NCBI RefSeq assembly: GCF_001445655.1
Contig: NZ_LNBE01000003.1
Coordinates: 1,408,530 to 1,472,529, forward strand
DNA from: Streptomyces roseifaciens
GTDB lineage: Bacteria; Actinomycetota; Actinomycetes; Streptomycetales; Streptomycetaceae
DNA length: 64,000 nucleotides
Direction: 5' to 3'
Both the position numbers and the translations under genes were made by a program. Each line of letters begins with the position of its first letter. Position 1 is the first letter of the stretch. Under the pieces are notes generated by a model. The model was not told the DNA's origin and made no database searches. It saw nothing but the letters and a program-made list of their open reading frames with translations. Of the stretch, positions 1 through 64,000 are shown in pieces.

Positions 1-2223
1 GGTGCGGTACATGCCCCGGCCCAGCCCGGTGAGCAGCCCGACCTGGGCCGCCCGGTCCAGCACCCTGTCCCACGCGCGGCTGTCGACGCCGCGGAAGCGC
101 TGCGGAGTCCGCTCGTGGCGGGAGAACTCGGCCAGCACCCTGGCGTCGGCGACACCCTGGAACAGGCATACGGCCGCCAGCAGCCGGCGCTCCACGGCGT
201 CGAGGTGGGCGAGGGAGTAGCTGATACTGGCCGGCAGGGACGTGGTGCGGTCACCGCCGGGCGGCGCGGGCAGGGTGGTGCCGCCGTGCAGGCCGGACAG
301 GAGCGCGGCCGGGTCGGTGGTGTCCAGGTGGGGCAGGATCAGCCGCATGCTCAAGGGGTGGCCGTCGAGCCACTCCAGCAGTTCGGCGAAGGAACGGTCC
401 GCGCGGCGCGGGGCTGCGGCGGGGAACGGCTGCAGCACGTGGTCGGCGTACTCGACGGCTTCGTCGTGGGAGAGGCCGCCGACGGTGACGCGGCGCAGGT
501 CCCCCAGCCAGTGCTCGGGCGTGCGGCTGGTCACCAGGACGACGCTGCGGCCGCCGGCGGCGACCTCGGTGAGGAAGTCCTTGAGCTCGCCGCGCGCGGC
601 GTCGTCCAGCGGGGGAGCGGCGCCGGCGGGGTCCGGCATGGACGCGACCGACTCGAAGTTGTCCCAGACCACCAGCAGCCGGTGCTCGCGCAGCAGGTCG
701 CGTACGAGCTCGCGGCGGGTGTCCGCGTTCTGCCGGGCGAAGTCCGCGCCGTACGCGCGCAGGCCGGTCGCCGAGACCACGCCGTCCAGGCCGAACGAGG
801 CGACGCCGGGCTCGAAGGAGTGCCAGATCACCCACTCGGGCCGGCCGACGCCGCCGGTGTCGCGCCACCAGCGGCCGAACGCCTTGGCCAGCTCGGTCTT
901 CCCGGTTCCGCCGGGGCCGTGCAGGACGACCACGCGCCGGTTGCGGGCCGCGGCCTCCAGGGTGTGGAACAGCGCGTCGCGGCCGACGAACTCGCCTTCG
1001 GGGGCCAGCGGATCGTCCCGCTCGCCCTGGCCCCGCTCGCGCAGCCGGTCCAGGGCGGCCTCCAGGGACAGCTCCGGCCGGGCGGACGCGGGCGCGGACT
1101 GCAGCTCGGGGAAGCGGACCTCGCGGCGCAGGTAGTGCACCGGGACCGCCCAGTCCTCCAGCGGCAGCTCGCCCTTCGGGCTCGGCCGCCCCGGACGCCG
1201 TGCCATCTGCGCCCGTCCCGCGCGCACCGCCTCGCCGATGGTGTCGCCGGCGAACAGCCGCTCGTAGAAGGCCGTCATGAACTCGGCCGCCGCCACGGCG
1301 TACACGCTGTAGGACATGGCCACCACGGCCGAGGCGCCCCCGGCCAGCAGTCGGGTGGCCACGGCCGCCTCCAGCTGCTGGCCCACCGCCCCGGACTGGC
1401 AGGCGTTGAGCACCACGACCGGCACGCGGGGGTCCGCCAGGACGCGGGCGATGCGGTCGGCCCCGACGTGGTCCGCGCCGCCGCCGGGCTCCTCGAAGAC
1501 GAGTACGCCCTCGTCCGTCAGCGCGCCGTGCCCGTCGAAGTGCACGATCTGGAACGGCGCTCCGGCGTCGCGAGCCGTCCGCAGCCGCTCGGCCAGGGCC
1601 TCCAGCGTCGGCGGCCGCAGCACCTCCACCTCGACGCGGCCGCGCACCGCCTCCAGGCGGCGCAGCAGCGGGCGGGCGATCATCCGGTAGCCGACGTCGC
1701 GGGCGCCGTCGGGCCGGGAGATCACCATCAGGACGCGCAGCTGCCGGCCGCCGACGTCGAAGGCGTTGCCGAGGTTCGCCGCGGGCAGGCCGCGGCTCAG
1801 CCCCACCCCGTCCAGCGCCAGCGGCGTGGGCAGGCGCGGGTCGCACAGCAGCTCCCACGGCAGCCCCAGCCAGGCCGGCGCGGCCGAGCGCAGCACGATC
1901 TCGGTGGAGCCGGGGTGAGCGGCCCGGGTGCGCACCTGGACGTAGGCGTCGCGGGCCGGCCCCGAGCCGAACAGGGCGGTGAACATGGTCCGGCCCCAGC
2001 TGGGTATCCGGCGGGCTATCCGGCTGCCCCGGTCCTCGTACACGCCGAAGGGCGCCCGCAGGTAGTCCTCCAGGTACCAGCGCAGGTCCTCCAGCTCGTC
2101 GGAGGTCAGCGGCCAGTTCAGCGTCACGGGCTCGCCCACGGGGCCCGGGAGGTCCCCGTCCAGCCACGCCGACACCGACGCGCGTCCCGACGCGTCGAGA
2201 TCAACCAGCAACCGGTCCGCCAC
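1..2223 (-). CDS. CHAT-domain protease fused to a STAND/NB-ARC-type NTPase (3' end outside window)
   Basis: 741 codons are visible from a GTG at 2223, and the frame runs off the left edge, so the C-terminus is missing. The N-terminal third leads into a CHAT (caspase-like) domain with the expected dyad: His232 in HFDGHG and Cys275 in NACQSG. A P-loop, GPGGTGKT at about residues 436-443, opens an AAA/STAND NTPase module, followed by a Walker-B-like LLVVWDNFE. In characterised families this layout couples a protease effector to a signal-sensing NTPase, in conflict or cell-death systems. Sensor repeats would be expected in the missing part. GTG is preferred because no in-frame ATG lies nearby, and a weak purine-rich GAGAGGGG lies 12 nt upstream. 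The specific trigger and substrate are unknown. Confidence 0.85.
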   Translation of the reverse strand, partial: MADRLLVDLDASGRASVSAWLDGDLPGPVGEPVTLNWPLTSDELEDLRWYLEDYLRAPFGVYEDRGSRIARRIPSWGRTMFTALFGSGPARDAYVQVRTRAAHPGSTEIVLRSAAPAWLGLPWELLCDPRLPTPLALDGVGLSRGLPAANLGNAFDVGGRQLRVLMVISRPDGARDVGYRMIARPLLRRLEAVRGRVEVEVLRPPTLEALAERLRTARDAGAPFQIVHFDGHGALTDEGVLVFEEPGGGADHVGADRIARVLADPRVPVVVLNACQSGAVGQQLEAAVATRLLAGGASAVVAMSYSVYAVAAAEFMTAFYERLFAGDTIGEAVRAGRAQMARRPGRPSPKGELPLEDWAVPVHYLRREVRFPELQSAPASARPELSLEAALDRLRERGQGERDDPLAPEGEFVGRDALFHTLEAAARNRRVVVLHGPGGTGKTELAKAFGRWWRDTGGVGRPEWVIWHSFEPGVASFGLDGVVSATGLRAYGADFARQNADTRRELVRDLLREHRLLVVWDNFESVASMPDPAGAAPPLDDAARGELKDFLTEVAAGGRSVVLVTSRTPEHWLGDLRRVTVGGLSHDEAVEYADHVLQPFPAAAPRRADRSFAELLEWLDGHPLSMRLILPHLDTTDPAALLSGLHGGTTLPAPPGGDRTTSLPASISYSLAHLDAVERRLLAAVCLFQGVADARVLAEFSRHERTPQRFRGVDSRAWDRVLDRAAQVGLLTGLGRGMYRT

Positions 2224-2455
2224 TGCGCATCAGAGCCCCTCTCGAACCCCTGCTCTCACACCCTGCCGTCGTGAACTTACCGATGACGGGGGCCGGATGC
2301 CGCCGCAGCGGCCGGATTGGGGGTGTGAGGTAGGAGACCGGCGCGAGGTGGGAGACCGATTGCCGCCGGCAGGCTCCCGGGCCGTCGCCGCTGCCTGCGC
2401 AGTGCCCGCAGGGGACGAACAGCGCCGCTGACCCGGCCCGCGTCCTGCCGCCCTG

Positions 2456-4339
2456 CTATGGAACCGAAGCACCCACCACCTCCTGGCCGGGCTCGCGCCG
2501 CGTCGCGTCCAGGCGGTCGAGGAACACCGCGGTGATGGACGCGAGCGGTTCGGCGTTCGTGCGCCGCACCTCGAAGGTGCAGCCCTCGGCGTCGCCCGCC
2601 GCGGCCGAGGTGCGCTGGGCCGCGGTGTGCGGTACGCCCGTGTACCCGGCCAGGGCGGCGGCGATCACGTCACCGGAGTACAGGCACAGTTCGGGCGCGT
2701 CGGCGGCGGCGCGCCCGTCCCCGACCACCCGCTGCGTCGCGCAGAAACAGCTCTCTGGGTCCGTACGCACCAGCGCGGTGCCCCCGGCCGTGATGCGGGC
2801 GTCGCGCACGAGGGCGGGCACGTCCATGCGACGTCCCGTCGCCAGCAGAGCCCGGCTGTGGGCGGCCAGGCGGTCCACAGCCTCTGCGAGCGGCGCCTCC
2901 CCGCCTCGCTCCCGGCGCAGGCTGCCTTCCTCGAAGTAGCGCGGCCACAGCGCCATGGCCTGGGTGACCGACCATGCCCAGTACATCTCCTCGGGCGACA
3001 CCTCCCCGTTCCCGAAGGCGAAGTTGAACTGGTCGAAGAGGGCGGGCTCGGTGAGGCTGTCGATGAGTCCGGACGTCAGGCAGGTCCGGTAGTCCGCGGA
3101 ACCGGGGATCGGGTAGAAGGGGTTGGTGTAGAACCGCACGCCGGCCAGTGCGCAGTTCACGGAGTCCTGGGCCATGTCGGCGAGGGTCTGGCCCGGCAGG
3201 CCGACGATGAGCGAGCCGTTGACGTCCAGGCCGTGCCGCCGGAAGAGTGACGCCCCGGCGGCCACCTTGGGGAGCGAGGTGAATCCCTTGCGCATGCGAC
3301 GGAGCCGGGCGGCGTCGGTCGTCTCCAGGCCGAAGAAGAGGCTCTCGAATCCGGCGGCGACCATGTCCCCCACGAGTTCGTCGGAGAGTTTCAGCACGGT
3401 GATTCCATTGGGCAGCCGCAGTTTCACCTCCAGCTGCCGCTCCCTGATGATCCGGCATATCGAACGGACCCGGTCCATGTCGAAGGTGAAGTTGTCGTCC
3501 TCGATAAGGAATCGGTGCACTCCATATCGGTTGACATAATGCTCGATCTCGTCGACGACGTTTTCGGGGGACCGCGCCCGGAACTCCTTGCCCACGGTGG
3601 CGTGCACGGTGCAGAACGTACAGCTGAAGGGGCAGCCGCGGCTGGTGATGAGCGTGGTCGTCCCGTCGTAGCGGGAGAAGTCGAGCTGATCGGCGGCGGG
3701 TGGCGGAAGGGCGTCGAGATCGGCGGCGAACGGAGTCCGCGGACGGATGTGCGGAGCGCGGCCCGGCTCCGTGCACCCGCAGAACCCCTCGCCGCACCGG
3801 AAGGCGATCCCCGGCAGCCGGTCCAGGCGGCGGGCGCCCGTCAGCTCCGCGATGAGCGGGCCGACCGTCGCCTCGGCCTCGCCGAGCACCACGACGTCGA
3901 TCTCCGGCACCTGCAGGGCGTGCGGGAAGCTCACCGTGCCGTGCTGGCCGCCCAGCAGGACGACCGCCTGCGGGTGGATGCGCTTGGCCAGCCGCGCCAG
4001 GTCGTAGGCGGCCTCGTAGAAGGGCGTGAACATGCAGGAGATGCCGATGACATCCGGCCGGCAGCTGCGCAGCGCCTCCTCCGTCCGCTCCCGGCGGGCG
4101 CCCCAGTGCAGGATGTGGCGCCAGCGCGGATGGTGCCGGAGCTTCTCCTGCTCCTTCGCGGTGAGTTCGTCCTCGGGAACGACGTGGTTGTCCTCGACGA
4201 AGGAGAGGGCGTCGAAGATCGTCGTCCGGTGTCCTGCCTCCCGCAGCGCGGCCGAGAGATAGGCGAGCCCGATCGGCACGTGCCGGCCGACCTCCACCAT
4301 GCAGGCCCGTATCGGCGGCTTCATCAGCAGAATGCGCAT
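2456..4339 (-). CDS. B12-binding-domain radical SAM protein with C-terminal extension
   Basis: 627 residues. Residues 1-165 form a cobalamin-binding Rossmann-type domain. It starts MRILLMKPPI and has LLGGQHGT and DVVVLGEAE, although the usual DxHxxG is not evident. A radical SAM core follows with C236-x3-C240-x2-C243 for the 4Fe-4S cluster. From about residue 470 a 150-residue C-terminal region with several Cys is unlike the core. Its last part (CLYSGDVIAAALAG, CTFEV) faintly recalls a V4R-type ligand-binding fold, but this is a guess. Such enzymes often methylate or rearrange natural products. The gene stands alone on its strand, divergent from an MFS exporter 175 bp away, which suggests a make-and-export pair. 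The substrate cannot be told. Confidence 0.85.
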   Translation of the reverse strand: MRILLMKPPIRACMVEVGRHVPIGLAYLSAALREAGHRTTIFDALSFVEDNHVVPEDELTAKEQEKLRHHPRWRHILHWGARRERTEEALRSCRPDVIGISCMFTPFYEAAYDLARLAKRIHPQAVVLLGGQHGTVSFPHALQVPEIDVVVLGEAEATVGPLIAELTGARRLDRLPGIAFRCGEGFCGCTEPGRAPHIRPRTPFAADLDALPPPAADQLDFSRYDGTTTLITSRGCPFSCTFCTVHATVGKEFRARSPENVVDEIEHYVNRYGVHRFLIEDDNFTFDMDRVRSICRIIRERQLEVKLRLPNGITVLKLSDELVGDMVAAGFESLFFGLETTDAARLRRMRKGFTSLPKVAAGASLFRRHGLDVNGSLIVGLPGQTLADMAQDSVNCALAGVRFYTNPFYPIPGSADYRTCLTSGLIDSLTEPALFDQFNFAFGNGEVSPEEMYWAWSVTQAMALWPRYFEEGSLRRERGGEAPLAEAVDRLAAHSRALLATGRRMDVPALVRDARITAGGTALVRTDPESCFCATQRVVGDGRAAADAPELCLYSGDVIAAALAGYTGVPHTAAQRTSAAAGDAEGCTFEVRRTNAEPLASITAVFLDRLDATRREPGQEVVGASVP

Positions 4340-4514
4340 GGCTCCTCCTCAGGGGATCGCACAGCACCCCTGAACGCATGCGCACGCTCCCGGCAGGGTG
4401 CCTGAAAGTCGCGGGTCGATCCGCCCCATTCTGTGCCATAATTCCGGCTCGGAACAGGCGGTTTTACGCCCCATGACACCGGCGGGGAAATTCGCTCAGG
4501 AAAGGGGTGCGGGA
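4340..4514. promoter_or_regulatory. Divergent promoter region between radical SAM and MFS genes
   Basis: A 175-bp non-coding gap between two divergent starts. It is less G+C-rich near the middle (around 4430-4500), as expected for promoters. I see no clear -35/-10 pair that I would assign. The GGAAAGGGG before the MFS start is a convincing ribosome binding site. Confidence 0.45.
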
Positions 4515-5897
4515 ATGGGGTGCTGGACGCTGCCCGGACACCGGCCCGGACGCCCCGGCGAATCGGCAGAGTTACGCAGGTTACGCAGAGGGCTCTATGT
4601 GTTCTCCGCGCTGAACGACTTCGTCCCGCTCGTCCCCGTGGTCGCCCTGCGCTTCTCGGACGCGGGCCTGGGCCCCGTCGAAGTCTCCTCGCTGTTCGGT
4701 CTGCTGGCCGTCTCGGCGCTGCTCCTGGAAGTGCCCTCGGGAGCCTGGGCGGACGTCGCCTCGCGCCGGATGCTGCTCGCCCTCGGCGCCGTCCTGCGCG
4801 CCGGCTGCTTCGTCCTGTGGGCGCTGGCCCCGTCCTACCCCGCCTTCGTCGCCGGAGTGCTGCTCTGGGGCGCCTGCCACGCCCTCACCTCGGGCACGCT
4901 GGAAGCCCTCGTCTACGACGAACTCTCCGCCAGGGCCTCGGCCGCGAGCTATCCACGGCTGCTGGGACGCTCCCGCGTCGGCGCCCTGGCCTCCAACGTG
5001 CTCGCCACGCTCGTGGCCGCCCCGCTGCTTGCCGTCGGGCACTACGTCCTGGTGGAAGCCCTCAGCGCGGCGGTCTGCGCGGCCACGGCCGGGGCCGCGC
5101 TGTGTCTGCCGGAGGCGCGCGACGCACGGCGCGGGCGCCCTGCCGCCGAGGGGCGCCTTGCCGGTGACGGACACCTCGCCGCCGACGGTTGCTCCGTCAC
5201 CGATGGCAGGGCAGCCACCGGCGCCCGCCCGTCCGAACCCGCCGTCGCACGCTACCTCGCGATGCTCCGCGCAGGGCTGGCCGAGGTCCGCGGCGACCCG
5301 GCGGTGCGCCGGGCGGCCGCGGTGGCCGCCGTCCTCCCCGCGGTCCTCGTCATCGACGAGTACCTTCCCCTGCTGGTGCGTTCGACGGGCATCTCCACGG
5401 CCTTCGTACCACTGCTGGTGATCCTCGCCGTGGTGGGCAAGGCGCTGGGCGGCTGGCTCGCCGGACCGCTGGCCGGGCTGCGCGCCTCGCGGCTGGCCGC
5501 CGCCCTCGCGGCCGCCGCGGTGCTGCTCGCGGCGGGCTCCCTGGGGCGGCACCCGCTGGGCATCCTGCCCGTGGCCCTGTGCCTGGGAACCGTCCAGCTG
5601 GCCATCGTGCTGTCGCAGGCCCGCCTCCAGGACGCGGTCCGCTCCGACGCGCGCGCCACGGTCACGTCGCTGGCGGGGCTGGGCACCGACGCCGTGGCCA
5701 TCGCCTTCTACGTCGCCTACGGCGTGGGCTCGTTGTGGGGGAACGTCTCCGTGGTCATCGCCGGTTTCGCCGCCGTCCCGCTGCTGCTCGCCCTGGTCGT
5801 GCCGCGCTGGCTCCCCGAGCCGGGCATCGCGACGGGTCCGGGCCGGCGAGAGCCTGCCGCGGTGAGGGCGGAGGCGGAGGCCGTGGACCCGGGCTGA
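4515..5897 (+). CDS. MFS transporter
   Basis: 460 residues from ATG 4515, chosen because a strong GGAAAGGGG lies just upstream; an in-frame extension to 4398 has no such site. About 12 hydrophobic segments are present, with the MFS loop 2-3 signature region (GAWADVASRRMLL, after TM2) and a long polar central loop rich in Gly/Asp between the two halves. It is probably a proton-driven drug or metabolite exporter of the inner membrane. It is divergent from the radical SAM gene and may export its product. Codons 20 and 23 (4572-4574 and 4581-4583) are TTA, the rare leucine codon read by the bldA tRNA in Streptomyces, so translation may be tied to development. Confidence 0.85.
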   Translation: MGCWTLPGHRPGRPGESAELRRLRRGLYVFSALNDFVPLVPVVALRFSDAGLGPVEVSSLFGLLAVSALLLEVPSGAWADVASRRMLLALGAVLRAGCFVLWALAPSYPAFVAGVLLWGACHALTSGTLEALVYDELSARASAASYPRLLGRSRVGALASNVLATLVAAPLLAVGHYVLVEALSAAVCAATAGAALCLPEARDARRGRPAAEGRLAGDGHLAADGCSVTDGRAATGARPSEPAVARYLAMLRAGLAEVRGDPAVRRAAAVAAVLPAVLVIDEYLPLLVRSTGISTAFVPLLVILAVVGKALGGWLAGPLAGLRASRLAAALAAAAVLLAAGSLGRHPLGILPVALCLGTVQLAIVLSQARLQDAVRSDARATVTSLAGLGTDAVAIAFYVAYGVGSLWGNVSVVIAGFAAVPLLLALVVPRWLPEPGIATGPGRREPAAVRAEAEAVDPG

Positions 5898-5915
5898 GCC
5901 GCCCGGGGCTTCCCA

Positions 5916-5933
5916 ATGGTCTATTTAGACCAT
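5916..5933. promoter_or_regulatory. Perfect 18-bp palindrome, probable PadR operator
   Basis: ATGGTCTATTTAGACCAT is a perfect 18-bp inverted repeat lying 11 bp before the PadR start codon, in an A/T-rich island. PadR proteins are dimers that bind such sites and usually repress their own operon. The ATGG/CCAT ends and A/T centre fit a dyad operator, so autoregulation of the PadR/glycosidase-like operon is inferred. Confidence 0.65.
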
Positions 5934-5944
5934 AGTCTTCGATC

Positions 5945-6556
5945 ATGCCGCGCCGCGTCCTCGACAACCCGATCGTGCTCGCCGTGCTGGGACTCCTGCT
6001 GGAGCAGCCCTCGCACCCGTACCAGATGCTCGCCGAGCTGCGCACGCGCAGCGACAACCACGCAGCCGCGGTCAACCGGGGCTCGCTCTACAACGTCGTC
6101 GCCGCCCTGACCGAAGCCGGCTGGGCGACGGTGCAGGGGCAGCAACGGTCCGGCAACCGCCCGGAGAAGACCGTCTACGCCCTCACCCAGGCCGGTTACG
6201 AGGAGCTCGTACGACGCCTGGACGCCCACATCCGCCACCCGGAACGGGAGTTCTCCCGGTTCCTGGGCGCGGTCGCCCACCTCGGCGCCCTCGGCCCGGG
6301 CGGCGCCGTGGACGCCCTCTCGGAACGGGCCCGGCGCCTCCAGGAGCGCACGGCGGCCGACGAGGAACGCCTCGCGGAAGCCCGCAAGGCCGGCGTGCCC
6401 CGGCTGCACGTCATCGAAGCCGAATACGCGATCGGCCTCGCCCGCTCCGAGACGGCGTGGATCGAGGCCGTCATCGACGACATCCGCACCGGCGCCCTGA
6501 CATGGCCCGCCGAGAGCGAAGGGAACCGAACCACCGATGCCCACGAAAACGTGTGA
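5945..6556 (+). CDS. PadR-family transcriptional regulator
   Basis: 203 residues. The N-terminal winged helix (about residues 8-90) has the PadR pattern VLAVLGLLLEQPSHPYQM and RGSLYNVVAALTEAGW, followed by a beta-wing with GNRPEKTVYALTQAG. A long helical C-terminal dimerisation domain follows. An 18-bp palindrome precedes the gene, so it probably represses itself and the next gene. Its 3' end overlaps the following gene by 20 bp, which points to translational coupling. Ligand unknown. Confidence 0.9.
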   Translation: MPRRVLDNPIVLAVLGLLLEQPSHPYQMLAELRTRSDNHAAAVNRGSLYNVVAALTEAGWATVQGQQRSGNRPEKTVYALTQAGYEELVRRLDAHIRHPEREFSRFLGAVAHLGALGPGGAVDALSERARRLQERTAADEERLAEARKAGVPRLHVIEAEYAIGLARSETAWIEAVIDDIRTGALTWPAESEGNRTTDAHENV

Positions 6557-7532
6557 CGGACTCGTCTTCGGGATCTACCCGGGCGGAGTCACCGGTGACG
6601 ACACCGGACACCTGGCCGACGGCCCGCCCGACGACCCGGCCCGCATAGCGACCGCACTCGACCTCCTCCAAGGCCGCCCCGACCGCCCCTTCCTGGTGCG
6701 CGCCTACACCGCCTTCGACGACACCACCCGCCCCGGCGGGCCGCACGCGACGGCGGCACCGGCCGCTGCCGAGCAGTACGCGGTACGGGGCCGCCGCCTC
6801 GACCTGGTGGCGCAGTACCGGTCCGCAGCCGGAAACGTCGACGGCTACTGCGCGTTCCTGCGCGACCTGGTCGACCAGTACGGCGCGGTCACGGACACCC
6901 TGCAGGTGACGGAAGAGCCGAACGTCACCACGGTCCCCACGCTCGACGGCTTCTACCCCCGGGTGAACGAGGCGATCGCCCGCGGAGTCTCCGCCGCCAA
7001 GGCGCGAGCACGGGAACTCGGGCACGCCCACCTGCGCGTCGGCTTCAACACCACCCCCCTCTTCGGCCCCGCCGCCTCCTTCGTCGCCGACCTGACCGAC
7101 CACGGAAAGGCGGACTTCGCCGGCGACCTGGACTACGTGGGCCTGGACTTCTTCCCCGACGTCTTCCGGCCCGTCGCCGCCCCCGACCTCGCCGCCGCCA
7201 CCGAGGGACTGCTGCGCCACCACCGGGACGCCGTACTGGCACCCGCCGGCCTGGCGCACCTGCCCCTGCACATCACCGAGCACGGCTGGCCCACCGGCCC
7301 CGACCGCCCCCCGCACCGCCAGGCCGACGTGGTCGAGACCGTCGTACGGACCGTCGCGGCCCACGCGGACGAGCTACGGATCCGCGCCTACGCCCACTTC
7401 GCGCTGCGCGACGCCGACAGCGCCGTTCCCGGCCTGTTCCATCAATTCGGCCTCACCGCCGACGACTACACCCCCAAACCGGCCTTCGACGCGATGCGGG
7501 CACTCGTCGCGGAGCTGAGCGCACCTGCATAG
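6537..7532 (+). CDS. Glycoside-hydrolase-like TIM-barrel protein
   Basis: 331 residues, cytoplasmic (no signal peptide). Two acidic motifs placed as in clan-A glycosidases are visible: TEEPN at about residues 125-129 (acid/base-type xEPN) and ITEHGWPT at about residues 245-252 (nucleophile-type Glu). Intervening segments such as LRVGFNTTPLF and DYVGLDFFPD look like barrel strands. No specific GH family can be named with confidence. The gene overlaps PadR by 20 bp and is therefore co-transcribed and coupled. The substrate may be an imported glycoside that is also the PadR inducer, which is inference. Confidence 0.7.
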   Translation: MPTKTCDGLVFGIYPGGVTGDDTGHLADGPPDDPARIATALDLLQGRPDRPFLVRAYTAFDDTTRPGGPHATAAPAAAEQYAVRGRRLDLVAQYRSAAGNVDGYCAFLRDLVDQYGAVTDTLQVTEEPNVTTVPTLDGFYPRVNEAIARGVSAAKARARELGHAHLRVGFNTTPLFGPAASFVADLTDHGKADFAGDLDYVGLDFFPDVFRPVAAPDLAAATEGLLRHHRDAVLAPAGLAHLPLHITEHGWPTGPDRPPHRQADVVETVVRTVAAHADELRIRAYAHFALRDADSAVPGLFHQFGLTADDYTPKPAFDAMRALVAELSAPA

Positions 7533-7593
7533 CCATCGCACCTGGTCACGGGACGTATGACGGTTGTAGCCGCAATCGGATCAGCGTGCCATC

Positions 7594-8637
7594 GTGGGTG
7601 CCATGGACGGGAACCGGCACGGGCACGGGCACCGACATGGGCACGGGGAGGGCCATGGGGACGGGCATGGGCACAGGCTCGGCCACTTCCTCACCCCGCA
7701 CCGCCATGAGGCCGTGGACAAGGTCGACGCGGCGATGGAGGCCTCCCGGGAGGGCATGCGCACGCTGTGGCTGTCGCTCGGGATCCTGGGGGCGACGACG
7801 GTCGTCCAAGCGGTGGTCACGGCACTCTCCGGATCGGTGGCACTGCTCGGCGACACCCTCCACAACGCCGCCGACGCACTGACCGCCGTACCGCTGGGCA
7901 TCGCGTTCGTGCTCGGGCGACGGGCCGCCAACCGCCGCTACACCTACGGGTACGGTCGCGCCGAGGACCTCGCAGGCGTCGCGGTCCTCGTGACCATGGC
8001 GGCCTCGTGCGCCCTCGCGGCGTACGAGGCCGTCGACCGGCTCCTGCACCCCCGCGACGTCACGCACCTGTGGGCCGTGGCCCTGGCCGCGTTGGCCGGC
8101 TTCATGGGCAACGAGTGCGTGGCCCGCTACCGCATCCGCACCGGCCGGCGGATCGGCTCCGCGGCCCTGGTCGCCGACGGCCTGCACGCCCGCACCGACG
8201 GATTCACCTCCCTGGCCGTCCTCCTCGGCGCCGGCGGCGCCGCCCTCGGCTGGCGCCTCGCCGACCCCCTCGTCGGCCTGCTCATCACCGCCGCGATCCT
8301 CCTCGTCCTCAAGGACGCCGCCCGGGAGGTCGGCCGCCGCCTGATGGACTCCGTCGAGCCGGAACTCGTCGACAGCGCCGAGAACGCCCTGCGCGGCGTG
8401 GACGGCGTGCGCGACCTCGGGCAGGTGCGCATCCGCTGGGTCGGGCACTCCCTGCGCGCCGAGGCCGACATCGTCGTCGACCCCCACCTGACCGTCGTCC
8501 AGGCCCACCGCCTGGCCGTCGCGGCCGAACACGCCCTGATCCACGCCGTACCCCGGCTGACCGCCGTGACCGTGCACACCGACCACACCCCCGTGGGCGG
8601 CGACCCGCACGCGCCGCTCGCCCACCACGGTGTCTGA
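7594..8637 (+). CDS. Cation diffusion facilitator (CDF) metal efflux protein
   Basis: 347 residues. A His/Gly-rich N-terminus (repeated HGH) is followed by about six membrane segments and a cytoplasmic C-terminal domain (VDGVRDLGQVRIRWVG). The metal site motifs HxxxD are present as DTLHNAADA in TM2 and DGLHARTDG in TM5. CDF proteins exchange protons for Zn, Co, Cd or similar ions, and the His-rich tail favours zinc. The start could be GTG 7594 or ATG 7603. I take GTG because GGATCA lies about 10 nt before it. No metal regulator gene is adjacent. Confidence 0.88.
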   Translation: MGAMDGNRHGHGHRHGHGEGHGDGHGHRLGHFLTPHRHEAVDKVDAAMEASREGMRTLWLSLGILGATTVVQAVVTALSGSVALLGDTLHNAADALTAVPLGIAFVLGRRAANRRYTYGYGRAEDLAGVAVLVTMAASCALAAYEAVDRLLHPRDVTHLWAVALAALAGFMGNECVARYRIRTGRRIGSAALVADGLHARTDGFTSLAVLLGAGGAALGWRLADPLVGLLITAAILLVLKDAAREVGRRLMDSVEPELVDSAENALRGVDGVRDLGQVRIRWVGHSLRAEADIVVDPHLTVVQAHRLAVAAEHALIHAVPRLTAVTVHTDHTPVGGDPHAPLAHHGV

Positions 8638-8656
8638 CACGACCGGTGACCGACGG

Positions 8657-8692
8657 CGGCGGTGGCGAATGACGGGCGAACCGTCACCGCCG
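8657..8692. terminator. Possible hairpin between convergent genes
   Basis: CGGCGGTG and CACCGCCG form an 8-bp perfect stem around a 20-nt loop in the 78-bp gap between the convergent CDF and amidohydrolase genes. Position supports a bidirectional terminator, but the long loop and lack of a T tract make it weak. Confidence 0.35.
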
Positions 8693-8715
8693 GCATGGGA
8701 ACAACTGGTGGCCGC

Positions 8716-9657
8716 TCACAAGGTGATCAGCTGGGTGACGTTCTCTTCGAGGATCGCGGTCGCCTGGGCGTCGGGCAGGCCCGAGTACCGGATGTAGCCG
8801 GTGGCGGCCAGGAACTGCTCGCCGGCCTGGTAGGGGAAGTCGGTGCCCAGGACCAGCCGGTCGGCTCCCAGTGACTCCACGGCCGCCCACAGCGCCGGCA
8901 CGTGCCCGTGTCCCACCGTGTCGTACCACATGCGGCGCGCCGCGAGGCTCGGCCTCTCCGGGATGTCCGGCGCCTCCCAGAGGTACTGGTCGTCCGCCCG
9001 GGCCAGCACCATGGGAAGCGCTCCGCCCAGGTGCGAGATCACGATCTTCAGCCGGGGGTAGCGGCTGGGGACGCCTGCCAGGATCAGGTGCATCGCCGCG
9101 ACGGTGTCCTCGACGGGGGCGCCGATCGTCCACGTCAGACGGTGGCCGGCGATCAGCGGCGACTCGGCTCCGGTTCCCGCGGGGTGTACGTAGAGGACGC
9201 TGCCGCGCCGGTCCAGTTCCGCGAAGACCGGCTCGAACGCCGGGTCCGCCACCGAGCGGCCCAGGACAGACGTCGTCGTGCACGCCCCCGCCATGTTCAG
9301 CTCGTCGAGCGCTCGCGCCAGCTCCTCCAGCGCGGCGTCCGTGTGCGGGAACGGCAGCGCGGCGAACGCCCGGAACCGGTCCGGCCAGCGCTGCACCACA
9401 TCCGCGTAGAGGTCGTTGGCCGTACGGGCGGCACGTACGGCGTGCTCACGGTCGGTGAAGTGCGGTGACTGAGGCGTGACCGACAACACCTGGAGCGTGA
9501 TGCCCGCCGCGTCCATCAGGTCGAAGCGCGCCTCCATGTCCGCGTCTGAGACGTCCGCACCGAGGCCGCGCTGCGTTGCGGTGTCGGCCTTGCCGTACCC
9601 CTGGAGCAGATCGAGGTAGGCGTCCGTCCATGCATGCGCGTGGATGTCGATCGCCAT
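8716..9657 (-). CDS. Amidohydrolase family 2 (ACMSD-like) metalloenzyme
   Basis: 313 residues from ATG 9657, which has GAGAGGG upstream; longer in-frame starts lack this. Metal-binding features of the amidohydrolase_2 family are present: HAH at residues 5-7, a strand-4 His in YVHPAGT, a further His in VISHLGG and the Asp in LVLGTDFPY near the C-terminus. The family includes amino-carboxymuconate-semialdehyde decarboxylase and aromatic acid decarboxylases, so decarboxylation or hydrolysis of an aromatic-derived acid is likely. Monocistronic by spacing. Its real substrate is unknown. Confidence 0.85.
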   Translation of the reverse strand: MAIDIHAHAWTDAYLDLLQGYGKADTATQRGLGADVSDADMEARFDLMDAAGITLQVLSVTPQSPHFTDREHAVRAARTANDLYADVVQRWPDRFRAFAALPFPHTDAALEELARALDELNMAGACTTTSVLGRSVADPAFEPVFAELDRRGSVLYVHPAGTGAESPLIAGHRLTWTIGAPVEDTVAAMHLILAGVPSRYPRLKIVISHLGGALPMVLARADDQYLWEAPDIPERPSLAARRMWYDTVGHGHVPALWAAVESLGADRLVLGTDFPYQAGEQFLAATGYIRYSGLPDAQATAILEENVTQLITL

Positions 9658-9728
9658 GGCGGCCCTCTCATGAAACTCAAGAAGCCCCTGGCCCCACCCG
9701 ACCACCGTAGGCGCATTTCACGTGAACG

Positions 9729-9780
9729 GCGATCGGTGGCGATCGGTGGCGGTCGATGGCGATCGGTCTCGATCGGGGGG
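9729..9780. repeat. Imperfect 10-bp tandem repeat (GATCGGTGGC)
   Basis: Two exact GATCGGTGGC units at 9731-9750 are followed by GGTCGATGGC, GATCGGTCTC and a degenerate fifth unit ending in a run of nine or more G. The array lies between the upstream amidohydrolase start and the I36 gene stop, in non-coding sequence. It may be slippage-prone or a regulatory array upstream of the amidohydrolase. Confidence 0.75.
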
Positions 9781-9856
9781 GGGAGAGAGAGCCGCGAGCC
9801 GGTGGCTGGGGTCAGCCACCGGCTCCGTCGTTCCGGGCGGTCGGCGGGGCGGGGTT

Positions 9857-10243
9857 CTACTGGTTCTTGAAGGAACGGATCTGGTAGCTGCCCTGCAGGT
9901 TGCCGCCGGAGCCGGCGTTCGTGGATCCGACGCGCTTGTTGTGGTTGGTGCCGGTGTAGTACTGCACCCGGTGCCCCGTTCCGTTCCATACGGAGCGCAC
10001 GTTCTGGCCCCGCTGGATGAAGGAACAGTCGTCGGCGGTGTTCGCCTTGCTGTCCTGCGACCACTGGCAGCGGGTGCCGCCGCCGTTCCAGCCGCTGTAG
10101 ATGCAGAAGTGTCCGGGGGCGCAGTTGAAGGCCGCGGCCAGCGGGGCGGGGGCGGCGGGGGCTGCGGCGGACACGGAGGGTACGGCGCCGAAGGCGGCCA
10201 CCAGGGCGGCCGCTGCGACGGCGAACGAGTGGATGCGACGCAT
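9857..10243 (-). CDS. Secreted peptidase inhibitor family I36 protein
   Basis: 128 residues. A Sec signal peptide (MRRIHSFAVAAAALVAAFGAV) ends near the Ala-rich stretch at residues 25-38. The mature part has the beta/gamma-crystallin-like pattern of family I36 (SMI type): CAPGHFCIYSGWNGGG, a Gln-Trp, paired Cys and a repeated G-N-T/S pattern. Family members inhibit metalloproteases outside the cell. There is no adjacent protease except the CPBP gene upstream on the same strand, 94 bp away, which is an intramembrane enzyme and an unlikely partner. Confidence 0.85.
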   Translation of the reverse strand: MRRIHSFAVAAAALVAAFGAVPSVSAAAPAAPAPLAAAFNCAPGHFCIYSGWNGGGTRCQWSQDSKANTADDCSFIQRGQNVRSVWNGTGHRVQYYTGTNHNKRVGSTNAGSGGNLQGSYQIRSFKNQ

Positions 10244-10337
10244 GGCAGGAGCTCCTCTTCATCGTCGGCTGTACGGAACGCCGAGCCGTACCGGGCAGCC
10301 TCGAAGGACGGGGGTGAGCGGGTGGCCGGGCCACCGG

Positions 10338-11261
10338 TCAGTCCAACGAGGCGTCCGTGGCCGGGAAACGGGTCGGCCGGACGGCCGGCTGCCGGCCCTG
10401 CCCCGGCATGCCGCCGTCGCGGGGCCGCAGCTTCCCCCGCAGGGCCAGCACGGCACAGACGACGGCCATCGGGGCGGTCATCAGGAGGGTGACCGGTGTG
10501 ACCTCCAGGCCCGCACCCTCGGACAGGAGGATGCCCGAGACGAGGGAGAGGACCATGTTGTTCCCGGCGTGGGCGAGGCTGACGACCCAGACGCTGCCGC
10601 TGCGTACGTACAGCCATACCAGGAGCGCCTCCTGGAACTGGAAGGAAACCGTCCAGGCCAGCAGGCCGATGAGGACGCCGGGGAATTCGATGTAGCCGGT
10701 GAACGCCAGCGGGTAGTGCCAGGACGCCCAGATGAGTCCCGTGAGGGCGGTGGCCTTCGCGGACCGGCCGGGGGAGAGGCGGGGGCGCAGATAGCTGGTC
10801 CAGCCGAATTCCTCCCCGCCGTAGATCGGCGTCAGGAGCGGCAGGACGAGCATGAGCACCACGACGAATGCCCACACCGGCATGCCACCGGCGAATTCCT
10901 GGAGCGGGGCGAAGTCCGGGGTCCACAACCCCAGTGCCGCCGCCAGCCCCATGGTGGCCGCCGTCAGCGCCAAGGGGCCGAGCCAGGCCACCAGGTAATA
11001 GGGCCATGCACTCCGCAGACGCAGGCGCAGGCCGGAATCGGCGAAGCCCTCCTTGGTGACCCAGCGGCGCACCACGGTCGCCGCTATGGCCGGCATGACG
11101 CCGAAAGGCAGCTGCACCAGCGGATTCTCCAGCGACAGGCCGCATGCGAAACGGGCCGTGAAGACGTAGGCCCAGCTGGCCCCGAAGCAGATGACGAGGA
11201 ACGCCGCCACCCCCTTCCTTCTCGTCCCGCCGGATTCCGGCAGCAACGTCTTCGATGCCAT
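10338..11261 (-). CDS. CPBP (CAAX protease / bacteriocin-processing) family intramembrane metalloprotease
   Basis: 307 residues from ATG 11261, chosen over a longer start because it follows AAGCGGGGGTG and immediately opens the hydrophobic core. About eight membrane segments are present. Abi/CPBP motifs are visible: GGEEFGWTSYL (EExxxR-like, but Thr replaces the usual Arg), WASWHYPL (FxxxH-like) and LAHAGNNM (HxxxN-like). Such enzymes process prenylated or small peptides, or serve in immunity to bacteriocins. It is divergent from the two-component system, which may regulate it. The changed Arg could lower activity. Confidence 0.82.
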   Translation of the reverse strand: MASKTLLPESGGTRRKGVAAFLVICFGASWAYVFTARFACGLSLENPLVQLPFGVMPAIAATVVRRWVTKEGFADSGLRLRLRSAWPYYLVAWLGPLALTAATMGLAAALGLWTPDFAPLQEFAGGMPVWAFVVVLMLVLPLLTPIYGGEEFGWTSYLRPRLSPGRSAKATALTGLIWASWHYPLAFTGYIEFPGVLIGLLAWTVSFQFQEALLVWLYVRSGSVWVVSLAHAGNNMVLSLVSGILLSEGAGLEVTPVTLLMTAPMAVVCAVLALRGKLRPRDGGMPGQGRQPAVRPTRFPATDASLD

Positions 11262-11418
11262 GAATGCACCCCCGCTTTCCCGATGTTGCGATGTCGTCTG
11301 CAGTGCCCGGCAACCTTCGCCGGGCAGGGGCGGCCGGCACATCCCGGTAGCGGGGGAATCCGCATCTGGCTCTTGCGGGGGAGGTTTCGGGTGAGACGCG
11401 GGTGCGATACTCCGCGGC

Positions 11419-12711
11419 GTGCGCATGCTCATACCTCCGCGTTTCACCGCGGATTCCCGGAAAGCCTGGCTCTCCAGCCGGCTCTCAAGCCGGCTCTCAA
11501 GCCGGCTTTACGCGCTGCTCGGTGCCGCCGTCGGCCTGCTGCCGCTCGCGGTGGCCGTACCGGCAGTTGCGGCGACGGCAGCCGGCTGGCCGGGACCCGC
11601 CCGCGCGGTTCTCCTCCTGGTGCTCTGGGCGGCGCTGTGTGCAGCCGCGGGCCGTTCGCGCTTCGCCCGGTCCGCATCCGTACGGCTCGCCAACCGCTTG
11701 CTCGGTACGGCTCTTCCGGCACCCGCCCCCGACCGGCCGCACCGCCTGCGTACGGGAGCGTGGCTGATCCTGCACGCGCTGCTGGGCGGGGCGTCCGTCG
11801 CCGTCTCCTGCCTCCTCCTGATGGCGGCCGTCGCCCTGCCCGCCGTCTGGCTCAGGGGCGGGGACCGGATCACCTTGCTCCTGCCGGTGGACGTGGCCGG
11901 TGGCGGGTCAGGAGCATGGACGCTGCCGGCCGCCGCCCTGCTCCTTGCCCTCGCCTACTGTGCGGGCACGGGCACGAGCGCCCTCTTCAGGCGGCTGGCT
12001 TCCCCTCTGCTCGGTCCGCTTCCGGCCGAACGGCTCGCCGCGCTCGAAGGGCAGGTGCGCGTGCTGGCGCAACGGAACAGGCTCGCCCAGGAGTTGCACG
12101 ACTCCATCGGCCACACCCTGACCGCCTCCACCATCCAGGCCGCCGTCGCCAAGGAGCTCATGGGCACCGACCCCGACGCCGCCCGCCGCGCCCTCACCGG
12201 CCTGGAGGAGGCCTCCCGCGCGGCCATGGACGACCTCGACCACGTCCTCGGCATCCTCCGCGAGGGCCGGGCCCCGACGTCGCCGCCGTTCTCCCTGACC
12301 GACCTGCACGCCCTGGTGGACCGGGTGCGCCGGACCGGGACGGACGTCGACACCGACATCACCGGCGACCTGGCGGCCGTACCGGCGACCGTGTCCCGGG
12401 AGGCGTACCGGATCGTCCAGGAGGGCCTCACCAACGCGCTGCGCCACGGGGGGCGGCCGACGCCGATCGGCTTGCGGGTGGCGGCCGCGGGAGGGTGGCT
12501 GGAGTTGGAGGTGGCCAACCGGATCAACCGGATCGCCCCTTCGATGACTCACCCGCTCGCCGACCGTGCCCGCCGCCGCAGGAGCGGACAGGGTGTCACC
12601 GGCATCACCGACCGCGTGCACCTGCTCCGCGGCGAGGTCTCCGTAGGCCCCGACGCCTCCGGAACCGGCTGGCTGCTCGCCGTCCGCATCCCGCTACGGT
12701 CGACGCCATGA
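11419..12711 (+). CDS. Two-component sensor histidine kinase (HisKA_3)
   Basis: 430 residues from GTG 11419 (ATG 11425 is an alternative). Four or so N-terminal membrane segments are followed by a dimerisation/phosphoacceptor helix with ELHDSIGH (His227) typical of NarL-type kinases, and an HATPase_c domain (EGLTNALRHG N-box, then GQGVTGITDRV). The first 50 bp carry a tandem repeat encoding SSRLSSRLSSRL. Its stop overlaps the next start (ATGA), so kinase and regulator are coupled. The signal is unknown; control of the divergent CPBP protease is plausible by position. Confidence 0.92.
   Translation: MRMLIPPRFTADSRKAWLSSRLSSRLSSRLYALLGAAVGLLPLAVAVPAVAATAAGWPGPARAVLLLVLWAALCAAAGRSRFARSASVRLANRLLGTALPAPAPDRPHRLRTGAWLILHALLGGASVAVSCLLLMAAVALPAVWLRGGDRITLLLPVDVAGGGSGAWTLPAAALLLALAYCAGTGTSALFRRLASPLLGPLPAERLAALEGQVRVLAQRNRLAQELHDSIGHTLTASTIQAAVAKELMGTDPDAARRALTGLEEASRAAMDDLDHVLGILREGRAPTSPPFSLTDLHALVDRVRRTGTDVDTDITGDLAAVPATVSREAYRIVQEGLTNALRHGGRPTPIGLRVAAAGGWLELEVANRINRIAPSMTHPLADRARRRRSGQGVTGITDRVHLLRGEVSVGPDASGTGWLLAVRIPLRSTP
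11467..11508 (+). repeat. 12-bp in-frame tandem repeat in kinase N-terminus
   Basis: AGCCGGCTCTCA is repeated perfectly at 11476-11487 and 11488-11499, with partial copies on both sides. Each unit encodes one S-R-L-S step, so slippage would change the cytoplasmic N-terminus by multiples of four residues without a frameshift. Confidence 0.8.
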
Positions 12712-13442
12712 CCACGACCACGACTACGAACGCTGCCACCGCCACGGCCACCGCCGCCACCGCCGCCGTCACCGTCCTCGTCGCCGACGACGAGGAACTC
12801 ACCCGCACCGGCCTGCGCACCCTGCTGTCCGCCCGGCCGGGCCTCGACGTGATCGGCGAGGCCGCCGACGGCACCCAGGCCCTGGCCCTCGCCACCGAAC
12901 TCCGGCCCGACGTCGTGCTGATGGACGTACGCATGCCCGGCATCGACGGAATCGAGGCGACCCGCCGCCTGCAGGCCGCCCTCCCCGAGCCGCCCAAGGT
13001 CGTGGTGATCACCACCTTCGAGAACGACGAGTACGTCTACGACGCCCTGCGCGCCGGTGCGAGCGGCTTCGTCCTCAAGAGGGCTTCCTCGGAGCAGATC
13101 GCCCACGCCATACGCCTGGTCGCCACGACGGACTCCGTCCTCTTCCCGGACGCCGTCCGCAGACTCGTCGCAGCGCGGCCCGCGCCACCGGCCCGCCCCG
13201 CGCGCGGCGTCCCCGCGCTCACGGGCCGCGAGGTCGAGATCCTCCGCCTCATGGCGACGGGCCTGTCCAACCCGGACATCGCCGGCCGCCTCGTCGTCAG
13301 CCTGGAGACCGTCAAGACCCACGTGAGCAACCTGCTGGCCAAGCTGGGCGCCCGCAACCGCACGCAGGCCGTGATCCTCGCCTACGAGTACGGGTTCGTC
13401 GTGCCCGGTGCGGGAATCCCCTTGGGCGTCACGGCTTACTAG
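12708..13442 (+). CDS. NarL/FixJ-type response regulator
   Basis: 244 residues from ATG 12708, overlapping the kinase stop by 4 bp. The start is followed by a run of Thr/Ala, then a receiver domain with the acidic pair DDEE, phosphoacceptor Asp73 in LMDVRMPG, Thr in ITTF and Lys in VLKRAS. The C-terminal LuxR-type HTH has LTGREVEILRLMATGLSNPDIA and the SLETVKTHVSNLL recognition helix. It is the partner of the adjacent kinase. Confidence 0.93.
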   Translation: MTTTTTTNAATATATAATAAVTVLVADDEELTRTGLRTLLSARPGLDVIGEAADGTQALALATELRPDVVLMDVRMPGIDGIEATRRLQAALPEPPKVVVITTFENDEYVYDALRAGASGFVLKRASSEQIAHAIRLVATTDSVLFPDAVRRLVAARPAPPARPARGVPALTGREVEILRLMATGLSNPDIAGRLVVSLETVKTHVSNLLAKLGARNRTQAVILAYEYGFVVPGAGIPLGVTAY

Positions 13443-13445
13443 AGA

Positions 13446-13494
13446 TTGTCCGACGGGGCCGTAGCTCGCATGGTCGGCTCGCATCGTCGGACAA
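13446..13494. terminator. Bidirectional terminator hairpin
   Basis: TTGTCCGACG and CGTCGGACAA form a perfect 10-bp stem, with an inner GCCG/CGGC pairing in the 29-nt interval. It sits exactly between the convergent stops of the response regulator and the PAP2 gene, so it likely ends both transcripts. Confidence 0.65.
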
Positions 13495-13504
13495 GTCTCA
13501 TGAC

Positions 13505-14866
13505 TCAAACCAGTTCGGGTTGCGGTTCCGGCTGCGGCACCGGCGCGGCCTTCGGTGCTCGTTCCCACAGTTTGGTGGTCCGCACGTAGCCGTAGATCAC
13601 TGAGGCCATCGCCAGGATGACGAGCGGTCCGAACACCCACGGATGCTCGGCCATCTCCATCGGCAGATAGCGGTAGGAGACCAGGAGCGCAGCGAAGACG
13701 ACCGTGCCGTGGGCGACCTGCTGGATTCCTGCCCGGTCCCAGCCACGGTCCTGCGAGCGCAGCGCCGCCTCGATCGTGAGCGCGAACACCACACCGGCAA
13801 CGAGATCCACGCCGTAGTGGTAGCCGAAGCCCAGCGTCGCGCCGAGCGTGGCGATCAGCCAGAACGCGCCTGCGAAGCGCAGAAGCCTCGGGCCCTTGCG
13901 GGAATGGATGAAGATCGCGGTAGCCCACGCCGTGTGGAGGCTGGGCATGCAGTTGCGAGGGGTGATCCCGTCGTACGGCACCGGGTGCGGGGTGGTGATC
14001 GGCACCGGCGTGTGCGGCCACAGGTTGGCCGCCGCCCACTCCACGCCGCCGGTGCCGGAGGTGCCCGGGCCGTAGGCGAAGATCGGCCCGACCACCGGGA
14101 AGGTCATGTAGATGGCCGGCCCGAGGAGGCCGATGACCAGAAAAGTGCGCACCAGATGATGGCTCGGGAAGCGGCGCTCGGCCGCCACGTTGCGCAGCTG
14201 GTACAGCGCGACGACGATCGCGGCCACCGCGAGCTGGGCGTAGACCAGGTCGAGAAGATGGGTGGGGATCGGGCCGGCGGCCTTGAGGATCCGGCCTGCC
14301 AGCCACGACGGGTTGCCCAGTGCGTGATCGGCGGTCGCCAGGTACGGGTCGAGCACCTCAGGGCGGGTCTTCGCCGTGATGAGCAGCCAGGTGTCGCCGG
14401 TCTTGCGGCCGGCCACCAGCAGCAGGCCCAGGCCGACGGCCTGCAGCAGCAGGACGCGTTCCCGGCCGGTGCGGCGCGTGACGGCGATGACCGCACAACC
14501 CAGCATCACCCACAACGCGCCGTTGCCGAAGAAGTGGCCGTCGGGAGTCTCGGCGTCGGCCGCCCACCGCGCCAGCACGAAGACGATGTCGATGCCGATC
14601 GCGGCGCCGGCCGCGATGAACCGTTCCCGCCAGGTGAGCGCCACCATCATCAACGCCAGACCGCCGTACAGCGGCCCCGGTTTGGGGGCGAATATCACCT
14701 CTCTCGCCTGGGCGGTCAGCGGCCCCGGCTGGCCGGTGAAGCGACGCGCGGCGATCTCCAGCGTGATGAGGAATCCGAGGGTCACCACACCCGCCGTGGC
14801 CCACAGGATCGCCCGTGGCTGACGCCACGCGGCGAACGTAGTTCTGCAGCTTATTCGCGAAAACAC
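13505..14866 (-). CDS. PAP2-superfamily membrane phosphatase/phosphotransferase
   Basis: 453 residues from GTG 14866. About 10-12 membrane segments are present. The C-terminal half has the PAP2 motifs of the inositol-phosphorylceramide-synthase/AUR1-like branch: NCMPSLHTAWA (about residues 305-315) and YHYGVDLVAG (motif 3, His and Asp). The family dephosphorylates or transfers lipid phosphates at the membrane. The N-terminal half is an additional hydrophobic domain that makes it longer than simple PAP2 enzymes. A TATAGT at 14880-14875 on the coding strand lies so close to the start that transcription may begin at or near the GTG (leaderless). Confidence 0.85.
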   Translation of the reverse strand: MFSRISCRTTFAAWRQPRAILWATAGVVTLGFLITLEIAARRFTGQPGPLTAQAREVIFAPKPGPLYGGLALMMVALTWRERFIAAGAAIGIDIVFVLARWAADAETPDGHFFGNGALWVMLGCAVIAVTRRTGRERVLLLQAVGLGLLLVAGRKTGDTWLLITAKTRPEVLDPYLATADHALGNPSWLAGRILKAAGPIPTHLLDLVYAQLAVAAIVVALYQLRNVAAERRFPSHHLVRTFLVIGLLGPAIYMTFPVVGPIFAYGPGTSGTGGVEWAAANLWPHTPVPITTPHPVPYDGITPRNCMPSLHTAWATAIFIHSRKGPRLLRFAGAFWLIATLGATLGFGYHYGVDLVAGVVFALTIEAALRSQDRGWDRAGIQQVAHGTVVFAALLVSYRYLPMEMAEHPWVFGPLVILAMASVIYGYVRTTKLWERAPKAAPVPQPEPQPELV

Positions 14867-14912
14867 CCGGCGATACTATAGGTATCGATCGTTTGACTGA
14901 TTTGTGGGGTTT
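14867..14912 (-). promoter_or_regulatory. A/T-rich promoter patch before the PAP2 gene
   Basis: This is one of the most A/T-rich stretches in the window. GATAC and GTATC at 14872-14886 form a 5-bp inverted repeat around TATAG. On the minus strand TATAGT could serve as a -10 box 9 nt before the GTG, consistent with a leaderless message. On the plus strand TTGACT at 14893-14898 resembles a -35 box, but no good -10 follows at the right distance. Confidence 0.4.
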
Positions 14913-15118
14913 TGTTTAAAGGGGTCATACTTCGTGCTGGATGGTGTTGTTCACCAGCGGACGGGCATCGCCAGCAGCCCTCCTCCGGGGAGCCGGTCCG
15001 TGCGTATCCGGTCACGGCCCGGACCAGGCCGCCGCCGGGCAGGCGCATCCGTCGCATCCCAGGGGAAACCGGAAACTCGATTGCCGCTCCGATTCCGCCG
15101 TGGGTAGCGTCACCGCCC

Positions 15119-15691
<573 letters not shown>

Positions 15692-15712
15692 TCGTCGGCC
15701 GACCCTGAGGTC

Positions 15713-15938
15713 ATGGCCTTCGGCAAGACCCCGTCAGGGGACCGGCCCGATGACGTTCCCCGGCCGGGCGTGCCCGCCGAGGCGAGCCCCGGGAGGCGCT
15801 ACGAGCAGGCGCATGCCTGGGCGGCCGCTGCCACGACCATGCAGGGTGCCGGGCAATACATGTTCCACGACTTTCGCGACGATGTAGGGCGGCTACACGG
15901 TCGAGCACGCGGAGCTGCCGCCGGTGCCGAAGCACTGA
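15713..15938 (+). pseudogene. Small ORF with apparent frameshift, unknown family
   Basis: From ATG 15713 a reading frame with fair Streptomyces third-position bias runs about 60 codons, including YEQAHAWAAAATTMQGAGQYMF and HDFRDDV. Near 15889 protein-like sequence continues in another frame as GYTVEHAELPPVPKH and stops at 15938. A one-base indel would join the two into a protein of roughly 75 residues. I do not recognise it. It could be a decayed gene, a sequence error or chance. Confidence 0.3.
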
Positions 15939-15953
15939 TCCCGCCGTTGCCCG

Positions 15954-16364
15954 TTACTCGACGACGAGCTCGACGGGGATGTTGCCGCGGGTGGCCTTGG
16001 AGTACGGGCAGACCTGGTGGGCCTGCTCGACCAGGCGGGTGCCCGTCTCGCCCGCGAGGCTGTCCGGGAGCTCGACGCGGAGGACGACGGAGAGGCCGAA
16101 GCCGGAGTCGTCCTTGCCGATGGAGACCTCGGCGGCGACCGAGACGTCCTTGGTGTCGACCTTCGCCTCGCGGCCGACCAGGCCGAGGGCGCTGGCGAAG
16201 CAGGCCGCGTAGCCGGCGGCGAAGAGCTGCTCGGGGTTCGTGCCGGCGCCGTTGCCGCCGAGCGGGGCGGGCATGGCCAGCGCGAGGTCGAGCTGCCCGT
16301 CCGAGCTCACGGCACGGCCTTCGCGGCCGTTGGCGGTGGCGACGGCGGTGTAGAGCGCATCCAT
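15954..16364 (-). CDS. ohr: Organic hydroperoxide resistance protein (Ohr, OsmC family)
   Basis: 136 residues from ATG 16364, with AAGGGACC upstream. It shows the Ohr subfamily features: LYTAVATANGREG start, NPEQLFAAGYAACF with the peroxidatic Cys, and VEQAHQVCPYSKATRGNIPV with the second redox Cys. It reduces organic and lipid hydroperoxides with dihydrolipoyl or low-molecular-weight thiols in the cytoplasm. It is divergent from a MarR regulator with a shared operator, the classical ohr/ohrR layout. Confidence 0.95.
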   Translation of the reverse strand: MDALYTAVATANGREGRAVSSDGQLDLALAMPAPLGGNGAGTNPEQLFAAGYAACFASALGLVGREAKVDTKDVSVAAEVSIGKDDSGFGLSVVLRVELPDSLAGETGTRLVEQAHQVCPYSKATRGNIPVELVVE

Positions 16365-16430
16365 GGGAGGTCCCTTCGATTGGTTCGGGCTGGGGGCGGT
16401 GGCTGGTCGGCCGCCGCACAGGAGTAATGG

Positions 16431-16455
16431 TTGCACACGATTAAGTTGTGCGCAA
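16431..16455. promoter_or_regulatory. OhrR operator (imperfect inverted repeat)
   Basis: TTGCACACGA, a 5-bp spacer TTAAG and TTGTGCGCAA form an inverted repeat with 8 of 10 positions matching, in an A/T-rich island between ohr and its divergent regulator. OhrR proteins bind such TTGNNCACAA-type dyads and are released when a Cys is oxidised by peroxide. Confidence 0.7.
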
Positions 16456-16485
16456 TTGAATGGGGGTGCGGGATACCCTGGGGGC

Positions 16486-16968
16486 ATGACCACTCCGCCG
16501 CCCTTCCCCCTCCCGGACGACGCGGAGCTGCTCCGCCTCGATCACCAGATCTGCTTCTCGCTGAACGCCGCGGCGCGGGCCTTCGGCGGCGTCTACCGCG
16601 ACGCCCTCAAAGATCTCGGCCTGACCTATCCGCAGTACCTGGCCATGCTCGTCCTCTGGGAAGAGCCCGACCCCCAGCCCGTCAAGGCCATCGGCGAACG
16701 GCTGCGGCTCGACTCCGGCACGCTCTCCCCGCTGCTCAAGCGGCTGGAGGCGGCCGGCCTGGTGGCACGCGAGCGCAGTGCGGAGGACGAGCGCTCGGTC
16801 GTGGTCCGGCTCACGGAGGCGGGCGAAGCACTGCGAGAGCGCGCGCTGTCCGTGCCCCGCCGGATCGTCACCGCGACGGGGCTGTCGCTCGAGGAGGCCC
16901 TCACCCTGCGGGCGCTGCTGGAGAGGCTCACCGGGAACCTCGACGCGGCGCAGGGCGGGGGCCGGTAG
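16486..16968 (+). CDS. ohrR: MarR-family organic peroxide sensor OhrR
   Basis: 160 residues from ATG 16486. The N-terminus has LDHQICFSLNAAARA, which carries the conserved reactive Cys of OhrR and its YDxLLCF-like context. The winged helix includes LTYPQYLAMLVLWE, RLRLDSGTLSPLLKRLEAAG and RSAEDERSVVVRLT. Oxidation of the Cys relieves repression of ohr and of itself. The divergent position and the intervening operator support this assignment. Confidence 0.92.
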   Translation: MTTPPPFPLPDDAELLRLDHQICFSLNAAARAFGGVYRDALKDLGLTYPQYLAMLVLWEEPDPQPVKAIGERLRLDSGTLSPLLKRLEAAGLVARERSAEDERSVVVRLTEAGEALRERALSVPRRIVTATGLSLEEALTLRALLERLTGNLDAAQGGGR

Positions 16969-16993
16969 CGGGGCCGGCGATGAGTGGGCCGGC

Positions 16994-17500
16994 TCAGCTC
17001 GTGTAGAAGCGCTTCACCGCCTTCAGGAACTCCTTGGGGCTGAGCCGCCCGCTGCCGTCGGCGTCGAGCTCTGCGAAGTACGACCGGGCCTCCGCTTCCG
17101 ACATGCACAGGAAGTCCGCGGCCCGGAGGAACTCGCCCTCGTCGAGCGAGCCGTCGTCGTCGCGATCGAGCAGATCGAAGAGCGTCCGGCACACGTCCCC
17201 CTTGCCGGGGCGGTCCGCGGAGCGGAAGCCGGGGGAGGTGCGGGCGGCGATGTACTCGTCGGCCGTCAGGACGCCGTCGCCGTCGCCGTCACCGAGGGAC
17301 AGCAGGAACTTCCACTGGGTCTCGTTGGCGTCCAGGAGAGCCCGCCCCTTCGCTGACTCCTCCGGGATGCCGAGCTCGGCGAGCAGCCTGTGGGGCGCCC
17401 GCAGGAAGTCGCTCCGGTCGACGGCTCCGTCGCCGTCCGCGTCCATGCGCTGGAACTCCTGGGCGGGGGCGAGCTGGGCGTTCTTGATGATGTCGGTCAT
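16994..17500 (-). CDS. Calerythrin-like EF-hand calcium-binding protein
   Basis: 168 residues from ATG 17500. Four EF-hand loops are visible: DADGDGAVDRSD, DGDGDGVLTADE, DRDDDGSLDEGE and DADGSGRLSPKE. The fold resembles calerythrin/sarcoplasmic calcium-binding proteins of actinomycetes, thought to buffer or sense calcium in the cytoplasm. It lies 1.2 kb from a caspase-like protein that also carries an EF loop, although the two are not in one operon. Confidence 0.9.
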   Translation of the reverse strand: MTDIIKNAQLAPAQEFQRMDADGDGAVDRSDFLRAPHRLLAELGIPEESAKGRALLDANETQWKFLLSLGDGDGDGVLTADEYIAARTSPGFRSADRPGKGDVCRTLFDLLDRDDDGSLDEGEFLRAADFLCMSEAEARSYFAELDADGSGRLSPKEFLKAVKRFYTS

Positions 17501-17690
17501 GCTCCGAGAGCGTGCCAGTGCGGCCTGCACGGACCGGCGAGCCTTCGGTGGCGTTCCCTCTCACGGGTGAACACACCCGCCGACTGCGGCCGTCCGCCCT
17601 GCACTCACCGCGTCATGAATCCAGGAGAGGTGACCGCTCCGACGCTGCAGGTATCCGTCAGAGGGCCGTAGCTCTAGGCATGATGAGGGT

Positions 17691-18173
17691 ATGGGCAACA
17701 GCGAGAGCGCGTCTTTCATACTGCCGCGGGGTGCGACGGGGTTCTTCCGGTCTGCGGAAGGCCCGCTTCCCGATACCGATTTGCGGGGATTCCGCACCGC
17801 TCTGTATGAGGCAGCCCGCCTCGCGGGTGGGACAGTCGGCGAGGTGGAGGAGCGGGCCTACCCTCGCACGTTCCATTCCGCGTCGATCCTCGACGGCACA
17901 GGCGAGGGCGAGACCGTCGTTCTCTGCCACGCCCATCACCCCTGGATCGCGTTCGCCCAGGAGCGCAGGGATTGGTACGACCAGGAGTTCCTCGCGCCGC
18001 CGCCGTGGGCCCACGTATTCGCTCACGCGGGGTTCGTGGTTCTCGAACGCGAGCAGCTTGTTGCGCCGCTCTCCGCCGTGGACACTTCCGCGCTCACCAA
18101 GAGTGAGTGGCGCGATGTCCGTTACTACGGCATCACCGCGCTGGGCGGCCTGCTGTTCAACGCATGGGACTGA
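17691..18173 (+). CDS. Conserved hypothetical protein
   Basis: 160 residues, ATG 17691 with GATGAGGGT before it. No signal peptide or membrane span. Notable stretches are ETVVLCHAHHPWIAFA in the middle and WRDVRYYGITALGGLLFNAWD at the end; the protein is rich in aromatic residues. I do not recognise the family. Coding is supported by codon bias. The 3' end overlaps the convergent FMN-binding protein gene by 17 bp. Confidence 0.6.
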   Translation: MGNSESASFILPRGATGFFRSAEGPLPDTDLRGFRTALYEAARLAGGTVGEVEERAYPRTFHSASILDGTGEGETVVLCHAHHPWIAFAQERRDWYDQEFLAPPPWAHVFAHAGFVVLEREQLVAPLSAVDTSALTKSEWRDVRYYGITALGGLLFNAWD

Positions 18174-18624
18174 CGGGCGGCGACGCGCCATCTGCTCCCG
18201 GTGCGCCGGGCGGCAATGGCTCGACGCCCTTCACGCGGTGAATGCGGGACGGCTCGATCAGGACGACGACGCGCTGTTCGCCCGGGACGCCCCACTCGAA
18301 TCGCTCGGTGCCCACGTAACGACGCGCCAGCCGGTCCATGTTCCGGTCCGCTTCCGGGCCCTCCACGAAGTGGACGGCGCGGCCGCGGATCTGTACGCGG
18401 TCGTAGGCGTCCGCCGGGTCCGCGTGGGAGAGGCACACGCGCGGCTCGCGGCGGAGGTTGCGTTCCTTGATCCGTCCGATGGACGTGTTGAACAGCAGCA
18501 AGTCCCCTTCGAGCCCCAGCCACATGGGGCTCACGTGCGGCGAGCCGTCGGGGTTGACCGTGGCGACGTACCAGATGTGCGGCGCTTCGATCCTCGCGCG
18601 GATGTCGTTCGGTATCGCGACCAT
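18157..18624 (-). CDS. Pyridoxamine 5'-phosphate oxidase-like FMN/F420-binding protein
   Basis: 155 residues. A split-barrel flavin-binding fold is indicated by IWYVATVNPDGSPHVSPMWLG near the N-terminus, DLLLFNTSIGRIKERNLRREPRV in the middle and YVGTERFEWGVPGEQRVVVLIEP at the end. Actinobacterial relatives use F420 or FMN for redox of small molecules. The conserved PDGSPHVSPMW pattern favours a PPOX-type domain. The specific reaction is unknown. Convergent overlap of 17 bp with the upstream hypothetical gene. Confidence 0.85.
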   Translation of the reverse strand: MVAIPNDIRARIEAPHIWYVATVNPDGSPHVSPMWLGLEGDLLLFNTSIGRIKERNLRREPRVCLSHADPADAYDRVQIRGRAVHFVEGPEADRNMDRLARRYVGTERFEWGVPGEQRVVVLIEPSRIHRVKGVEPLPPGAPGADGASPPVSPMR

Positions 18625-18733
18625 GGGGTGGTCCTGCCCCGGCGTGAGGCAGGTGATGCTTCCTGTCGCCCGCCTGCAAGCTCACCCGAGCCGCTGCTGC
18701 CACGGGGCGCCCCGGCGACGATAACGGGCCGAC

Positions 18734-20737
18734 TCAGGCGTAAATCCTCGCGACGAGGTACACGAGGAGGATCAGGACGGCCAGGACCAGCGACGGGATG
18801 GCGATGCATTTGGCCGTCCGCGTGAGGACTCTGGTGGCGTGGGCCGGGCCTTCCGCGTAGTTCGTTTCCGACGCTGCCGACGATCCGAGGCTGTTCCGGG
18901 CGACCGATACGACGACCAGCGCCAGTATTGCCGTGATCAGGGAGATGATGAGCGGTTCCATCATCCCGGCACGGACGACTCCCACCTCAAGGGACGCCCC
19001 GGGGATGTACACCCGGGTCTCCACTGCATCGATCGCCGCCACCGCGGCCAGGACGAGCGTGATCAGTGAGGCGACGGACAGGCCAAGGGAGACGGCCGCC
19101 AGGGCGGGGGCGCGTTGGGTGCGGGCAGGGGTTGTTTGTGGGGTGGGACGCTGCGTGGGGCGCTGCGCAGGGCGGTGCGTTGCTCGTGGGGCGGGGCCTG
19201 CAGCAGCGGCGGCGGCTGTTGCTGGGGGTCCGGCCGTTGGGGGCGGCTTGCGGGGCGGCGCGGGCGTGCTCGGTTCGTGCGTGCTTGGTTTGTGGGCGAC
19301 CGGCTCCCGCCTGCCCGGCGCCTGCCTGCCCGGCGTTTGTGCGACCGGGGTGCGCGTCGGTATCGGCCGGTGGGCCGCAGGCGGTGGCGGGACCGGCGGT
19401 CGTACGCGGGCGGGTGGTGGCTTGCCCGCCGCCGGCACCACCGCCGTCGGACCCTCCGGGGACACCGGCGCCCGCCCCTCGGCCGCCGGCAGGACCTCCG
19501 CCTCCACGTGGACCAGCCCTTCCCCGACGGCGCCCTTGAGCACGATGTCACCGCTGAGACGTCCCGGCCCCGCGGAGGTGTCGACGCTGATGTCGAGCCC
19601 GTCGGGGGTCTCCGCGGCCCGTAGCCAGTCCGTCTTGGGGTGCGCGGCGCAACTGCGGGCCAGCGGCGGCCCGAGGAGCCGCACCTGCTGGTGTGGCGGC
19701 GGCGCACCCCGCCGCACCGGGCCGAAGTCCAGCCGGGTCGGGTACGGGTTGACGGTCACCTCGCTCAGGGCGCGGCCGGCTTCGTCGGCCACGGCCCGGA
19801 TGTCCTTGCGCGCGATCTCCGCCAGGGCCTCGCGGGCTCCCACGGCGACGGACAGGTCGGGGTTCTCCATGCGGGCCCGCAGTTCGGCGATGGCCCCGCG
19901 GCGGGTGTAGATGTCGGGGCTGCGCATCGCGGCCTGTACGTCGTCCGGAACGGGGGAGGGGGCGATCCGCCGCCGTTGGCTGCGCGCCAGGTACAGGTCT
20001 CCCTGCATGTCGACGCTGCGGCTGGGGGTCTGGTTCGGGTTCTCCTGCCGTACGCGGTCGAAGACGTACTCGTACAGCTCGTCGAGGGAGATCCGGCCGT
20101 CCTCGTCCAGGTCGGCCTCTCCGGTGGCGAGGCCGGAGACGAGCGCGCTGGTGAACACCGAGGGCCGCGGGCCGGCCGTCTGCGTGAGCTCGGCGCCTTC
20201 GAAGGCGTACTCCATGGAGTTGGAGGCGGTGATGACGGCCCAGCCGCGCCCGCCGCCGAGCTTCTCGCCCGCGAAGGACTCCAGGACGTTGACGTCGCCG
20301 GCGGCGCGGGCGACCGCGCCCTGGGGGAAGGCGCCGCCGTAGCAGCAGTCCAGGAAGAGGGCGATGCTGCGGGCGCGGGTGCAGGACATGCAGAGGCGTA
20401 CGAAGTCGGCCGGCACGGCGGTGGAGGCCAGGCGCCGGGGCAGCGTGTTGCTGGCCGCGAAGTACAGTTCGCCGGACTCGCTCTTGAGCCCGTGGCAGGA
20501 GAAGTGGACCACGAGGGTGTCGCCCGGCCGCCGGTCGGCGAAGAAGTCGTCGAGTCGCATGGAGATGGCGTGCGAAGGCTCGTTCCGCACGATCTGGACG
20601 TCGAATCCGCCGATCCGCGGATCGCCAAGGACGTCCGCCAGCGCCTCGGCGTCCTGGGCCGGGGACATCAGCTGTCGGAGTCCTTGGTCCTGGTAGCTGT
20701 CGTTGGCGATGATCAGCGCGTACCGGGACTCCGTCAT
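18734..20737 (-). CDS. Caspase-like (C14) protease with EF-hand loop and C-terminal membrane anchor
   Basis: 667 residues. The caspase domain fills residues 1-240, with catalytic His82 in HFSCHG and Cys132 in LDCCYGG. An ideal EF-hand loop, DLDEDGRISLDE (209-220), lies within it and suggests calcium control. A helical HEAT-like segment (about 265-325) and a beta-rich region (about 330-415) follow, then a long Pro/Ala/Thr-rich linker to about 550 and three membrane spans at the C-terminus. The enzyme therefore probably sits on the membrane, with the protease in the cytoplasm. It starts 4 bp inside the upstream EACC1 gene (ATGA), so both are made together. Such pairs belong to predicted bacterial conflict/cell-death systems. 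Trigger and substrate are unknown. Confidence 0.9.
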   Translation of the reverse strand: MTESRYALIIANDSYQDQGLRQLMSPAQDAEALADVLGDPRIGGFDVQIVRNEPSHAISMRLDDFFADRRPGDTLVVHFSCHGLKSESGELYFAASNTLPRRLASTAVPADFVRLCMSCTRARSIALFLDCCYGGAFPQGAVARAAGDVNVLESFAGEKLGGGRGWAVITASNSMEYAFEGAELTQTAGPRPSVFTSALVSGLATGEADLDEDGRISLDELYEYVFDRVRQENPNQTPSRSVDMQGDLYLARSQRRRIAPSPVPDDVQAAMRSPDIYTRRGAIAELRARMENPDLSVAVGAREALAEIARKDIRAVADEAGRALSEVTVNPYPTRLDFGPVRRGAPPPHQQVRLLGPPLARSCAAHPKTDWLRAAETPDGLDISVDTSAGPGRLSGDIVLKGAVGEGLVHVEAEVLPAAEGRAPVSPEGPTAVVPAAGKPPPARVRPPVPPPPAAHRPIPTRTPVAQTPGRQAPGRREPVAHKPSTHEPSTPAPPRKPPPTAGPPATAAAAAAGPAPRATHRPAQRPTQRPTPQTTPARTQRAPALAAVSLGLSVASLITLVLAAVAAIDAVETRVYIPGASLEVGVVRAGMMEPLIISLITAILALVVVSVARNSLGSSAASETNYAEGPAHATRVLTRTAKCIAIPSLVLAVLILLVYLVARIYA

Positions 20738-21189
20738 GGCGGCACCTCGCCCTTCGGCACCTCGCCCGTCGGCACCTCAGCGGGCGACGCTGCTCCGGAC
20801 GGCGCCGCACCGGGGGAGTGGCGGCGGACGAAGAGGTCGAAGGCCTCGGTGACCTGCTCCGGTGTCGCCTCGGAGACCTCCAGGACGTCGTCGCCGAGGG
20901 CCAGCCGCATCGAAGGCCGGGAATCCCGGCAGCGGCCCCACCACTCTCTCACGACGCCGACGACCTCGCGCAGCGCCGTGGCGGACGTTCCCAAGGTCAC
21001 CAGCAGGGCTCCCACCTGGGTGACGTCCACGGCCCGCGCGCCCGGCGGCACCTCTGCGTCGGCCGGGAGGGACGTCACGTCGTCCACGTCGAGCTGGAGC
21101 AGCTCCCGGCGGAGGTAGCCGGTCAGCTTCTCGACGTGCTCGGCTTCCGTCCCCTCCTCGGACAGGAGGATCTGCAGTCGGTTCTCCAC
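20734..21189 (-). CDS. Effector-associated constant component EACC1-type protein
   Basis: 151 residues from GTG 21189, preceded by GAAGGGG. The pattern LRRELLQLDVDD, a PPGARAVDVTQVGALLVTL core, then VVREWWGRCR and a strand pair LALGDDVLEV matches the small EACC1 domain proteins encoded beside caspase-, trypsin- or CHAT-type effectors in actinobacteria. The C-terminal tail is a Pro/Glu/Val repeat (EVPTGEVPKGEVPP). It overlaps the caspase start by 4 bp. The role, probably binding and regulating the effector, is inferred from gene neighbourhood work on the family. Confidence 0.8.
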   Translation of the reverse strand: MENRLQILLSEEGTEAEHVEKLTGYLRRELLQLDVDDVTSLPADAEVPPGARAVDVTQVGALLVTLGTSATALREVVGVVREWWGRCRDSRPSMRLALGDDVLEVSEATPEQVTEAFDLFVRRHSPGAAPSGAASPAEVPTGEVPKGEVPP

Positions 21190-21374
21190 CGTATTCGCCC
21201 CTTCATCCGCCCCTTCGCGCCCAGTCGCGCGTCCTCGCGCTCACAGCTCACAGGGGCGACGCGGAGTCGGACCGCGGTGGCTCCACGTGCCTCACTTCCA
21301 GTCTGTGATCCCTCCTACCCCGCCGCAACCAGGGTCCGTGACCAGGGCACACACGACGGACGCCGACGTGTCCC

Positions 21375-22280
21375 TCACGCGCTGATCCGTGGCCCCATTT
21401 CCCGTGCCAGCGCCAGGGCCAGCGCGCGGAAGATCTGCACCTCGGGGTTGCGGTCCCGGGCGCGAACGGCCAGGTAGCTGCTCTCGTGAGGGGCGTCGAG
21501 CACCGGGACGAAGACCGCGCCCGGCCATGCGTAGTAGCGGGCGAACGACTTCAGCCCGGAGCCGGCCGCGCGCCCGGTGACCACGCCGGTGAGGACCTCC
21601 TGCGGCGTCAGCGCCACGTGCGGGCTGCGGCGCCGGGCCGCGCAGTCGAAGTACAGGTAGTCGGTGAAGGTGCGGGGCGTGTGGCCGGGGACCGTGAAGA
21701 ACGGCAGGTCGGCGATGTCCGCGAGCAGGGCGCCGGTGTCACGGGCGTCCGCCAGCGGCGACGACTCCGGTACCGCCACGATGCGCTGCTCGGTCGTCAT
21801 GGCGTCCGCGGTGATCCGCTCGTCGGCCGGGGTGGGCCGGACGAAGGCGACGTCCACGCGGTCCTCGACGAGCGCGGAGACGTGCTCGGTGAAGTCGAGC
21901 TGCCGCAGCTCGACGGGGACGTGGGGGCGGGCCCGCCGGAAGGCGTTGATCGAGGCGGGAGTCAGCTCCGCCGAGCCGTGGCCCATGATGCCTACGCGGA
22001 GCGGTCGTTCGGCGGCGGGCGCGGCCTGAGCGGCCTCGGCCACGTCGTCGAGCGCGGCGTTCGCGGCGGCGAGCAGCGTACGGGCGTGGCCGGCCAGCCG
22101 CTCGCCGGCGGGCGTGGGGGAGACGGGGTTGCGGTGGAGCAGGCGCGTGCCGAGGTCGCTCTCCAGCCGCCGGACGTGCTGGGTGACGGCGGGCGGGGAG
22201 AGGAAGAGCCGTGCGGCTGCCCGCGCGAAGTGTCCTTCCTCGACCACCGCCAGGAAGGACGCCAGCAGACGGAGATCCAT
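21375..22280 (-). CDS. LysR-family transcriptional regulator
   Basis: 301 residues from ATG 22280. N-terminal HTH: MDLRLLASFLAVVEEGHFARAAARLFLSPPAVTQHVRRLE, followed by a periplasmic-binding-like effector domain (LRVGIMGHGS). It is divergent from an MFS transporter, with a LysR-type T-N11-A palindrome in the 102-bp gap, so it likely controls that transporter. The effector is unknown. Confidence 0.92.
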   Translation of the reverse strand: MDLRLLASFLAVVEEGHFARAAARLFLSPPAVTQHVRRLESDLGTRLLHRNPVSPTPAGERLAGHARTLLAAANAALDDVAEAAQAAPAAERPLRVGIMGHGSAELTPASINAFRRARPHVPVELRQLDFTEHVSALVEDRVDVAFVRPTPADERITADAMTTEQRIVAVPESSPLADARDTGALLADIADLPFFTVPGHTPRTFTDYLYFDCAARRRSPHVALTPQEVLTGVVTGRAAGSGLKSFARYYAWPGAVFVPVLDAPHESSYLAVRARDRNPEVQIFRALALALAREMGPRISA

Positions 22281-22322
22281 GACGGCCACGATAGACACCT
22301 CCGCCGCCCGGTTCGCATGTGT

Positions 22323-22339
22323 ATTCACAAATCGTGAAT
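22323..22339. promoter_or_regulatory. LysR-type operator
   Basis: ATTCACAAATCGTGAAT is a perfect 6-5-6 inverted repeat with the T-N11-A form known for LysR regulators, in the A/T-rich gap between the LysR and MFS genes, 44 bp before the transporter start. Confidence 0.7.
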
Positions 22340-22382
22340 GCGGGCGGCGGGGGCGGGGCGGAGGCCCGTAGGACTGGCGGAC

Positions 22383-23876
22383 GTGAGTATTCCTGTCGAG
22401 CACACCGCCCCTGACGCCGCTGGTGCCGTTGGCACCCCTGAGGCAACCGCTGGTCCCCCCGGTACCCCTGGCGCCGTTGGCATCCCCGGCGACCCCGGTG
22501 GTTCCGTTGCCCTCCCGCCCACCGACCCCGCCGGGACGAGCCCGCCGCCCCGGCACCGCGCACGGGCGCGGGCGGGTGGGATGCGCACCGGCCGGCCGCG
22601 CACCGGCCGGCCGCGGTCCAGGTGGATGCGGTCCGGGTGGATGCGAACGGGCTGGATGATGACGGCCTCCGGCTGGAGCGCCAACCAGTTCTCCGCCCTG
22701 CTGGGTGCCTACCGCTCCGAGCTCGGCCTGTCCGAGTCCGCGGTCACCGGCCTGTTCGCGCTGTACGTCGTCGGCCTGATCCCGGGCCTGCTGATCGGCG
22801 GACCGCTGGCCGACCGGCGCGGGCGCCGGCCGGTGGCGCTGACCGCCCTCGCCGTCAACCTGCTCTCCACCTGCCTCTTGATGGCCGGTTCGGCCGCCAC
22901 GGCGTGGCTGCTGCCCGGCCGCTTCCTGACCGGCATCAGCGCCGGCGCTCTGCTGGCCGCCGGAAGCGCCTGGGTCAAGGAGCTGTCCTGCCCGCCCTAC
23001 GCTCCGGAAGGGGTACCGGGGGCGGCGGCCCGGCGCCCGGGCCTGTTCGTCTCGGCGGGCTTCGCCTCGGGTGGCCTGGTGGCCGCGCTGATCGCCCAGT
23101 GGCTGCCGTACCCGATGGCGACGGCCTACGTTCCCCATGTCGTCCTGGCGGCACTCGCCTGGGCGATCGCGTACCGGGCACCGGAGACCCGCCGGCCGGC
23201 TGCGCGGGACGGGCGGGCTGCAGCGGCCGGTCACGGGGCTGATGCCGCCGCCCCTGATGGCGCCGTCGACTGGTCCCGCTTCCGCCGTGCCGTACTGCCC
23301 CTGGCCCCCTGGGTCTTTGCCGCCCCGGCCATCGGCTTCGCCACCCTGCCCGGGCTGGTCGACGACGGACTGACCGGCTGGCGCACCGTCTACGCGGGCA
23401 TCGCCACCGCCGTCGTCCCCGGCTGCGGCCTGCTCGTCCAGCCCCTGGCCCGCCGCCTGGCCGTACGGAACCGCTTCGCCACCGCGTCGGCCGGGCTCGG
23501 CGCGATCACCGTAGGGCTCGCCCTCGCCGTCCCTGCGGCGGCGGCAGCGCAGCCGGCTCTCGCACTCGTCGCGGCGGCCGTCCTGGGGGCCGGTTACGGT
23601 TTCGCGCTGTCCTTCGGGCTGACCGAGGCGGCCGCGGCCGCACCGCCGGCGCGGCTGGCCATGGTGACGTCGCTGTTCTGGACGGCGGCCTACCTCGGCA
23701 TGCTCGTTCCGTACGCCCTCGCCCTGCTCTCCCGCTGGTGGAGCATGCCCGTACTCCTCGCTGCGGGAGCCGTACTGGCGGCAGTGACCTGCGGTGTGTT
23801 CGCTGCCGTCGGTGGGCGCCGCAACGCACCCGCCGCACTCCACCGCACGGCGGAGCCGGACCGCCCTCGCGCGTGA
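22383..23876 (+). CDS. MFS transporter with low-complexity N-terminus
   Basis: 497 residues from GTG 22383. The MFS core is clear from about residue 95: GWSANQFSALLGAYRSELGLS, then the loop motif GGPLADRRGRRPVALTA and later transmembrane helices. The first ~95 residues are Gly/Pro/Thr- then Arg/Trp/Met-rich, encoded by repeats of CACCGGCCGG and GTGGATGCG. The usual first membrane helix before GWSANQF is missing, leaving an odd number of visible spans. The protein may be non-functional or use a downstream start. It is divergent from LysR. Confidence 0.75.
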   Translation: MSIPVEHTAPDAAGAVGTPEATAGPPGTPGAVGIPGDPGGSVALPPTDPAGTSPPPRHRARARAGGMRTGRPRTGRPRSRWMRSGWMRTGWMMTASGWSANQFSALLGAYRSELGLSESAVTGLFALYVVGLIPGLLIGGPLADRRGRRPVALTALAVNLLSTCLLMAGSAATAWLLPGRFLTGISAGALLAAGSAWVKELSCPPYAPEGVPGAAARRPGLFVSAGFASGGLVAALIAQWLPYPMATAYVPHVVLAALAWAIAYRAPETRRPAARDGRAAAAGHGADAAAPDGAVDWSRFRRAVLPLAPWVFAAPAIGFATLPGLVDDGLTGWRTVYAGIATAVVPGCGLLVQPLARRLAVRNRFATASAGLGAITVGLALAVPAAAAAQPALALVAAAVLGAGYGFALSFGLTEAAAAAPPARLAMVTSLFWTAAYLGMLVPYALALLSRWWSMPVLLAAGAVLAAVTCGVFAAVGGRRNAPAALHRTAEPDRPRA

Positions 23877-24043
23877 TCCCTAACGTGGCGAGCAGGCGGA
23901 AGAGTGATCGCATGGCAGCGAGCGTGAGCGCAACACCCGAAGTTCCCGGTGTGTCTCCGTCGTGGTGTGGTCCAGCCCTGGGGCGAGGTCGTGCCCTCTG
24001 TGGGGGCCGTTGGCGCCGGCCGTGACGTACGCCTGCCACCGGC

Positions 24044-24076
24044 GCCGCCGGGCCGGCTGCTGAAAGGCCCGGCGGC
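24044..24076. terminator. Terminator hairpin between convergent genes
   Basis: GCCGCCGGGCC and GGCCCGGCGGC make a perfect 11-bp G/C stem with an 11-nt loop, a few bases from the stop of the barstar gene and 170 bp past the MFS stop. Likely terminates one or both. Confidence 0.6.
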
Positions 24077-24082
24077 CCGGGA

Positions 24083-25204
24083 TCAGGCCAGGGTGACGTG
24101 CATCCCGCCCTCGGCGAGGGAGTCGAGGACTTCGGCGAACAGGTCGTAGGGCCGGCCGTCCGGCGTGAGGGCGTGGGACAGGTGCTCGCGCGCGGTCGCG
24201 GCGTCGCGCCAGAGCAGGGTTGCCGGGGCCGTGTAGCCGAAGGTGCCGCGCAGGCAGTCGTCGAGGGCGCTCAGGCAACCACCGAAGTAGCCGCCCGGCC
24301 CGTTCACCGCCTCGCCCAGCGCGAGGTAGAGGCCCGGGTCGTCGGTGATGTGCCGGCCGTCGAGCTCGTATGCGTGGTGGGCCGGCCGGTCCTGACGCTT
24401 GAGTCGGCAGCCTCGTTCCCGGACGATGTCCAGCCATGCCAGGCGTTGCCGGCTGTCGAGGCCGACCCAGGCGCCGGGGCTGTTCGGCGGCCCGGCGAGC
24501 CACCGGTCCCGGATCGGCCGGGCGTGTTCCGGGATGGGCGGGTAGAGGCTGCTGCAGTCCAGCTCCAGGTCGATCAGATCCGTTCCGAGGGCGGACGGCC
24601 GCCAATCGCGAACGGTGGGCCACAGCAGCCGATCAGTGAGTGGCTCACCCCGGTCGTCCCGTATCTCCAGGGCGGTCTCGTCCAGATCCAGTGCCCGCCG
24701 AGTCCCTGTCGCCAGTACCCGCCGCAGTTCTTCCCCCGCTGCGAGCCCGCGCAGGACGAGCAGGGGCGCCGCTTGCTCGGGTGTCAGGACGCGGGTGAAC
24801 TCCCGGCAGGAACCCAGCCACCGGTGCCCGTCGTGCACCCGGACGGTGCCCCGGTAGCCCTCCGGCGGGCCCTCGTAGTCGTCCTGGCCGGTGAGCACCA
24901 GACCGTTCGCCCCGGGGCGCCGACCGGGGCTCTCCACGTCAAGGCGCTCCACGTCTTCGAGGAGCCAGGCGTCAAGCTCCTCGTCCTCCGGCACCAGCCA
25001 CACCCTGTTGCCGACCCAGTCGCGTACCTCGGGTCCCTCCGGAACCCAGCCGAACAGTTCGTACGTCCCGCGCTGGAACTCCCCGAACAGGCCCTCCACC
25101 TCGTCACAGGTGCCCCAGACGTGGCCGTGCTCGGTATCGGTCAATGTGTAGCGCGCCCACCCGCGGCCGTTCGCATCGTCATCCTCATACACGGTCGGAA
25201 TCAT
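24083..25204 (-). CDS. Barstar-domain protein
   Basis: 373 residues from ATG 25204; upstream in-frame sequence covers a pseudogene on the other strand and is not used. The last ~120 residues match the barnase-inhibitor barstar fold: DGRHITDDPGLYLALGEAV, GYFGGCLSALDDCLRG, then TLLWRDA. The first 250 residues are a different, acidic alpha/beta region with repeated W/Y/D content that I do not recognise. Barstar proteins bind and block secreted barnase-like RNases. No barnase-like RNase gene is adjacent, so it may be an orphan immunity protein against a rival's toxin. Confidence 0.75.
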   Translation of the reverse strand: MIPTVYEDDDANGRGWARYTLTDTEHGHVWGTCDEVEGLFGEFQRGTYELFGWVPEGPEVRDWVGNRVWLVPEDEELDAWLLEDVERLDVESPGRRPGANGLVLTGQDDYEGPPEGYRGTVRVHDGHRWLGSCREFTRVLTPEQAAPLLVLRGLAAGEELRRVLATGTRRALDLDETALEIRDDRGEPLTDRLLWPTVRDWRPSALGTDLIDLELDCSSLYPPIPEHARPIRDRWLAGPPNSPGAWVGLDSRQRLAWLDIVRERGCRLKRQDRPAHHAYELDGRHITDDPGLYLALGEAVNGPGGYFGGCLSALDDCLRGTFGYTAPATLLWRDAATAREHLSHALTPDGRPYDLFAEVLDSLAEGGMHVTLA

Positions 25205-25211
25205 GCCCTGA

Positions 25212-25553
25212 CCAGCGGCGGACGATGAAGGTGGGCCTTCGGCGGCGGTCGTTGCCGCGCCGCCGAGCGCCGGGCTCGTCGGCACCAACGGCACCGGCAA
25301 GTCCACTCTGCTGCGGCTGAAGCCGGAGACGCGAGCGAGGAACGGGCCCTCGCGACCCGGGGCGCTCGGGCTCGGCGGCTTCGGACCGGACCGCACCGTG
25401 GGCCGGATGTCCGGCGGCGAGACCGTCCTCCGCGCCGTCCTGCACCTGCATGAACTGCGCCCCAGGACCGGGGCGTTGCGCGAAGGCACCCTCCACGTGC
25501 ACAGCGCTGGCGGGTGGCTGAGCGGTCGGTCGGCCGGTCGGCCGGTCCCGTGA
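25212..25553 (+). pseudogene. Decayed ABC-F ATPase fragment
   Basis: An open frame without a start codon holds a Walker A, LVGTNGTGKSTLLRL, at 25275-25319, and 150 bp later an ABC signature remnant, GRMSGGETVLRA. The sequence between lacks the Q-loop and most of the domain, and after the signature it loses the Walker B and runs into unrelated sequence before a TGA at 25551. It looks like an internally deleted ABC-F (resistance/ribosome-protection type) gene. Part of it lies upstream of the barstar start on the opposite strand. Confidence 0.7.
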
Positions 25554-25582
25554 GGAGCGAGCCCCTTCCTCAAGGGTGGGCG

Positions 25583-26713
25583 TCACGCGGAGTCCTGCGG
25601 GTCTTCGCGGGGAAGGCGTTCGAGGGCCATCACGGCGACGTCGTCGGCCATCGCCCCTCCCGCGTACGCGAGCAGGTCGCGGTGGAGGCGCTGGACGAGC
25701 CGGTCCGGGTCGGTCTCCTGCCAGGCGGCGACCCGGTCGGCCAGCGGGTAGAAGCCTCCGCCGGCGTCACGGGTCTCGATGACGCCGTCGGTGTAGAGCA
25801 GGAGGACGTCGCCCGCGCGGTAGGGGAACGACTCGGACTCGTAGTCGTCCTCCGTCAGGCCGCCCGCCAGGCCGAGCGGCAGCGCGGGGTCGGCCACGGT
25901 CAGGGTGGTGACCTTGCCGTCGCTCAGCACGAGCGGGGGAGGGTGTCCGCAGTTGATGAGCCGGAGCACCGGCTGGTCGTCCGGGATGTCCAGGACCGCG
26001 GCGGTGATGAAGCCCTCGCCGGTCGTCCGGTCGTCGGCGGGCTCTGCCATGTCCCAGTACGTGGCGTTCTGCAGGTGCGCGACCAGCCGCGGCAGCGGGG
26101 GGTTGCGGTGGGCCGCCGCGCGGAAGGCGCCGAGCAGGGAGGCGGCGTCCCCGATCGTCGGGAGGCCCTTGCCGCGCACGTCGCCGATCATCACGCGCGT
26201 GCCGTGCACGGTCCGCGCGGCGGCGTACAGGTCGCCACCGATCCGGGCCTCCGCCTCGGCCGCCACGTACATCGAGGCGATCCGCAGGGGACCCAGACGC
26301 GTCGGGACCGGCCGCAGCAGTACGCGCTGGGCCACCTCCGCCACCCAGCGGGCCTGGCTCAGCTCCTGCTCGCGCTGCTCGCGGGCGCGGCGGAAGAGGA
26401 CCAGGAAGACGGAGATGAGCAGCAGTGCGGCGATCTGGGCCTGGTGGTTCGGGGTCTCCAGGCCGCCGTGGAAGATGCCGATCACGACCTGGGCCGTCAC
26501 GGCGAGGGCCCCGATGACGGCCGTGAGCACGGGTCCGCCGATGGCCGCGCTGATCGCCGGCGCGGCGACCAGAAGGGGGCCCAGGTGGATGTCAGGGGGT
26601 GTCAGGAGGTCGACGAACATCACCAGAGCGATGAGCCCCAGCGGCACGGCGACCAGGGACCGGCCGGTGTGCCACCACCGGCCGAATCCGGGCACACTGC
26701 GCGGAAGGGGCAT
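25583..26713 (-). CDS. PP2C-type (SpoIIE/RsbU-like) membrane phosphatase
   Basis: 376 residues. Three or four N-terminal membrane helices (to about residue 115), a short linker helix, then a SpoIIE/PPM phosphatase domain with EAEARIGGDLYAA, VMIGDVRGKG, LRLINCGHPPPL, LLLYTDGVIET and MADDVAVMALER. Such phosphatases dephosphorylate anti-sigma antagonists in stress or development signalling. No PAS, GAF or HATPase domain is attached, so the sensor function may reside in the membrane part. It stands alone, but the NCS1 permease gene is upstream on the same strand, 91 bp away. Confidence 0.9.
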   Translation of the reverse strand: MPLPRSVPGFGRWWHTGRSLVAVPLGLIALVMFVDLLTPPDIHLGPLLVAAPAISAAIGGPVLTAVIGALAVTAQVVIGIFHGGLETPNHQAQIAALLLISVFLVLFRRAREQREQELSQARWVAEVAQRVLLRPVPTRLGPLRIASMYVAAEAEARIGGDLYAAARTVHGTRVMIGDVRGKGLPTIGDAASLLGAFRAAAHRNPPLPRLVAHLQNATYWDMAEPADDRTTGEGFITAAVLDIPDDQPVLRLINCGHPPPLVLSDGKVTTLTVADPALPLGLAGGLTEDDYESESFPYRAGDVLLLYTDGVIETRDAGGGFYPLADRVAAWQETDPDRLVQRLHRDLLAYAGGAMADDVAVMALERLPREDPQDSA

Positions 26714-26804
26714 GAGTACTGCTTACCTTCTCGGTGACCTCCCTGCACAGCTGCCACATCGGTGGTGTCGCCCCCGGCGGCGTTAGGGCGTGTGTGCGAA
26801 TGGC

Positions 26805-28310
26805 TCAGTTCTCGGCGGTGGCCGGGTTGCGACGGTTGCTGTCGCTGTCGCTGTCGTCCTCCGGCTTGTCCTCCGGCTCGTCCTCCGGTTCGTCCGCCGC
26901 CGGGTGGACGGTCTCGGCGGGCGGGTCGGCGGTGTGCCGGGCCCAGGGAAGGTAGACGGCCGCGGTGAAGACCAGCCCCACGATCCAGGAGACGTCCGCA
27001 CCGCCGAGCCGTTCCGTCAGCGGACCGGTGTAGAGCTTCTGGGCCAGGAAGGGGATCTGGGCGAGGACGCCGAGGGCGTAGCTGCTCAGTGCGGGGACGT
27101 TCCAGCGCCCGTAGCGGCCGTCCGGGTCGTACAGCGCGGGGATGTCGACGCGTTCGCGCGAAACCAGGTAGTAGTCGGTCAGGTTGATGGCGCTCCAGGG
27201 CGTGAACACCATGAGCAGCAGCAGGACGAAATTCTTGAAGTTGTCCAGGAAGTCCGCGCTCGCCGCGACCGCGACGACGGTGGCCGCCGCCGTGAACGCG
27301 GTGATGTACAGCGCGCGGGCGGCCGGCGTGATCCTGGACCGGCCGTCGAACGCGGTCACCGTCGTCAGGATCGACATGAAACCGCCGTACGCATTGAGGC
27401 AGTTGACGGTGAGCTTGCCCACCAGCACCACCAGGTGGACGAGGAACCCGACGGCCGCCGGCCCCGCCAGCTCGCCGACGAACCCGACCTGGTCGGACAG
27501 GAAGGACTCGCCGGCCACGGCGGCGATCAGGGCTCCCAGGCTCATGGCCCACTGCGCCCCGAGGACGCTGCCCGAGAAGGTCGACCAGAAGGCCGCCCGG
27601 GCGCTGGTGGTACGGGGCAGGTAGCGCGAATAGTCGGCCACGTAGGGGCCGAAGGTGAGTTGCCAGCCGGCGCCGAGCGAGACGGCGAGCAGGAACGTCG
27701 CGGCGTCGAAGGGCTGCCGGCCGACGTGCGCGCCGACGTCGTACCGGGTGAACACGGCGACGAGGAGATAGCCGAGACCGATGCTGCCGACGACGGTCGC
27801 GATCCGGCCCGCGAGGTGGATGAGGCGGTATCCGGCCAGGGCGACGACGGCGGTCAGCACGCCGAAGACGAGGATTCCGGGGGTCGTGCCGGGCAGGTGC
27901 AGGATCCTGCGGACGGCCTGCCCGGCCAGTACGGAGCCGGTCGCCGCGAAGCCCAGGTACATGAGGATCACCATCACGAGCGGCACCACTGCGCCGAGGA
28001 CGCCGAACTGTGCGCGGCTCGAAATCATCTGGGGGATCCCGAGCCGCGGGCCCTGGGCGGAGTGCAGAGCCATCACCACCCCGCCGAGGACGTTGCCCAC
28101 GAGCAGCGCCGGGATCGCCCACAGTGCGTCGGCGCCGAAGACGACCGCCAAGGCGCCGTCGACGACGGCGGTGATCTGCATGCTCGCGCCGAACCAGAGG
28201 GTGAACTGGCTGTGCGGGGCGCCGTGCCGCTCGGCGTCCGGGACCACCTCGATCGTCCGGCGTTCCGGGGCGAGGGGGGATCGGGACGACGGCTGCTCGG
28301 GCGACGTCAT
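26805..28310 (-). CDS. NCS1-family purine/cytosine permease
   Basis: 501 residues from ATG 28310. Twelve membrane segments and the NCS1 hallmark stretches FTLWFGASMQITAVVDG, RAQFGVLGAVVPL and FTPWSAINLTDYYLVSRE are present. It probably imports a nucleobase or related compound with protons or sodium. The C-terminal tail is very acidic with DEPEDEPEDKPEDD-like repeats and ends in polar SDSDSN. No catabolic gene is adjacent, so the substrate is open. Confidence 0.9.
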   Translation of the reverse strand: MTSPEQPSSRSPLAPERRTIEVVPDAERHGAPHSQFTLWFGASMQITAVVDGALAVVFGADALWAIPALLVGNVLGGVVMALHSAQGPRLGIPQMISSRAQFGVLGAVVPLVMVILMYLGFAATGSVLAGQAVRRILHLPGTTPGILVFGVLTAVVALAGYRLIHLAGRIATVVGSIGLGYLLVAVFTRYDVGAHVGRQPFDAATFLLAVSLGAGWQLTFGPYVADYSRYLPRTTSARAAFWSTFSGSVLGAQWAMSLGALIAAVAGESFLSDQVGFVGELAGPAAVGFLVHLVVLVGKLTVNCLNAYGGFMSILTTVTAFDGRSRITPAARALYITAFTAAATVVAVAASADFLDNFKNFVLLLLMVFTPWSAINLTDYYLVSRERVDIPALYDPDGRYGRWNVPALSSYALGVLAQIPFLAQKLYTGPLTERLGGADVSWIVGLVFTAAVYLPWARHTADPPAETVHPAADEPEDEPEDKPEDDSDSDSNRRNPATAEN

Positions 28311-28476
28311 GGGTGCCACACTCCTGGCTCGACTCCGGCTCGCGCGATGTTGCGCAGAATCTGGCACGGGGCGAAAACCGGAGTCAACGGGTCGGTCGCC
28401 GTCGTGTAATATTGCCGATGTCGCCGGGGAAACCGGGCGAAAAGCGGAACAGATGAACAACTGAACAGCTGAACAA

Positions 28477-28549
28477 GGGGCTATAGCTCAGTTGGTAGAG
28501 CGCCTGCATGGCATGCAGGAGGTCAGGAGTTCAATTCTCCTTAGCTCCA
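28477..28549 (+). tRNA. tRNA-Ala (anticodon GGC)
   Basis: A complete cloverleaf is seen: acceptor GGGGCTA/TAGCTCC, D stem GCTC/GAGC, anticodon stem CCTGC/GCAGG with loop ATGGCAT (anticodon GGC at 28510-28512), variable AGGTC, and T arm AGGAG-TTCAATT-CTCCT. It ends at A73; CCA is not encoded. A strong terminator follows 10 bp later. It reads GCC and GCU alanine codons. Confidence 0.97.
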
Positions 28550-28559
28550 CAGTGAACGA

Positions 28560-28592
28560 GATGGAGGCCACCCGGGTCGGGTGGCCTCCATC
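28560..28592 (+). terminator. Strong intrinsic-type terminator of tRNA-Ala
   Basis: A 14-bp perfect stem, GATGGAGGCCACCC paired with GGGTGGCCTCCATC, encloses a 5-nt GGGTC loop, 10 bp after the tRNA end. A short TCGTCG tail follows rather than a T run, as usual in high G+C bacteria. Confidence 0.88.
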
Positions 28593-28694
28593 TCGTCGTG
28601 CGCTCCCCGATGGAGGGAGTTTGCGCACCCGTCCGGGTGACGGGCGTTTCTCGGATCATCGGACGGCGAAGATCCTTCATGACAGCGGCACGCT

Positions 28695-28734
28695 GCCCTT
28701 GCCCAGTCCTACCAGCCGCGGACTGGGCAAGGGC
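28695..28734 (+). promoter_or_regulatory. Perfect 15-bp hairpin upstream of the antiporter gene
   Basis: GCCCTTGCCCAGTCC and GGACTGGGCAAGGGC pair perfectly over 15 bp around a 10-nt loop (TACCAGCCGC), 77 bp before the ATG of the ChaA-type gene. It could be a transcript terminator, a 5'-leader attenuator or a protein-binding dyad. There is no gene between the tRNA terminator and the antiporter, so the reason for a second hairpin is not obvious. Confidence 0.7.
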
Positions 28735-28811
28735 GAGGACGGCCGGCCGAGGCGGCGGGTGCGAAATCTCCAGTAAATGGGACATCGCCGTCAATCTGCG
28801 AAGCTTTCCGT

Positions 28812-29912
28812 ATGAACTCTCGGCTCCACTTCCTTGCTGCGCGCTGGCCCGCCCTCGTGCCGGCGCTCGCCGCCGTCGTCCTGGCCCTGACCTGGGGGCG
28901 GTCACTGTCCGCCGGAACGGTGGCCCTGGTGAGCTGCTGCCTGGCCGGCGCCGTGCTCGCCGCCGTGCACCACGCGGAGGTGATCGCGCACCGGGTCGGC
29001 GAACCCTTCGGGTCGCTCGTCCTCGCCGTCGCGGTGACGGTCATCGAAGTGGCCCTCATCGTCACGCTCATGGCCGACGGCGGCGACAAGAGCGCCTCCC
29101 TGGCCCGCGACACCGTCTTCGCCGCAGTCATGATCACCTGTAACGGCATCGTCGGGCTCTCCCTCCTCGTGTGCGCCCTCCGGCGCCGCGTGGCCGTCTT
29201 CAACGCGGAAGGCACCGGCGCCGCCTTCGCCACCGTGGCGACGCTCGCCGGACTGAGCCTGGCCCTGCCGACCTTCACCACCAGCACCCCCGGCCCGCAG
29301 TTCTCCCCGGCCCAGCTCGTCTTCGCCGCCGTCGCCTCGCTCCTCCTCTACGGCCTGTTCGTGGCGACCCAGACCGTACGGCACCGCGACTACTTCCTCC
29401 CGGTGACCGCCCAGGGCGAGGTCATCGACACCGACGACCACGCCGAGCCGCCCACGGCCCGGACCGCCCTGACCAGCCTCGGACTGCTCGCCGTCGCCCT
29501 GGTGTCGGTCGTCGGCCTGGCCAAGGGAGTCTCCCCGACCATCGAGTCCGGCGTGGCCGCCGCCGGCCTCCCCGCCTCCGTCGTCGGCGTCGTCATTGCC
29601 CTGCTGGTGCTGCTCCCCGAGACGATCGCCGCCCTGCGCGCCGCCCGCCGCGACCGCGTCCAGACCAGCCTCAACCTCGGCCTCGGCTCGGCCATGGCCA
29701 GCATCGGCCTCACCATCCCCGCCGTCGCGGTGGCCTCGATCTGGCTGGACGGCCCCCTCCTCCTCGGCCTCGGCGCGACGCACATGGTGCTCCTCGCCCT
29801 CACCGTCGCCGTAGGCACCCTGACGGTGATCCCGGGCCGCGCCACCCCGCTCCAGGGCGGCGTACACCTCTCGCTCCTGGCGGCCTACGTGGTGCTGGCG
29901 GTGAGCCCCTGA
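28812..29912 (+). CDS. ChaA-type Ca2+(Na+)/H+ antiporter (CaCA family)
   Basis: 366 residues, 10-11 membrane segments in two inverted repeats. The paired acidic alpha-repeats are visible: GEPFGSLVLAVAVTVIEVALI in the first half and VVIALLVLLPETIAALRAARR plus NLGLGSAMASIGLTIPAVA in the second. The family exchanges cytosolic Ca2+ or Na+ for protons. Start is ATG 28812 with only a weak upstream purine run. A perfect hairpin lies in its leader. The last 28 bp overlap the convergent terpene synthase gene. Confidence 0.85.
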   Translation: MNSRLHFLAARWPALVPALAAVVLALTWGRSLSAGTVALVSCCLAGAVLAAVHHAEVIAHRVGEPFGSLVLAVAVTVIEVALIVTLMADGGDKSASLARDTVFAAVMITCNGIVGLSLLVCALRRRVAVFNAEGTGAAFATVATLAGLSLALPTFTTSTPGPQFSPAQLVFAAVASLLLYGLFVATQTVRHRDYFLPVTAQGEVIDTDDHAEPPTARTALTSLGLLAVALVSVVGLAKGVSPTIESGVAAAGLPASVVGVVIALLVLLPETIAALRAARRDRVQTSLNLGLGSAMASIGLTIPAVAVASIWLDGPLLLGLGATHMVLLALTVAVGTLTVIPGRATPLQGGVHLSLLAAYVVLAVSP

Positions 29913-30958
29913 GGGACACGGGCGGGGACGGGGGCGGGGATACGGGCGGGGACGCGGTGCGCATCGGTCATCCAGGCGGCGGTGTGCCGGCTGGCAGGCC
30001 GGGGACGCTCCTCGTAGCGCGGCGAGATGAGGTGGTACTCGATGTTGCCGCTCAGCCAGGAGCGCAGCCCGCGGGTCAGGTGACCGATGCACTCGCGTTC
30101 TTCGGGGGTGACGTCGAGGTGGGCGCAGAGGTCGGGCAGCGCGCGCTCGAGGGCCAGGAAGGAGTGCATGCGCTGGTCGGCCATCGTGACGGCCCGGGCG
30201 ATCGCCTCCTCCTGGGTGCACCGGTACTGGCGCTGGATGAGGGGAACGACGTTGATGTGGTCGTTCCAGGAGGCTTCGCGGTGGACGCCGGTGATGTCGT
30301 TGACGAGGGCGATGTGGTCGCCCGTGGCGCGCTGCATGGCGTGGAGGACGGGGTGCATGACGATGTCGTCGCTGAGCTCGCAGCGGTGCTCCAGGTCGTT
30401 GAAGCACATGTTGGCCAGGGCGGCGGTCGACCAGATCCGGTCGTCCAGGTAGTGCTCGACCGTGGGCCAGACACCGTCACGGCGGTAGACCGCGTCGCGG
30501 AGGTACGAATCCAGGAAGCGACTGAACCGGTTCGCGGTGCGGCGCTGCCAGCGAACTGACATGCCGTGGGCCTGGGTGCGCCGCCACAGGTCGGACAGGG
30601 CCACGGTGAACGGCCCGGCGCAGGCACCCGGCGCGTCGGGGTCATTGGTGTCGAAGATCTGCTTCATTTCGTCGACGGTGTCGCGGATGAGCTCGGGATC
30701 GTGGACTTCCAGGACGTCGTCGAGCATGACGCCCCACGTCCCCCAGTCGGTGACGAGGTCCAGCAGGTCGCCGGTGCAGTACCACCAGACGCACGAGCCC
30801 CAGAGGTCCAGCCGGTAGGCGTCCCAGAGGGCTGCCGCTTCCGGAGAGGCCGCCATGCCCGTCTCCTGGCACCATTCCCAGGTATGGGCGCGGGCGCGCT
30901 CGGCATCGGGGCTGATCCGCAGGGGAAGCGGGCAGAAGAACAGATTCAGTCGTCGCAT
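29885..30958 (-). CDS. Class I terpene synthase
   Basis: 357 residues with GGAGG before the ATG. The alpha-domain shows an Asp-rich metal motif D80-D81-V-L-E84 and a late NDITGVHRE (220-228), where the canonical NSE Ser/Thr is Gly224. SPRYEE near the C-terminus supplies the RY-type pair. These enzymes ionise a prenyl diphosphate with Mg2+ and cyclise the cation in the cytoplasm. Neighbouring genes (Rieske oxygenase 27 bp upstream in the same operon, a class II cyclase, a P450) mark a terpenoid locus, in which it may act after the class II enzyme on a bicyclic diphosphate. No prenyl-diphosphate synthase is in the locus. The product is unknown. The 3' end overlaps the antiporter gene by 28 bp. 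Confidence 0.88.
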   Translation of the reverse strand: MRRLNLFFCPLPLRISPDAERARAHTWEWCQETGMAASPEAAALWDAYRLDLWGSCVWWYCTGDLLDLVTDWGTWGVMLDDVLEVHDPELIRDTVDEMKQIFDTNDPDAPGACAGPFTVALSDLWRRTQAHGMSVRWQRRTANRFSRFLDSYLRDAVYRRDGVWPTVEHYLDDRIWSTAALANMCFNDLEHRCELSDDIVMHPVLHAMQRATGDHIALVNDITGVHREASWNDHINVVPLIQRQYRCTQEEAIARAVTMADQRMHSFLALERALPDLCAHLDVTPEERECIGHLTRGLRSWLSGNIEYHLISPRYEERPRPASRHTAAWMTDAHRVPARIPAPVPARVPQGLTASTT

Positions 30959-30985
30959 CTCCGTGCCTCCGTTCCGGGCGATCGA

Positions 30986-32020
30986 TCAGGGGCTCGGCTC
31001 GCTGTAGAACTGACCGGCCCAGCGGCGGTATTCCATGATGGGGCCGTCCCCCTTGGTCAGTTTGGGATGGGCTACGTACGCCTTGTTCTGCCACACGGGG
31101 AAGTCCTTCGCCATATCGAGACCGATCAGCGGGGCGAGCACTTTGCCGATCAGCCGGGTCGTGCGGCCCGGGGCGGTGAGGCCCAGGCATTCCTCCACGT
31201 TCACCGCGAGCCTGATCTCCACGCGCAGCGGATCGACGGGCACCGGCAGGACCCAGAAATGGACGTGGGTGCGGAGCCGCGGAATGCGAGCGTCGACGAA
31301 CAGCCAGCCGAGCCCCTGAAGACGCAGACTGTAGTGGACTTGATGAGATACCAGGAAGCCCCCGGAAGAGCCCTTGGCCGGAGTCGTGGCCAGATCGGCT
31401 TCCATCACGGTCCCTGAAAAGCGGAGGCCCTTGATGTCGATGGCCATGCCGTGAATGGGAGGGCCGTGTGCGGTATCGACGGAGTTCTCCATGACGTCCT
31501 GCGGGTGGTCGGCCAGCGTGTAGGAGACGTGCCCCGCCGGACAGAACTCCGCGGGCTTGGAGGAGCGCACTTCCCATGCGGCCGGGTGACCGCGGGAATG
31601 GTGCCAGACCAGCACGATGCCGTCCGTCTCGCGCACCTCCAGCAGCCTGAGCCGGGCTTTGGGCGGTGGTGAGCCGCACCCCGTTCGGACGCAGTCGCCG
31701 GAGGGCGAGAAGGCGAAATGGTGAAACGGGCAGACGATGTTCTCCCCGTCCACCCGTCCGCCGTGGCCGAGATGGGCCCCCAGGTGCGGGCAGAACGGGC
31801 GTACCGCTCGCACCAGGCCGGACCGGGTCCGGTACAGCACGACGTCCTCGCCGGTGAGGTGCCGGGTCAGCACCCGGCCGGCAGGCAATTCGTCGCGGAA
31901 TGCCACGGCGTACCAGCCGTCGGGATAAGGCAGCCGGGGAGTTGCCCTGTTACCCGTCACCAATGGGGTTTCACCCGTGCTGCGCGCGAGGTGAAACCTG
32001 AAGGCGGAGGGTATTTTCAT
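30986..32020 (-). CDS. Rieske non-heme iron oxygenase (DAF-36/KshA-like)
   Basis: 344 residues. The N-terminal Rieske domain has C77-x-H79 and C97-x2-H100 (CPHLGAHLGHGG, CPFHHFAF). The mononuclear site is ENSVDTAHGPPIHG, with His185 and His190 and an upstream Asp182 as bridging residue. It resembles sterol-type Rieske oxygenases. It most likely hydroxylates or desaturates the terpene skeleton made by the adjacent synthase, needing a reductase not encoded here. ATG 32020 is preceded by GAGGACGG. The gene is divergent from the class II cyclase and operonic with the terpene synthase. Confidence 0.9.
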   Translation of the reverse strand: MKIPSAFRFHLARSTGETPLVTGNRATPRLPYPDGWYAVAFRDELPAGRVLTRHLTGEDVVLYRTRSGLVRAVRPFCPHLGAHLGHGGRVDGENIVCPFHHFAFSPSGDCVRTGCGSPPPKARLRLLEVRETDGIVLVWHHSRGHPAAWEVRSSKPAEFCPAGHVSYTLADHPQDVMENSVDTAHGPPIHGMAIDIKGLRFSGTVMEADLATTPAKGSSGGFLVSHQVHYSLRLQGLGWLFVDARIPRLRTHVHFWVLPVPVDPLRVEIRLAVNVEECLGLTAPGRTTRLIGKVLAPLIGLDMAKDFPVWQNKAYVAHPKLTKGDGPIMEYRRWAGQFYSEPSP

Positions 32021-32186
32021 GAGCGATACCGTCCTCGTCGACAGGGGTCAACTGCCGTTGGTCGATCTACCGCACCATGGTGGGACCTGCAGGATGACGT
32101 TCCGCGCCGAAACCGGCAACCTTTCGGTTCGCCCAGCGGACCACTCGCTTGAGCGGAAGGCAGGATGCCGCGTAAAAGAGGGGGCC
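32021..32186. promoter_or_regulatory. Divergent promoter region of the terpenoid locus
   Basis: 166 bp separate the Rieske start and the preferred cyclase start (an ATG at 32019 also opens the cyclase frame, but has no ribosome binding site and would overlap the Rieske start). The region must hold both promoters. I see no confident -35/-10 pair. The IclR regulator encoded downstream is the likely binding factor. Confidence 0.5.
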
Positions 32187-33839
32187 ATGTGCTCCGATCA
32201 GCCGGGCGAGAACTCTCCTGTGCCAGCCGGTATGACGACCGGATCGACGACCGATGCAATGACCCGAACAACGGCCGGTGGAGCGAGCGGCCCGGATCGG
32301 CCGACCGCGCGCCGTATCCGGGAGGCGGTGGGCCGGCTCATGGCCGGGCTCGGGGACACGGGGACCTGTTCGGACAGTTACAACACGGCATTCGTCTCCC
32401 GGGTCCGTGACCCCGACGGATCCCCGCGCTACCCGCGCGCGCTCCAATGGCTGCAGGAGCGCCAGCACCCGGACGGTTCCTGGGGAGGCCGGATAGCCCT
32501 GCCCGCCGACCGGCTCACGTCCACATTGGCGGCCGTGCGCGCACTCGTGGACTACGCGGAGACCACGCCGCCCGGGCCGTACGACTGGGTGGCCGGAGCG
32601 CTGAAGAGGGGAACCGGCCACCTGAAGTCACTGGCCCGCGAATGGCGGGCCGGGCCGCACGAGCCGATCGGATTCGAATTCGTCGTGCCGGAGCTGACCC
32701 GCCGGCTCCGTGCCCATGGCGTGGACCTCCCACCGCAGGCATGGCCGGACATCCACGCCCTGCGCCGGGACAAGATCGCCAGGATGGCAGCCGCTTCGGC
32801 GGGCTCGCTCTCCCCCTCGCTCTCCCCTTCACTGCGGTACTGCATGGAGGTCGCTCCGGACGAGGCCTTCGCGGGAGTGGCACTGACACTGCAGTCACCC
32901 GGAGGGTCGGTGGGCTGCTCCCCCGCGGCTACGGCTGCCTTGTGGCAGAGCACGGGTGATGCGCGGGCACTCGCCTACCTCGACCACCTCGCCCACCGCT
33001 CGCGCGACGGCGGGGCGCCCGAGGTGCACCCGGTGGAGGCCTTCGAGACCGGCTGGTCCCTCTACCACCTCGGACGTGCGGGCCTGTTGCCTCCCGGTGC
33101 CGCGCAGCACCTCGATGCGCTGGCGGGTGAGCTCGACCGCCGCGGCTGGGTCGGTTTCAGCAGGGAGTTTCCCGCGCCCGAGGCCGACACCACTGCGATG
33201 ACCATCAACCTGCTGTCCCACCTCGGCGTGGAGGCCGCATCCCGGCTCGGCCTCCTCCTGCGCTACGAAGCAGACGATCACTTCTTCCACTACCCGGGCG
33301 AGCGGGGCGCGTCGGTGAGTGTGAACGCCCGGCTCCTGGAAGCCTTCAACCACGCGCCCGGCATGTACGGCCCGCAGCGCCGTAAGCTCATCCGCTTCCT
33401 CCTCGAGAGCCGTGCGGCGGACGGCTCCTGGCTGGACAAGTGGCACATGTCGCCCTACTACGCGACTGCCCACGTCTGCTTCGCGCTCGGCCGGTCCGCA
33501 TCCGCCGAGGGCCCCTTGACCCGCACCCACGAGTGGCTCCTCGACACCCAGCATCCGAACGGCTCCTGGGGAGCCGGCGGGGGACAGCCGGAGGAGACCG
33601 CCTACGCGATCCTGGCGCTGGACGCACTCGCCGGAAGCGGCCTCCCTCTCCCGGCTCGTACGTCACACCTGGCCCACCGCTACCTCGTGCCCCATCTCGA
33701 TGCCGGGCCCGACGCCTTCGCCGAACTGTGGCTCGGCAAGTCCCTCTACACGCCGACCGCGGTCGTGCAGTCAGCCGTCATCGCCGCCGCCCATCTCACG
33801 CGGCTCCGCCTCACCACGCCGCGGGCGCGCGGCGACTGA
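32187..33839 (+). CDS. Class II terpene cyclase (squalene-hopene/copalyl-diphosphate-synthase-like)
   Basis: 550 residues from ATG 32187, which has AAGAGGGGGCC in front. Helical double-barrel QW motifs are visible: LQERQHPDGSWGG near residue 90, FLLESRAADGSWLD and LLDTQHPNGSWGAGG. The proton-donor motif is E332-A-D334-T335-T-A in place of DxDD(T)A; the central Asp is kept but the flanking Asp residues are Glu and Thr. Class II cyclases protonate a C=C or epoxide of a prenyl diphosphate. Its product probably feeds the class I synthase. The 3' end overlaps the convergent IclR gene by 69 bp. The altered motif may change function or activity. Confidence 0.85.
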   Translation: MCSDQPGENSPVPAGMTTGSTTDAMTRTTAGGASGPDRPTARRIREAVGRLMAGLGDTGTCSDSYNTAFVSRVRDPDGSPRYPRALQWLQERQHPDGSWGGRIALPADRLTSTLAAVRALVDYAETTPPGPYDWVAGALKRGTGHLKSLAREWRAGPHEPIGFEFVVPELTRRLRAHGVDLPPQAWPDIHALRRDKIARMAAASAGSLSPSLSPSLRYCMEVAPDEAFAGVALTLQSPGGSVGCSPAATAALWQSTGDARALAYLDHLAHRSRDGGAPEVHPVEAFETGWSLYHLGRAGLLPPGAAQHLDALAGELDRRGWVGFSREFPAPEADTTAMTINLLSHLGVEAASRLGLLLRYEADDHFFHYPGERGASVSVNARLLEAFNHAPGMYGPQRRKLIRFLLESRAADGSWLDKWHMSPYYATAHVCFALGRSASAEGPLTRTHEWLLDTQHPNGSWGAGGGQPEETAYAILALDALAGSGLPLPARTSHLAHRYLVPHLDAGPDAFAELWLGKSLYTPTAVVQSAVIAAAHLTRLRLTTPRARGD

Positions 33840-34637
33840 CTCCGCCGGCGAGGGCAGGGAGTCGGTGTTCAGCCGGCGCAGGGCGATGGTGAGGGCGAAC
33901 GCCGTGCGCCGGAGTTCACCGACGGCCCGCTTCAGCGCGGTGCGGCCCGTGGTGTCACCGATGACCACACCGGCCAGGACGAGACGGTCCGGCCCCAGGA
34001 CGGGCGCGGCCACCGTCAGCATCCCGGACGCGTACTCCTGACGCTCGACGGCGATGCCGGTGTGGCGGATGACCGCGAGTTCGTCCTCCAGTTCCTCGTG
34101 GGGCGGCCAGTCCGCTGCCTGCGCATCGTGTTCGAAGGCGAGCAGCAGCTTGCCGATGGCGGTCGAGGACGCCGGCACCGTTTCGCCGGTGCGGGAGAGC
34201 AGAGGCTGCAGGCGGCGGCCGTGAATGCGCTCCACGTAGCGGACCTGCCGGCCTTCGTGGACTCCCAGGCCCACGAAGCCGCCCAGGGAGTCGTACAGGT
34301 CGAGGAGGAACGGCATTGCCGTGGCTCTCAGGACGCTGAGCTGGTTCCGGCGGGTGACGCGCTTCGACGCCAGCTCGGCCAGCCGCTCGCCCGCCACGTA
34401 CTTGTCGTCCCAGCGGCCGATCATTCCGTGTGCGCAGAGCGCCGTCAGGATCCGGTACGTCGTGGCCTTCGGCACGCCCGTCTCCCGGGCGATCTCACTG
34501 AGCCCGCGCGGCCTGGCGTCCTGGCAGACCATCTCCAGCACGCGCAGCGCGCGGCCGACCGCGCCGCGTTCGAAAGTCGCTTCCGGGATCGTCCTGACCT
34601 CCGCGGGGGTTTGCGGGTCCCACCTTGTCTGCGTCAT
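33771..34637 (-). CDS. IclR-family transcriptional regulator
   Basis: 288 residues from ATG 34637 (AGGGG upstream). The winged helix has RALRVLEMVCQDARPRGLSEIARETGVPKATTYRILTAL, followed by an effector domain with GFVGLGVHEGRQVRYVERI and a PASSTAIGKLLLA pattern. It follows the P450 gene by 19 bp on the same strand, so they are co-transcribed. It overlaps the convergent cyclase by 69 bp. It probably regulates the terpenoid genes. Confidence 0.9.
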   Translation of the reverse strand: MTQTRWDPQTPAEVRTIPEATFERGAVGRALRVLEMVCQDARPRGLSEIARETGVPKATTYRILTALCAHGMIGRWDDKYVAGERLAELASKRVTRRNQLSVLRATAMPFLLDLYDSLGGFVGLGVHEGRQVRYVERIHGRRLQPLLSRTGETVPASSTAIGKLLLAFEHDAQAADWPPHEELEDELAVIRHTGIAVERQEYASGMLTVAAPVLGPDRLVLAGVVIGDTTGRTALKRAVGELRRTAFALTIALRRLNTDSLPSPAESVAARPRRGEAEPREMGGGDDG

Positions 34638-34656
34638 TCCGGACAACCCCTACTGG

Positions 34657-36000
34657 TCAGGCACGGCGGGCGATGACGCGCATCCGCAGTCCCCGGGGGC
34701 CCAGGGTGACTTTGGCGGAGGGCCGTACGGGGCGGCCGGAGAGCGGGACGAGACGCCAGCGGGCGTTGATGGCGGTGAGGGCCAAGGTGGCCTCGGCCAC
34801 GGCGAAGCGGGCGCCGATGCACTTGCGGGCACCGGCCCCGAAAGGGAGGTAGACGGTGCGGTCGGGCTGCGGCCCGCGCCACCGGTCGGGGTCGAAGCGG
34901 TCGGGGTCCTCGTACAGGTCGGGCCGGCGGTGGATGAGGTAGGGGCTGAAGGCGATCAGGGTTTCGGCCGGGAGCGTGACCCCGCCGAGCTCGGTGTCCT
35001 CCACCACTGTGCGCGTGAGCAGCCACGCGGGCGGATACAGCCGGAGAGCCTCGTGGACGACGTGCCCCGCCTCCTGCAGGGCGGGCAGGTCGGCGAAGGC
35101 CGGCGAGGCGCCGCCCAGGACCCTGGCGGACTCCGCGTGCAGGCGTTCTTCCACCTCCGGGTGTTCGGCGAGCAGGTACAGGGCCCAGGCCATCGCGTTG
35201 GAGGTCGTCTCCGCTCCGGCGAGGAAGAACGTGAGGACCTGGTCGGCCAGTTCGGCATCGGTCAGTGCCCGGGCGCCGTCGGCGAGGCTGTCGGGGTCGG
35301 TGGCACTCTGCAGGGACGAAAGGAGGTCCCGGTGGTCGGTGGAATCGGCGCTGCGGCGGCCGGCGACGCTGGAGGCCGTGTGCTGCAGCCGCTCGCGTGC
35401 CCGGAGGTAACGCCGGTTTCCCGGACTCGGCAGCCGGTTGAGGAGCGCAGGCCTGATCATCCGCCGGAACGCGCCGTTCACCACGGTGTTGATGTCGCCG
35501 ACCGTCTGCTGCGCGGCCTCGGGCGGCAGGGCGGCGGTGAACATCGTCTCCACCGCGACCCGGGTGGCCAGTTTCGTCATCTCGGTCGTCACGTCGACGA
35601 CCTGGCCGTCGTGCCAGGAGCGCGCCACGCCCTCGGCCGCGGCCACGAACACCGCGGAATAGTGGGGGAACCTCTCGGGGTGGAAGGACGGCTGGCACAG
35701 CCGCCGCTGGCGCCTGTGCCTGCTGTGCGGGCACGAGATGAGGCCGTCGCTGACCACTTCGCGCACCCGCTCGTACATGGGACCCCCCTTGTCGAACACG
35801 TGGTCGTTCAGGAGGACCTGCCGGGTCAGGACCGGGTCGCACACCATCACGACCGACCGCGGCCCCATGCGGATCCGCACCAGTTCTCCGCGGGCGGGCA
35901 GGGACGACAGGAACGCCAGCGGATCGCGGACGAGGGGCAGCACGTGCCCCAGGAGCGGCACGGCATTCGGTGCCAGTGGAATCGACGCAGCCGTATCCAT
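34657..36000 (-). CDS. Cytochrome P450
   Basis: 447 residues from ATG 36000, preceded by GGAAGGGGTGGGC. Features are FFLAGAETTSNAMAWAL (I helix with acid/alcohol pair), EALRLYPPAWLLTR (ExxR), and FGAGARKCIGARF with the haem ligand Cys394. No membrane anchor. It likely oxidises the terpene product of the locus, using separate redox partners since none is encoded here. Co-directional with the IclR gene, 19 bp apart. Confidence 0.93.
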   Translation of the reverse strand: MDTAASIPLAPNAVPLLGHVLPLVRDPLAFLSSLPARGELVRIRMGPRSVVMVCDPVLTRQVLLNDHVFDKGGPMYERVREVVSDGLISCPHSRHRRQRRLCQPSFHPERFPHYSAVFVAAAEGVARSWHDGQVVDVTTEMTKLATRVAVETMFTAALPPEAAQQTVGDINTVVNGAFRRMIRPALLNRLPSPGNRRYLRARERLQHTASSVAGRRSADSTDHRDLLSSLQSATDPDSLADGARALTDAELADQVLTFFLAGAETTSNAMAWALYLLAEHPEVEERLHAESARVLGGASPAFADLPALQEAGHVVHEALRLYPPAWLLTRTVVEDTELGGVTLPAETLIAFSPYLIHRRPDLYEDPDRFDPDRWRGPQPDRTVYLPFGAGARKCIGARFAVAEATLALTAINARWRLVPLSGRPVRPSAKVTLGPRGLRMRVIARRA

Positions 36001-36140
36001 GCCCACCCCTTCCGGGACGAGTCGCCGGGACGCCGGGACGCGTAGGGACGCCACCAGCATGTTGTCCACCCTGCACGGCTCGTGAATCCCCGGTCGTGCG
36101 GTGCACGGGAGCACACCCGGCGGACTGAAAAGGCGGAGGT

Positions 36141-36167
36141 GCGCCGCGCACTTCATGTGCGCGGCGC
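36141..36167. terminator. Stem-loop upstream of chitinase promoter
   Basis: GCGCCGCGCAC and GTGCGCGGCGC form a perfect 11-bp stem with a 5-nt TTCAT loop, in the gap upstream of the P450 start and the chitinase promoter. It may insulate the divergent transcripts or act as a regulatory dyad. Confidence 0.5.
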
Positions 36168-36230
36168 CGTAGCGAAACGGAGGAGGAGCCGGGGCGGTGG
36201 TGACAACCGGCAGCGTTCAGGCCCTGGGTT

Positions 36231-36242
36231 TGGTCCAGACCT
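36231..36242. promoter_or_regulatory. DasR/chitinase direct-repeat-type operator
   Basis: TGGTCCAGACCT matches the TGGTCTAGACCA-type element found in streptomycete chitinase promoters, where DasR (a GntR repressor of amino-sugar use) binds. It sits 1 bp before a -35 box, as expected of a repressor site. Confidence 0.75.
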
Positions 36243-36243
36243 A

Positions 36244-36272
36244 TTGACGGTTCAACGGGGCGGTCCTAGCGT
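36244..36272 (+). promoter_or_regulatory. Chitinase promoter
   Basis: TTGACG (36244-36249) and TAGCGT (36267-36272) are separated by 17 bp, the usual spacing for the housekeeping sigma factor of Streptomyces, and lie about 53 bp before the chitinase start. Confidence 0.6.
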
Positions 36273-36325
36273 TCGACACCTTCAGCGACCGGTGGCGGGC
36301 AGCCACGGCCCGAAGGGAGCCGAGC

Positions 36326-37420
36326 ATGATCGGTCGGATGGCGCGTCTGCTGGCGGGGGCGGCCGGGGTCTGCCTGGGGACGGTCCTCGCGGGCCCTGCG
36401 CCCCTGCAGACGGAGAGTCAGGTGGCGTACGGGACCGCCGCCGCGGTGAGCGGGCCGGGGGCGGACACCTGTCCCGTGCAGTCGAGGCCCTCGGGCAAGG
36501 TGCTCCAGGGCTACTGGGAGAACTGGGACGGAGCGGCGAACGGCGTGCACCCGCCGTTCGGCTGGGTGCCGATCACCGACGCGCGCATCGGCGAGCACGG
36601 CTACAACGTGATCAACGCGGCGTTCCCCGTCATCCGCTCGGACGGCACCGTTCTGTGGGAGGACGGGATGGACGCGACCGTGAAGGTCGCGACGCCGACC
36701 GAGATGTGCCGGGCCAAGGCGGCCGGGGCCACGATCCTGATGTCGATCGGCGGCGCGGCGGCGGGCATCGACCTCGGTTCCGGCACGGTCGCCGACCGGT
36801 TCGTGGAGACCGTCGTGCCGATCCTCAAGACGTACAACTTCGACGGCATCGACATCGACATCGAGACCGGTCTCACCGGCAGCGGCAACATCAACACGCT
36901 GTCCGCCTCGCAAGCCAACCTCATCCGCATCATCGACGGCGTACTCGCCCGCATGCCCTCGAACTTCGGCCTCACGATGGCCCCCGAGACGGCCTACGTC
37001 ACGGGCGGCAGCGTCACGTACGGCTCGATCTGGGGCGCGTACCTGCCGATCGTGAAGAAGTACGCCGACAACGGCCGGCTGTGGTGGCTGAACATGCAGT
37101 ACTACAACGGGAACCTTTACGGCTGCTCCGGGGACTCGTACTCCGCGGGGACGGTGAAAGGGTTCACCGTACAGACGGACTGCCTGAACAAGGGGCTCGT
37201 CGTCCAGGGCACGACCATCCGCGTCCCTTACGACAAGCAGGTCCCGGGCCTTCCCGCCCAGCCGGGCGCCGGCGGGGGCTACATGTCACCGGGGCTCGTG
37301 GCGCAGGCGTGGAACACCTACGGCAACGGGCTGAAGGGCCTCATGACGTGGTCGGTCAACTGGGACGGGTCGAAGGGGTGGACGTTCGGGAACAACGTGC
37401 GGGCGCTGCAGGGGCGTTGA
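36326..37420 (+). CDS. Secreted GH18 chitinase
   Basis: 364 residues, ATG with AAGGGAGCCGAGC in front. Signal peptide MIGRMARLLAGAAGVCLGTVLA (possibly Sec). The GH18 barrel has SIGG and the catalytic FDGIDIDIE (D173, D176, D178, E180). No chitin-binding or fibronectin module is attached. It hydrolyses chitin outside the cell. Operator and promoter upstream are typical of chitin-induced genes. Confidence 0.93.
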   Translation: MIGRMARLLAGAAGVCLGTVLAGPAPLQTESQVAYGTAAAVSGPGADTCPVQSRPSGKVLQGYWENWDGAANGVHPPFGWVPITDARIGEHGYNVINAAFPVIRSDGTVLWEDGMDATVKVATPTEMCRAKAAGATILMSIGGAAAGIDLGSGTVADRFVETVVPILKTYNFDGIDIDIETGLTGSGNINTLSASQANLIRIIDGVLARMPSNFGLTMAPETAYVTGGSVTYGSIWGAYLPIVKKYADNGRLWWLNMQYYNGNLYGCSGDSYSAGTVKGFTVQTDCLNKGLVVQGTTIRVPYDKQVPGLPAQPGAGGGYMSPGLVAQAWNTYGNGLKGLMTWSVNWDGSKGWTFGNNVRALQGR

Positions 37421-37470
37421 GCCGTCGCAAGGCCCCGGTGCCTCCGGCATAGCGTTCACTCTCAGTTCAT

Positions 37471-37620
37471 TGCAACGAGAGAGGTGGCTTTCGTTGCGTT
37501 ACGTTCAGGGCTGTTGCAACGATCTTTACGCCCTGACCTGCGGTGATGTTGTTTTTGCGCAACGAAGTCGTTGCGGAGCTTTGGAATGCAACGTAGCGTT
37601 TCCCTTGTTCGAAACAACGA
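37471..37620. promoter_or_regulatory. Cluster of TGCAACGA-type sites before the DUF4097 gene
   Basis: The core TGCAACGA occurs at 37471-37478, 37491-37498 (inverted, CGCAACGA), 37515-37522, in the perfect palindrome GCAACGA-AG-TCGTTGC at 37559-37574, and as TGCAACGT at 37588-37594. A TTGTT/AACAA dyad lies at 37605-37615. The region is A/T-rich and directly precedes the ribosome binding site. It reads as a multi-site operator for a dimeric regulator. No regulator gene is next to it. Confidence 0.7.
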
Positions 37621-37636
37621 GTCGCAGGAGAACATC

Positions 37637-38308
37637 ATGCAGAAGTTCCACACCCCCGCCGCCGTCGCCGCCGTCCTCGACATCCCCGCCGGACGCATCC
37701 GCTTCATCGCAGCCGACCGCACCGACACCACCGTCGAGGTCCTGCCCGCGGACGCCTCCAAGGGCCGCGACGTGAAGGCCGCGGAGCGGACCACCGTCGA
37801 ATACGGCGACGGCGTCCTGCGGATCGCGGACCCGGCGGCGGAGACCCGGACCCTCGGCAACCCCGGATCCGTCGAGGTGACCATCCAGCTGCCCGCCGGC
37901 TCCCGCATCGAGGCGAAGACCGCCACCGCCGAGATCCGCGGCGTCGGACGCCTCGGCGACGTCACCCTCAACAGCGCCCACGGCTCCATCAAGCTCGACG
38001 AAACCGCAAACGCCCACCTCACCCTCGCCGCCGGCGACATCACCGTCGGCCGCCTGGGCGGCCCCGCCCAGATCAGCACCCAGAAGGGCAACCTCCACAT
38101 CACCGAAGCCATGCACGGCACCGTCACCCTGCGCACCGAGGCCGGCGACATCACCATCGGCGCCGCCCGCGGAGTCTCCGCCTCCCTGGACGCCGGCACC
38201 TCCTACGGCCGCATCCACAACGCCCTCAAGAACACCGACAGCACCGACACCCAGCTCGACATCCACGCAACCACCGCCTACGGCAACATCACCGCCCGCA
38301 GCCTCTGA
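37637..38308 (+). CDS. DUF4097 (adhesin-like beta-helix) protein
   Basis: 223 residues from ATG 37637 with CAGGAGAA upstream; no signal peptide. The body is a series of beta-helix rungs such as VEVTIQLPAGSRIEAKTAT, LGDVTLNSAHGSIKLDET and AQISTQKGNLHITEA. Streptomycetes carry many such proteins, often beside a regulator gene. Its function is unknown. Its strongly ordered upstream repeats suggest tight regulation. Confidence 0.8.
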   Translation: MQKFHTPAAVAAVLDIPAGRIRFIAADRTDTTVEVLPADASKGRDVKAAERTTVEYGDGVLRIADPAAETRTLGNPGSVEVTIQLPAGSRIEAKTATAEIRGVGRLGDVTLNSAHGSIKLDETANAHLTLAAGDITVGRLGGPAQISTQKGNLHITEAMHGTVTLRTEAGDITIGAARGVSASLDAGTSYGRIHNALKNTDSTDTQLDIHATTAYGNITARSL

Positions 38309-38367
38309 CCCACAGCCTCCGACCCACAGCCCTTGCCCCGCAGCCTCTGACTCACAGCCTCCGACCC
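38299..38367. repeat. Imperfect tandem repeat CAGCCTCYGACYCA
   Basis: The unit of about 14 bp (CAGCCTCTGACCCA and variants) recurs five times from the last codons of the DUF4097 gene into the gap before the S9 peptidase. It is non-coding after 38308. Function unknown. Confidence 0.7.
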
Positions 38368-38446
38368 GGTGCGCGGCCCGTTCGCCGCCCTCCCATACCC
38401 TCATCTCCCCTGCCGTGAGGGCACCACCGCGGCATCGCAAATACCT

Positions 38447-38479
38447 ATGAGCAACACCGAAGAAGGACAAGAAAAATGA
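38447..38479 (+). CDS. 10-codon leader ORF overlapping the S9 peptidase start
   Basis: ATG 38447 opens MSNTEEGQEK and stops at TGA 38479; the peptidase ATG lies at 38476, giving an ATGA overlap. The peptide has no obvious regulatory codon run, but its position would couple translation of the peptidase to it. It could be chance, since the peptidase also has its own GAAGGAC. Confidence 0.3.
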   Translation: MSNTEEGQEK

Positions 38480-40752
38480 GCACCACTCAGGACTACCAGG
38501 CCGCCGAGCAGCTCCTCCGCCGCCCCGCCCGCCCTGGCGAGCTCGTCATCGGCGACAAGGTCAGGCCGCAGTGGATCGACGGAGGCGCCCGGTTCTGGTA
38601 CGCGGTGAGCAATGGCGTCGGCAGACGGTTCGTGCTCGTCGACCCGGCGGCGGGTACCCGTGAGCCGGCCTTCGACCACGCCCTGCTCGCCGACGCGCTG
38701 GCCGCCGCCTCCGGGCAGCAGGTCGACCCCGAGGCCTTGCCTTTCATAGGCATCGAACTGGCCGGGAACGCCGTGGAGTTCCACGCGTTCGGCGAGTACT
38801 GGCGCTGCCGCCTGGACGGCTACGCCTGTGAGCGGGCCGAGTTCACGCCGCCGGGCAGCCCGCTGGACGTGCTGTCACCCGACAAGAAGGTCGCGGTGTC
38901 CCAGCGGGGGCACGACCTGTGGGCGCGCTCGCTATCCGACGGCCGCGAGTGGGCGCTGACCACCGACGGGGAGCCCGACCACCGGTACGGCTCCGGCCCG
39001 GACTGCACGAGCAACGGCACCCTGCTGCGCAAGATCGGCCTGCCGCACCTGCCGCCCGCGGTGGCCTGGTCGCCCGACTCGACGAAGGTGCTGGCGCACC
39101 GGACCGACGAGCGCGGCGTCCGGCAGACCCACCTCGTGGAGGCCAGGCCCGCCGACGGCGGCGCGCCCCTCCTGCACACCCAGCGGTACGCGTACCCCGG
39201 GGACGAGCAGGTGCCCCAAGCCGAGTTGGTGGTGCTGGACGTGCAGGCGGGCACCATGGTCCGCGCGCAGGCAGCGCCGCTGCTCATGCCGCAGCTGTCG
39301 CCGATCACGACGAAGTGGGCGTGGTGGGCCCAGGACGGCTCGGCCGTGTACTACCTCAGCCGGCCCCGCGACCTGCGCACGCTCACGCTGCACCGGCTGG
39401 ATCCGGCCACCGGCGAGGTCACCACCGTGCTCAGCGAGACCGGGGCCACCCGCGTCGAGCCCAACCAGTGGATGTACGAGGCGCCGATCGTGCGGGTGCT
39501 GGCCGACGAGGTGCTGTGGTACTCGCAGCGGGACGGTTGGGGCCACCTGTACCGGTACGACCTGCGCACCGGCGAGCTGCTCGGGCAGGTCACCTCCGGG
39601 GAGTGGGCGGTGCGGGAGATCCTGCGCGTCGACGAGGCCGAGCGGGTGGTGTACTTCACCGCCGTCGGGCTGGTCGACGAGGATCCGTACCGGCGCACGG
39701 TGTGCCGGGTCGGTCTGGACGGCTCCGGCTTCGCCAAGGTCACGGACGACGAGCTGGACCACGTCGTCACCATGCCGGACGACCAGGAGTACTTCATCGA
39801 CTCCGCGTCCACGGTCGACACCCCGCCGGTGACGACGGTCCGTGACCGGACCGGGCGGGTGCTGGTCGAGCTGGAGCGCGCCGACATCAGCAAGCTCACT
39901 GCCACCGGCTGGACGCCGCCGGAGCGGTTCCGCGTCAAGGCGGCCGACGGGGTGACGGACATCTACGGGGTGCTGTACCGGCCGCGGGGGTTCGACCCCG
40001 CCCGGCGCTACCCGGTGGTGGACAACCTCTACCCCGGCCCGCAGGTCAACCGGGTCGCCCCGTGCTTCGACCCCGGCGGGATGGGCCTCGACGCGGAACC
40101 CCTCGCGGCGCTGGGCTTCGTGGTGGTGGCGCTGGACGGGCGAGGCACCCCGGGGCGGAGCAAGTCCTTCCACGACGCCTCCTACGGCCGCTTGGCCGAC
40201 GCGGGCTGCCTGGCCGACCATGTCGCGGCGCTGCGGCAGCTGGCCGGGACCCGGCCGTGGATGGACCTGGACCGGGTGGGCGCGTTCGGCCACTCCGGAG
40301 GCGGATTCGCCGCAGCGCGGGCGATGCTGGACTTCCCCGAGGTGTACAAGGCCGGAGTCGCCCTCTCGGGCTCGCACGACGCCCGCTGCTTCAACCTGGG
40401 CTTCGTGGAGACCTACGACGGCGCGGCCAATCCCGAGGCCTGGGCCCGCTCCTCCAACGTGGACCTCGCGGACCGGTTGGCGGGCAAGCTGCTGCTCGTC
40501 CACGGCGAAATGGACGACCAGGTCCACCCCGACCACACGCTGCGGCTGGCCGACCGGCTCATCGCCGCCGACAAGGACTTCGAGCTGCTCATCGTGCCCG
40601 GGGCCGAGCACACGTTCATCGACTGCCTGGCCTACGTCCGCAAGCGCTGCTGGGACTTCCTGGTGCGCGAGCTGATGGGCACGCAGCCGCCCGCCCACCG
40701 CCCCGCCCCCATCGCCATCGGCCCCGAGCTGCTCGGCGAGCTGTTCGCCTGA
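38476..40752 (+). CDS. S9 family (prolyl oligopeptidase/DPP-IV-like) serine peptidase
   Basis: 758 residues, no signal peptide. The N-terminal ~500 residues are a beta-propeller with repeated WSPDS, YYLSRPRD and YTA segments. The C-terminal alpha/beta-hydrolase has the triad Ser607 in GHSGGG, Asp680/681 in MDDQVHP and His712 in AEHTF. It cleaves dipeptides or short peptides from N-termini, probably in the cytoplasm. The N-terminal 100 residues are an uncommon extra region. Upstream AAGGACAAG supports the start at 38476. Confidence 0.9.
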   Translation: MSTTQDYQAAEQLLRRPARPGELVIGDKVRPQWIDGGARFWYAVSNGVGRRFVLVDPAAGTREPAFDHALLADALAAASGQQVDPEALPFIGIELAGNAVEFHAFGEYWRCRLDGYACERAEFTPPGSPLDVLSPDKKVAVSQRGHDLWARSLSDGREWALTTDGEPDHRYGSGPDCTSNGTLLRKIGLPHLPPAVAWSPDSTKVLAHRTDERGVRQTHLVEARPADGGAPLLHTQRYAYPGDEQVPQAELVVLDVQAGTMVRAQAAPLLMPQLSPITTKWAWWAQDGSAVYYLSRPRDLRTLTLHRLDPATGEVTTVLSETGATRVEPNQWMYEAPIVRVLADEVLWYSQRDGWGHLYRYDLRTGELLGQVTSGEWAVREILRVDEAERVVYFTAVGLVDEDPYRRTVCRVGLDGSGFAKVTDDELDHVVTMPDDQEYFIDSASTVDTPPVTTVRDRTGRVLVELERADISKLTATGWTPPERFRVKAADGVTDIYGVLYRPRGFDPARRYPVVDNLYPGPQVNRVAPCFDPGGMGLDAEPLAALGFVVVALDGRGTPGRSKSFHDASYGRLADAGCLADHVAALRQLAGTRPWMDLDRVGAFGHSGGGFAAARAMLDFPEVYKAGVALSGSHDARCFNLGFVETYDGAANPEAWARSSNVDLADRLAGKLLLVHGEMDDQVHPDHTLRLADRLIAADKDFELLIVPGAEHTFIDCLAYVRKRCWDFLVRELMGTQPPAHRPAPIAIGPELLGELFA

Positions 40753-40936
40753 GCGCGACACCCATTGAGGCGGGGGCATCGGAGAAAGGAGATGGGCCGG
40801 TTGGGCCGGACTGCGTAAGGGTTCGGTCATCCCCGGTCATCGGCCGCCGCCGTGCGTGGCGTGCCCGAGGTCTCCCGCCGGGTGGGCCCAGAATCTCCGT
40901 GTTCGTCATCCGGAACCCGGAACCCGGGAGCCCACC

Positions 40937-41860
40937 ATGGTCCTGAAGGTGCTCGCTCGCACACTGGCTCTGGCCGCGCTGCTCGCCGTGCCCGCGGGGG
41001 TGTGCACGGCGGCGCCGGCGCCCCCCGCCCCGTGGGTGCCTCCCGCCCCACTCGTGCCTCCTGCCCCACTGATGCCTCTCGCCCCCGCCCGCGCTCCCGC
41101 CCCCGCACCGGAAGCGGCCGTGACGCAGCGCTGCGCCCCCGCCGCCGTGCTCAAGGGAAAGGGCACGGGCAAGGGCGGGCAGTCGGCGAAGGCCGGCGTG
41201 TGCGTGACGCTCGACAACGCGTTCATGACCGTCACCGCACCCGCCGAGTGCGGCCGGGGCACCTGTGACACGTCAGGGACCTGGCGGATGAGGCGCGGCG
41301 GCCGGGAAGTCGCCTCGGGGGAGCTCGCCCGGCGGGCGGGGTATCCGGGGCCGGGGACGTACGAGATCACCACCACGCTACGGGTGCGCTCGGTCCCGGC
41401 GGGCGTCGACTTCCGGGCGGAGAGGACCGTCAGGGTCACCTTGTCCTGGCCCCGCCCCAAGGCGACGCACCGCATCGACGTCAGCCCGCGCACGGTCAGG
41501 GCGGGCCGCACCACGACCGTGACGTACACGGTCAGCCGCCTGGGGCCCGACGGTGACAGCAACGCCCGCCTGGGCCTGATCGGCGTCGAGAAGACAGGGG
41601 TGCAGCTGACCTCCTCCGATCCCCGGTGCAGCAACCCCCTGTCCGGCGCCTACCCCTCCGAGGCCCGCCACCCGTACGTCCTGAACTGCGACTTCGTCGA
41701 ACTCCAGCCCGGACGGCCGGGCGTGGTCAAGGTACGGGTCCGCATGGGCGAGGCCTGCTCGCCCGTCGTCTCCAAGATGGGCTACTGGCTGCCGAAGGGG
41801 CAGGAGACCTACACGGGCAACATGCTCGTGGGGCCGACGGTCGGGTGCGTGAAGGGATGA
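40937..41860 (+). CDS. Secreted hypothetical protein with repetitive Pro/Ala region
   Basis: 307 residues from ATG 40937 (GGGAG upstream). A Sec signal peptide is followed by a Pro/Ala/Val low-complexity stretch (residues 22-60). The folded part begins CAPAAVLKGKGTGKGG and has several paired Cys and beta-strand segments (TYTVSRLGPD, VEKTGVQLTSSDPRC). Family not recognised. It ends with ATGA overlap to the VOC gene, so the two are coupled. Confidence 0.65.
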   Translation: MVLKVLARTLALAALLAVPAGVCTAAPAPPAPWVPPAPLVPPAPLMPLAPARAPAPAPEAAVTQRCAPAAVLKGKGTGKGGQSAKAGVCVTLDNAFMTVTAPAECGRGTCDTSGTWRMRRGGREVASGELARRAGYPGPGTYEITTTLRVRSVPAGVDFRAERTVRVTLSWPRPKATHRIDVSPRTVRAGRTTTVTYTVSRLGPDGDSNARLGLIGVEKTGVQLTSSDPRCSNPLSGAYPSEARHPYVLNCDFVELQPGRPGVVKVRVRMGEACSPVVSKMGYWLPKGQETYTGNMLVGPTVGCVKG

Positions 41861-42303
41861 GCGCGGGCGGCGAGGGTGTTCTGGCCCGGGCGCACGTGGC
41901 GACCCGGCTTCCGGCCCGGGACCTGGACCGGGCGCGGCGCTTCTACTCCGAGCAGCTCGGACTGGAGCCCGTCGACGAGCGGCCCGGTGGGCTGCTGTAC
42001 CGGTGCGGAGGCGTGGACTTCGCCGTGTTCCTGTCGACGGGGGCCTCGTCCGGTGAGTTCACCCAGATGGCCTGGGAGGTAGACGACATCGAGGAAGCCG
42101 TGGCGGAACTGAAGCGGCGCGGCGTGGTGTTCGAAGACGTGGAGCTGCCCGGGCCGCCGGGGGCGCCGGCCGCCGGGCGGACGGAGGACGGGATCGTCGA
42201 CATCGACGGGAACTACCCGAGCAAGGGTGCGCGGGGCGAGCGCGGAGCCTGGTTCCGCGACAGCGAAGGGAACATGCTGGGCATCGGCCAGCCGGTCGTC
42301 TGA
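41857..42303 (+). CDS. VOC/glyoxalase-fold protein
   Basis: 148 residues from ATG 41857 (ATGA overlap). The pattern ATRLPARDLDRARRFYSEQLGLEPVDE, FAVFLST, MAWEVDDIEEAVAELKRRGVVF and WFRDSEGNMLGIGQ is typical of the glyoxalase/bleomycin-resistance fold. The usual metal ligands are not all evident. It may detoxify or bind an aromatic or drug-like molecule. Confidence 0.88.
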   Translation: MSAGGEGVLARAHVATRLPARDLDRARRFYSEQLGLEPVDERPGGLLYRCGGVDFAVFLSTGASSGEFTQMAWEVDDIEEAVAELKRRGVVFEDVELPGPPGAPAAGRTEDGIVDIDGNYPSKGARGERGAWFRDSEGNMLGIGQPVV

Positions 42304-42422
42304 GGAGGACGGCCCGCCGCCCCGCCGCCGACGGCCCGTCCCCCGCCGACCACGGCCCGCCCCCGCCGTGGCGTGAAACCGTAAGCGGAAGATCTCACCC
42401 CGCGCAGCGCCTATGGTTGTCG

Positions 42423-42442
42423 GATTCGCCGATGTTCGAATC
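42423..42442. promoter_or_regulatory. Inverted repeat before the SARP gene
   Basis: GATTCG and CGAATC flank an 8-bp spacer (CCGATGTT) 26 bp before the SARP start, within a relatively A/T-rich stretch. It may be an operator governing the pathway activator. Confidence 0.5.
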
Positions 42443-42468
42443 TTGCACAGCTGAAGGGCGGTCGTGCG

Positions 42469-45400
42469 GTGGTGCTCGCGCGTGTCGAGTTCAAGGTGCT
42501 GGGGCCCCTCGCGGCCGTCGCCGACGGCCGCGTTCTCCCGCTCGGAGGGCCGAAGCAGCGGACCCTGCTCGCCATGCTCCTCGTCAACGCCAACACCGCC
42601 GTCTCCGCGGACCGGCTGTGCGACGCCGTCTGGGGCGAGGCCCCTCCGGCGTCGGCCCAGGCCAACCTCCGCAGCTACGCCGCCGTCCTGCGCAAGGTGC
42701 TCAGCCCCGCCTCCGGCCCGGAGGACGGCCGCGACCGCGGTGGCCCCGCGCCCGGCAGCGGCGAGGACCGGCTGAGCCAGGGCAACGGCGGCTACTGCCT
42801 GCGGGTGTTCCCCGGCGAGGTGGACCTGCACCGGTTCGAGGTCCTCGTCGCCCGCGGCCGCGTCGCCCTCGGAGCGGGCGAGCGCCGGGCGGCGGCCGAC
42901 GCCCTGCAGGAGGCGCTGGACCTGTGGCACGGCAGCCCGTTCGAAGGGGTGGCGCACCACGACGTCCTGCTCGGCGAGGTCGCGCGGCTCGAGGAGTCGA
43001 GGCTGGCCGCCTTCGAGGACTACGCCGAAGCCCGCCTCGCACTCGGCGAGCCCCGCGAGGTGGTGGGCCTCCTGCGCGCGGAGACCGCCCGCTACCCGCT
43101 GCGCGAGTCGCTGTGGGCCAAGCTGATGACCGCGCAGTACCGCTGTCACCACCCGGGCGACGCGCTGCAGTCCTACGCCCTCGCCCGCTCCGCCCTGCGC
43201 GACGAACTCGGCATCGAACCCGGCGACGAACTCCGCAGACTGCATCACGCGGTCCTCACCAGAGACCCGGAACTGGGCGCGCCCCCGCCCCCCGCGGCAC
43301 CCGCACAGCCCGCCCGCCCCGCGGACCTCTGGCAGCCGACCGTCCAAGTCCCCTCCGACGACTCCGACTTCGTCGGACGGAGCCGGCTGATCGAGCACGT
43401 GGCCGGGCTGCTCAGACCCGGGCCCGAACGGCCCCGCACCACGCCCTGCGCCGTGCCCGTCGCGATCCTCACCGGCCTGCCGGGCGTCGGCAAGACCGCC
43501 CTGGCCACCCGCCTCGCCCACCACCTGCGCAACGAGTTCCCCGACGGCCGGCTGTTCCTGCACCTCGACGGCACCCGCGGCCCCCAGCGCCCGCCCGGCG
43601 TCATCCTCGCGGACCTGCTCCTCAGCCTGGGCGTCGCCGGGTCCTCCATCCCCGAGGCCACGGAGGACCGGGCGGCGCTCTACCGCTCGCTGCTGGCCGA
43701 CCGCAAGGTGCTCGTGCTGCTCGACGACGCGCGCGACGAGGCCCAGATCCGCCTGCTGCTCCCCGGCACCCCGGGCAGCGCGGCCCTGGTCACCAGCCGG
43801 GCACGGCTGGCCGGGCTGACGGACGCGCGCCTGATCGACGTCGACCCCTTCGACGACGAGGAGTCGCAGGACCTGCTGCGGCGCATCGTCGGCCCGCAGC
43901 GGCTCGCGGCGGAGCCGGAGGCCACCGGGCGGATCCTCGCCGCCTGCGCCGGCCTGCCCCTGGCGCTGCGCGTCGCGGCGGCGCGGCTCGCCAGCCGCCC
44001 GGACTGGCAGGTCCGCAGGCTCGCCGACCGCCTCGCCGACGAGCGCGGCGTACTGGCCGAGCTCACCGTCGGGGACCTCGCCGTCCGCACCTGCGTCGCC
44101 GCCAGCTACCACGGCCTGGCACCCGACGCAGCCCGCGCCTTCCGCGCCGTCGGGCTGCTCCCTTCACCCGAGTTCCCCGGCTGGGCGCTCTCCGCCCTGC
44201 TCGACGCCGACGGCTCCGCGGCAACCGGCTCTGCGGGCGGCTCCGAAGGCGGCTCCGCGGCGGGCTCCTGCTCCTCCGCCGTCGTGGCGGCCGACCGCGC
44301 CACCGACGCGCTCATCGATGCCAACCTCGTACAGATCGAGTCGGTCGGCGCGCACGGGCAGCCGCGCTACCGCATGCACGACCTCCTGCACGCCTACGCG
44401 GCCGAGCGCGCCGGCGCCGACGAGCCCCGGTCGTGGCGCCGGGCCGCGGTCGCCCGGGTCCTGGACGGCTGGCTCGCGCGCGTGCGCACGGCAGGGGGCC
44501 AGCTCATCCGCAGAGGCACCGGCGGGCACCGGCCCGGCGAGGCGGGCGACCTCGTCGGATGGCTGGAGAGCGAGCGGACGAACCTCGTCACCGCCGTCGG
44601 GTTCGCCGCGGGCGCCGGATACGGCCCGCAGACCGCCGGGCTCGCCGCCGCCCTGGAGGACGTGTGCCACCTGCGGAACTGGTGGGACGAGTGGGAGCAG
44701 GTCGCCCGGGTCGCACTCGACCGTGCCACGGCGGACGGCGACCCCGTCGCCGCAGCCGTCGCCCAGGGCTCCCTCGCCCGGGCCTGCGCCGTACGGGGCC
44801 GGGTCGACGACGCGATGACCCGCTACGCTTCCGCCATCGAACAGCTGGACGCGCTGGGCGAGGAGCACCACGCCGCCCGCCTGCGCATCCACCGCAGCTT
44901 CGCGATCGCCGACCGGGGCATGGCCGGACTCGCCCACGACGACGCCGCCTCCGCCGCGGCCGTGATGAACCGGCTGGGCGACAAGCACGGCCAGGTCATG
45001 GCCCTGCGCAGCCTGGCCTTCGCGCTCGCCTGCCAGGAGCGCGAAGCCGAAGCCGTCGACGCCCTCGAACCGGCGGTCGCGACCGCCGAGCGCCTCGGGC
45101 ACCCGCTCGCCCTCGCCGACGTCCTGCAGCTGCTCGCCTGGGCGGAGATCGGCCACGGCCGCGCCGAACGGGCCGCCCGCCACCTGCACCGGGCCCTGGC
45201 CGAGTACCGGGCGGTGCGGCACCGCCCCGGCGAGGCGTACGCACTGCTGGCCCTGGGACGGATGCACACCGAGCTCGGCGGCCCCGGCCAGGCCGCTTGG
45301 GCGCTCGCCCCGCTCGACGAGGCCGCGGCCGTCTTCGCCGAACTCGGCGAACGCCGCGGCGAGGCGCTCACCGCCCTGTGGCTGGGCAGCACCCACGCCG

Positions 45401-45528
45401 CACTGGGGGACACCGGGCGGGCCGTGAGCCACCTCACCACCGCACTGAGCGGATTCCGCAGCCTGCGCATGCCGTTCTGGGCCGAACGCGCCCAGCAGGA
45501 GCTCGCAGGCCTCACACGGGATGCCTGA
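42469..45528 (+). CDS. Large SARP-family activator (OmpR-HTH + BTAD + NB-ARC + TPR)
   Basis: 1019 residues from GTG 42469 with GAAGGG 10 nt upstream. Residues 1-95 form an OmpR-like winged helix (LGPLAAVADGRVLPLGGPKQRTLLAMLL), 100-265 the bacterial transcriptional activation domain, and 336-343 a P-loop (GLPGVGKT) of an NB-ARC/AAA domain, followed by TPR-like helical repeats to the end. AfsR/DnrI-type activators with an NTPase switch on secondary-metabolite genes. The seven-gene isocyanide operon begins 144 bp downstream, with direct repeats of SARP operator spacing in between. It is therefore the pathway-specific activator by inference. Confidence 0.9.
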   Translation: MVLARVEFKVLGPLAAVADGRVLPLGGPKQRTLLAMLLVNANTAVSADRLCDAVWGEAPPASAQANLRSYAAVLRKVLSPASGPEDGRDRGGPAPGSGEDRLSQGNGGYCLRVFPGEVDLHRFEVLVARGRVALGAGERRAAADALQEALDLWHGSPFEGVAHHDVLLGEVARLEESRLAAFEDYAEARLALGEPREVVGLLRAETARYPLRESLWAKLMTAQYRCHHPGDALQSYALARSALRDELGIEPGDELRRLHHAVLTRDPELGAPPPPAAPAQPARPADLWQPTVQVPSDDSDFVGRSRLIEHVAGLLRPGPERPRTTPCAVPVAILTGLPGVGKTALATRLAHHLRNEFPDGRLFLHLDGTRGPQRPPGVILADLLLSLGVAGSSIPEATEDRAALYRSLLADRKVLVLLDDARDEAQIRLLLPGTPGSAALVTSRARLAGLTDARLIDVDPFDDEESQDLLRRIVGPQRLAAEPEATGRILAACAGLPLALRVAAARLASRPDWQVRRLADRLADERGVLAELTVGDLAVRTCVAASYHGLAPDAARAFRAVGLLPSPEFPGWALSALLDADGSAATGSAGGSEGGSAAGSCSSAVVAADRATDALIDANLVQIESVGAHGQPRYRMHDLLHAYAAERAGADEPRSWRRAAVARVLDGWLARVRTAGGQLIRRGTGGHRPGEAGDLVGWLESERTNLVTAVGFAAGAGYGPQTAGLAAALEDVCHLRNWWDEWEQVARVALDRATADGDPVAAAVAQGSLARACAVRGRVDDAMTRYASAIEQLDALGEEHHAARLRIHRSFAIADRGMAGLAHDDAASAAAVMNRLGDKHGQVMALRSLAFALACQEREAEAVDALEPAVATAERLGHPLALADVLQLLAWAEIGHGRAERAARHLHRALAEYRAVRHRPGEAYALLALGRMHTELGGPGQAAWALAPLDEAAAVFAELGERRGEALTALWLGSTHAALGDTGRAVSHLTTALSGFRSLRMPFWAERAQQELAGLTRDA

Positions 45529-45604
45529 CCCGCCGAACCCGGTGACCTGCGCCACGCCGTGACGGCGCGCGCCCCTGTCCGGACGCCCTTCAACGCCTCC
45601 CTTG

Positions 45605-45631
45605 TGCGCTTCTCATGCGCTTCTCATGCGC
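45605..45631 (+). promoter_or_regulatory. Probable SARP operator: two 11-bp direct repeats
   Basis: TGCGCTTCTCA is repeated exactly at 45605-45615 and 45616-45626, followed by a partial third copy TGCGC. An 11-bp period is one helical turn and is the known signature of SARP binding sites just upstream of -10 boxes. The array is 42 bp before the first operon start and directly downstream of the SARP gene. I do not assign a -10 box. Confidence 0.65.
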
Positions 45632-45672
45632 CCGCCCAGCACGGTGGTGAGCAGTCCACGAAGGGAGGCGCG

Positions 45673-46704
45673 GTGTCCGAACTGGCCGCACCCGATATCG
45701 AACTGGCCGCCGTAGAAGTCATCCGGGAGGTCCTGACCCACCAGCGCAGAATGCGGGAGGGCGGATGCACCGGGCGGGTCTGCCTGCGGTGTGTCAGACA
45801 TCACCTGGACGCGGTGCGCAGTGCCATGGAGGCCGGCCGGCGGATCGAATTCGTCCTTCCGGCCTTCCCCACGAAGTCCCCGAACCCGGCCAAGGTGCTC
45901 GGCCCCCTGCCGGACCTGGCCGAGGAACTCGCCCTGCGCTTCCTGAACTCGCTGTGCGAGCGCATCGGCGAGGTCCACCCGCCGGGGGCCGCCATCCTCA
46001 TCTGCTCCGACGGGCGGGTCTTCAACGACCTGCTCGGTGTGAGCGACGAGAACGTCACCGCCTACGCACGCGCACTCGACGCGATGATCAAGAGGATCGG
46101 CGCCACCCACCTCGAACAGTTCAGCCTCGACGACGTCTACCGCGGCGCCGGGCACGAGGACATGCGCAGCATGCTCTCCGCCGGCCACGCGCCGACGCCG
46201 GAAGAGCTGCGCGAGGAGGTACGGGCCGGGGGCGCCCCGCTCGCCATGTACCGGGGCATCACCCGCTTCATGCTGGAGGACCTGTCCGGCCCCGGCTACA
46301 CGGGCACCCGCTCCGCCCTGCAGCGCAAGTGCCGCGACCTCGCGTACCGCGTCATCCAGCGCAGCCGGGCGTGGGGAAACCTGCTGGACCAGCTCTTCCC
46401 CACGGCGATCCGCCTGTCCATCCACCCGCAGCCGTGCAGCACGGGAAAGATCGGCATCCTGCTCGCCGACACCCCCGACACGTGGCTGACGCCCTGGCAC
46501 AGCGTCGCGGTCGCCTCCGGCGGGCGCTTCACGCTCATGAAGCGCGCGGAGGCGGAGGAGGCCGGCGCCGAGCTCGTCCTCGCCGCGGGAATCCCCAGCC
46601 ACTACGTGCTGGAGCCGGCCGTCGAGCCCGCCGTCCCCCGGTCCGCCGCCGTTCCCGGGCCTCCGCCCGCGCACCGCGACCCCTGGAACCAGGCCTGCGC
46701 ATAA
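45673..46704 (+). CDS. Isocyanide (isonitrile) synthase, DIT1/PvcA family
   Basis: 343 residues from GTG 45673 with AAGGGAGG five bases upstream. The DIT1/PvcA pattern is clear: RRIEFVLPAFPTKSPNPAKVLG, GAAILICSDGRVFNDLLGV and a RLSIHPQPCSTGKIGI motif near the C-terminus. Members turn the amino group of an amino acid (Tyr or Trp, in characterised cases) into an isocyanide, taking the carbon from ribulose-5-phosphate. First gene of the operon. By the neighbouring HpaB-type hydroxylase and HpaD-type dioxygenase, tyrosine is the likely substrate. Cytoplasmic. Confidence 0.92.
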   Translation: MSELAAPDIELAAVEVIREVLTHQRRMREGGCTGRVCLRCVRHHLDAVRSAMEAGRRIEFVLPAFPTKSPNPAKVLGPLPDLAEELALRFLNSLCERIGEVHPPGAAILICSDGRVFNDLLGVSDENVTAYARALDAMIKRIGATHLEQFSLDDVYRGAGHEDMRSMLSAGHAPTPEELREEVRAGGAPLAMYRGITRFMLEDLSGPGYTGTRSALQRKCRDLAYRVIQRSRAWGNLLDQLFPTAIRLSIHPQPCSTGKIGILLADTPDTWLTPWHSVAVASGGRFTLMKRAEAEEAGAELVLAAGIPSHYVLEPAVEPAVPRSAAVPGPPPAHRDPWNQACA

Positions 46705-46764
46705 CCGCCCGGCGCACCTCCGGCGTATCCCCCTCATTCCTCTCACCCCCACAGGAGAGCTCCC

Positions 46765-47691
46765 ATGACCGCTGAGCACGTGACAGCCGAGCACGACGCG
46801 GACACCCCCCGCACGGCCGCAGCCGACGCGGCCACAGCCGTGGACGACGTCCTCACCGACCTCCGCTACGGCGTCGCGCCGATCGAACCCTTCGGCCTGG
46901 CGATACAGGCGCTGGAGCCGGGCCTGCACGTCCGCGACCTGCCCGTCGCACCGCTGCGCTCCCTCGTCCGCGAGCACCACCTCGTACTGCTGCGCGACTT
47001 CGACTCCTTCGACGGTCCGGACGAGCTCTCCGCCTACTGCGAGCGCTGGGGCGAGCCCAGCGTGTGGCCCTTCGGCACCGTGCTCGAACTCGTCGAGCAG
47101 GAGAAGCCCGAGGACCACATCTTCGACTCCAGCTACATGCCGATGCACTGGGACGGCATGTACCGCGAACAGATCCCGGAGTTCCAGGTCTTCCAGTGCG
47201 TGAACGCCCCCGGAGCGGAGAACGGCGGAGAGACGACCTTCTCGCACACCACCGCCGTGCTGGAGCGCACCGACCCGCGGACCGTCGGCCGGTGGTCGCA
47301 GGTGACCGGCACCTACCACCGCGCGATGGAGTTCTACAACAGCGTCACCGTCTCGCCGATCGTGACCGCCCACCCCGTCCACGGCGCCCCGGTCATCCGC
47401 TACAACGAGCCCACCGCCGCCGACGACGCCGGATTCGTCAACCACCCCGACCTGCAGTTCACGGGCCTGCCCGACGACGGGATCGCCGAGATGCACCGCA
47501 GCCTGCGGGCCGCGCTGTACGACCCGGCGCACTTCTACGCCCACAGCTGGCGGACGGGCGACATGGTGTTCGCCGACAACTACACGCTGCTGCACGGCCG
47601 GAACGCCTTCACCAGCGGCGCCCCGCGCCACCTGCGCCGCGTCCAGGTGCTCGGCACCCCGGCGCTGGACAACCCGGGGCTGGTGCGATGA
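46765..47691 (+). CDS. PvcB-like Fe(II)/2-oxoglutarate oxygenase (TauD family)
   Basis: 308 residues, ATG with ACAGGAGAGC. Facial triad His128-x-Asp130 (MHWDGMYR) and His277 (YTLLHGRNAF). PvcB-type enzymes desaturate or decarboxylate the isocyanide acid made by the synthase to a vinyl or acrylate isocyanide. It follows the synthase by 60 bp and its last bases overlap the next start (ATGA), so the first three steps form one coupled unit. Confidence 0.9.
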   Translation: MTAEHVTAEHDADTPRTAAADAATAVDDVLTDLRYGVAPIEPFGLAIQALEPGLHVRDLPVAPLRSLVREHHLVLLRDFDSFDGPDELSAYCERWGEPSVWPFGTVLELVEQEKPEDHIFDSSYMPMHWDGMYREQIPEFQVFQCVNAPGAENGGETTFSHTTAVLERTDPRTVGRWSQVTGTYHRAMEFYNSVTVSPIVTAHPVHGAPVIRYNEPTAADDAGFVNHPDLQFTGLPDDGIAEMHRSLRAALYDPAHFYAHSWRTGDMVFADNYTLLHGRNAFTSGAPRHLRRVQVLGTPALDNPGLVR

Positions 47692-49202
47692 CCACCACCG
47701 GCAGCCTGATGACGGGTGACGAGTACCTGGAGAGCCTGCGCGACGGCCGTCAGGTGTATCTGAACGGGGACCGCGTCAAGGACGTCACCCGCCACCCCGC
47801 CTTCCGCAACTCCGCGCTCTCGGTGGCCCGCCTCTACGACGCCCTGCACGACCCGGCAACCTCCGGCGTCCTCACCGGCGTCGACGAGGCCACGGGCATC
47901 CGTACGCACAAGTTCTTCAAGCCCAGCCGCTCGGCGGCCGAGCTGGTGGAGGCACGGGAGGCTATCGCCACCTGGGCGAGGATGAGCTACGGCTTCCTCG
48001 GGCGCACCCCCGAGTACAAGGCCTCCTTCATGGCCGGCCTCGGCGTCAACGCCGACTACTACGGCCCGTACGCCGCCAACGCCACCGCCTGGTACGCCGA
48101 GTTCGCCCGCAAGGCGCTCTACCTCAACCACGTCATCATCAACCCGCCCGTGGACCGCAAGCGGGCGATCCACGACATGGAGGACGTGTTCGTGCACGCC
48201 GTGCGCGAGACGGACGCGGGCGTCGTGGTCAGCGGGGCGAAGATGCTGGCGACGGGGTCGGCGATCACCAACGCGGGCTTCGTCGCCCCCGTCGGATCGG
48301 CGGCCCTCGCGCCCGGCAAGGCGGAGGCCTTCGCCCTGGTCTTCTTCGTCCGCATGGACAACCCGGGCGTGAAGCTCGTCTGCCGCACCCCCTACGCGCA
48401 GCACGCCACGAGCCCTTTCGACGCCCCGCTCAGCAGCCGCTTCGACGAGAACGACAGCGTGCTCCTGCTCGACGAGGCGCTGATCCCTTGGGAGGACGTC
48501 CTCGTTTACCGGGACGTCAAGCGCGCCACCGGCTTCTACGCCACGTCCGGCTTTCCGAACCTGTACAACTTCCAGTCCGGCGTCCGGCTGAGCGTGAAGC
48601 TGGAGCTCATGGCCGGGCTGCTCGCCCGCGGCACCCGGGCCAACGGCACCGACGGGTTCCGCGGGGTCCAGGCCGCCGTGGGCGAGGTCGTCACCATGCG
48701 GGACATGGTGTGGGCCCTGACCTCGGCCATGGCCCACGACCCCGAGCCGGGCAGCGGCGGCACGGTCGTGCCCCGCCTGGAGCACGCCTCCGCGATGCGG
48801 ATGTACAACGCCCAGGTGTGGGACCGCGTCCACGAGCTGTTCGAGACCACGCTCGGCGGAGCGCCCCTCGCCGTGCCCTCCAGCGCCCGCGACCTGGCCA
48901 ACCCCGAACTGCGGCCGCTCATCGACCGCTTCTACCGCGGCGCGGACACCTCCGCCCTCGACCGGATCAAACTCCTCAAGCTGGTGTGGGACGCCATCGG
49001 CACCGAGTTCGGCGGCCGGCACGAGCTGTACGAGCGCAACTACTCGGGCAACGGGGAGCAGGTCCGCCTCGACGCGCTCCGGTGGGCGACCGGGCGCGGC
49101 AGCCTCGCCCGCTACGAGGCGCTCGTACAGGACTGCCTCGACGACTACGACACCGACGGCTGGCGCCGGGGCCCCTGGCGCGACCCCGCCCACACCGACT
49201 GA
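47688..49202 (+). CDS. HpaB/PvcC-like FADH2-dependent aromatic monooxygenase
   Basis: 504 residues from ATG 47688 (4-bp overlap with the oxygenase). Matches the 4-hydroxyphenylacetate 3-monooxygenase large subunit: MTGDEYLESLRDGRQVYLNGDRVKDVTRHPAF at the start, YLNHVIINPPVDR, VVSGAKMLATGSAITNAGFVAPVG and FNLYNFQSGVR-like segments. The family hydroxylates the position ortho to a phenol to give a catechol, using reduced FAD from a separate reductase (the HpaC-like gene at the operon end). In Pseudomonas, PvcC follows PvcB in the same order. It is expected to make a 3,4-dihydroxyphenyl isocyanide. Confidence 0.9.
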   Translation: MTTTGSLMTGDEYLESLRDGRQVYLNGDRVKDVTRHPAFRNSALSVARLYDALHDPATSGVLTGVDEATGIRTHKFFKPSRSAAELVEAREAIATWARMSYGFLGRTPEYKASFMAGLGVNADYYGPYAANATAWYAEFARKALYLNHVIINPPVDRKRAIHDMEDVFVHAVRETDAGVVVSGAKMLATGSAITNAGFVAPVGSAALAPGKAEAFALVFFVRMDNPGVKLVCRTPYAQHATSPFDAPLSSRFDENDSVLLLDEALIPWEDVLVYRDVKRATGFYATSGFPNLYNFQSGVRLSVKLELMAGLLARGTRANGTDGFRGVQAAVGEVVTMRDMVWALTSAMAHDPEPGSGGTVVPRLEHASAMRMYNAQVWDRVHELFETTLGGAPLAVPSSARDLANPELRPLIDRFYRGADTSALDRIKLLKLVWDAIGTEFGGRHELYERNYSGNGEQVRLDALRWATGRGSLARYEALVQDCLDDYDTDGWRRGPWRDPAHTD

Positions 49203-49235
49203 CCCGCCCACACCGACCGAGAACGGAGCACGACC

Positions 49236-51140
49236 ATGTGCGGCATCACCGGCTGGGTCGCCTTCGGCCGCGACCTCACGGCCGAACAGCGGACCGTGGA
49301 CGCCATGACCGACACCCTGGCCCCGCGCGGGCCGGACGCCCGCGGCGTGTGGCTGGACACCCACGCCGCCCTGGGACACCGGCGGCTCGCCGTCATCGAC
49401 CTCGAGCACGGCACGCAGCCCATGCGCACCCCGGAGCCCGGCCCCGGGGACCGGCCCCGCGCCGTCATCTCCTACGGCGGCGAGATCTACAACTTCCGCG
49501 AGCTGCGCGAGGAACTCGTCCTCCTCGGGCACCGGTTCGCCACCCGCAGCGACACGGAAGTGGCCCTGCGCGCCTACCTGCAGTGGGGCACGGACTTCGC
49601 CCGCCGCCTCAACGGCATGTACTCCATCGCCATCTGGGACACCGCCCGCGAGGAGCTGCTCCTGGTACGGGACCGGCTCGGCGTCAAGCCGCTCTTCTAC
49701 CACCCCACGGCCGACGGCCTGCTCTTCGGCTCCGAGCCCAAGGCCGTCCTCGCCAACCCCCTGGCCGACGCCTCCGCCGGCGCGGAGGAGCTGTGCGACG
49801 CGCTGCTGTTCCTGCGCACCCCCGGGCGCGTGCCCTTCCGCGGCATGCGCGAACTGAAGCCTGGCCACCTGCTGCGGGCCGGCCGCGACGGGATCACCGA
49901 GGAGCGCTACTGGGCCCTGGAGTCCCGCCCGCACACCGACGACCTGCCCACCACCGTGGCCACCGTCCGCGAGCTGCTCGACGACATCGTCCCCCGGCAG
50001 ATGGTCGCGGACGTGCCCCTGGTCTCCCTGCTGTCCGGAGGGCTCGACTCCAGCACCGTCACCGCCCTCGCGGCCCGGGCGCGCGCCGCCGACGGCGACC
50101 GCCTGTCCACCTTCTCCGTCGACTTCGCCGGCCACACCGAGAACTTCCGGGCCGACGCCATCCGCCCCACCCCCGACGGGCCGTACGCCCTCGAAGTCGC
50201 CCGGCACGTAGGCAGTGACCACCACGCGATCGTCCTCGACCGCACCCGCCTGCTCGACCCGGCCGTCCGCCGCACCGTCCTCGGCGCCTGGGACCTGCCG
50301 TTCAACTTCGCCGACCTCGACGTCTCGCTGTACCTGCTCTTCGCCGCCGTCCGGCAGCACGCCACCGTGGCGCTCTCCGGAGAGGGCGCGGACGAGGTCT
50401 TCGGCGGCTACCTGTGGTTCTCCGACCCCGAGGCGCGCAAGGCCGAGACCTTCCCCTGGCTCAAGCTGGGCGCCCACCGCGGCCTCGATCCGCGGTCGCT
50501 GTTCCACCCCTGGTTCGTCGACGGGATCGACCTGGCGGAGTACGAGGCCGACCTCTACCGCACGGCGCTCGCCGAGGTCCCCGTCCTGGACGGTGAGAGT
50601 TCCGAGGACCGGCGGACCCGCGAACTGGGCTACCTGACGCTGACCCGCTGGCTGCCCATCCTGCTCGACAAGAAGGACCGCATGGGCATGGCCAGCGGCC
50701 TGGAGGGCCGGGTGCCGTTCTGCGACCACCGCCTCGTCGAGTACGTCTTCAACATCCCCTGGGAGATGAAGACCTTCAGCGGCCAGGAGAAGGCGCTGCT
50801 GCGGGAAGCCGCCTCCGGCCTCCTTCCGCAGTCGGTGCTGCGCCGCAAGAAGGCCGCCTACCCGTCCATCCAGGACCCCGCCTACGACCGGTCCCTCATC
50901 ACCGGCCTCGCCACCGCGGCGGGCGACGGGGACGCACCGCTCAGCCCGTTCCTCGACGGCGACGCGGTACGGCGGATGACTGCCAAGACGGCCACCGGCA
51001 GCCTGTCCGAGTTCGAACGGATCCTCGTGGAGTCCACGGTCCGGATGGACGACTGGATGCGCACGTACGACGTCGAGCTGACCGATGTGGCCGGGCCGAC
51101 CGATGCGGTCGGACCGGCCGATGTGAAGGGAACGCACTGA
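49236..51140 (+). CDS. Asparagine-synthetase-like amidotransferase
   Basis: 634 residues. Class II glutamine amidotransferase at the N-terminus with Cys2 (MCGITGW) as nucleophile, then a synthetase domain with the PP-loop SLLSGGLDSSTV and GEGADEVFGGYLWF. The domain order and length match AsnB. Natural-product AsnB homologues amidate acids or close lactams by adenylating a carboxylate. In this operon a carboxylate formed by ring cleavage or retained from tyrosine is the candidate acceptor. Its stop shares one base with the next start. Confidence 0.9.
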   Translation: MCGITGWVAFGRDLTAEQRTVDAMTDTLAPRGPDARGVWLDTHAALGHRRLAVIDLEHGTQPMRTPEPGPGDRPRAVISYGGEIYNFRELREELVLLGHRFATRSDTEVALRAYLQWGTDFARRLNGMYSIAIWDTAREELLLVRDRLGVKPLFYHPTADGLLFGSEPKAVLANPLADASAGAEELCDALLFLRTPGRVPFRGMRELKPGHLLRAGRDGITEERYWALESRPHTDDLPTTVATVRELLDDIVPRQMVADVPLVSLLSGGLDSSTVTALAARARAADGDRLSTFSVDFAGHTENFRADAIRPTPDGPYALEVARHVGSDHHAIVLDRTRLLDPAVRRTVLGAWDLPFNFADLDVSLYLLFAAVRQHATVALSGEGADEVFGGYLWFSDPEARKAETFPWLKLGAHRGLDPRSLFHPWFVDGIDLAEYEADLYRTALAEVPVLDGESSEDRRTRELGYLTLTRWLPILLDKKDRMGMASGLEGRVPFCDHRLVEYVFNIPWEMKTFSGQEKALLREAASGLLPQSVLRRKKAAYPSIQDPAYDRSLITGLATAAGDGDAPLSPFLDGDAVRRMTAKTATGSLSEFERILVESTVRMDDWMRTYDVELTDVAGPTDAVGPADVKGTH

Positions 51141-52114
51141 TGCACGCCATCGAGATCCGCGAGACCGGCGGACCCGAGGTCCAGCTCTACGTCGAGAAGC
51201 CCGACCCGGGGCAGCCCGGCGAAGGGCAGATCCTCGTCGAACTCGCCGCGGCCGGAGTGAACTTCATCGACCTCTACCGGCGCGAGGGCCGCTATCCGCT
51301 GCCCGTCCCCTGCGTGCCCGGCGAGGAGGGCTCCGGCATCGTCCTGGCCGCCGGCCCCGGGGTCACCCGCTTCGCGCCCGGCGACCGCGTCGCCTGGACG
51401 ACCGTGCTCGGCAGCTACGCCGAACGGGTCCTCGTACCCGAGGACAAGGCCATCGTCGTGCCCGACGCCATCGACCTGCGGACGGCCGGCGGCGTGCTCG
51501 TCCACGGCATGACCGCCCACTTCCTCGCCCACGACTCCTACCCGGCCCGGGAGGGCGAGACGGTCCTCGTCCACGCCGCCGCCGGCGGTGTCGGCCTCCT
51601 GCTCACCCAGATGCTCAAGCGGCGCGGCGTCCGCGTCATCGGCACGGTGTCCACGGAGGGGAAGGAGCGCACCGCCCGCGCCAACGGCGCCGACGAGGTC
51701 GTCCGCTACACCGGGACCGACGACCTGGCCGCCGAGGTCCGCGCGCTCACCGGCGGGGAGGGCGTCCACGCGGTCTACGACGGCGTCGGCGCCGCCACCT
51801 TCGACGCGAGCCTCGCCTCGCTGCGCACCCGCGGCACGCTGGTCCTCTTCGGGGGCGCCAGCGGCGCCGTGCCGCCCGTCGACGTGATGCGGCTGCTGTG
51901 GGGCGGCTCGCTGACTCTCACCCGGCCCTACCTGGAGCACTTCCGGGCCACCGTCGAGGAGTTCGAACGGCGGGCGGGCGAGGTGTTCCGGGGGATCGCC
52001 GACGGCACGCTGACGTTCACCGTCGCCGGCACCTACCCCCTCGCCGAGGCGCACCGCGCGCACACCGACCTGGCCTCCCGCCGCACCTCCGGAAAGCTCC
52101 TCCTCATCCCGTAA
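51140..52114 (+). CDS. NADPH quinone oxidoreductase / zinc-free MDR reductase
   Basis: 324 residues. The MDR fold shows VPGEEGSGIVLAAGPGV near the N-terminus and the nucleotide-binding VHAAAGGVGLLLTQM (AxxGxxG); the zinc-ligand Cys of alcohol dehydrogenases are absent. It reduces quinones or alpha,beta-unsaturated carbonyls with NADPH. Its one-base overlap with the AsnB gene shows that it belongs to the operon. It may reduce an enone or muconate-type intermediate from ring cleavage. Confidence 0.88.
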   Translation: MHAIEIRETGGPEVQLYVEKPDPGQPGEGQILVELAAAGVNFIDLYRREGRYPLPVPCVPGEEGSGIVLAAGPGVTRFAPGDRVAWTTVLGSYAERVLVPEDKAIVVPDAIDLRTAGGVLVHGMTAHFLAHDSYPAREGETVLVHAAAGGVGLLLTQMLKRRGVRVIGTVSTEGKERTARANGADEVVRYTGTDDLAAEVRALTGGEGVHAVYDGVGAATFDASLASLRTRGTLVLFGGASGAVPPVDVMRLLWGGSLTLTRPYLEHFRATVEEFERRAGEVFRGIADGTLTFTVAGTYPLAEAHRAHTDLASRRTSGKLLLIP

Positions 52115-52125
52115 AGGAGACGTCC

Positions 52126-53037
52126 ATGGGCGACATCGCCGGTGCGGGCCTGCTCTCGCACGCGCCCGTCATCATGTTCCCCGAACCCGCCCGGATCGAG
52201 GCCAACGGCGGCCGCGACTTCACGCTCGCGACCGGCCTGGAGCAGCTCCGGCGCGAGGTGACCGACCCGGCGGAAGGCGCGCTGGAGTACGACACCGTCG
52301 TGGTCTTCGACTCCCACTGGGCGACGACCACCGAGGCCGTCATCACCGCCCACCCGCGCCGTACGGGCCTGTTCACCTCCGACGAGATGCCGGGCGCGAT
52401 CAGCCGGCTCCCGTACGACCTCCCCGGCGACCCGGAACTGGCCCACGCGGTCGCCGGGCTGGCGGAGGAGCGGAAGGTGTGGATCGCCGCCAACGACGAC
52501 CCGCACCTGCCGATCCACTACGCGACGCTCAACCTCTGGACGTACCTCGGACAGGGCGCCGGCGCGGGCACGGCCGGCGGCAAGGCCTGGGTGTCCGTCT
52601 CCGTCTGCCAGACGGCGACCACCGAGGACTTCCTCGGGATCGGCCGGATCGTGGGGGAGGCCGTCGGCGGCCTCGACCGCAAGGTGCTGCTGCTCGCCTC
52701 GGGCGGCCTCTCCCACCGCTTCTGGCCGCTGTCCGAACTGCGCAACCGCATGGCCGGGGACCCCGCCAACATCGTCACCGCCGAGGCACGGGCGGCGGAC
52801 GAACAGCGGATCGCGTGGCTGGAGGCGGGCCGGCACGACCAGGTGATCCGGACCATGCCGGAGTACCTGCGGTACGCACCCGAGGCGCGGTTCGGCCACT
52901 ACCTGATGCTGGCGGGTGCGCTGGGCGGCGAGGCGTGCGCGGCGCGCGGCCGCCGGTTCGGCGCGTACGAGAACGGGATCGGGACCGGCCAGGTCCACCT
53001 CTGGTTCGACCTGCCGGCCGGCGACGGGGGAAGGTGA
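52126..53037 (+). CDS. HpaD-type (class III) extradiol catechol dioxygenase
   Basis: 303 residues from ATG 52126 with AAAGGAGACG. It is homologous to 3,4-dihydroxyphenylacetate 2,3-dioxygenase (LigB/HpaD fold): metal-site region LLSHAP (His12), VVVFDSHW (His64), catalytic ASGGLSHRF (His197) and the C-terminal GTGQVHLWF. Family enzymes cleave catechols next to the hydroxyls using Fe(II) and O2. Eleven bases separate it from the reductase gene upstream and 7 from the HpaC gene. No HpaE/F/G/H catabolic genes follow, so it likely works in biosynthesis. Confidence 0.9.
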   Translation: MGDIAGAGLLSHAPVIMFPEPARIEANGGRDFTLATGLEQLRREVTDPAEGALEYDTVVVFDSHWATTTEAVITAHPRRTGLFTSDEMPGAISRLPYDLPGDPELAHAVAGLAEERKVWIAANDDPHLPIHYATLNLWTYLGQGAGAGTAGGKAWVSVSVCQTATTEDFLGIGRIVGEAVGGLDRKVLLLASGGLSHRFWPLSELRNRMAGDPANIVTAEARAADEQRIAWLEAGRHDQVIRTMPEYLRYAPEARFGHYLMLAGALGGEACAARGRRFGAYENGIGTGQVHLWFDLPAGDGGR

Positions 53038-53044
53038 AGGACCG

Positions 53045-53524
53045 GTGCTCACCGACGAACGGCTGCTGCGGACCTGCCTGGGGCACTTCGCCACCGGCGT
53101 CACGGTGGTGACGTGCGACGTCGACGGCGCCCCGCACGGGGCCACCGTCAACGCCTTCACGGCGGTCTCGCTGGACCCCGCGCTGGTGCTGGTCTCCCTG
53201 CACCGCCGCAGCAAGGCCGGCCGGCACCTCGCCGGCGGGCCCGAGGGCAGGCCGTTCACGGTGAACGTGCTCGGCGAGGACCAGAAGGACCTCGCCGAGC
53301 ACTTCGCGGGCCGGCGCACGGCGGCACCGCCCCGGTGGGCACCCCGCCCGCCCACCGGCCTCGCACCCCGCCTCGCGGGCTCGCTCGCGACCCTCGCCTG
53401 CACGCCGTGGGCCGCGTACGACGGGGGAGACCACGTGCTCGTCGTGGGCCGGGTCGAGGAGGCCGGGTACCGGGAGGGCGGCCGGCCGCTGGTCTTCTAC
53501 GAAGGAGAGCTCAGGGGGCTGTAG
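53045..53524 (+). CDS. HpaC-like flavin reductase
   Basis: 159 residues from GTG 53045, GAAGGA upstream, 7 bp after the dioxygenase stop. It has RTCLGHFATGVTVVTC near the N-terminus, then GATVNAFTAVSLDPALVLVSLHRRSKAG, the flavin-binding pattern of HpaC/NTA reductases, and ends VEEAGYREGGRPLVFYEGEL. It provides FADH2 to the HpaB-like hydroxylase four genes upstream, completing a two-component monooxygenase. Last gene of the operon. Confidence 0.92.
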   Translation: MLTDERLLRTCLGHFATGVTVVTCDVDGAPHGATVNAFTAVSLDPALVLVSLHRRSKAGRHLAGGPEGRPFTVNVLGEDQKDLAEHFAGRRTAAPPRWAPRPPTGLAPRLAGSLATLACTPWAAYDGGDHVLVVGRVEEAGYREGGRPLVFYEGELRGL

Positions 53525-53626
53525 CCAGGAGGCGGGCGCAGGGGCGCAGGGGCGCGGCTTCGGGGCGATGTCAGAGCCCCTTGGCACACTGAACGAAAGA
53601 TCCACCGCGATGCGCCGAGAGGTCCC

Positions 53627-54790
53627 ATGCTCACCACTGTCGCCGTCGAGAACTACCGGTCCCTGCGCCGGCTGATCGTCCCCCTGGGCCGGCTCAACGT
53701 GATCACCGGGGCGAACGCCACCGGGAAGTCCAGCCTCTACCGGGCCCTGCGGCTGCTCGCCGACTCGGCGCGCGGGGGTGCGGTCGCGGCGCTGGCGCGC
53801 GAGGGCGGGCTGGCCTCGACGCTGTGGGCGGGGGAGCGGAAGGGCAGTGGGCGCTCCCCGGCGGCCAGCCTCCGGCTCGGGTTCGCCGGGGACGAATTCG
53901 GCTACGCGGTGGACTTCGGGCACCCGATACCGACCTCCGGCAGCACGGGCGCGCCGTCCATGTTCAACCTGGACCCCGAGATCAAGCGGGAGTGCACCTG
54001 GGCCGGCCCCGTGCTGCGCCCGGCCGCACTGCTCTCCGACCGCTCCGGGCCCGCCGTGCGCACCCGCACGGCGAGCGGCAGCTGGCACGACTCGGTGAAC
54101 GCCGTCCGCCCCTACGACAGCATGCTCAGCGAGCTCGCCGACCCGCAGCTCGCCCCCGACCTGCTGCGGCTGCGCGAGCACATGCGCTCCTGGCGGTTCT
54201 ACGACCACGTGCGCACCGACGCGCACGCCCCGGCCCGCAGCGCACAGATCGGCACCCGCACCCCGGTGCTCGGCCACGACGGAGCGGACGTGGCGGCCGC
54301 CCTGCAGACCATCCGGGAGATCGGCGACCACGAGGCCCTGGACGCCGCCGTGGACGCGGCGTTCCCCGGCAGCAGGGTGGAGATCGTCAGTGAGGGCGGC
54401 CGGTTCGAGCTCAAGCTGCACCAGCGCGGCCTGCTGCGCCCGCTCGGCGCGGCCGAGCTCTCCGACGGCACGCTGCGCTACCTGCTGTGGACCGCAGCGC
54501 TGCTCACCCCGCGACCGCCCGCGCTGCTCGTCCTCAACGAGCCGGAGTCCAGCCTCCACCCCGACCTGCTGCCCCCGCTGGCCGATCTGATCCTCACCGC
54601 GACCCGGGACACCCAGATCGTGGTCGTCACCCACGCCCCGGAGCTGGCCGACGCCCTCCGCGCCGGCGCCCGGGGCCACCGGCTGGACGTCAACTCGATC
54701 GCCCTGGTCAAGGACGCCCTCGGACAGACGGACGTCGCAGGCCGCGAAAGCATGCTCGACGAGCCGCTGTGGCACTGGCCCAAGCGCTGA
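53627..54790 (+). CDS. AAA/OLD-like ATPase (AAA_21 type)
   Basis: 387 residues. P-loop GANATGKSS (28-36), an SDGTLRYL-type signature and Walker B LLVLNEPESSLHP, with a long insertion. Such ABC-type ATPases resemble the OLD/RecF/GajA fold, but no TOPRIM nuclease domain is attached and no partner gene follows. Possibly a defence or RecF-like protein acting alone; function unknown. A strong terminator directly follows. Confidence 0.85.
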   Translation: MLTTVAVENYRSLRRLIVPLGRLNVITGANATGKSSLYRALRLLADSARGGAVAALAREGGLASTLWAGERKGSGRSPAASLRLGFAGDEFGYAVDFGHPIPTSGSTGAPSMFNLDPEIKRECTWAGPVLRPAALLSDRSGPAVRTRTASGSWHDSVNAVRPYDSMLSELADPQLAPDLLRLREHMRSWRFYDHVRTDAHAPARSAQIGTRTPVLGHDGADVAAALQTIREIGDHEALDAAVDAAFPGSRVEIVSEGGRFELKLHQRGLLRPLGAAELSDGTLRYLLWTAALLTPRPPALLVLNEPESSLHPDLLPPLADLILTATRDTQIVVVTHAPELADALRAGARGHRLDVNSIALVKDALGQTDVAGRESMLDEPLWHWPKR

Positions 54791-54796
54791 CGCCTC

Positions 54797-54820
54797 GCCA
54801 GGCCCCGTAAGGGGCCTGGC
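54797..54820 (+). terminator. Strong terminator after the ATPase gene
   Basis: GCCAGGCCCC and GGGGCCTGGC form a 10-bp perfect stem with a 4-nt GTAA loop, starting six bases after the stop codon. Confidence 0.85.
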
Positions 54821-54935
54821 AGGGAGCCCCCGGCCGGGGGAGCGGTCGCTGTCAGTCCCCGCAGCTAGAATGCGGCGTTTGTTCGATTGGGTGGGCCGCG
54901 CCGAGCCGTGAGCCCCGAGCCGTGGGGGGATCCAC

Positions 54936-55385
54936 ATGAGGGCGAGACTGAGAGAGACCGCAGAAGAGCTGGCCGGTCTGCTGTGGCGGGAGTACATCGT
55001 CTACCGCGACCGGTCGGGGGAGGTGGTGATCCGGGGCGAGCACGTCCAGCGCTGGATCAGCCTCGCCCCCGCGGCCGGCGCCGACGAGATACTCGTCCGC
55101 GCGGGCCGCATCCTGGACGGCGGCACCACCGCCCCGGCGCGCTCGGAGGCGGTCGTGGCGCTGTCGGCGGGCACGGGTGAACTCGCCGCCGCCTGCCGCC
55201 GTCTCCTCGCCGACACCGCCGCGGCCCCCGCACCCCCGGAGCCGGGCAAGGCGAAGGGCCGCCGCCCCGCGAAGGCCCGCCCCGGCCACGGGAGCCGCCG
55301 CCACACGGGCCTCGGTTCCTGGGTGGTGATCGCCTGCGTGCTCGGCGTGGTCGGGCTCTGCGCCTACCGGATCGCGGTGCCGTAA
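54936..55385 (+). CDS. Small C-tail-anchored hypothetical protein
   Basis: 149 residues. The first ~90 residues look like a soluble helical/beta domain (WREYIVYRDRSGEVVIRGEH, VQRWISLAPAAG), then a Pro/Ala/Lys/Arg-rich linker and a single C-terminal membrane span (SWVVIACVLGVVGLCAYRIAVP). Family not recognised. Confidence 0.6.
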   Translation: MRARLRETAEELAGLLWREYIVYRDRSGEVVIRGEHVQRWISLAPAAGADEILVRAGRILDGGTTAPARSEAVVALSAGTGELAAACRRLLADTAAAPAPPEPGKAKGRRPAKARPGHGSRRHTGLGSWVVIACVLGVVGLCAYRIAVP

Positions 55386-55639
55386 GCCCGTGGGAGGCGG
55401 GTGACCGTGCCCGGGGCCGTCGTCGGCGCGGCCCGGCCGAGGCGAAGGCGGCGGCCGGGCCTGCGCGGCGGGAGCCACCGCCCGCGCGGCCCCGGTCCGT
55501 ACGCGCAGACGCCACGAGGAACCCGCAGGCACTCTGGCGGCGCTGCTGTCCCCGGCTCTACCGTGGCCCCGGTAGGCACACTCGAAACAGCGCTTGCCAT
55601 GAGCGCTTGTCATGAACTTGCCAATTCAAGAGGTGAGCC

Positions 55640-57676
55640 GTGTTCCTGCGCCGCAGACGCGTCCGTCGACTGCGTCGACTCAGCGTCGTCGCCCTCCTCC
55701 TCGGCGTCGTCGCCGCCGTCGCCGCGGGCCCCGCCCGGGCGACGCCCGATGCCGAATCCCGCAAGCCGCACCCCCTCGTCCAGCCGATCGATCCTCAGCA
55801 CTGGCGCAACCCCGACGACATGACCTGGGCCGAATACCGCTCGGTCCCCGGCACGAGCTGGGCCGACCCGGACCGCAAGCCCACGCAGCGCAAGTTCAAG
55901 GGGGCCCTGGTCCTCCTGGACTACCCCGACGAGGAGTTCTCCGTCAGCAAGCCGCCCGGCGCCGCGCGGTTCGGCAATCCGCTGCCCGCCGCGTCCGGCA
56001 TACCCCGCGCACAGGTCCCCAAGTTCTACGAGGACTTCCTCAACAAGCCCGGTGCGCTCAACCGCGGCCACACCATCAACGAGTACTGGATGGAGGACTC
56101 CGGCGGCCGCGTCGGCGTCGGACTGACCTCCTTCGGCGTGTACCGCATGCCGTGGAAGTCGTACCAGTACGGCATCGAGCCCGGCATGAACCCCGGCGCG
56201 TGCCCCGTGGGCGACACCTGCGGCAAGGACATCCGCGCCGACGGCAAGCGGGCCTGGGTCGACGAGGTGGGCGCCGACAAGGCCGGCGAGTTCGACTTCG
56301 TCTTCTACCTCACCGCCGGCGTGGACGAGTCGTCCGCCTGGCAGGAGTTCGGGCAGATGAAGTTCCGCTCCGAACGGGACGTGCCGGCCGCCTGGGGGCC
56401 GCCGTTGCCCATCGCCTCCGGCCTCAACTCCGCCAGGACCCGCTACGTGCCCTGGACGTCCTGGCAGGCGGCCGCCCGCATCTGGCCCAACGCGGCGAAC
56501 GGCTCCTCCACCCAGGCCGAGAGCTCCGGCATGGCCACGTTCGCCCACGAACTCAGCCACATCCTGGGCATCGGCGACAACTACAACAACCCCTACGGGA
56601 CCCCGCTCAGCCGCGCCTACACCGGCATCTGGGGCATGCTCTCCCGCGGTTCGTTCAACGGCCCCGGCGGGCCGCACACCCGCTGGCAGATACCCGCCAC
56701 CGCCGGCGGCTCCATGGGTGCCCAGCATGTCCTGCGGGACAAGATGAAGCTCGGCATCGTCGACGAGAAGAACGTCCTGCGCCTCGACCGCGACGCCCTC
56801 AAGAACTCCGGGCTCGTCGTCGCCCGCGTCACCGCACGCTCGGCCCCGCCCGGCGAGAAGGGCCTCACCGGCGTCAACATCACCATGGGCCGCGACCTGT
56901 CCCCGGCCTGCGACCGCACCACCGACCCCCTGTGCGACGGCGGCGGTTACGACAACTACACCGTCGAGGTCGTCGACCGCATGGGCATGGACTCCTTCAC
57001 CCCGGACAGCGGCGTCCTGCTCAGCAAGACCAAGAACGCGGACCGGGCCCCGTTCGCCTGGGTGATCGACGCGCACCCCGAGGACATCGGCCTGCTGGAC
57101 TTCACCCGTCCCGACGGCACCCCGCAGAAGATCACCATGGGCGACTACCGGCAGCTCAGCGACGCGCTCTTCCACGCGGGCGCCGACTCCGGCAGCTCCT
57201 ACGAGTACGTCGACCGGGCCAACCGGCTGCACTTCTACGTCCTGAACGTGCAGCGCGACGCCACCGGCGTGCTCTCCTACGACATCGGCGTCAAGTCCCT
57301 GGACGGCGCGGGGCCGCAGGCCCGCGGGCTCGCACTCGGCCGCGGCACGGTGAAGAGCGACCCCGCCAAGGGGCGGGCCGTGTGCACCTTCGGCCTCGCC
57401 AACACCGGCAAGGCCGCCCCGCAGAGCGAACCCCTGCTGTCCTCCGACGTCTACCGGCTGTCCGCCACCGCCTCCGGGCGCGGCTGGTCCGCCTGGCTCC
57501 CCAACCGCCTGACCACCGCGGCCGCCGGCTCCTCGGTCCCCGTCGACGTCGCCGTCACGGCCGGGTCGGGCGCGGACCGGAAGGGCACCGTCACCCTCAC
57601 CGCGCGCTCGGAGAGCGACCCGAACAGGACGGCCAGGGCCACGTGCTCGCTGACGAACCCGGGCAGGTCCACCTGA
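55640..57676 (+). CDS. Secreted M6-family (immune inhibitor A-like) metalloprotease
   Basis: 678 residues from GTG 55640 (AAGAGGTGAGCC). Long twin-arginine/Sec-like signal (MFLRRRRVRRLRRLSVVALLLG). Zinc site HELSH at about residues 303-307 (FAHELSHILGIGDNYNNPYG), where the local AESSGMATFAHELSH matches the M6 protease active-site context. A beta-rich C-terminal region with VTLTARSESDPN closes it. It degrades proteins outside the cell. Confidence 0.9.
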   Translation: MFLRRRRVRRLRRLSVVALLLGVVAAVAAGPARATPDAESRKPHPLVQPIDPQHWRNPDDMTWAEYRSVPGTSWADPDRKPTQRKFKGALVLLDYPDEEFSVSKPPGAARFGNPLPAASGIPRAQVPKFYEDFLNKPGALNRGHTINEYWMEDSGGRVGVGLTSFGVYRMPWKSYQYGIEPGMNPGACPVGDTCGKDIRADGKRAWVDEVGADKAGEFDFVFYLTAGVDESSAWQEFGQMKFRSERDVPAAWGPPLPIASGLNSARTRYVPWTSWQAAARIWPNAANGSSTQAESSGMATFAHELSHILGIGDNYNNPYGTPLSRAYTGIWGMLSRGSFNGPGGPHTRWQIPATAGGSMGAQHVLRDKMKLGIVDEKNVLRLDRDALKNSGLVVARVTARSAPPGEKGLTGVNITMGRDLSPACDRTTDPLCDGGGYDNYTVEVVDRMGMDSFTPDSGVLLSKTKNADRAPFAWVIDAHPEDIGLLDFTRPDGTPQKITMGDYRQLSDALFHAGADSGSSYEYVDRANRLHFYVLNVQRDATGVLSYDIGVKSLDGAGPQARGLALGRGTVKSDPAKGRAVCTFGLANTGKAAPQSEPLLSSDVYRLSATASGRGWSAWLPNRLTTAAAGSSVPVDVAVTAGSGADRKGTVTLTARSESDPNRTARATCSLTNPGRST

Positions 57677-57780
57677 TCAGGCGAAATCTCCCCTGAAAAG
57701 GGATCTGCCTGCCGGGCGCCCGGTCTACTGGGGCCGATCAACCGCACAGGAGCGTGCGGTGACTTCGGCAAGGGGAAGTG

Positions 57781-58110
57781 ATGAGGAAGATTGCGACCGT
57801 GTTCGCCGCCCTGGCCTTCGGGTTCGTCGCGGCGTCGCCTGCGAACGCGGCGGTGCACAGCCAGTGCGGCAAGTACATCTGTGTGATGACGGCACATCAC
57901 AACCGCTTCGTCCAGGACATCACGGTGCGGACCAAGGACGGCCTGCCCGGGGCGCTGCGGTCCTACTGGGGCAACTTCCACTCGCCGAAGGTCAACGCGG
58001 CGTCCCACCGGTGGGAAGTGGGTTACGAGCAGGCGCAGTCGAAGCTCGTGTGCGGCGGGCTGGAGCGCGACGGCCGCAGCATCGAGGACGGCATCTGCGT
58101 GACGATCTGA
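57781..58110 (+). CDS. Small secreted Cys-containing protein
   Basis: 109 residues from ATG 57781 (AAGGGGAAGTG upstream). Sec signal (MRKIATVFAALAFGFVAASPANA) is followed by an 85-residue mature part with four Cys arranged as two likely disulphides (CGKYIC, CGGLERDG, CVTI). Not assigned to a family; extracellular role unknown. Confidence 0.7.
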   Translation: MRKIATVFAALAFGFVAASPANAAVHSQCGKYICVMTAHHNRFVQDITVRTKDGLPGALRSYWGNFHSPKVNAASHRWEVGYEQAQSKLVCGGLERDGRSIEDGICVTI

Positions 58111-58150
58111 CCCCGGCCCGACCCCGACCCTGCCCCTGATGCGGACGACG

Positions 58151-58188
58151 GTGGCCCGCCCGGTCCTTCACGGAACCGGGCGGGCCAC
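58151..58188 (+). terminator. Terminator after the small secreted protein
   Basis: GTGGCCCGCCCGGT and ACCGGGCGGGCCAC are a perfect 14-bp stem with a 10-nt loop, 41 bp after the stop codon. Confidence 0.85.
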
Positions 58189-58194
58189 CGGTGC

Positions 58195-58577
58195 GTGGAG
58201 CGGCGGCGGGGCCGTTCGGCCAGGTGGTCGGGGACCGTTGGGGCCGCGCGCGAGGCCCGGCTGCTCGGGCTGCCGCTGACGCTGCTGCACGCGCTGGAGG
58301 ACTGGTCGCCCACCTACGGTGTCGATGTCGGTCCTCGCCCGCGCCGGCTCGGCCTGGCGTGCTCGTACGGGCGGGGGAGCGGGCCGGGGGAGAGCAGGAG
58401 GCGTACGGCCGGGAGACGTACGGCGACGAGGCGTACCGCGAAGTGGTCCTCGGCGTGGACCTCGCCCGCCCGTGTGACGAACTGTTCGCCTACGCCTTCG
58501 AGGCGGCCGCGGCCCGCGGCACCCGCGCCGTGCTGCACCACGCCGCCGCCCCCGTCGCGGTCGTGCCGCACAACTGA
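58195..58577 (+). pseudogene. Decayed universal stress protein gene
   Basis: The frame beginning 58195 holds REARLLGLPLTLLHALEDW, typical of a USP first domain start. A second frame (near 58400-58577) carries EVVLGVDLARPCDELFAYAFEAAAARGTRAVLHH and AAAPVAVVPHN, which match the middle and C-terminus of USPs, with the intervening part of the second domain missing. Frameshift plus deletion, 142 bp upstream of an intact two-domain copy. Confidence 0.65.
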
Positions 58578-58718
58578 CGTGCGGGGATCCGCACAGGGCC
58601 GTGCCGTCCGGACGGAGTCACTCGTCCGTGTGGCCGCGGCCTCCGGTCCCTGCCACAGTGGCGGACAGGCCGGACAGTGGCCACAACGAGAAACCGTCGC
58701 CCGCCCCATGGAGGCCCT

Positions 58719-59642
58719 GTGTCCGGCGTGATCACCGTTGGCGTGGACGGAAGCGAGCACGGCAAAGCCGCCGCGGACTGGGCCGCCGCCGAGGCGGAGC
58801 GCCGGGGCATGGAGCTGCGCCTCGTCCACGCCTGGGTGTGGCAGCCGCTGGACCTGCCCGTCACCGCGGACACCGAGGTGCAGCAGCGCTGGGCCGAGAC
58901 GCTGCTGCGCGAGGCCCGGGCCCGGGTGACCGCCCGGTGCCCCGGGGTGCCGGTGACGGCCCGGCTCCTGCCCGCCGATCCGGTCCCCGCCCTGGTCGCG
59001 GAGGCGACCGAGGCCGACATGCTCGTCCTCGGCTCGCGCGGGCACGGAGCCCTGATCGGCTATCTGATCGGCTCCATCGCCCTGCACGTGCTGCGGCAGG
59101 CCAGGGGGCCGGTCGTGCTCGTGCGCAGCCACGGCGACCCGGCCGGCGACCGGGGGGAGCAGGTCGCGGGGCCCGGAGAGGCGGCCGCCGGGCCGCCCGT
59201 TCCCGTTGCGGACGAGGTGGTGGTGGGCGTGCCCGGGGCGGAGGAGGAGGCCGGAGCCGTCCTGGAGTTCGCCTTCGCGGCCGCGGCCGCGAAGGGAGCG
59301 AGCCTGCGCGCCGTACGCGCCTGGTCGATTCCCCCGGTGTTCGCCTGGAGCCCGGCGTCCATGCGGCTGGCCGACGAGGCCGGCGGCCTCGAACCGCTTG
59401 AGAGGAAGCGGCTGGCCGACGCCCTCCAGCCGTGGCGGGAACGCCATCCGCAGGCCCGGGTCGTCGAGCACGTCGAACTGGGGAGCGCGGCGCAGGTGCT
59501 GCTCTCCGCCTGCGAACGCGCCGCTCTCCTGGTCGTCGGGCGGCACGCCTCCGGGCCGCACGTCCCCCAGCGGATCGGCCATGTGGCCCATGCGGCCCTG
59601 CACCACGCCCCGTGCCCGGTGGCGGTGGTCCCGCAGCCCTGA
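58719..59642 (+). CDS. Tandem universal stress protein (UspA family)
   Basis: 307 residues from GTG 58719 with GGAGG five bases upstream. Two Usp domains are seen. The first has GVDGSEHGKAAADWAAAEA and the ATP-binding GSRGHGALIGYLIGSI (GxxGx9GS). The second (from about residue 175) is less typical and has VVGRHASGPHVPQRIGHVAHAALHHAPCPVAVVP. Stress-induced nucleotide-binding proteins; role unspecified. A dead relative lies just upstream, so the pair may derive from a duplication. Confidence 0.9.
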   Translation: MSGVITVGVDGSEHGKAAADWAAAEAERRGMELRLVHAWVWQPLDLPVTADTEVQQRWAETLLREARARVTARCPGVPVTARLLPADPVPALVAEATEADMLVLGSRGHGALIGYLIGSIALHVLRQARGPVVLVRSHGDPAGDRGEQVAGPGEAAAGPPVPVADEVVVGVPGAEEEAGAVLEFAFAAAAAKGASLRAVRAWSIPPVFAWSPASMRLADEAGGLEPLERKRLADALQPWRERHPQARVVEHVELGSAAQVLLSACERAALLVVGRHASGPHVPQRIGHVAHAALHHAPCPVAVVPQP

Positions 59643-59675
59643 GGCGGGTGCGGGACCCGGCCGGCCGTCGGGCCG

Positions 59676-60590
59676 TCAGGCGAGGGCGGGAGCCAGGAGC
59701 TCGGCGGCCTTGCGGACGAGCGCGTCGTCCCCCGCCGCCTTGGGCTCGTGCTTGGTCGTGAGGACGGAGACGACGACCGGCGACCCCTTCGGGGTCCAGA
59801 CGACGCCCACGTCGTTGCTGGTGCCGTAGCTCCCGGAGCCGGTCTTGTCCGCGACGGTCCAGCCCTTGAAGCCCGCGCGGAACTTCTGGTCACTGGTGGT
59901 GTTGGCGAGCAGCCATCCGGTCAGCCGCTTGCGGTCCGCCGGGTCCAGGGCGTTGCCGAGGACGAGCTGCGCGTAGGTCCGTCCGATGGCGCGGGGGGTC
60001 GTGGTGTCGGTGATCCGGTCCGGCTCCGCCGAGTTCAGGTCGGGCTCCCACCGGTCGAGCCGGGTGGTGCCGTCGCCGACCGAGCGGCAGAAGCGGGTGA
60101 CGGCGGTGGGGCCTCCCAGCTCGGTGAGCAGGAGGTTCGCCGCGGCGTTGTCGCTGTAGGAGATGGCGGCGCCGCAGAGTTCCTCGACGGTCATGCCGTT
60201 GGCGACGTTCTCCGCCTTGCCGGTGATCTTGTCGTAGCCGGAGGCCTTGGCGTAGTCGGCGGTGTAGTGGATGCGCTTGGCGAGGAACGTGCCGTCGTGG
60301 TCGAGGTCCCGCAGGACCGCCGCGACGGCGAGCGTCTTGAACGTCGAGCACATGGGGAAGCGCTCGCCGGCGCGGTGGACGACGGTCCTGCCGGTGGCCA
60401 TGTTGCGGGCGAACACCCCGAGGCGGGCGGAGTGCTCGCGCTCCAGCTCGCGCAGCTGACGGGAGACCCGGTCCCCTGCGGGCGTCGATGCGTAGGCCGT
60501 CCCGCCCGTGGACATGGCGGCGGCCAGCGCCGTGCCGGCACCGAGGGTGAGAACCGTGCGGCGGGAGGGCTGTGCACCTATGCTCTTCAA
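59676..60590 (-). CDS. Class A beta-lactamase
   Basis: 304 residues. Twin-arginine signal SRRTVLTLGAG (residues 9-19). All class A boxes are visible: S82-T-F-K85, S146-D-N148, E182-P-D-L-N186 (with the general base) and K249-T-G-S252. It is exported and hydrolyses beta-lactams. It is the only resistance determinant seen and lies beside unrelated genes. It converges on the USP gene and diverges from the DUF3515 gene. Confidence 0.95.
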   Translation of the reverse strand: MKSIGAQPSRRTVLTLGAGTALAAAMSTGGTAYASTPAGDRVSRQLRELEREHSARLGVFARNMATGRTVVHRAGERFPMCSTFKTLAVAAVLRDLDHDGTFLAKRIHYTADYAKASGYDKITGKAENVANGMTVEELCGAAISYSDNAAANLLLTELGGPTAVTRFCRSVGDGTTRLDRWEPDLNSAEPDRITDTTTPRAIGRTYAQLVLGNALDPADRKRLTGWLLANTTSDQKFRAGFKGWTVADKTGSGSYGTSNDVGVVWTPKGSPVVVSVLTTKHEPKAAGDDALVRKAAELLAPALA

Positions 60591-60741
60591 GATCGTATTC
60601 TCCTTGTGTCCTGCATGGCGTGACTTGCACGGCCTGGTCGACAGTCAATACGCCACTGATGGTGCGGTTGGTTCCACTTAGGTGCCGTTCAGCCTCATTG
60701 GTGGCCACTGATACGCACTTGTACGCACGAAGGAGCGCCCG

Positions 60742-61251
60742 GTGCAGCAGCCTTGGACCCGCGGGTCACGTGGTCTGCCCGTCGTCGCGGCGGCGCTGCT
60801 CGTCGCCGCCGGATCGTCGTCCACGAGCGGTGCCGCGGCCCGTGCCGCGCCCAGGCCGACGGGGCAGCAGGCCGCTCATTGCCGCGCGCTGCACGCGGAG
60901 CTGCCCACCGCGCTGGCCGGGCTGGAGCGGGGGACGTCCCGTCCCGTCCCGGAGTTCACCGCGGACTGGGGCGACCCGGCGGTCGTGCTGCGCTGCGGGA
61001 TTCCGCGCCCCGAGGTCCTGACGGTGGGATCCAAGAGCTTCGACCGCTACGCCCCCGTGTGGGAGACCGGCGGCATCAGGTGGTTCGTGGAGCAGCTGCC
61101 CGGTGGCAGTGTTCGCTGCATAGCCGACCACCGTGCCGCCTTCGTGGAGGTGTTCGTGCCGAAGGAGTACGGCGGTGACGGGACCGGGCAGACCGTCCTC
61201 AGCGAGCTGACCGCGCTCATCGCTGCGACCATCCCCGAAGGGTATGTCTGA
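60742..61251 (+). CDS. Secreted DUF3515 protein
   Basis: 169 residues from GTG 60742 (GAAGGAGCGCC). A probable signal/lipoprotein-like N-terminus (VVAAALLVAAGSSS) precedes CRALHAELPTALAGLERG, a motif of actinobacterial DUF3515, then DPAVVLRCGIPRPE and YAPVWETGGIRWFVEQL. The family is exported; its role is not known. It is divergent from the beta-lactamase. Confidence 0.85.
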   Translation: MQQPWTRGSRGLPVVAAALLVAAGSSSTSGAAARAAPRPTGQQAAHCRALHAELPTALAGLERGTSRPVPEFTADWGDPAVVLRCGIPRPEVLTVGSKSFDRYAPVWETGGIRWFVEQLPGGSVRCIADHRAAFVEVFVPKEYGGDGTGQTVLSELTALIAATIPEGYV

Positions 61252-61292
61252 CCCTGGACCTGAGGTTGAGGGTTATGGGGCGGGCCGTGCCC

Positions 61293-61724
61293 TCAGAACC
61301 ATGGAGCTGCTGCCTCCCGCAGTGCCCTGACGCCCTCGGCGAGCGACGCCGCCGAGGCCAGGGCCCCGGTCACCGCGTACACCGCCCGCTGGATCCGACC
61401 CCGCGCCGGCTCGTCGGCCGTCGGCAGCGCGTCGTCCACCTCGTCCAGCGCGGACTGCGCGGCTTGAAGGGCGGGTGACGGCAGGGGCGCGCTGCCGGCC
61501 GGCAGGGACGCGAGCTGGGCGCGCAGGGCCTCCACGGCCTGCCGCAGCTCCCGTACCTCGGCGGACTCCTCCTTCCGGCCACCGGATCCCGCCGCGTGGT
61601 GGACGTACTCCGCCCGGGCGTGGTCACCGGTCTGCGCGTTGCCGCTGAAGGTGCCGTGGATGACGATGCCGCGCGCGTGGTCCCGCGGCTCGTCCCCGTT
61701 CCCGTCCTGCTGTGTGGAGGTCAT
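61293..61724 (-). CDS. Hypothetical protein with N-terminal GNAQTGD motif
   Basis: 143 residues from ATG 61724. The N-terminus has IVIHGTFSGNAQTGDHARAEYVHHA, the rest is predicted helical (EVRELRQAVEALRAQLASL) with Ala/Leu-rich stretches. It follows the 605-aa membrane protein by 4 bp, whose C-terminus carries a matching motif, so they are made together. Not assigned to a family. Confidence 0.65.
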   Translation of the reverse strand: MTSTQQDGNGDEPRDHARGIVIHGTFSGNAQTGDHARAEYVHHAAGSGGRKEESAEVRELRQAVEALRAQLASLPAGSAPLPSPALQAAQSALDEVDDALPTADEPARGRIQRAVYAVTGALASAASLAEGVRALREAAAPWF

Positions 61725-61728
61725 CGCG

Positions 61729-63546
61729 TCAACTCCCTGAAGAAGCGCCGCCGGGGCTCGGGCCGACGTGGGGCTGGGGGGTGGTGACGGTCTGGTGCGT
61801 GGCGTTCGCGCCGTCACCCGTCTGGACGTTCCCGGTGACCGTTCCGTGCACGTGCACCGAGCGGTCGAAGACGACGTTGGCGCGCGCGTCGTACTCGTCC
61901 GTGCGGTATCCCGCGTCCCGCAGGCTGCCGCGCACCGCCGTCAGCGTGCGGGTCTTGATGCTCTTGAGGAACCGCTGGGCGTCCATCTCCTGGAACAGCT
62001 GCTGGTACTCGGGCTCCGCGGCCAGCTCCCGGACCGAGTACCGGGGCCCGTGGTCGACCACGCGGTCGGTGCGGCACATCCGCCCGTACCAGTTCCGGTT
62101 CCGCGCGGTGCGCGAGGCCGTCCGCGGGATGGCGACGAGGTCGCGCGGGGCGTCCCCGGCCAGCCGGAAGGCGGCCGCCAGGGCGTGGCCCGCCAGGGAG
62201 AGCCAGTCCCCGGCGTCGGACGGCGGCATCATCTTGTCGATCTCGTGGTACGCGCGGGCGATCGGCGGCAGCAGGAAGGCCCGGGACTCCAGGAACAGCA
62301 GACCGCCCTGCAGCTGCACCCGGCTGAAGACGGTGAGGACGACCTCGTCCTCCCAGCTGCCCACCCGGGTCGTCAGGTAGTGCCGCAGCCGTTCCTCGGC
62401 GGCCAGGTCCAGGCTGTCCGGCCACCACGTCGGGGGAGCCGGCACGCCCGGCGCGAGCCGCAGCCGTTCGGCGGCCGAGCGCCGGGCGAACGGCGCCATG
62501 CGCGCGAACGCCGTGCCGGGCCCGGTGCCGCTCCAGTCCGCGGCCGGGCCCAGTCTCAGACCGCCCTTCATCACGTAGTCGTCCACGTGGATGCCGTGCA
62601 GCCGGTCGCCGGGGTAGTCCCCGCCCGCGCCGAGCCGCAGGAGTTCGGCCCGGATGCGGGCGTGCACCGCGGGGACGGTGAAGCCGGCGGCGTCGGGTGC
62701 GGCACCGGGGCCCGCAGGGGCGGCCCCGGGCTGCGCGAAGCGGAGCGTGGGCACGGTCGCGCCCCTCCGGGGGATCAACTCGATCGCGAAGGACCAGGAG
62801 TCCACCTCGACCCCCGCTCCCACGAAGGGCGCGTAGTCGCTGTAGATGACGTCGGGGTCGGCCTGCTGGCGCCGCAGCTGTGCGATGCGGGCCGCGGTGG
62901 AGCCCTGCCCGTCGGGGTGCTCCGGGGCCCGGCCGGTGGCGAGGAGGTGCAGCAGGGACATCCTGAGGTACGTGTCCACTGTCGCGATCGCCGCCCAGAG
63001 GGCGAAGAGCAGGAGTGCGGCCGGGAGATGAGGCCACACGGCTTCGGACAGCAGCGGGCCGACCCCGCTCAGGAGCCGGGCGCCGAGGAAGACGACGATC
63101 GCCAGCCCGATGATCCCCGTCAGCAGGCGCGTGACAGGGCCTGACCGGTCGCGCCCCGCCGTGCCGGTGCCGCGCTCCGTGGCACCCGCCATCGCGCGGG
63201 CCGCGAGCTGGAAGAGGCGTACGACCAGCACCAGGCCGACGCACAGGAACACGCCCGCCGCGTCGACCGGGAGCAGGAGCACCGGAACGGCGAGCATCAG
63301 CGCCCCGCGGAGCGTGGCCCGGCGCCGTGCCACGAAGCACTCCTTGAGCACCGCCACGAGGTCCACCCCGTAGGCGGGCGGAGGGACGCGGTACGGGTTC
63401 TCGGCGAGCTCCGCGATCACCGCGTCGCGGAAGTCACGGTCGAGGTGGGCCGCGCCGCGCAGGTAGGCGGTGGCGTCACCGGGGCGGCTGCCCGCCTGCG
63501 CCTCGATGAGCTGGCGGAGCGGGCTCTGGGGATCCTGCTGGCTCAT
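61729..63546 (-). CDS. Large multi-pass membrane protein with C-terminal GNVQTGD motif
   Basis: 605 residues. Four membrane spans lie between about residues 75 and 205, followed by a large soluble domain with FAIELIPRRG and VVLTVFSRVQLQGGLLFLES. Near the C-terminus, HVHGTVTGNVQTGDGANATHQ resembles short interaction motifs seen in actinobacterial effector/NTPase systems. The next gene downstream, 4 bp away, repeats the motif. Function unknown; a membrane-associated signalling role is inferred. Confidence 0.65.
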   Translation of the reverse strand: MSQQDPQSPLRQLIEAQAGSRPGDATAYLRGAAHLDRDFRDAVIAELAENPYRVPPPAYGVDLVAVLKECFVARRRATLRGALMLAVPVLLLPVDAAGVFLCVGLVLVVRLFQLAARAMAGATERGTGTAGRDRSGPVTRLLTGIIGLAIVVFLGARLLSGVGPLLSEAVWPHLPAALLLFALWAAIATVDTYLRMSLLHLLATGRAPEHPDGQGSTAARIAQLRRQQADPDVIYSDYAPFVGAGVEVDSWSFAIELIPRRGATVPTLRFAQPGAAPAGPGAAPDAAGFTVPAVHARIRAELLRLGAGGDYPGDRLHGIHVDDYVMKGGLRLGPAADWSGTGPGTAFARMAPFARRSAAERLRLAPGVPAPPTWWPDSLDLAAEERLRHYLTTRVGSWEDEVVLTVFSRVQLQGGLLFLESRAFLLPPIARAYHEIDKMMPPSDAGDWLSLAGHALAAAFRLAGDAPRDLVAIPRTASRTARNRNWYGRMCRTDRVVDHGPRYSVRELAAEPEYQQLFQEMDAQRFLKSIKTRTLTAVRGSLRDAGYRTDEYDARANVVFDRSVHVHGTVTGNVQTGDGANATHQTVTTPQPHVGPSPGGASSGS

Positions 63547-63645
63547 CGTCGGGAAGACCCTTCCGTCGGGGTGGACAGGGGTGAGATGGCTGGAGGAAGG
63601 AGGCTGGAGGAAGGAGGGTGCGGACGGAGGCGGGCTGCCGGACCG

Positions 63646-64000
63646 TCAGATACGGGTGTGGTCGCGTACCTGCAGCCCGTACCGGCCGGCGATCGGCGCC
63701 CACCTCCGCAGGAACTCCTGCTTGGCCTGCGTCGCGAGGCCGCTGCTCGCCACCCCGCGGTCGTACGCGGAGCCGTGGGGAACGCTGCCGGAGGAGCAGC
63801 CCGCGGCGTCCTGCGCCCACCGGGCGAACGCGCGGTCGGCCTCCGCCGAGCGCCGCCAGGCGGTCCGCAGCTCCTCCGCTGCGGCGCGGCCGCCCTCGAT
63901 GTCCTGCACGGCGATACGCGACAGGTCCTCGATCAGCCCGTCGCGCCGGACGGCGGCCGCGTCCAGATCGGCCCCGGCCGCTGCGACGGCCGCACCGGAG
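63646..64000 (-). CDS. Hypothetical protein, 5' end beyond window
   Basis: The frame is open from 64000 to the stop at 63646. The visible 117 residues are Ala/Arg/Glu-rich and mostly helical (coiled-coil-like), ending ATQAKQEFLRRWAPIAGRYGLQV. It precedes the 605-aa membrane protein in the same orientation, 99 bp apart, so it may be the first gene of that unit. Family not recognised. Confidence 0.55.
   Translation of the reverse strand, partial: SGAAVAAAGADLDAAAVRRDGLIEDLSRIAVQDIEGGRAAAEELRTAWRRSAEADRAFARWAQDAAGCSSGSVPHGSAYDRGVASSGLATQAKQEFLRRWAPIAGRYGLQVRDHTRI

Follow-up and report, generated by a model that had tools for sequence, protein, structure and literature searches.

The best-described relatives of the locus analysed here are the paerucumarin pathway of Pseudomonas aeruginosa, encoded by pvcABCD, in which pvcA, pvcB and pvcC follow one another in that order, and the rhabduscin/byelyankacin-type pathways, whose vinyl isonitriles are glycosylated. 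To our knowledge, the known bacterial PvcA-type tyrosine isonitriles all retain their aromatic ring. HpaB, HpaC and HpaD, on the other hand, are textbook enzymes of 4-hydroxyphenylacetate breakdown. Rhabduscin/byelyankacin-type pathways combine an isonitrile synthase (IsnA) with an Fe/2OG enzyme (PIsnB); vinyl-isonitrile PvcB homologues of this kind carry Lys or Arg together with Asn or His at two diagnostic positions, at which P. aeruginosa PvcB has Leu and Cys (PMC9467999). This rule is predictive only, and its authors’ single mutations failed to switch the product (PMC9467999).

In the window, a stretch of 64,000 nucleotides from Streptomyces roseifaciens, seven co-directional ORFs occupy positions 45673-53524 of the + strand (Table 1). 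The original prediction, made from the letters alone, had described seven genes in one direction with two overlapping pairs and short gaps, and coordinates, strand and spacing all proved correct: the gaps measure 60 (PvcA-PvcB), -4 (PvcB-HpaB, overlapping), 33 (HpaB-AsnB), -1 (AsnB-QOR, overlapping), 11 (QOR-LigB) and 7 nucleotides (LigB-HpaC). Its family assignments were likewise borne out by a Pfam profile search, in which all seven proteins scored above the cut-offs for their families; PvcA, for example, reached 269 bits against DIT1_PvcA (PF05141; cut-off 26.4) and covered positions 1-272 of the 273 in the profile, that is, its full length.

Table 1 Genes of the operon and the neighbouring regulator gene in the window
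Feature	Position	Strand	Family evidence
AfsR/SARP-family regulator, probable cluster-situated activator	42469..45528	+	BTAD, NB-ARC, TPR, Trans_reg_C (Pfam)
PvcA-type isonitrile synthase, GTG start	45673..46704	+	PF05141 E 6.9e-80; 3e59 296 bits
Fe/2OG desaturase, PvcB/PIsnB family	46765..47691	+	TauD (Pfam); 3eat PvcB 291 bits; 7tcl 243 bits
HpaB/PvcC-type phenol ortho-hydroxylase, two-component flavin type by family	47688..49202	+	HpaB_N + HpaB (Pfam)
AsnB-type glutamine-dependent amidotransferase	49236..51140	+	GATase_6/7 + Asn_synthase (Pfam)
QOR, MDR-family quinone/enone reductase	51140..52114	+	ADH_N + ADH_zinc_N (Pfam)
LigB (class III) extradiol dioxygenase, HpaD-like	52126..53037	+	LigB domain (Pfam)
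HpaC-type flavin reductase, GTG start	53045..53524	+	Flavin_Reduct E 1.7e-34 (Pfam)

Against the narrower NCBIfam equivalog models, HpaB (560 bits, cut-off 885), HpaC (HpaC_Thermus, 119/200), LigB (HpaD_Fe, TIGR02298, the DHPA 2,3-dioxygenase, 114/316) and PvcA (the L-tyrosine isonitrile synthase NF045653, 308/600) all scored below the cut-off, so that these four are best regarded as family members of unproven orthology, and tyrosine as the presumed substrate of PvcA. The SARP regulator also fell below the AfsR cut-off (522/1430 bits), while AsnB exceeded that of asn_synth_AEB (478 bits vs 267). The nearest solved chains to HpaB were 4oo2 (named chlorophenol-4-monooxygenase), 6qyh and 6eb0 (HPA 3-monooxygenase), and those to QOR included 4rvs (318 bits, the nearest) and the 2-haloacrylate reductase 1wly (222 bits). 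A search for tandem repeats gave nothing useful.

The first three genes had been matched to Pseudomonas pvcABC. In the kinds of gene and their order this holds, and the P. aeruginosa structures 3e59 (PvcA) and 3eat (PvcB) are the best solved relatives of the window PvcA and PvcB. The match does not extend to the diagnostic residues of PvcB: a residue alignment places Arg at PIsnB K107 and Asn at PIsnB N188, the vinyl-isonitrile combination, rather than the Leu and Cys of the paerucumarin enzyme, which makes isocyanoacrylate. These residues predict that the window PvcB forms a decarboxylated vinyl isonitrile. Among 24 cassette rows only the two from Burkholderiaceae carried Leu and Cys, and their PvcBs fall in the clade of the Pseudomonas and Erwinia PvcBs included in the tree (SH-aLRT 100); as these two are of the acrylate type, the tyrosine carboxylate would remain in place there. 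Mixed signatures (Arg with Cys or Gly) were seen in 3 of the 18 reference PvcBs. As these were chosen by hand among the 120 relatives listed for the Paraburkholderia PvcB, the set is biased towards proteins close to it; five Streptomyces PvcBs from outside cassettes were added to the tree as tblastn segments in which X replaces any stop. The HpaB of the Paraburkholderia cassette shares 74-75% identity with three rows named Pseudomonas.

The operon further differs from the paerucumarin genes in that AsnB, QOR and LigB come after them, and from the rhabduscin/byelyankacin-type pathways, in which the phenol ring is retained, in adding a hydroxylase, an extradiol dioxygenase, an amidotransferase and a reductase. 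Of 279 LigB relatives, 80 loci were kept, and 23 of these hold the cassette that joins isonitrile genes to LigB. In 21 of the 23, each with the same kind of LigB, pvcA, pvcB, hpaB, asnB, qor and ligB appear in the same order and on the same strand; the other two (L072 and L075) are cut by contig ends and keep this arrangement in the part that remains. Because the order recurs in this way, the pairing of isonitrile and ring-cleavage genes is not attributable to chance. The hosts are 19 actinomycetes, 2 Burkholderiaceae, 1 gammaproteobacterial MAG and 1 cyanobacterial MAG, and the sharing of six genes in one order by such distant bacteria suggests a natural-product pathway. A match to the SARP regulator (52-93% identity) accompanies 16 of the 19 actinomycete cassettes and none of the four others; an HpaC match follows LigB in 14 of the 19 and, again, in none of the four. 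Two of the three actinomycete cassettes lacking the regulator match are those cut by contig ends. Several of the 80 loci lie on short contigs (the shortest of 5710 bases), so that a neighbour absent there may lie beyond the contig end, and as flanking ORFs were listed for eight cassette loci, a further conserved gene, such as one for an exporter or a cyclase, is possible. The distances of the six cassette proteins are correlated (r 0.82-0.97 over 22 taxa, computed without a control family), to which we give little weight since vertical descent alone would yield high values; some proteins were aligned from too-early starts (PvcA of L073 and L079, HpaB of L083, others less), the extra residues falling in gap columns of this test.

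The window LigB has the domain, fold and conserved metal residues of a class III extradiol dioxygenase, and the metal-site residues are invariant both in the cassette LigBs and in their relatives from catabolic loci (alignment of 21 of the 25 cassette rows, with L072, L074, L075 and L142 omitted, 15 of the 57 others and 6 database proteins). The 57 related LigBs, of HpaD type, show 56-61% identity, and the cassette LigBs form one group separate from them. The genomic company also differs. All 57 related LigBs adjoin an aldehyde dehydrogenase and 55 an FAA hydrolase, whereas neither lies beside LigB in any of the 23 cassettes. Nor did a scan of ten window proteins, covering the operon and its immediate neighbours, turn up either of them; the operon thus lacks the semialdehyde dehydrogenase and FAA hydrolase that adjoin the dioxygenase in a meta-cleavage catabolic operon.

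For AsnB the nearest solved chain is the hydroxyamidotransferase 7ylz, which we take to be TsnB9 of trichostatin biosynthesis; it matches residues 1-576 of the 634 at 586 bits, whereas E. coli AsnB (1ct9) reaches 146. The N-terminal MCGI is conserved in 25/25 rows. TsnB9 and its homologue SaHAT are reported to use free carboxylic acids as substrates (PMC13418202). As the isonitrile is predicted to be decarboxylated, the acid on which AsnB acts would most simply be the one released by ring cleavage; in the Burkholderiaceae cassettes, the tyrosine carboxylate would offer a second possible target.

Taken together, the genes present, the order they share, the families they belong to, the diagnostic residues and the LigB grouping lead us to propose that the cassette encodes one biosynthetic pathway to a ring-cleaved, amidated and reduced isonitrile, a reading to which we assign a probability of about 0.7, with its reactions, their order and the product all inferred from the genes. 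PvcA would convert tyrosine to its isonitrile, and the PvcB homologue would desaturate this with loss of CO2 to give 4-(2-isocyanovinyl)phenol (145.0528; all masses are computed, neutral and monoisotopic). Hydroxylation by HpaB with HpaC would then produce 4-(2-isocyanovinyl)catechol (161.0477), and LigB would insert O2 next to the catechol hydroxyls, probably on the side that bears the side chain (2,3, HpaD-like), to form an isonitrile-bearing 2-hydroxymuconate semialdehyde (193.0375). The fold of LigB is closest to that of a 2,3-cleaving enzyme, which does not settle the position of the cut. AsnB would amidate the new carboxylate (192.0535) and QOR would reduce a conjugated C=C bond (194.0691). 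Since the cassette lacks an aldehyde dehydrogenase, the aldehyde group may persist and cyclise, to a pyran-, dihydropyridine- or pyridine-type ring or, after a 4,5 cut, to a five-membered carbocycle. The core of the original prediction, a single pathway that forms a dihydroxyphenyl isonitrile and cleaves its ring, has good support in the order shared across phyla, the LigB grouping and the missing catabolic partners; amidation and reduction, which it offered as alternatives, probably both belong to the pathway, AsnB and QOR being found in 23/23 loci.

The cassette could instead comprise two unrelated neighbours: isonitrile synthesis by PvcA and PvcB, and breakdown of a simple phenol as a carbon source by HpaB, HpaC and LigB. 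In NCBIfam, the last three do match best to models named after 4-hydroxyphenylacetate breakdown enzymes, but hpaB sits between pvcB and asnB wherever a contig shows all three genes, and we know of no place for AsnB and QOR in a meta-cleavage catabolic route. Given this, and with gene order conserved across phyla, catabolic partners missing and the LigBs grouping apart, we set aside both chance neighbours and an isonitrile operon that merely adjoins one for phenol degradation, and regard this account as highly improbable. Another reading is disposal, in which LigB would open the catechol isonitrile, ending its action or protecting the producer, and AsnB and QOR would neutralise the reactive semialdehyde acid. 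A portable detoxification unit of this kind fits the one Streptomyces genome (G018) in which asnB-qor-ligB lies apart from pvcA-pvcB-hpaB, as well as the occurrence of the triplet with two kinds of isonitrile module. Elsewhere, however, the triplet stands in line with the synthesis genes as far as contig ends permit, and spending ATP and glutamine on the amidation of waste would be odd, which makes disposal rather unlikely in our view. In G018 itself, where a FAD_binding_3 flavoprotein lies upstream of the separate triplet, asnB-qor-ligB could act on another substrate.

Two further alternatives concern the product. Were AsnB a true hydroxyamidotransferase, the pathway would lead to an isonitrile hydroxamate, a metal chelator. 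By far its closest solved relative bears that name, a likeness known here from sequence, and TsnB9-type enzymes are described as forming hydroxamates, in one case with free benzoic acid as substrate (PMC13418202). The TsnB9 route, however, also uses TsnB6 and TsnB7, which produce the glutamyl hydroxamate (PMC13418202), and the six-gene core has no candidate for either, so that we consider a hydroxamate very unlikely. LigB might also cut at the 4,5 position and the vinyl isonitrile cyclise onto the aldehyde so formed, which would yield bacterial analogues of trichoviridin and dermadin, the cyclopentyl isonitriles of Trichoderma. The cassette would provide the vinyl isonitrile as well as an enzyme to open the ring, and by our own atom mapping, the Trichoderma skeleton has the number of carbons expected if decarboxylated tyrosine contributes a C8 unit whose aromatic ring is lost. 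Isonitriles of Trichoderma have been deduced to derive from tyrosine, as a paper citing Baldwin 1981 states (PMC10834931). We consider this outcome unlikely.

Returning to the proposed biosynthetic pathway, asnB-qor-ligB would act as a ring-cleavage module paired with two kinds of isonitrile module, one for vinyl isonitriles in actinomycetes and others and a Pseudomonas-like one for isocyanoacrylates in Burkholderiaceae. We lean slightly towards a general form of this proposal, in which asnB-qor-ligB is a new, transferable module for the ring opening, amidation and reduction of isonitrile catechols derived from tyrosine, so that a pathway widespread in bacteria turns an aromatic amino acid into non-aromatic isonitriles, a new class of natural product. 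Deliberate ring opening, if true, would yield new isonitrile scaffolds, give a biosynthetic role to enzymes whose family is best known for degradation, and perhaps offer insight into how five-membered-ring isonitriles like those of Trichoderma arise. With its six genes, the conserved core is compact and clearly delimited enough for expression in one piece, and leaving out single genes would put each step to a direct test.

In line with the original claim that no such combination had been described, titles and the beginnings of abstracts in the open-licence literature contained no description of a pathway joining an isonitrile synthase to an extradiol dioxygenase. Two papers list an isonitrile locus in the Burkholderia pseudomallei group as putative isonitrile cluster 7 (PMC9040570, PMC9821509), and one of them cites Brady 2007 for isnA-containing clusters (PMC9821509). 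A LigB from B. thailandensis shares 69% identity with the window LigB, and a PvcB from this species 70% with the PvcB of the Paraburkholderia cassette; a Burkholderia relative of the cassette may already have been noted as a putative isonitrile cluster.

Among 72,556 plasmid records, tblastn with the window LigB matched 46, of which a single record reached 60.3% identity and the other 45 stayed below 60%; the two best adjoin an aldehyde dehydrogenase. With a B. thailandensis LigB it matched 5, all below 60%, and plasmid-borne cassettes were discounted. In a sample of 396 genomes from the window’s phylum, LigB matches with an E value of 1e-100 or lower were confined to 3, and as only the window’s own LigB reached cassette-level identity, the cassette is rare in this sample. 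Related LigB proteins from Amycolatopsis and Crossiella (P0039, P0061; 64-67% identity) suggest, by protein identity alone, that more cassettes may exist outside Streptomyces.

ORF calls, sequence and Pfam matches bore out the original prediction of seven co-directional genes with two overlapping pairs (-4 and -1 bases) and short gaps elsewhere (7 to 60 bases). The host genome is 8.64 Mb and the G+C content of the window 68-76%. The gene for an AfsR/SARP regulator (1019 aa) ends 144 bases upstream of the operon, and an AAA ATPase gene lies downstream, one that is common to only one of the 23 loci described below. NCBIfam equivalog cut-offs were not reached by the PvcA, HpaB, HpaD-like and HpaC proteins of the window.

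Coordinates and sources of the features discussed
Feature	Location	Source	Basis
Operon: PvcA, TauD/PvcB, HpaB, AsnB, quinone reductase, LigB, flavin reductase	45673-53524 (+)	window	ORF calls, sequence, Pfam
678-aa protein matching immune inhibitor A peptidase M6 weakly (23.9 bits; cut-off 22)	55640-57676 (+)	window	
FAD_binding_3 flavoprotein upstream of split triplet	L142:6215-7387 (+)	G018	
Second PvcA-family gene	L145:9671-10690 (-)	window's genome (G000:C8)	Pfam
Cytochrome P450 gene, overlapping the preceding	L145:10683-12407 (-)	window's genome (G000:C8)	Pfam
Non-actinomycete cassette locus	L080	Burkholderia sp. TSV86	
Non-actinomycete cassette locus	L082	Paraburkholderia sp. BL21I4N1	
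Non-actinomycete cassette locus	L081	gammaproteobacterial MAG	
Non-actinomycete cassette locus	L084	MAG named Cyanobacteria	

Co-occurrence of isonitrile synthase and LigB genes, the check proposed at the outset, was found in actinomycetes and beyond. When 84,980 species genomes were scanned by pattern for LigB relatives, 279 were found; among the best 80 of these, which were compared with the window proteins, the cassette was present at the 23 top loci (64-90% identity to the window LigB). Its six genes kept a single order and strand, pvcA-pvcB-hpaB-asnB-qor-ligB, at 21 of them, with aligned segments spaced by at most 176 bases, while contig ends cut the cassette at L072 and L075, where the remaining part is kept. 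Near the other 57 LigBs (56-61% identity), some of them on short contigs, PvcA, PvcB, HpaB, AsnB and QOR had no match at E 1e-8, and HpaC had a match at a single locus, L089. The gene set is thus a real, conserved unit, and both its conservation across phyla and its separation from degradation loci are new. Records named Streptomyces or (once) Streptosporangium supplied 19 of the 23 loci. Because HpaC matches follow LigB at 14 of these 19 (L072 ends too early to tell) and at none of the four others, HpaC is probably replaceable; no match follows LigB in S. hiroshimensis (L062), the nearest of the 23. Many LigB relatives (e.g. database proteins P0003 and P0042) are publicly annotated as catechol 1,2-dioxygenase, an intradiol name unfit for the LigB family.

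The central idea, that an isonitrile catechol is made and its ring then cut open, is probably right. The kind of isonitrile can be predicted from PvcB: Kim et al. 2022 (PMC9467999) associate K/R plus N/H at two positions with vinyl isonitrile and Leu plus Cys with isocyanoacrylate, and report that point mutants did not switch the product. Aligned to PIsnB (7tcl), the window PvcB has Arg and Asn, which would predict a vinyl isonitrile. Vinyl-isonitrile residues occur in 22 of 24 cassette PvcB rows, the two Burkholderiaceae having Leu/Cys. Since three of 18 picked reference PvcBs are mixed (13 Leu/Cys, two Arg/Asn), the rule is only a guide. If the rule applies, tyrosine has lost its carboxylate before the ring is opened, and AsnB would have to use the acid that LigB creates; this predicted target and the predicted vinyl isonitrile are among the new points. 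Five non-cassette Streptomyces PvcBs (L017, L030; L004, L014, L018), on long tree branches, carry Val/Leu, Val/Ala or Ala/Ala, neither published type, and the PvcB homologues P0185, P0203 and P0234, with Arg plus Cys or Gly, are likewise unplaced by the rule.

The window AsnB scored 586 bits against 7ylz, which is named hydroxyamidotransferase and which we take to be TsnB9, versus 146 bits against E. coli asparagine synthetase B. All 25 rows keep both the glutaminase start MCGI and the SGG(L/I/V)DSS loop. TsnB9 acts in the biosynthesis of trichostatin, and one of its homologues uses ATP to activate free benzoic acid (PMC13418202). AsnB therefore probably turns a free acid into its amide; a rival reading has AsnB form a hydroxamate instead. 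QOR is similar both to quinone reductases and to 2-haloacrylate reductase, and a conjugated muconate semialdehyde would be a plausible substrate.

Across 295 Streptomyces genomes, a PF05141 gene was present in 59, and 72 encoded a LigB with an E-value no worse than 1e-15. All eight genomes with a LigB of at least 75% identity, the window's own included, had a PF05141 gene (hypergeometric p = 1.7e-6, treating related genomes as independent), about 5.5 kb from the LigB in seven; at least four of the eight are the same records as loci L063, L066, L074 and L077 of the first scan. A PF05141 gene occurred in 17 of the 64 genomes whose LigB was only distant, which is near the background of 59 in 295. 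The cassette is split in the Streptomyces genome G018, with AsnB-QOR-LigB (89, 86 and 79% identity) on one contig and PvcA-PvcB-HpaB (53, 61 and 78%) on another, both at least 5 kb from a contig end. This points to two modules, one making the isonitrile catechol and the other opening the ring. Because a FAD_binding_3 protein, which might supply another catechol, lies upstream of the split triplet, a different substrate is possible there.

Burkholderiaceae cassette PvcBs form a single clade with the Pseudomonas, Erwinia and Pectobacterium PvcBs included in the tree (SH-aLRT 100). The LigBs of these Burkholderiaceae loci fall inside the cassette group. Among the 120 matches listed, the HpaB of the Paraburkholderia locus shares 74-75% identity with three Pseudomonas-named rows but no more than 64% with any row named Streptomyces. 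Taken together, the cassette PvcBs do not form one clade, with six label changes in a tree where some reference rows may also be cassette members. Joining of the asnB-qor-ligB triplet to two isonitrile modules fits, as does its loss in the Pseudomonas and Erwinia lineages; under either history the triplet is found with both kinds of PvcB, and its pairing with two isonitrile modules is also new.

The original prediction knew of no described pathway with this combination, and our search of open-licence papers found none that links an isonitrile synthase with an extradiol dioxygenase. PMC9040570 and PMC9821509 mention that the Burkholderia pseudomallei group has an isonitrile locus, citing Biggins et al. 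2014 and Brady et al. 2007, and we found no product for it in the literature. Since a LigB from B. thailandensis shares 69% identity with that of the window, a relative of the cassette may have been shown there before, as genes. Trichoderma isonitriles have been deduced to be tyrosine-derived (PMC10834931).

The window's genome also holds the second PvcA-family gene overlapping a P450 gene at L145, with no PvcB match in the surrounding 19.5 kb. Among the 29 other top-scoring PvcA loci from Streptomyces, five of them cassette loci, 18 hold a P450 with 66-83% identity to part of this one. Yeast has a DIT1/DIT2 pair, and the L145 pair looks like a bacterial counterpart.
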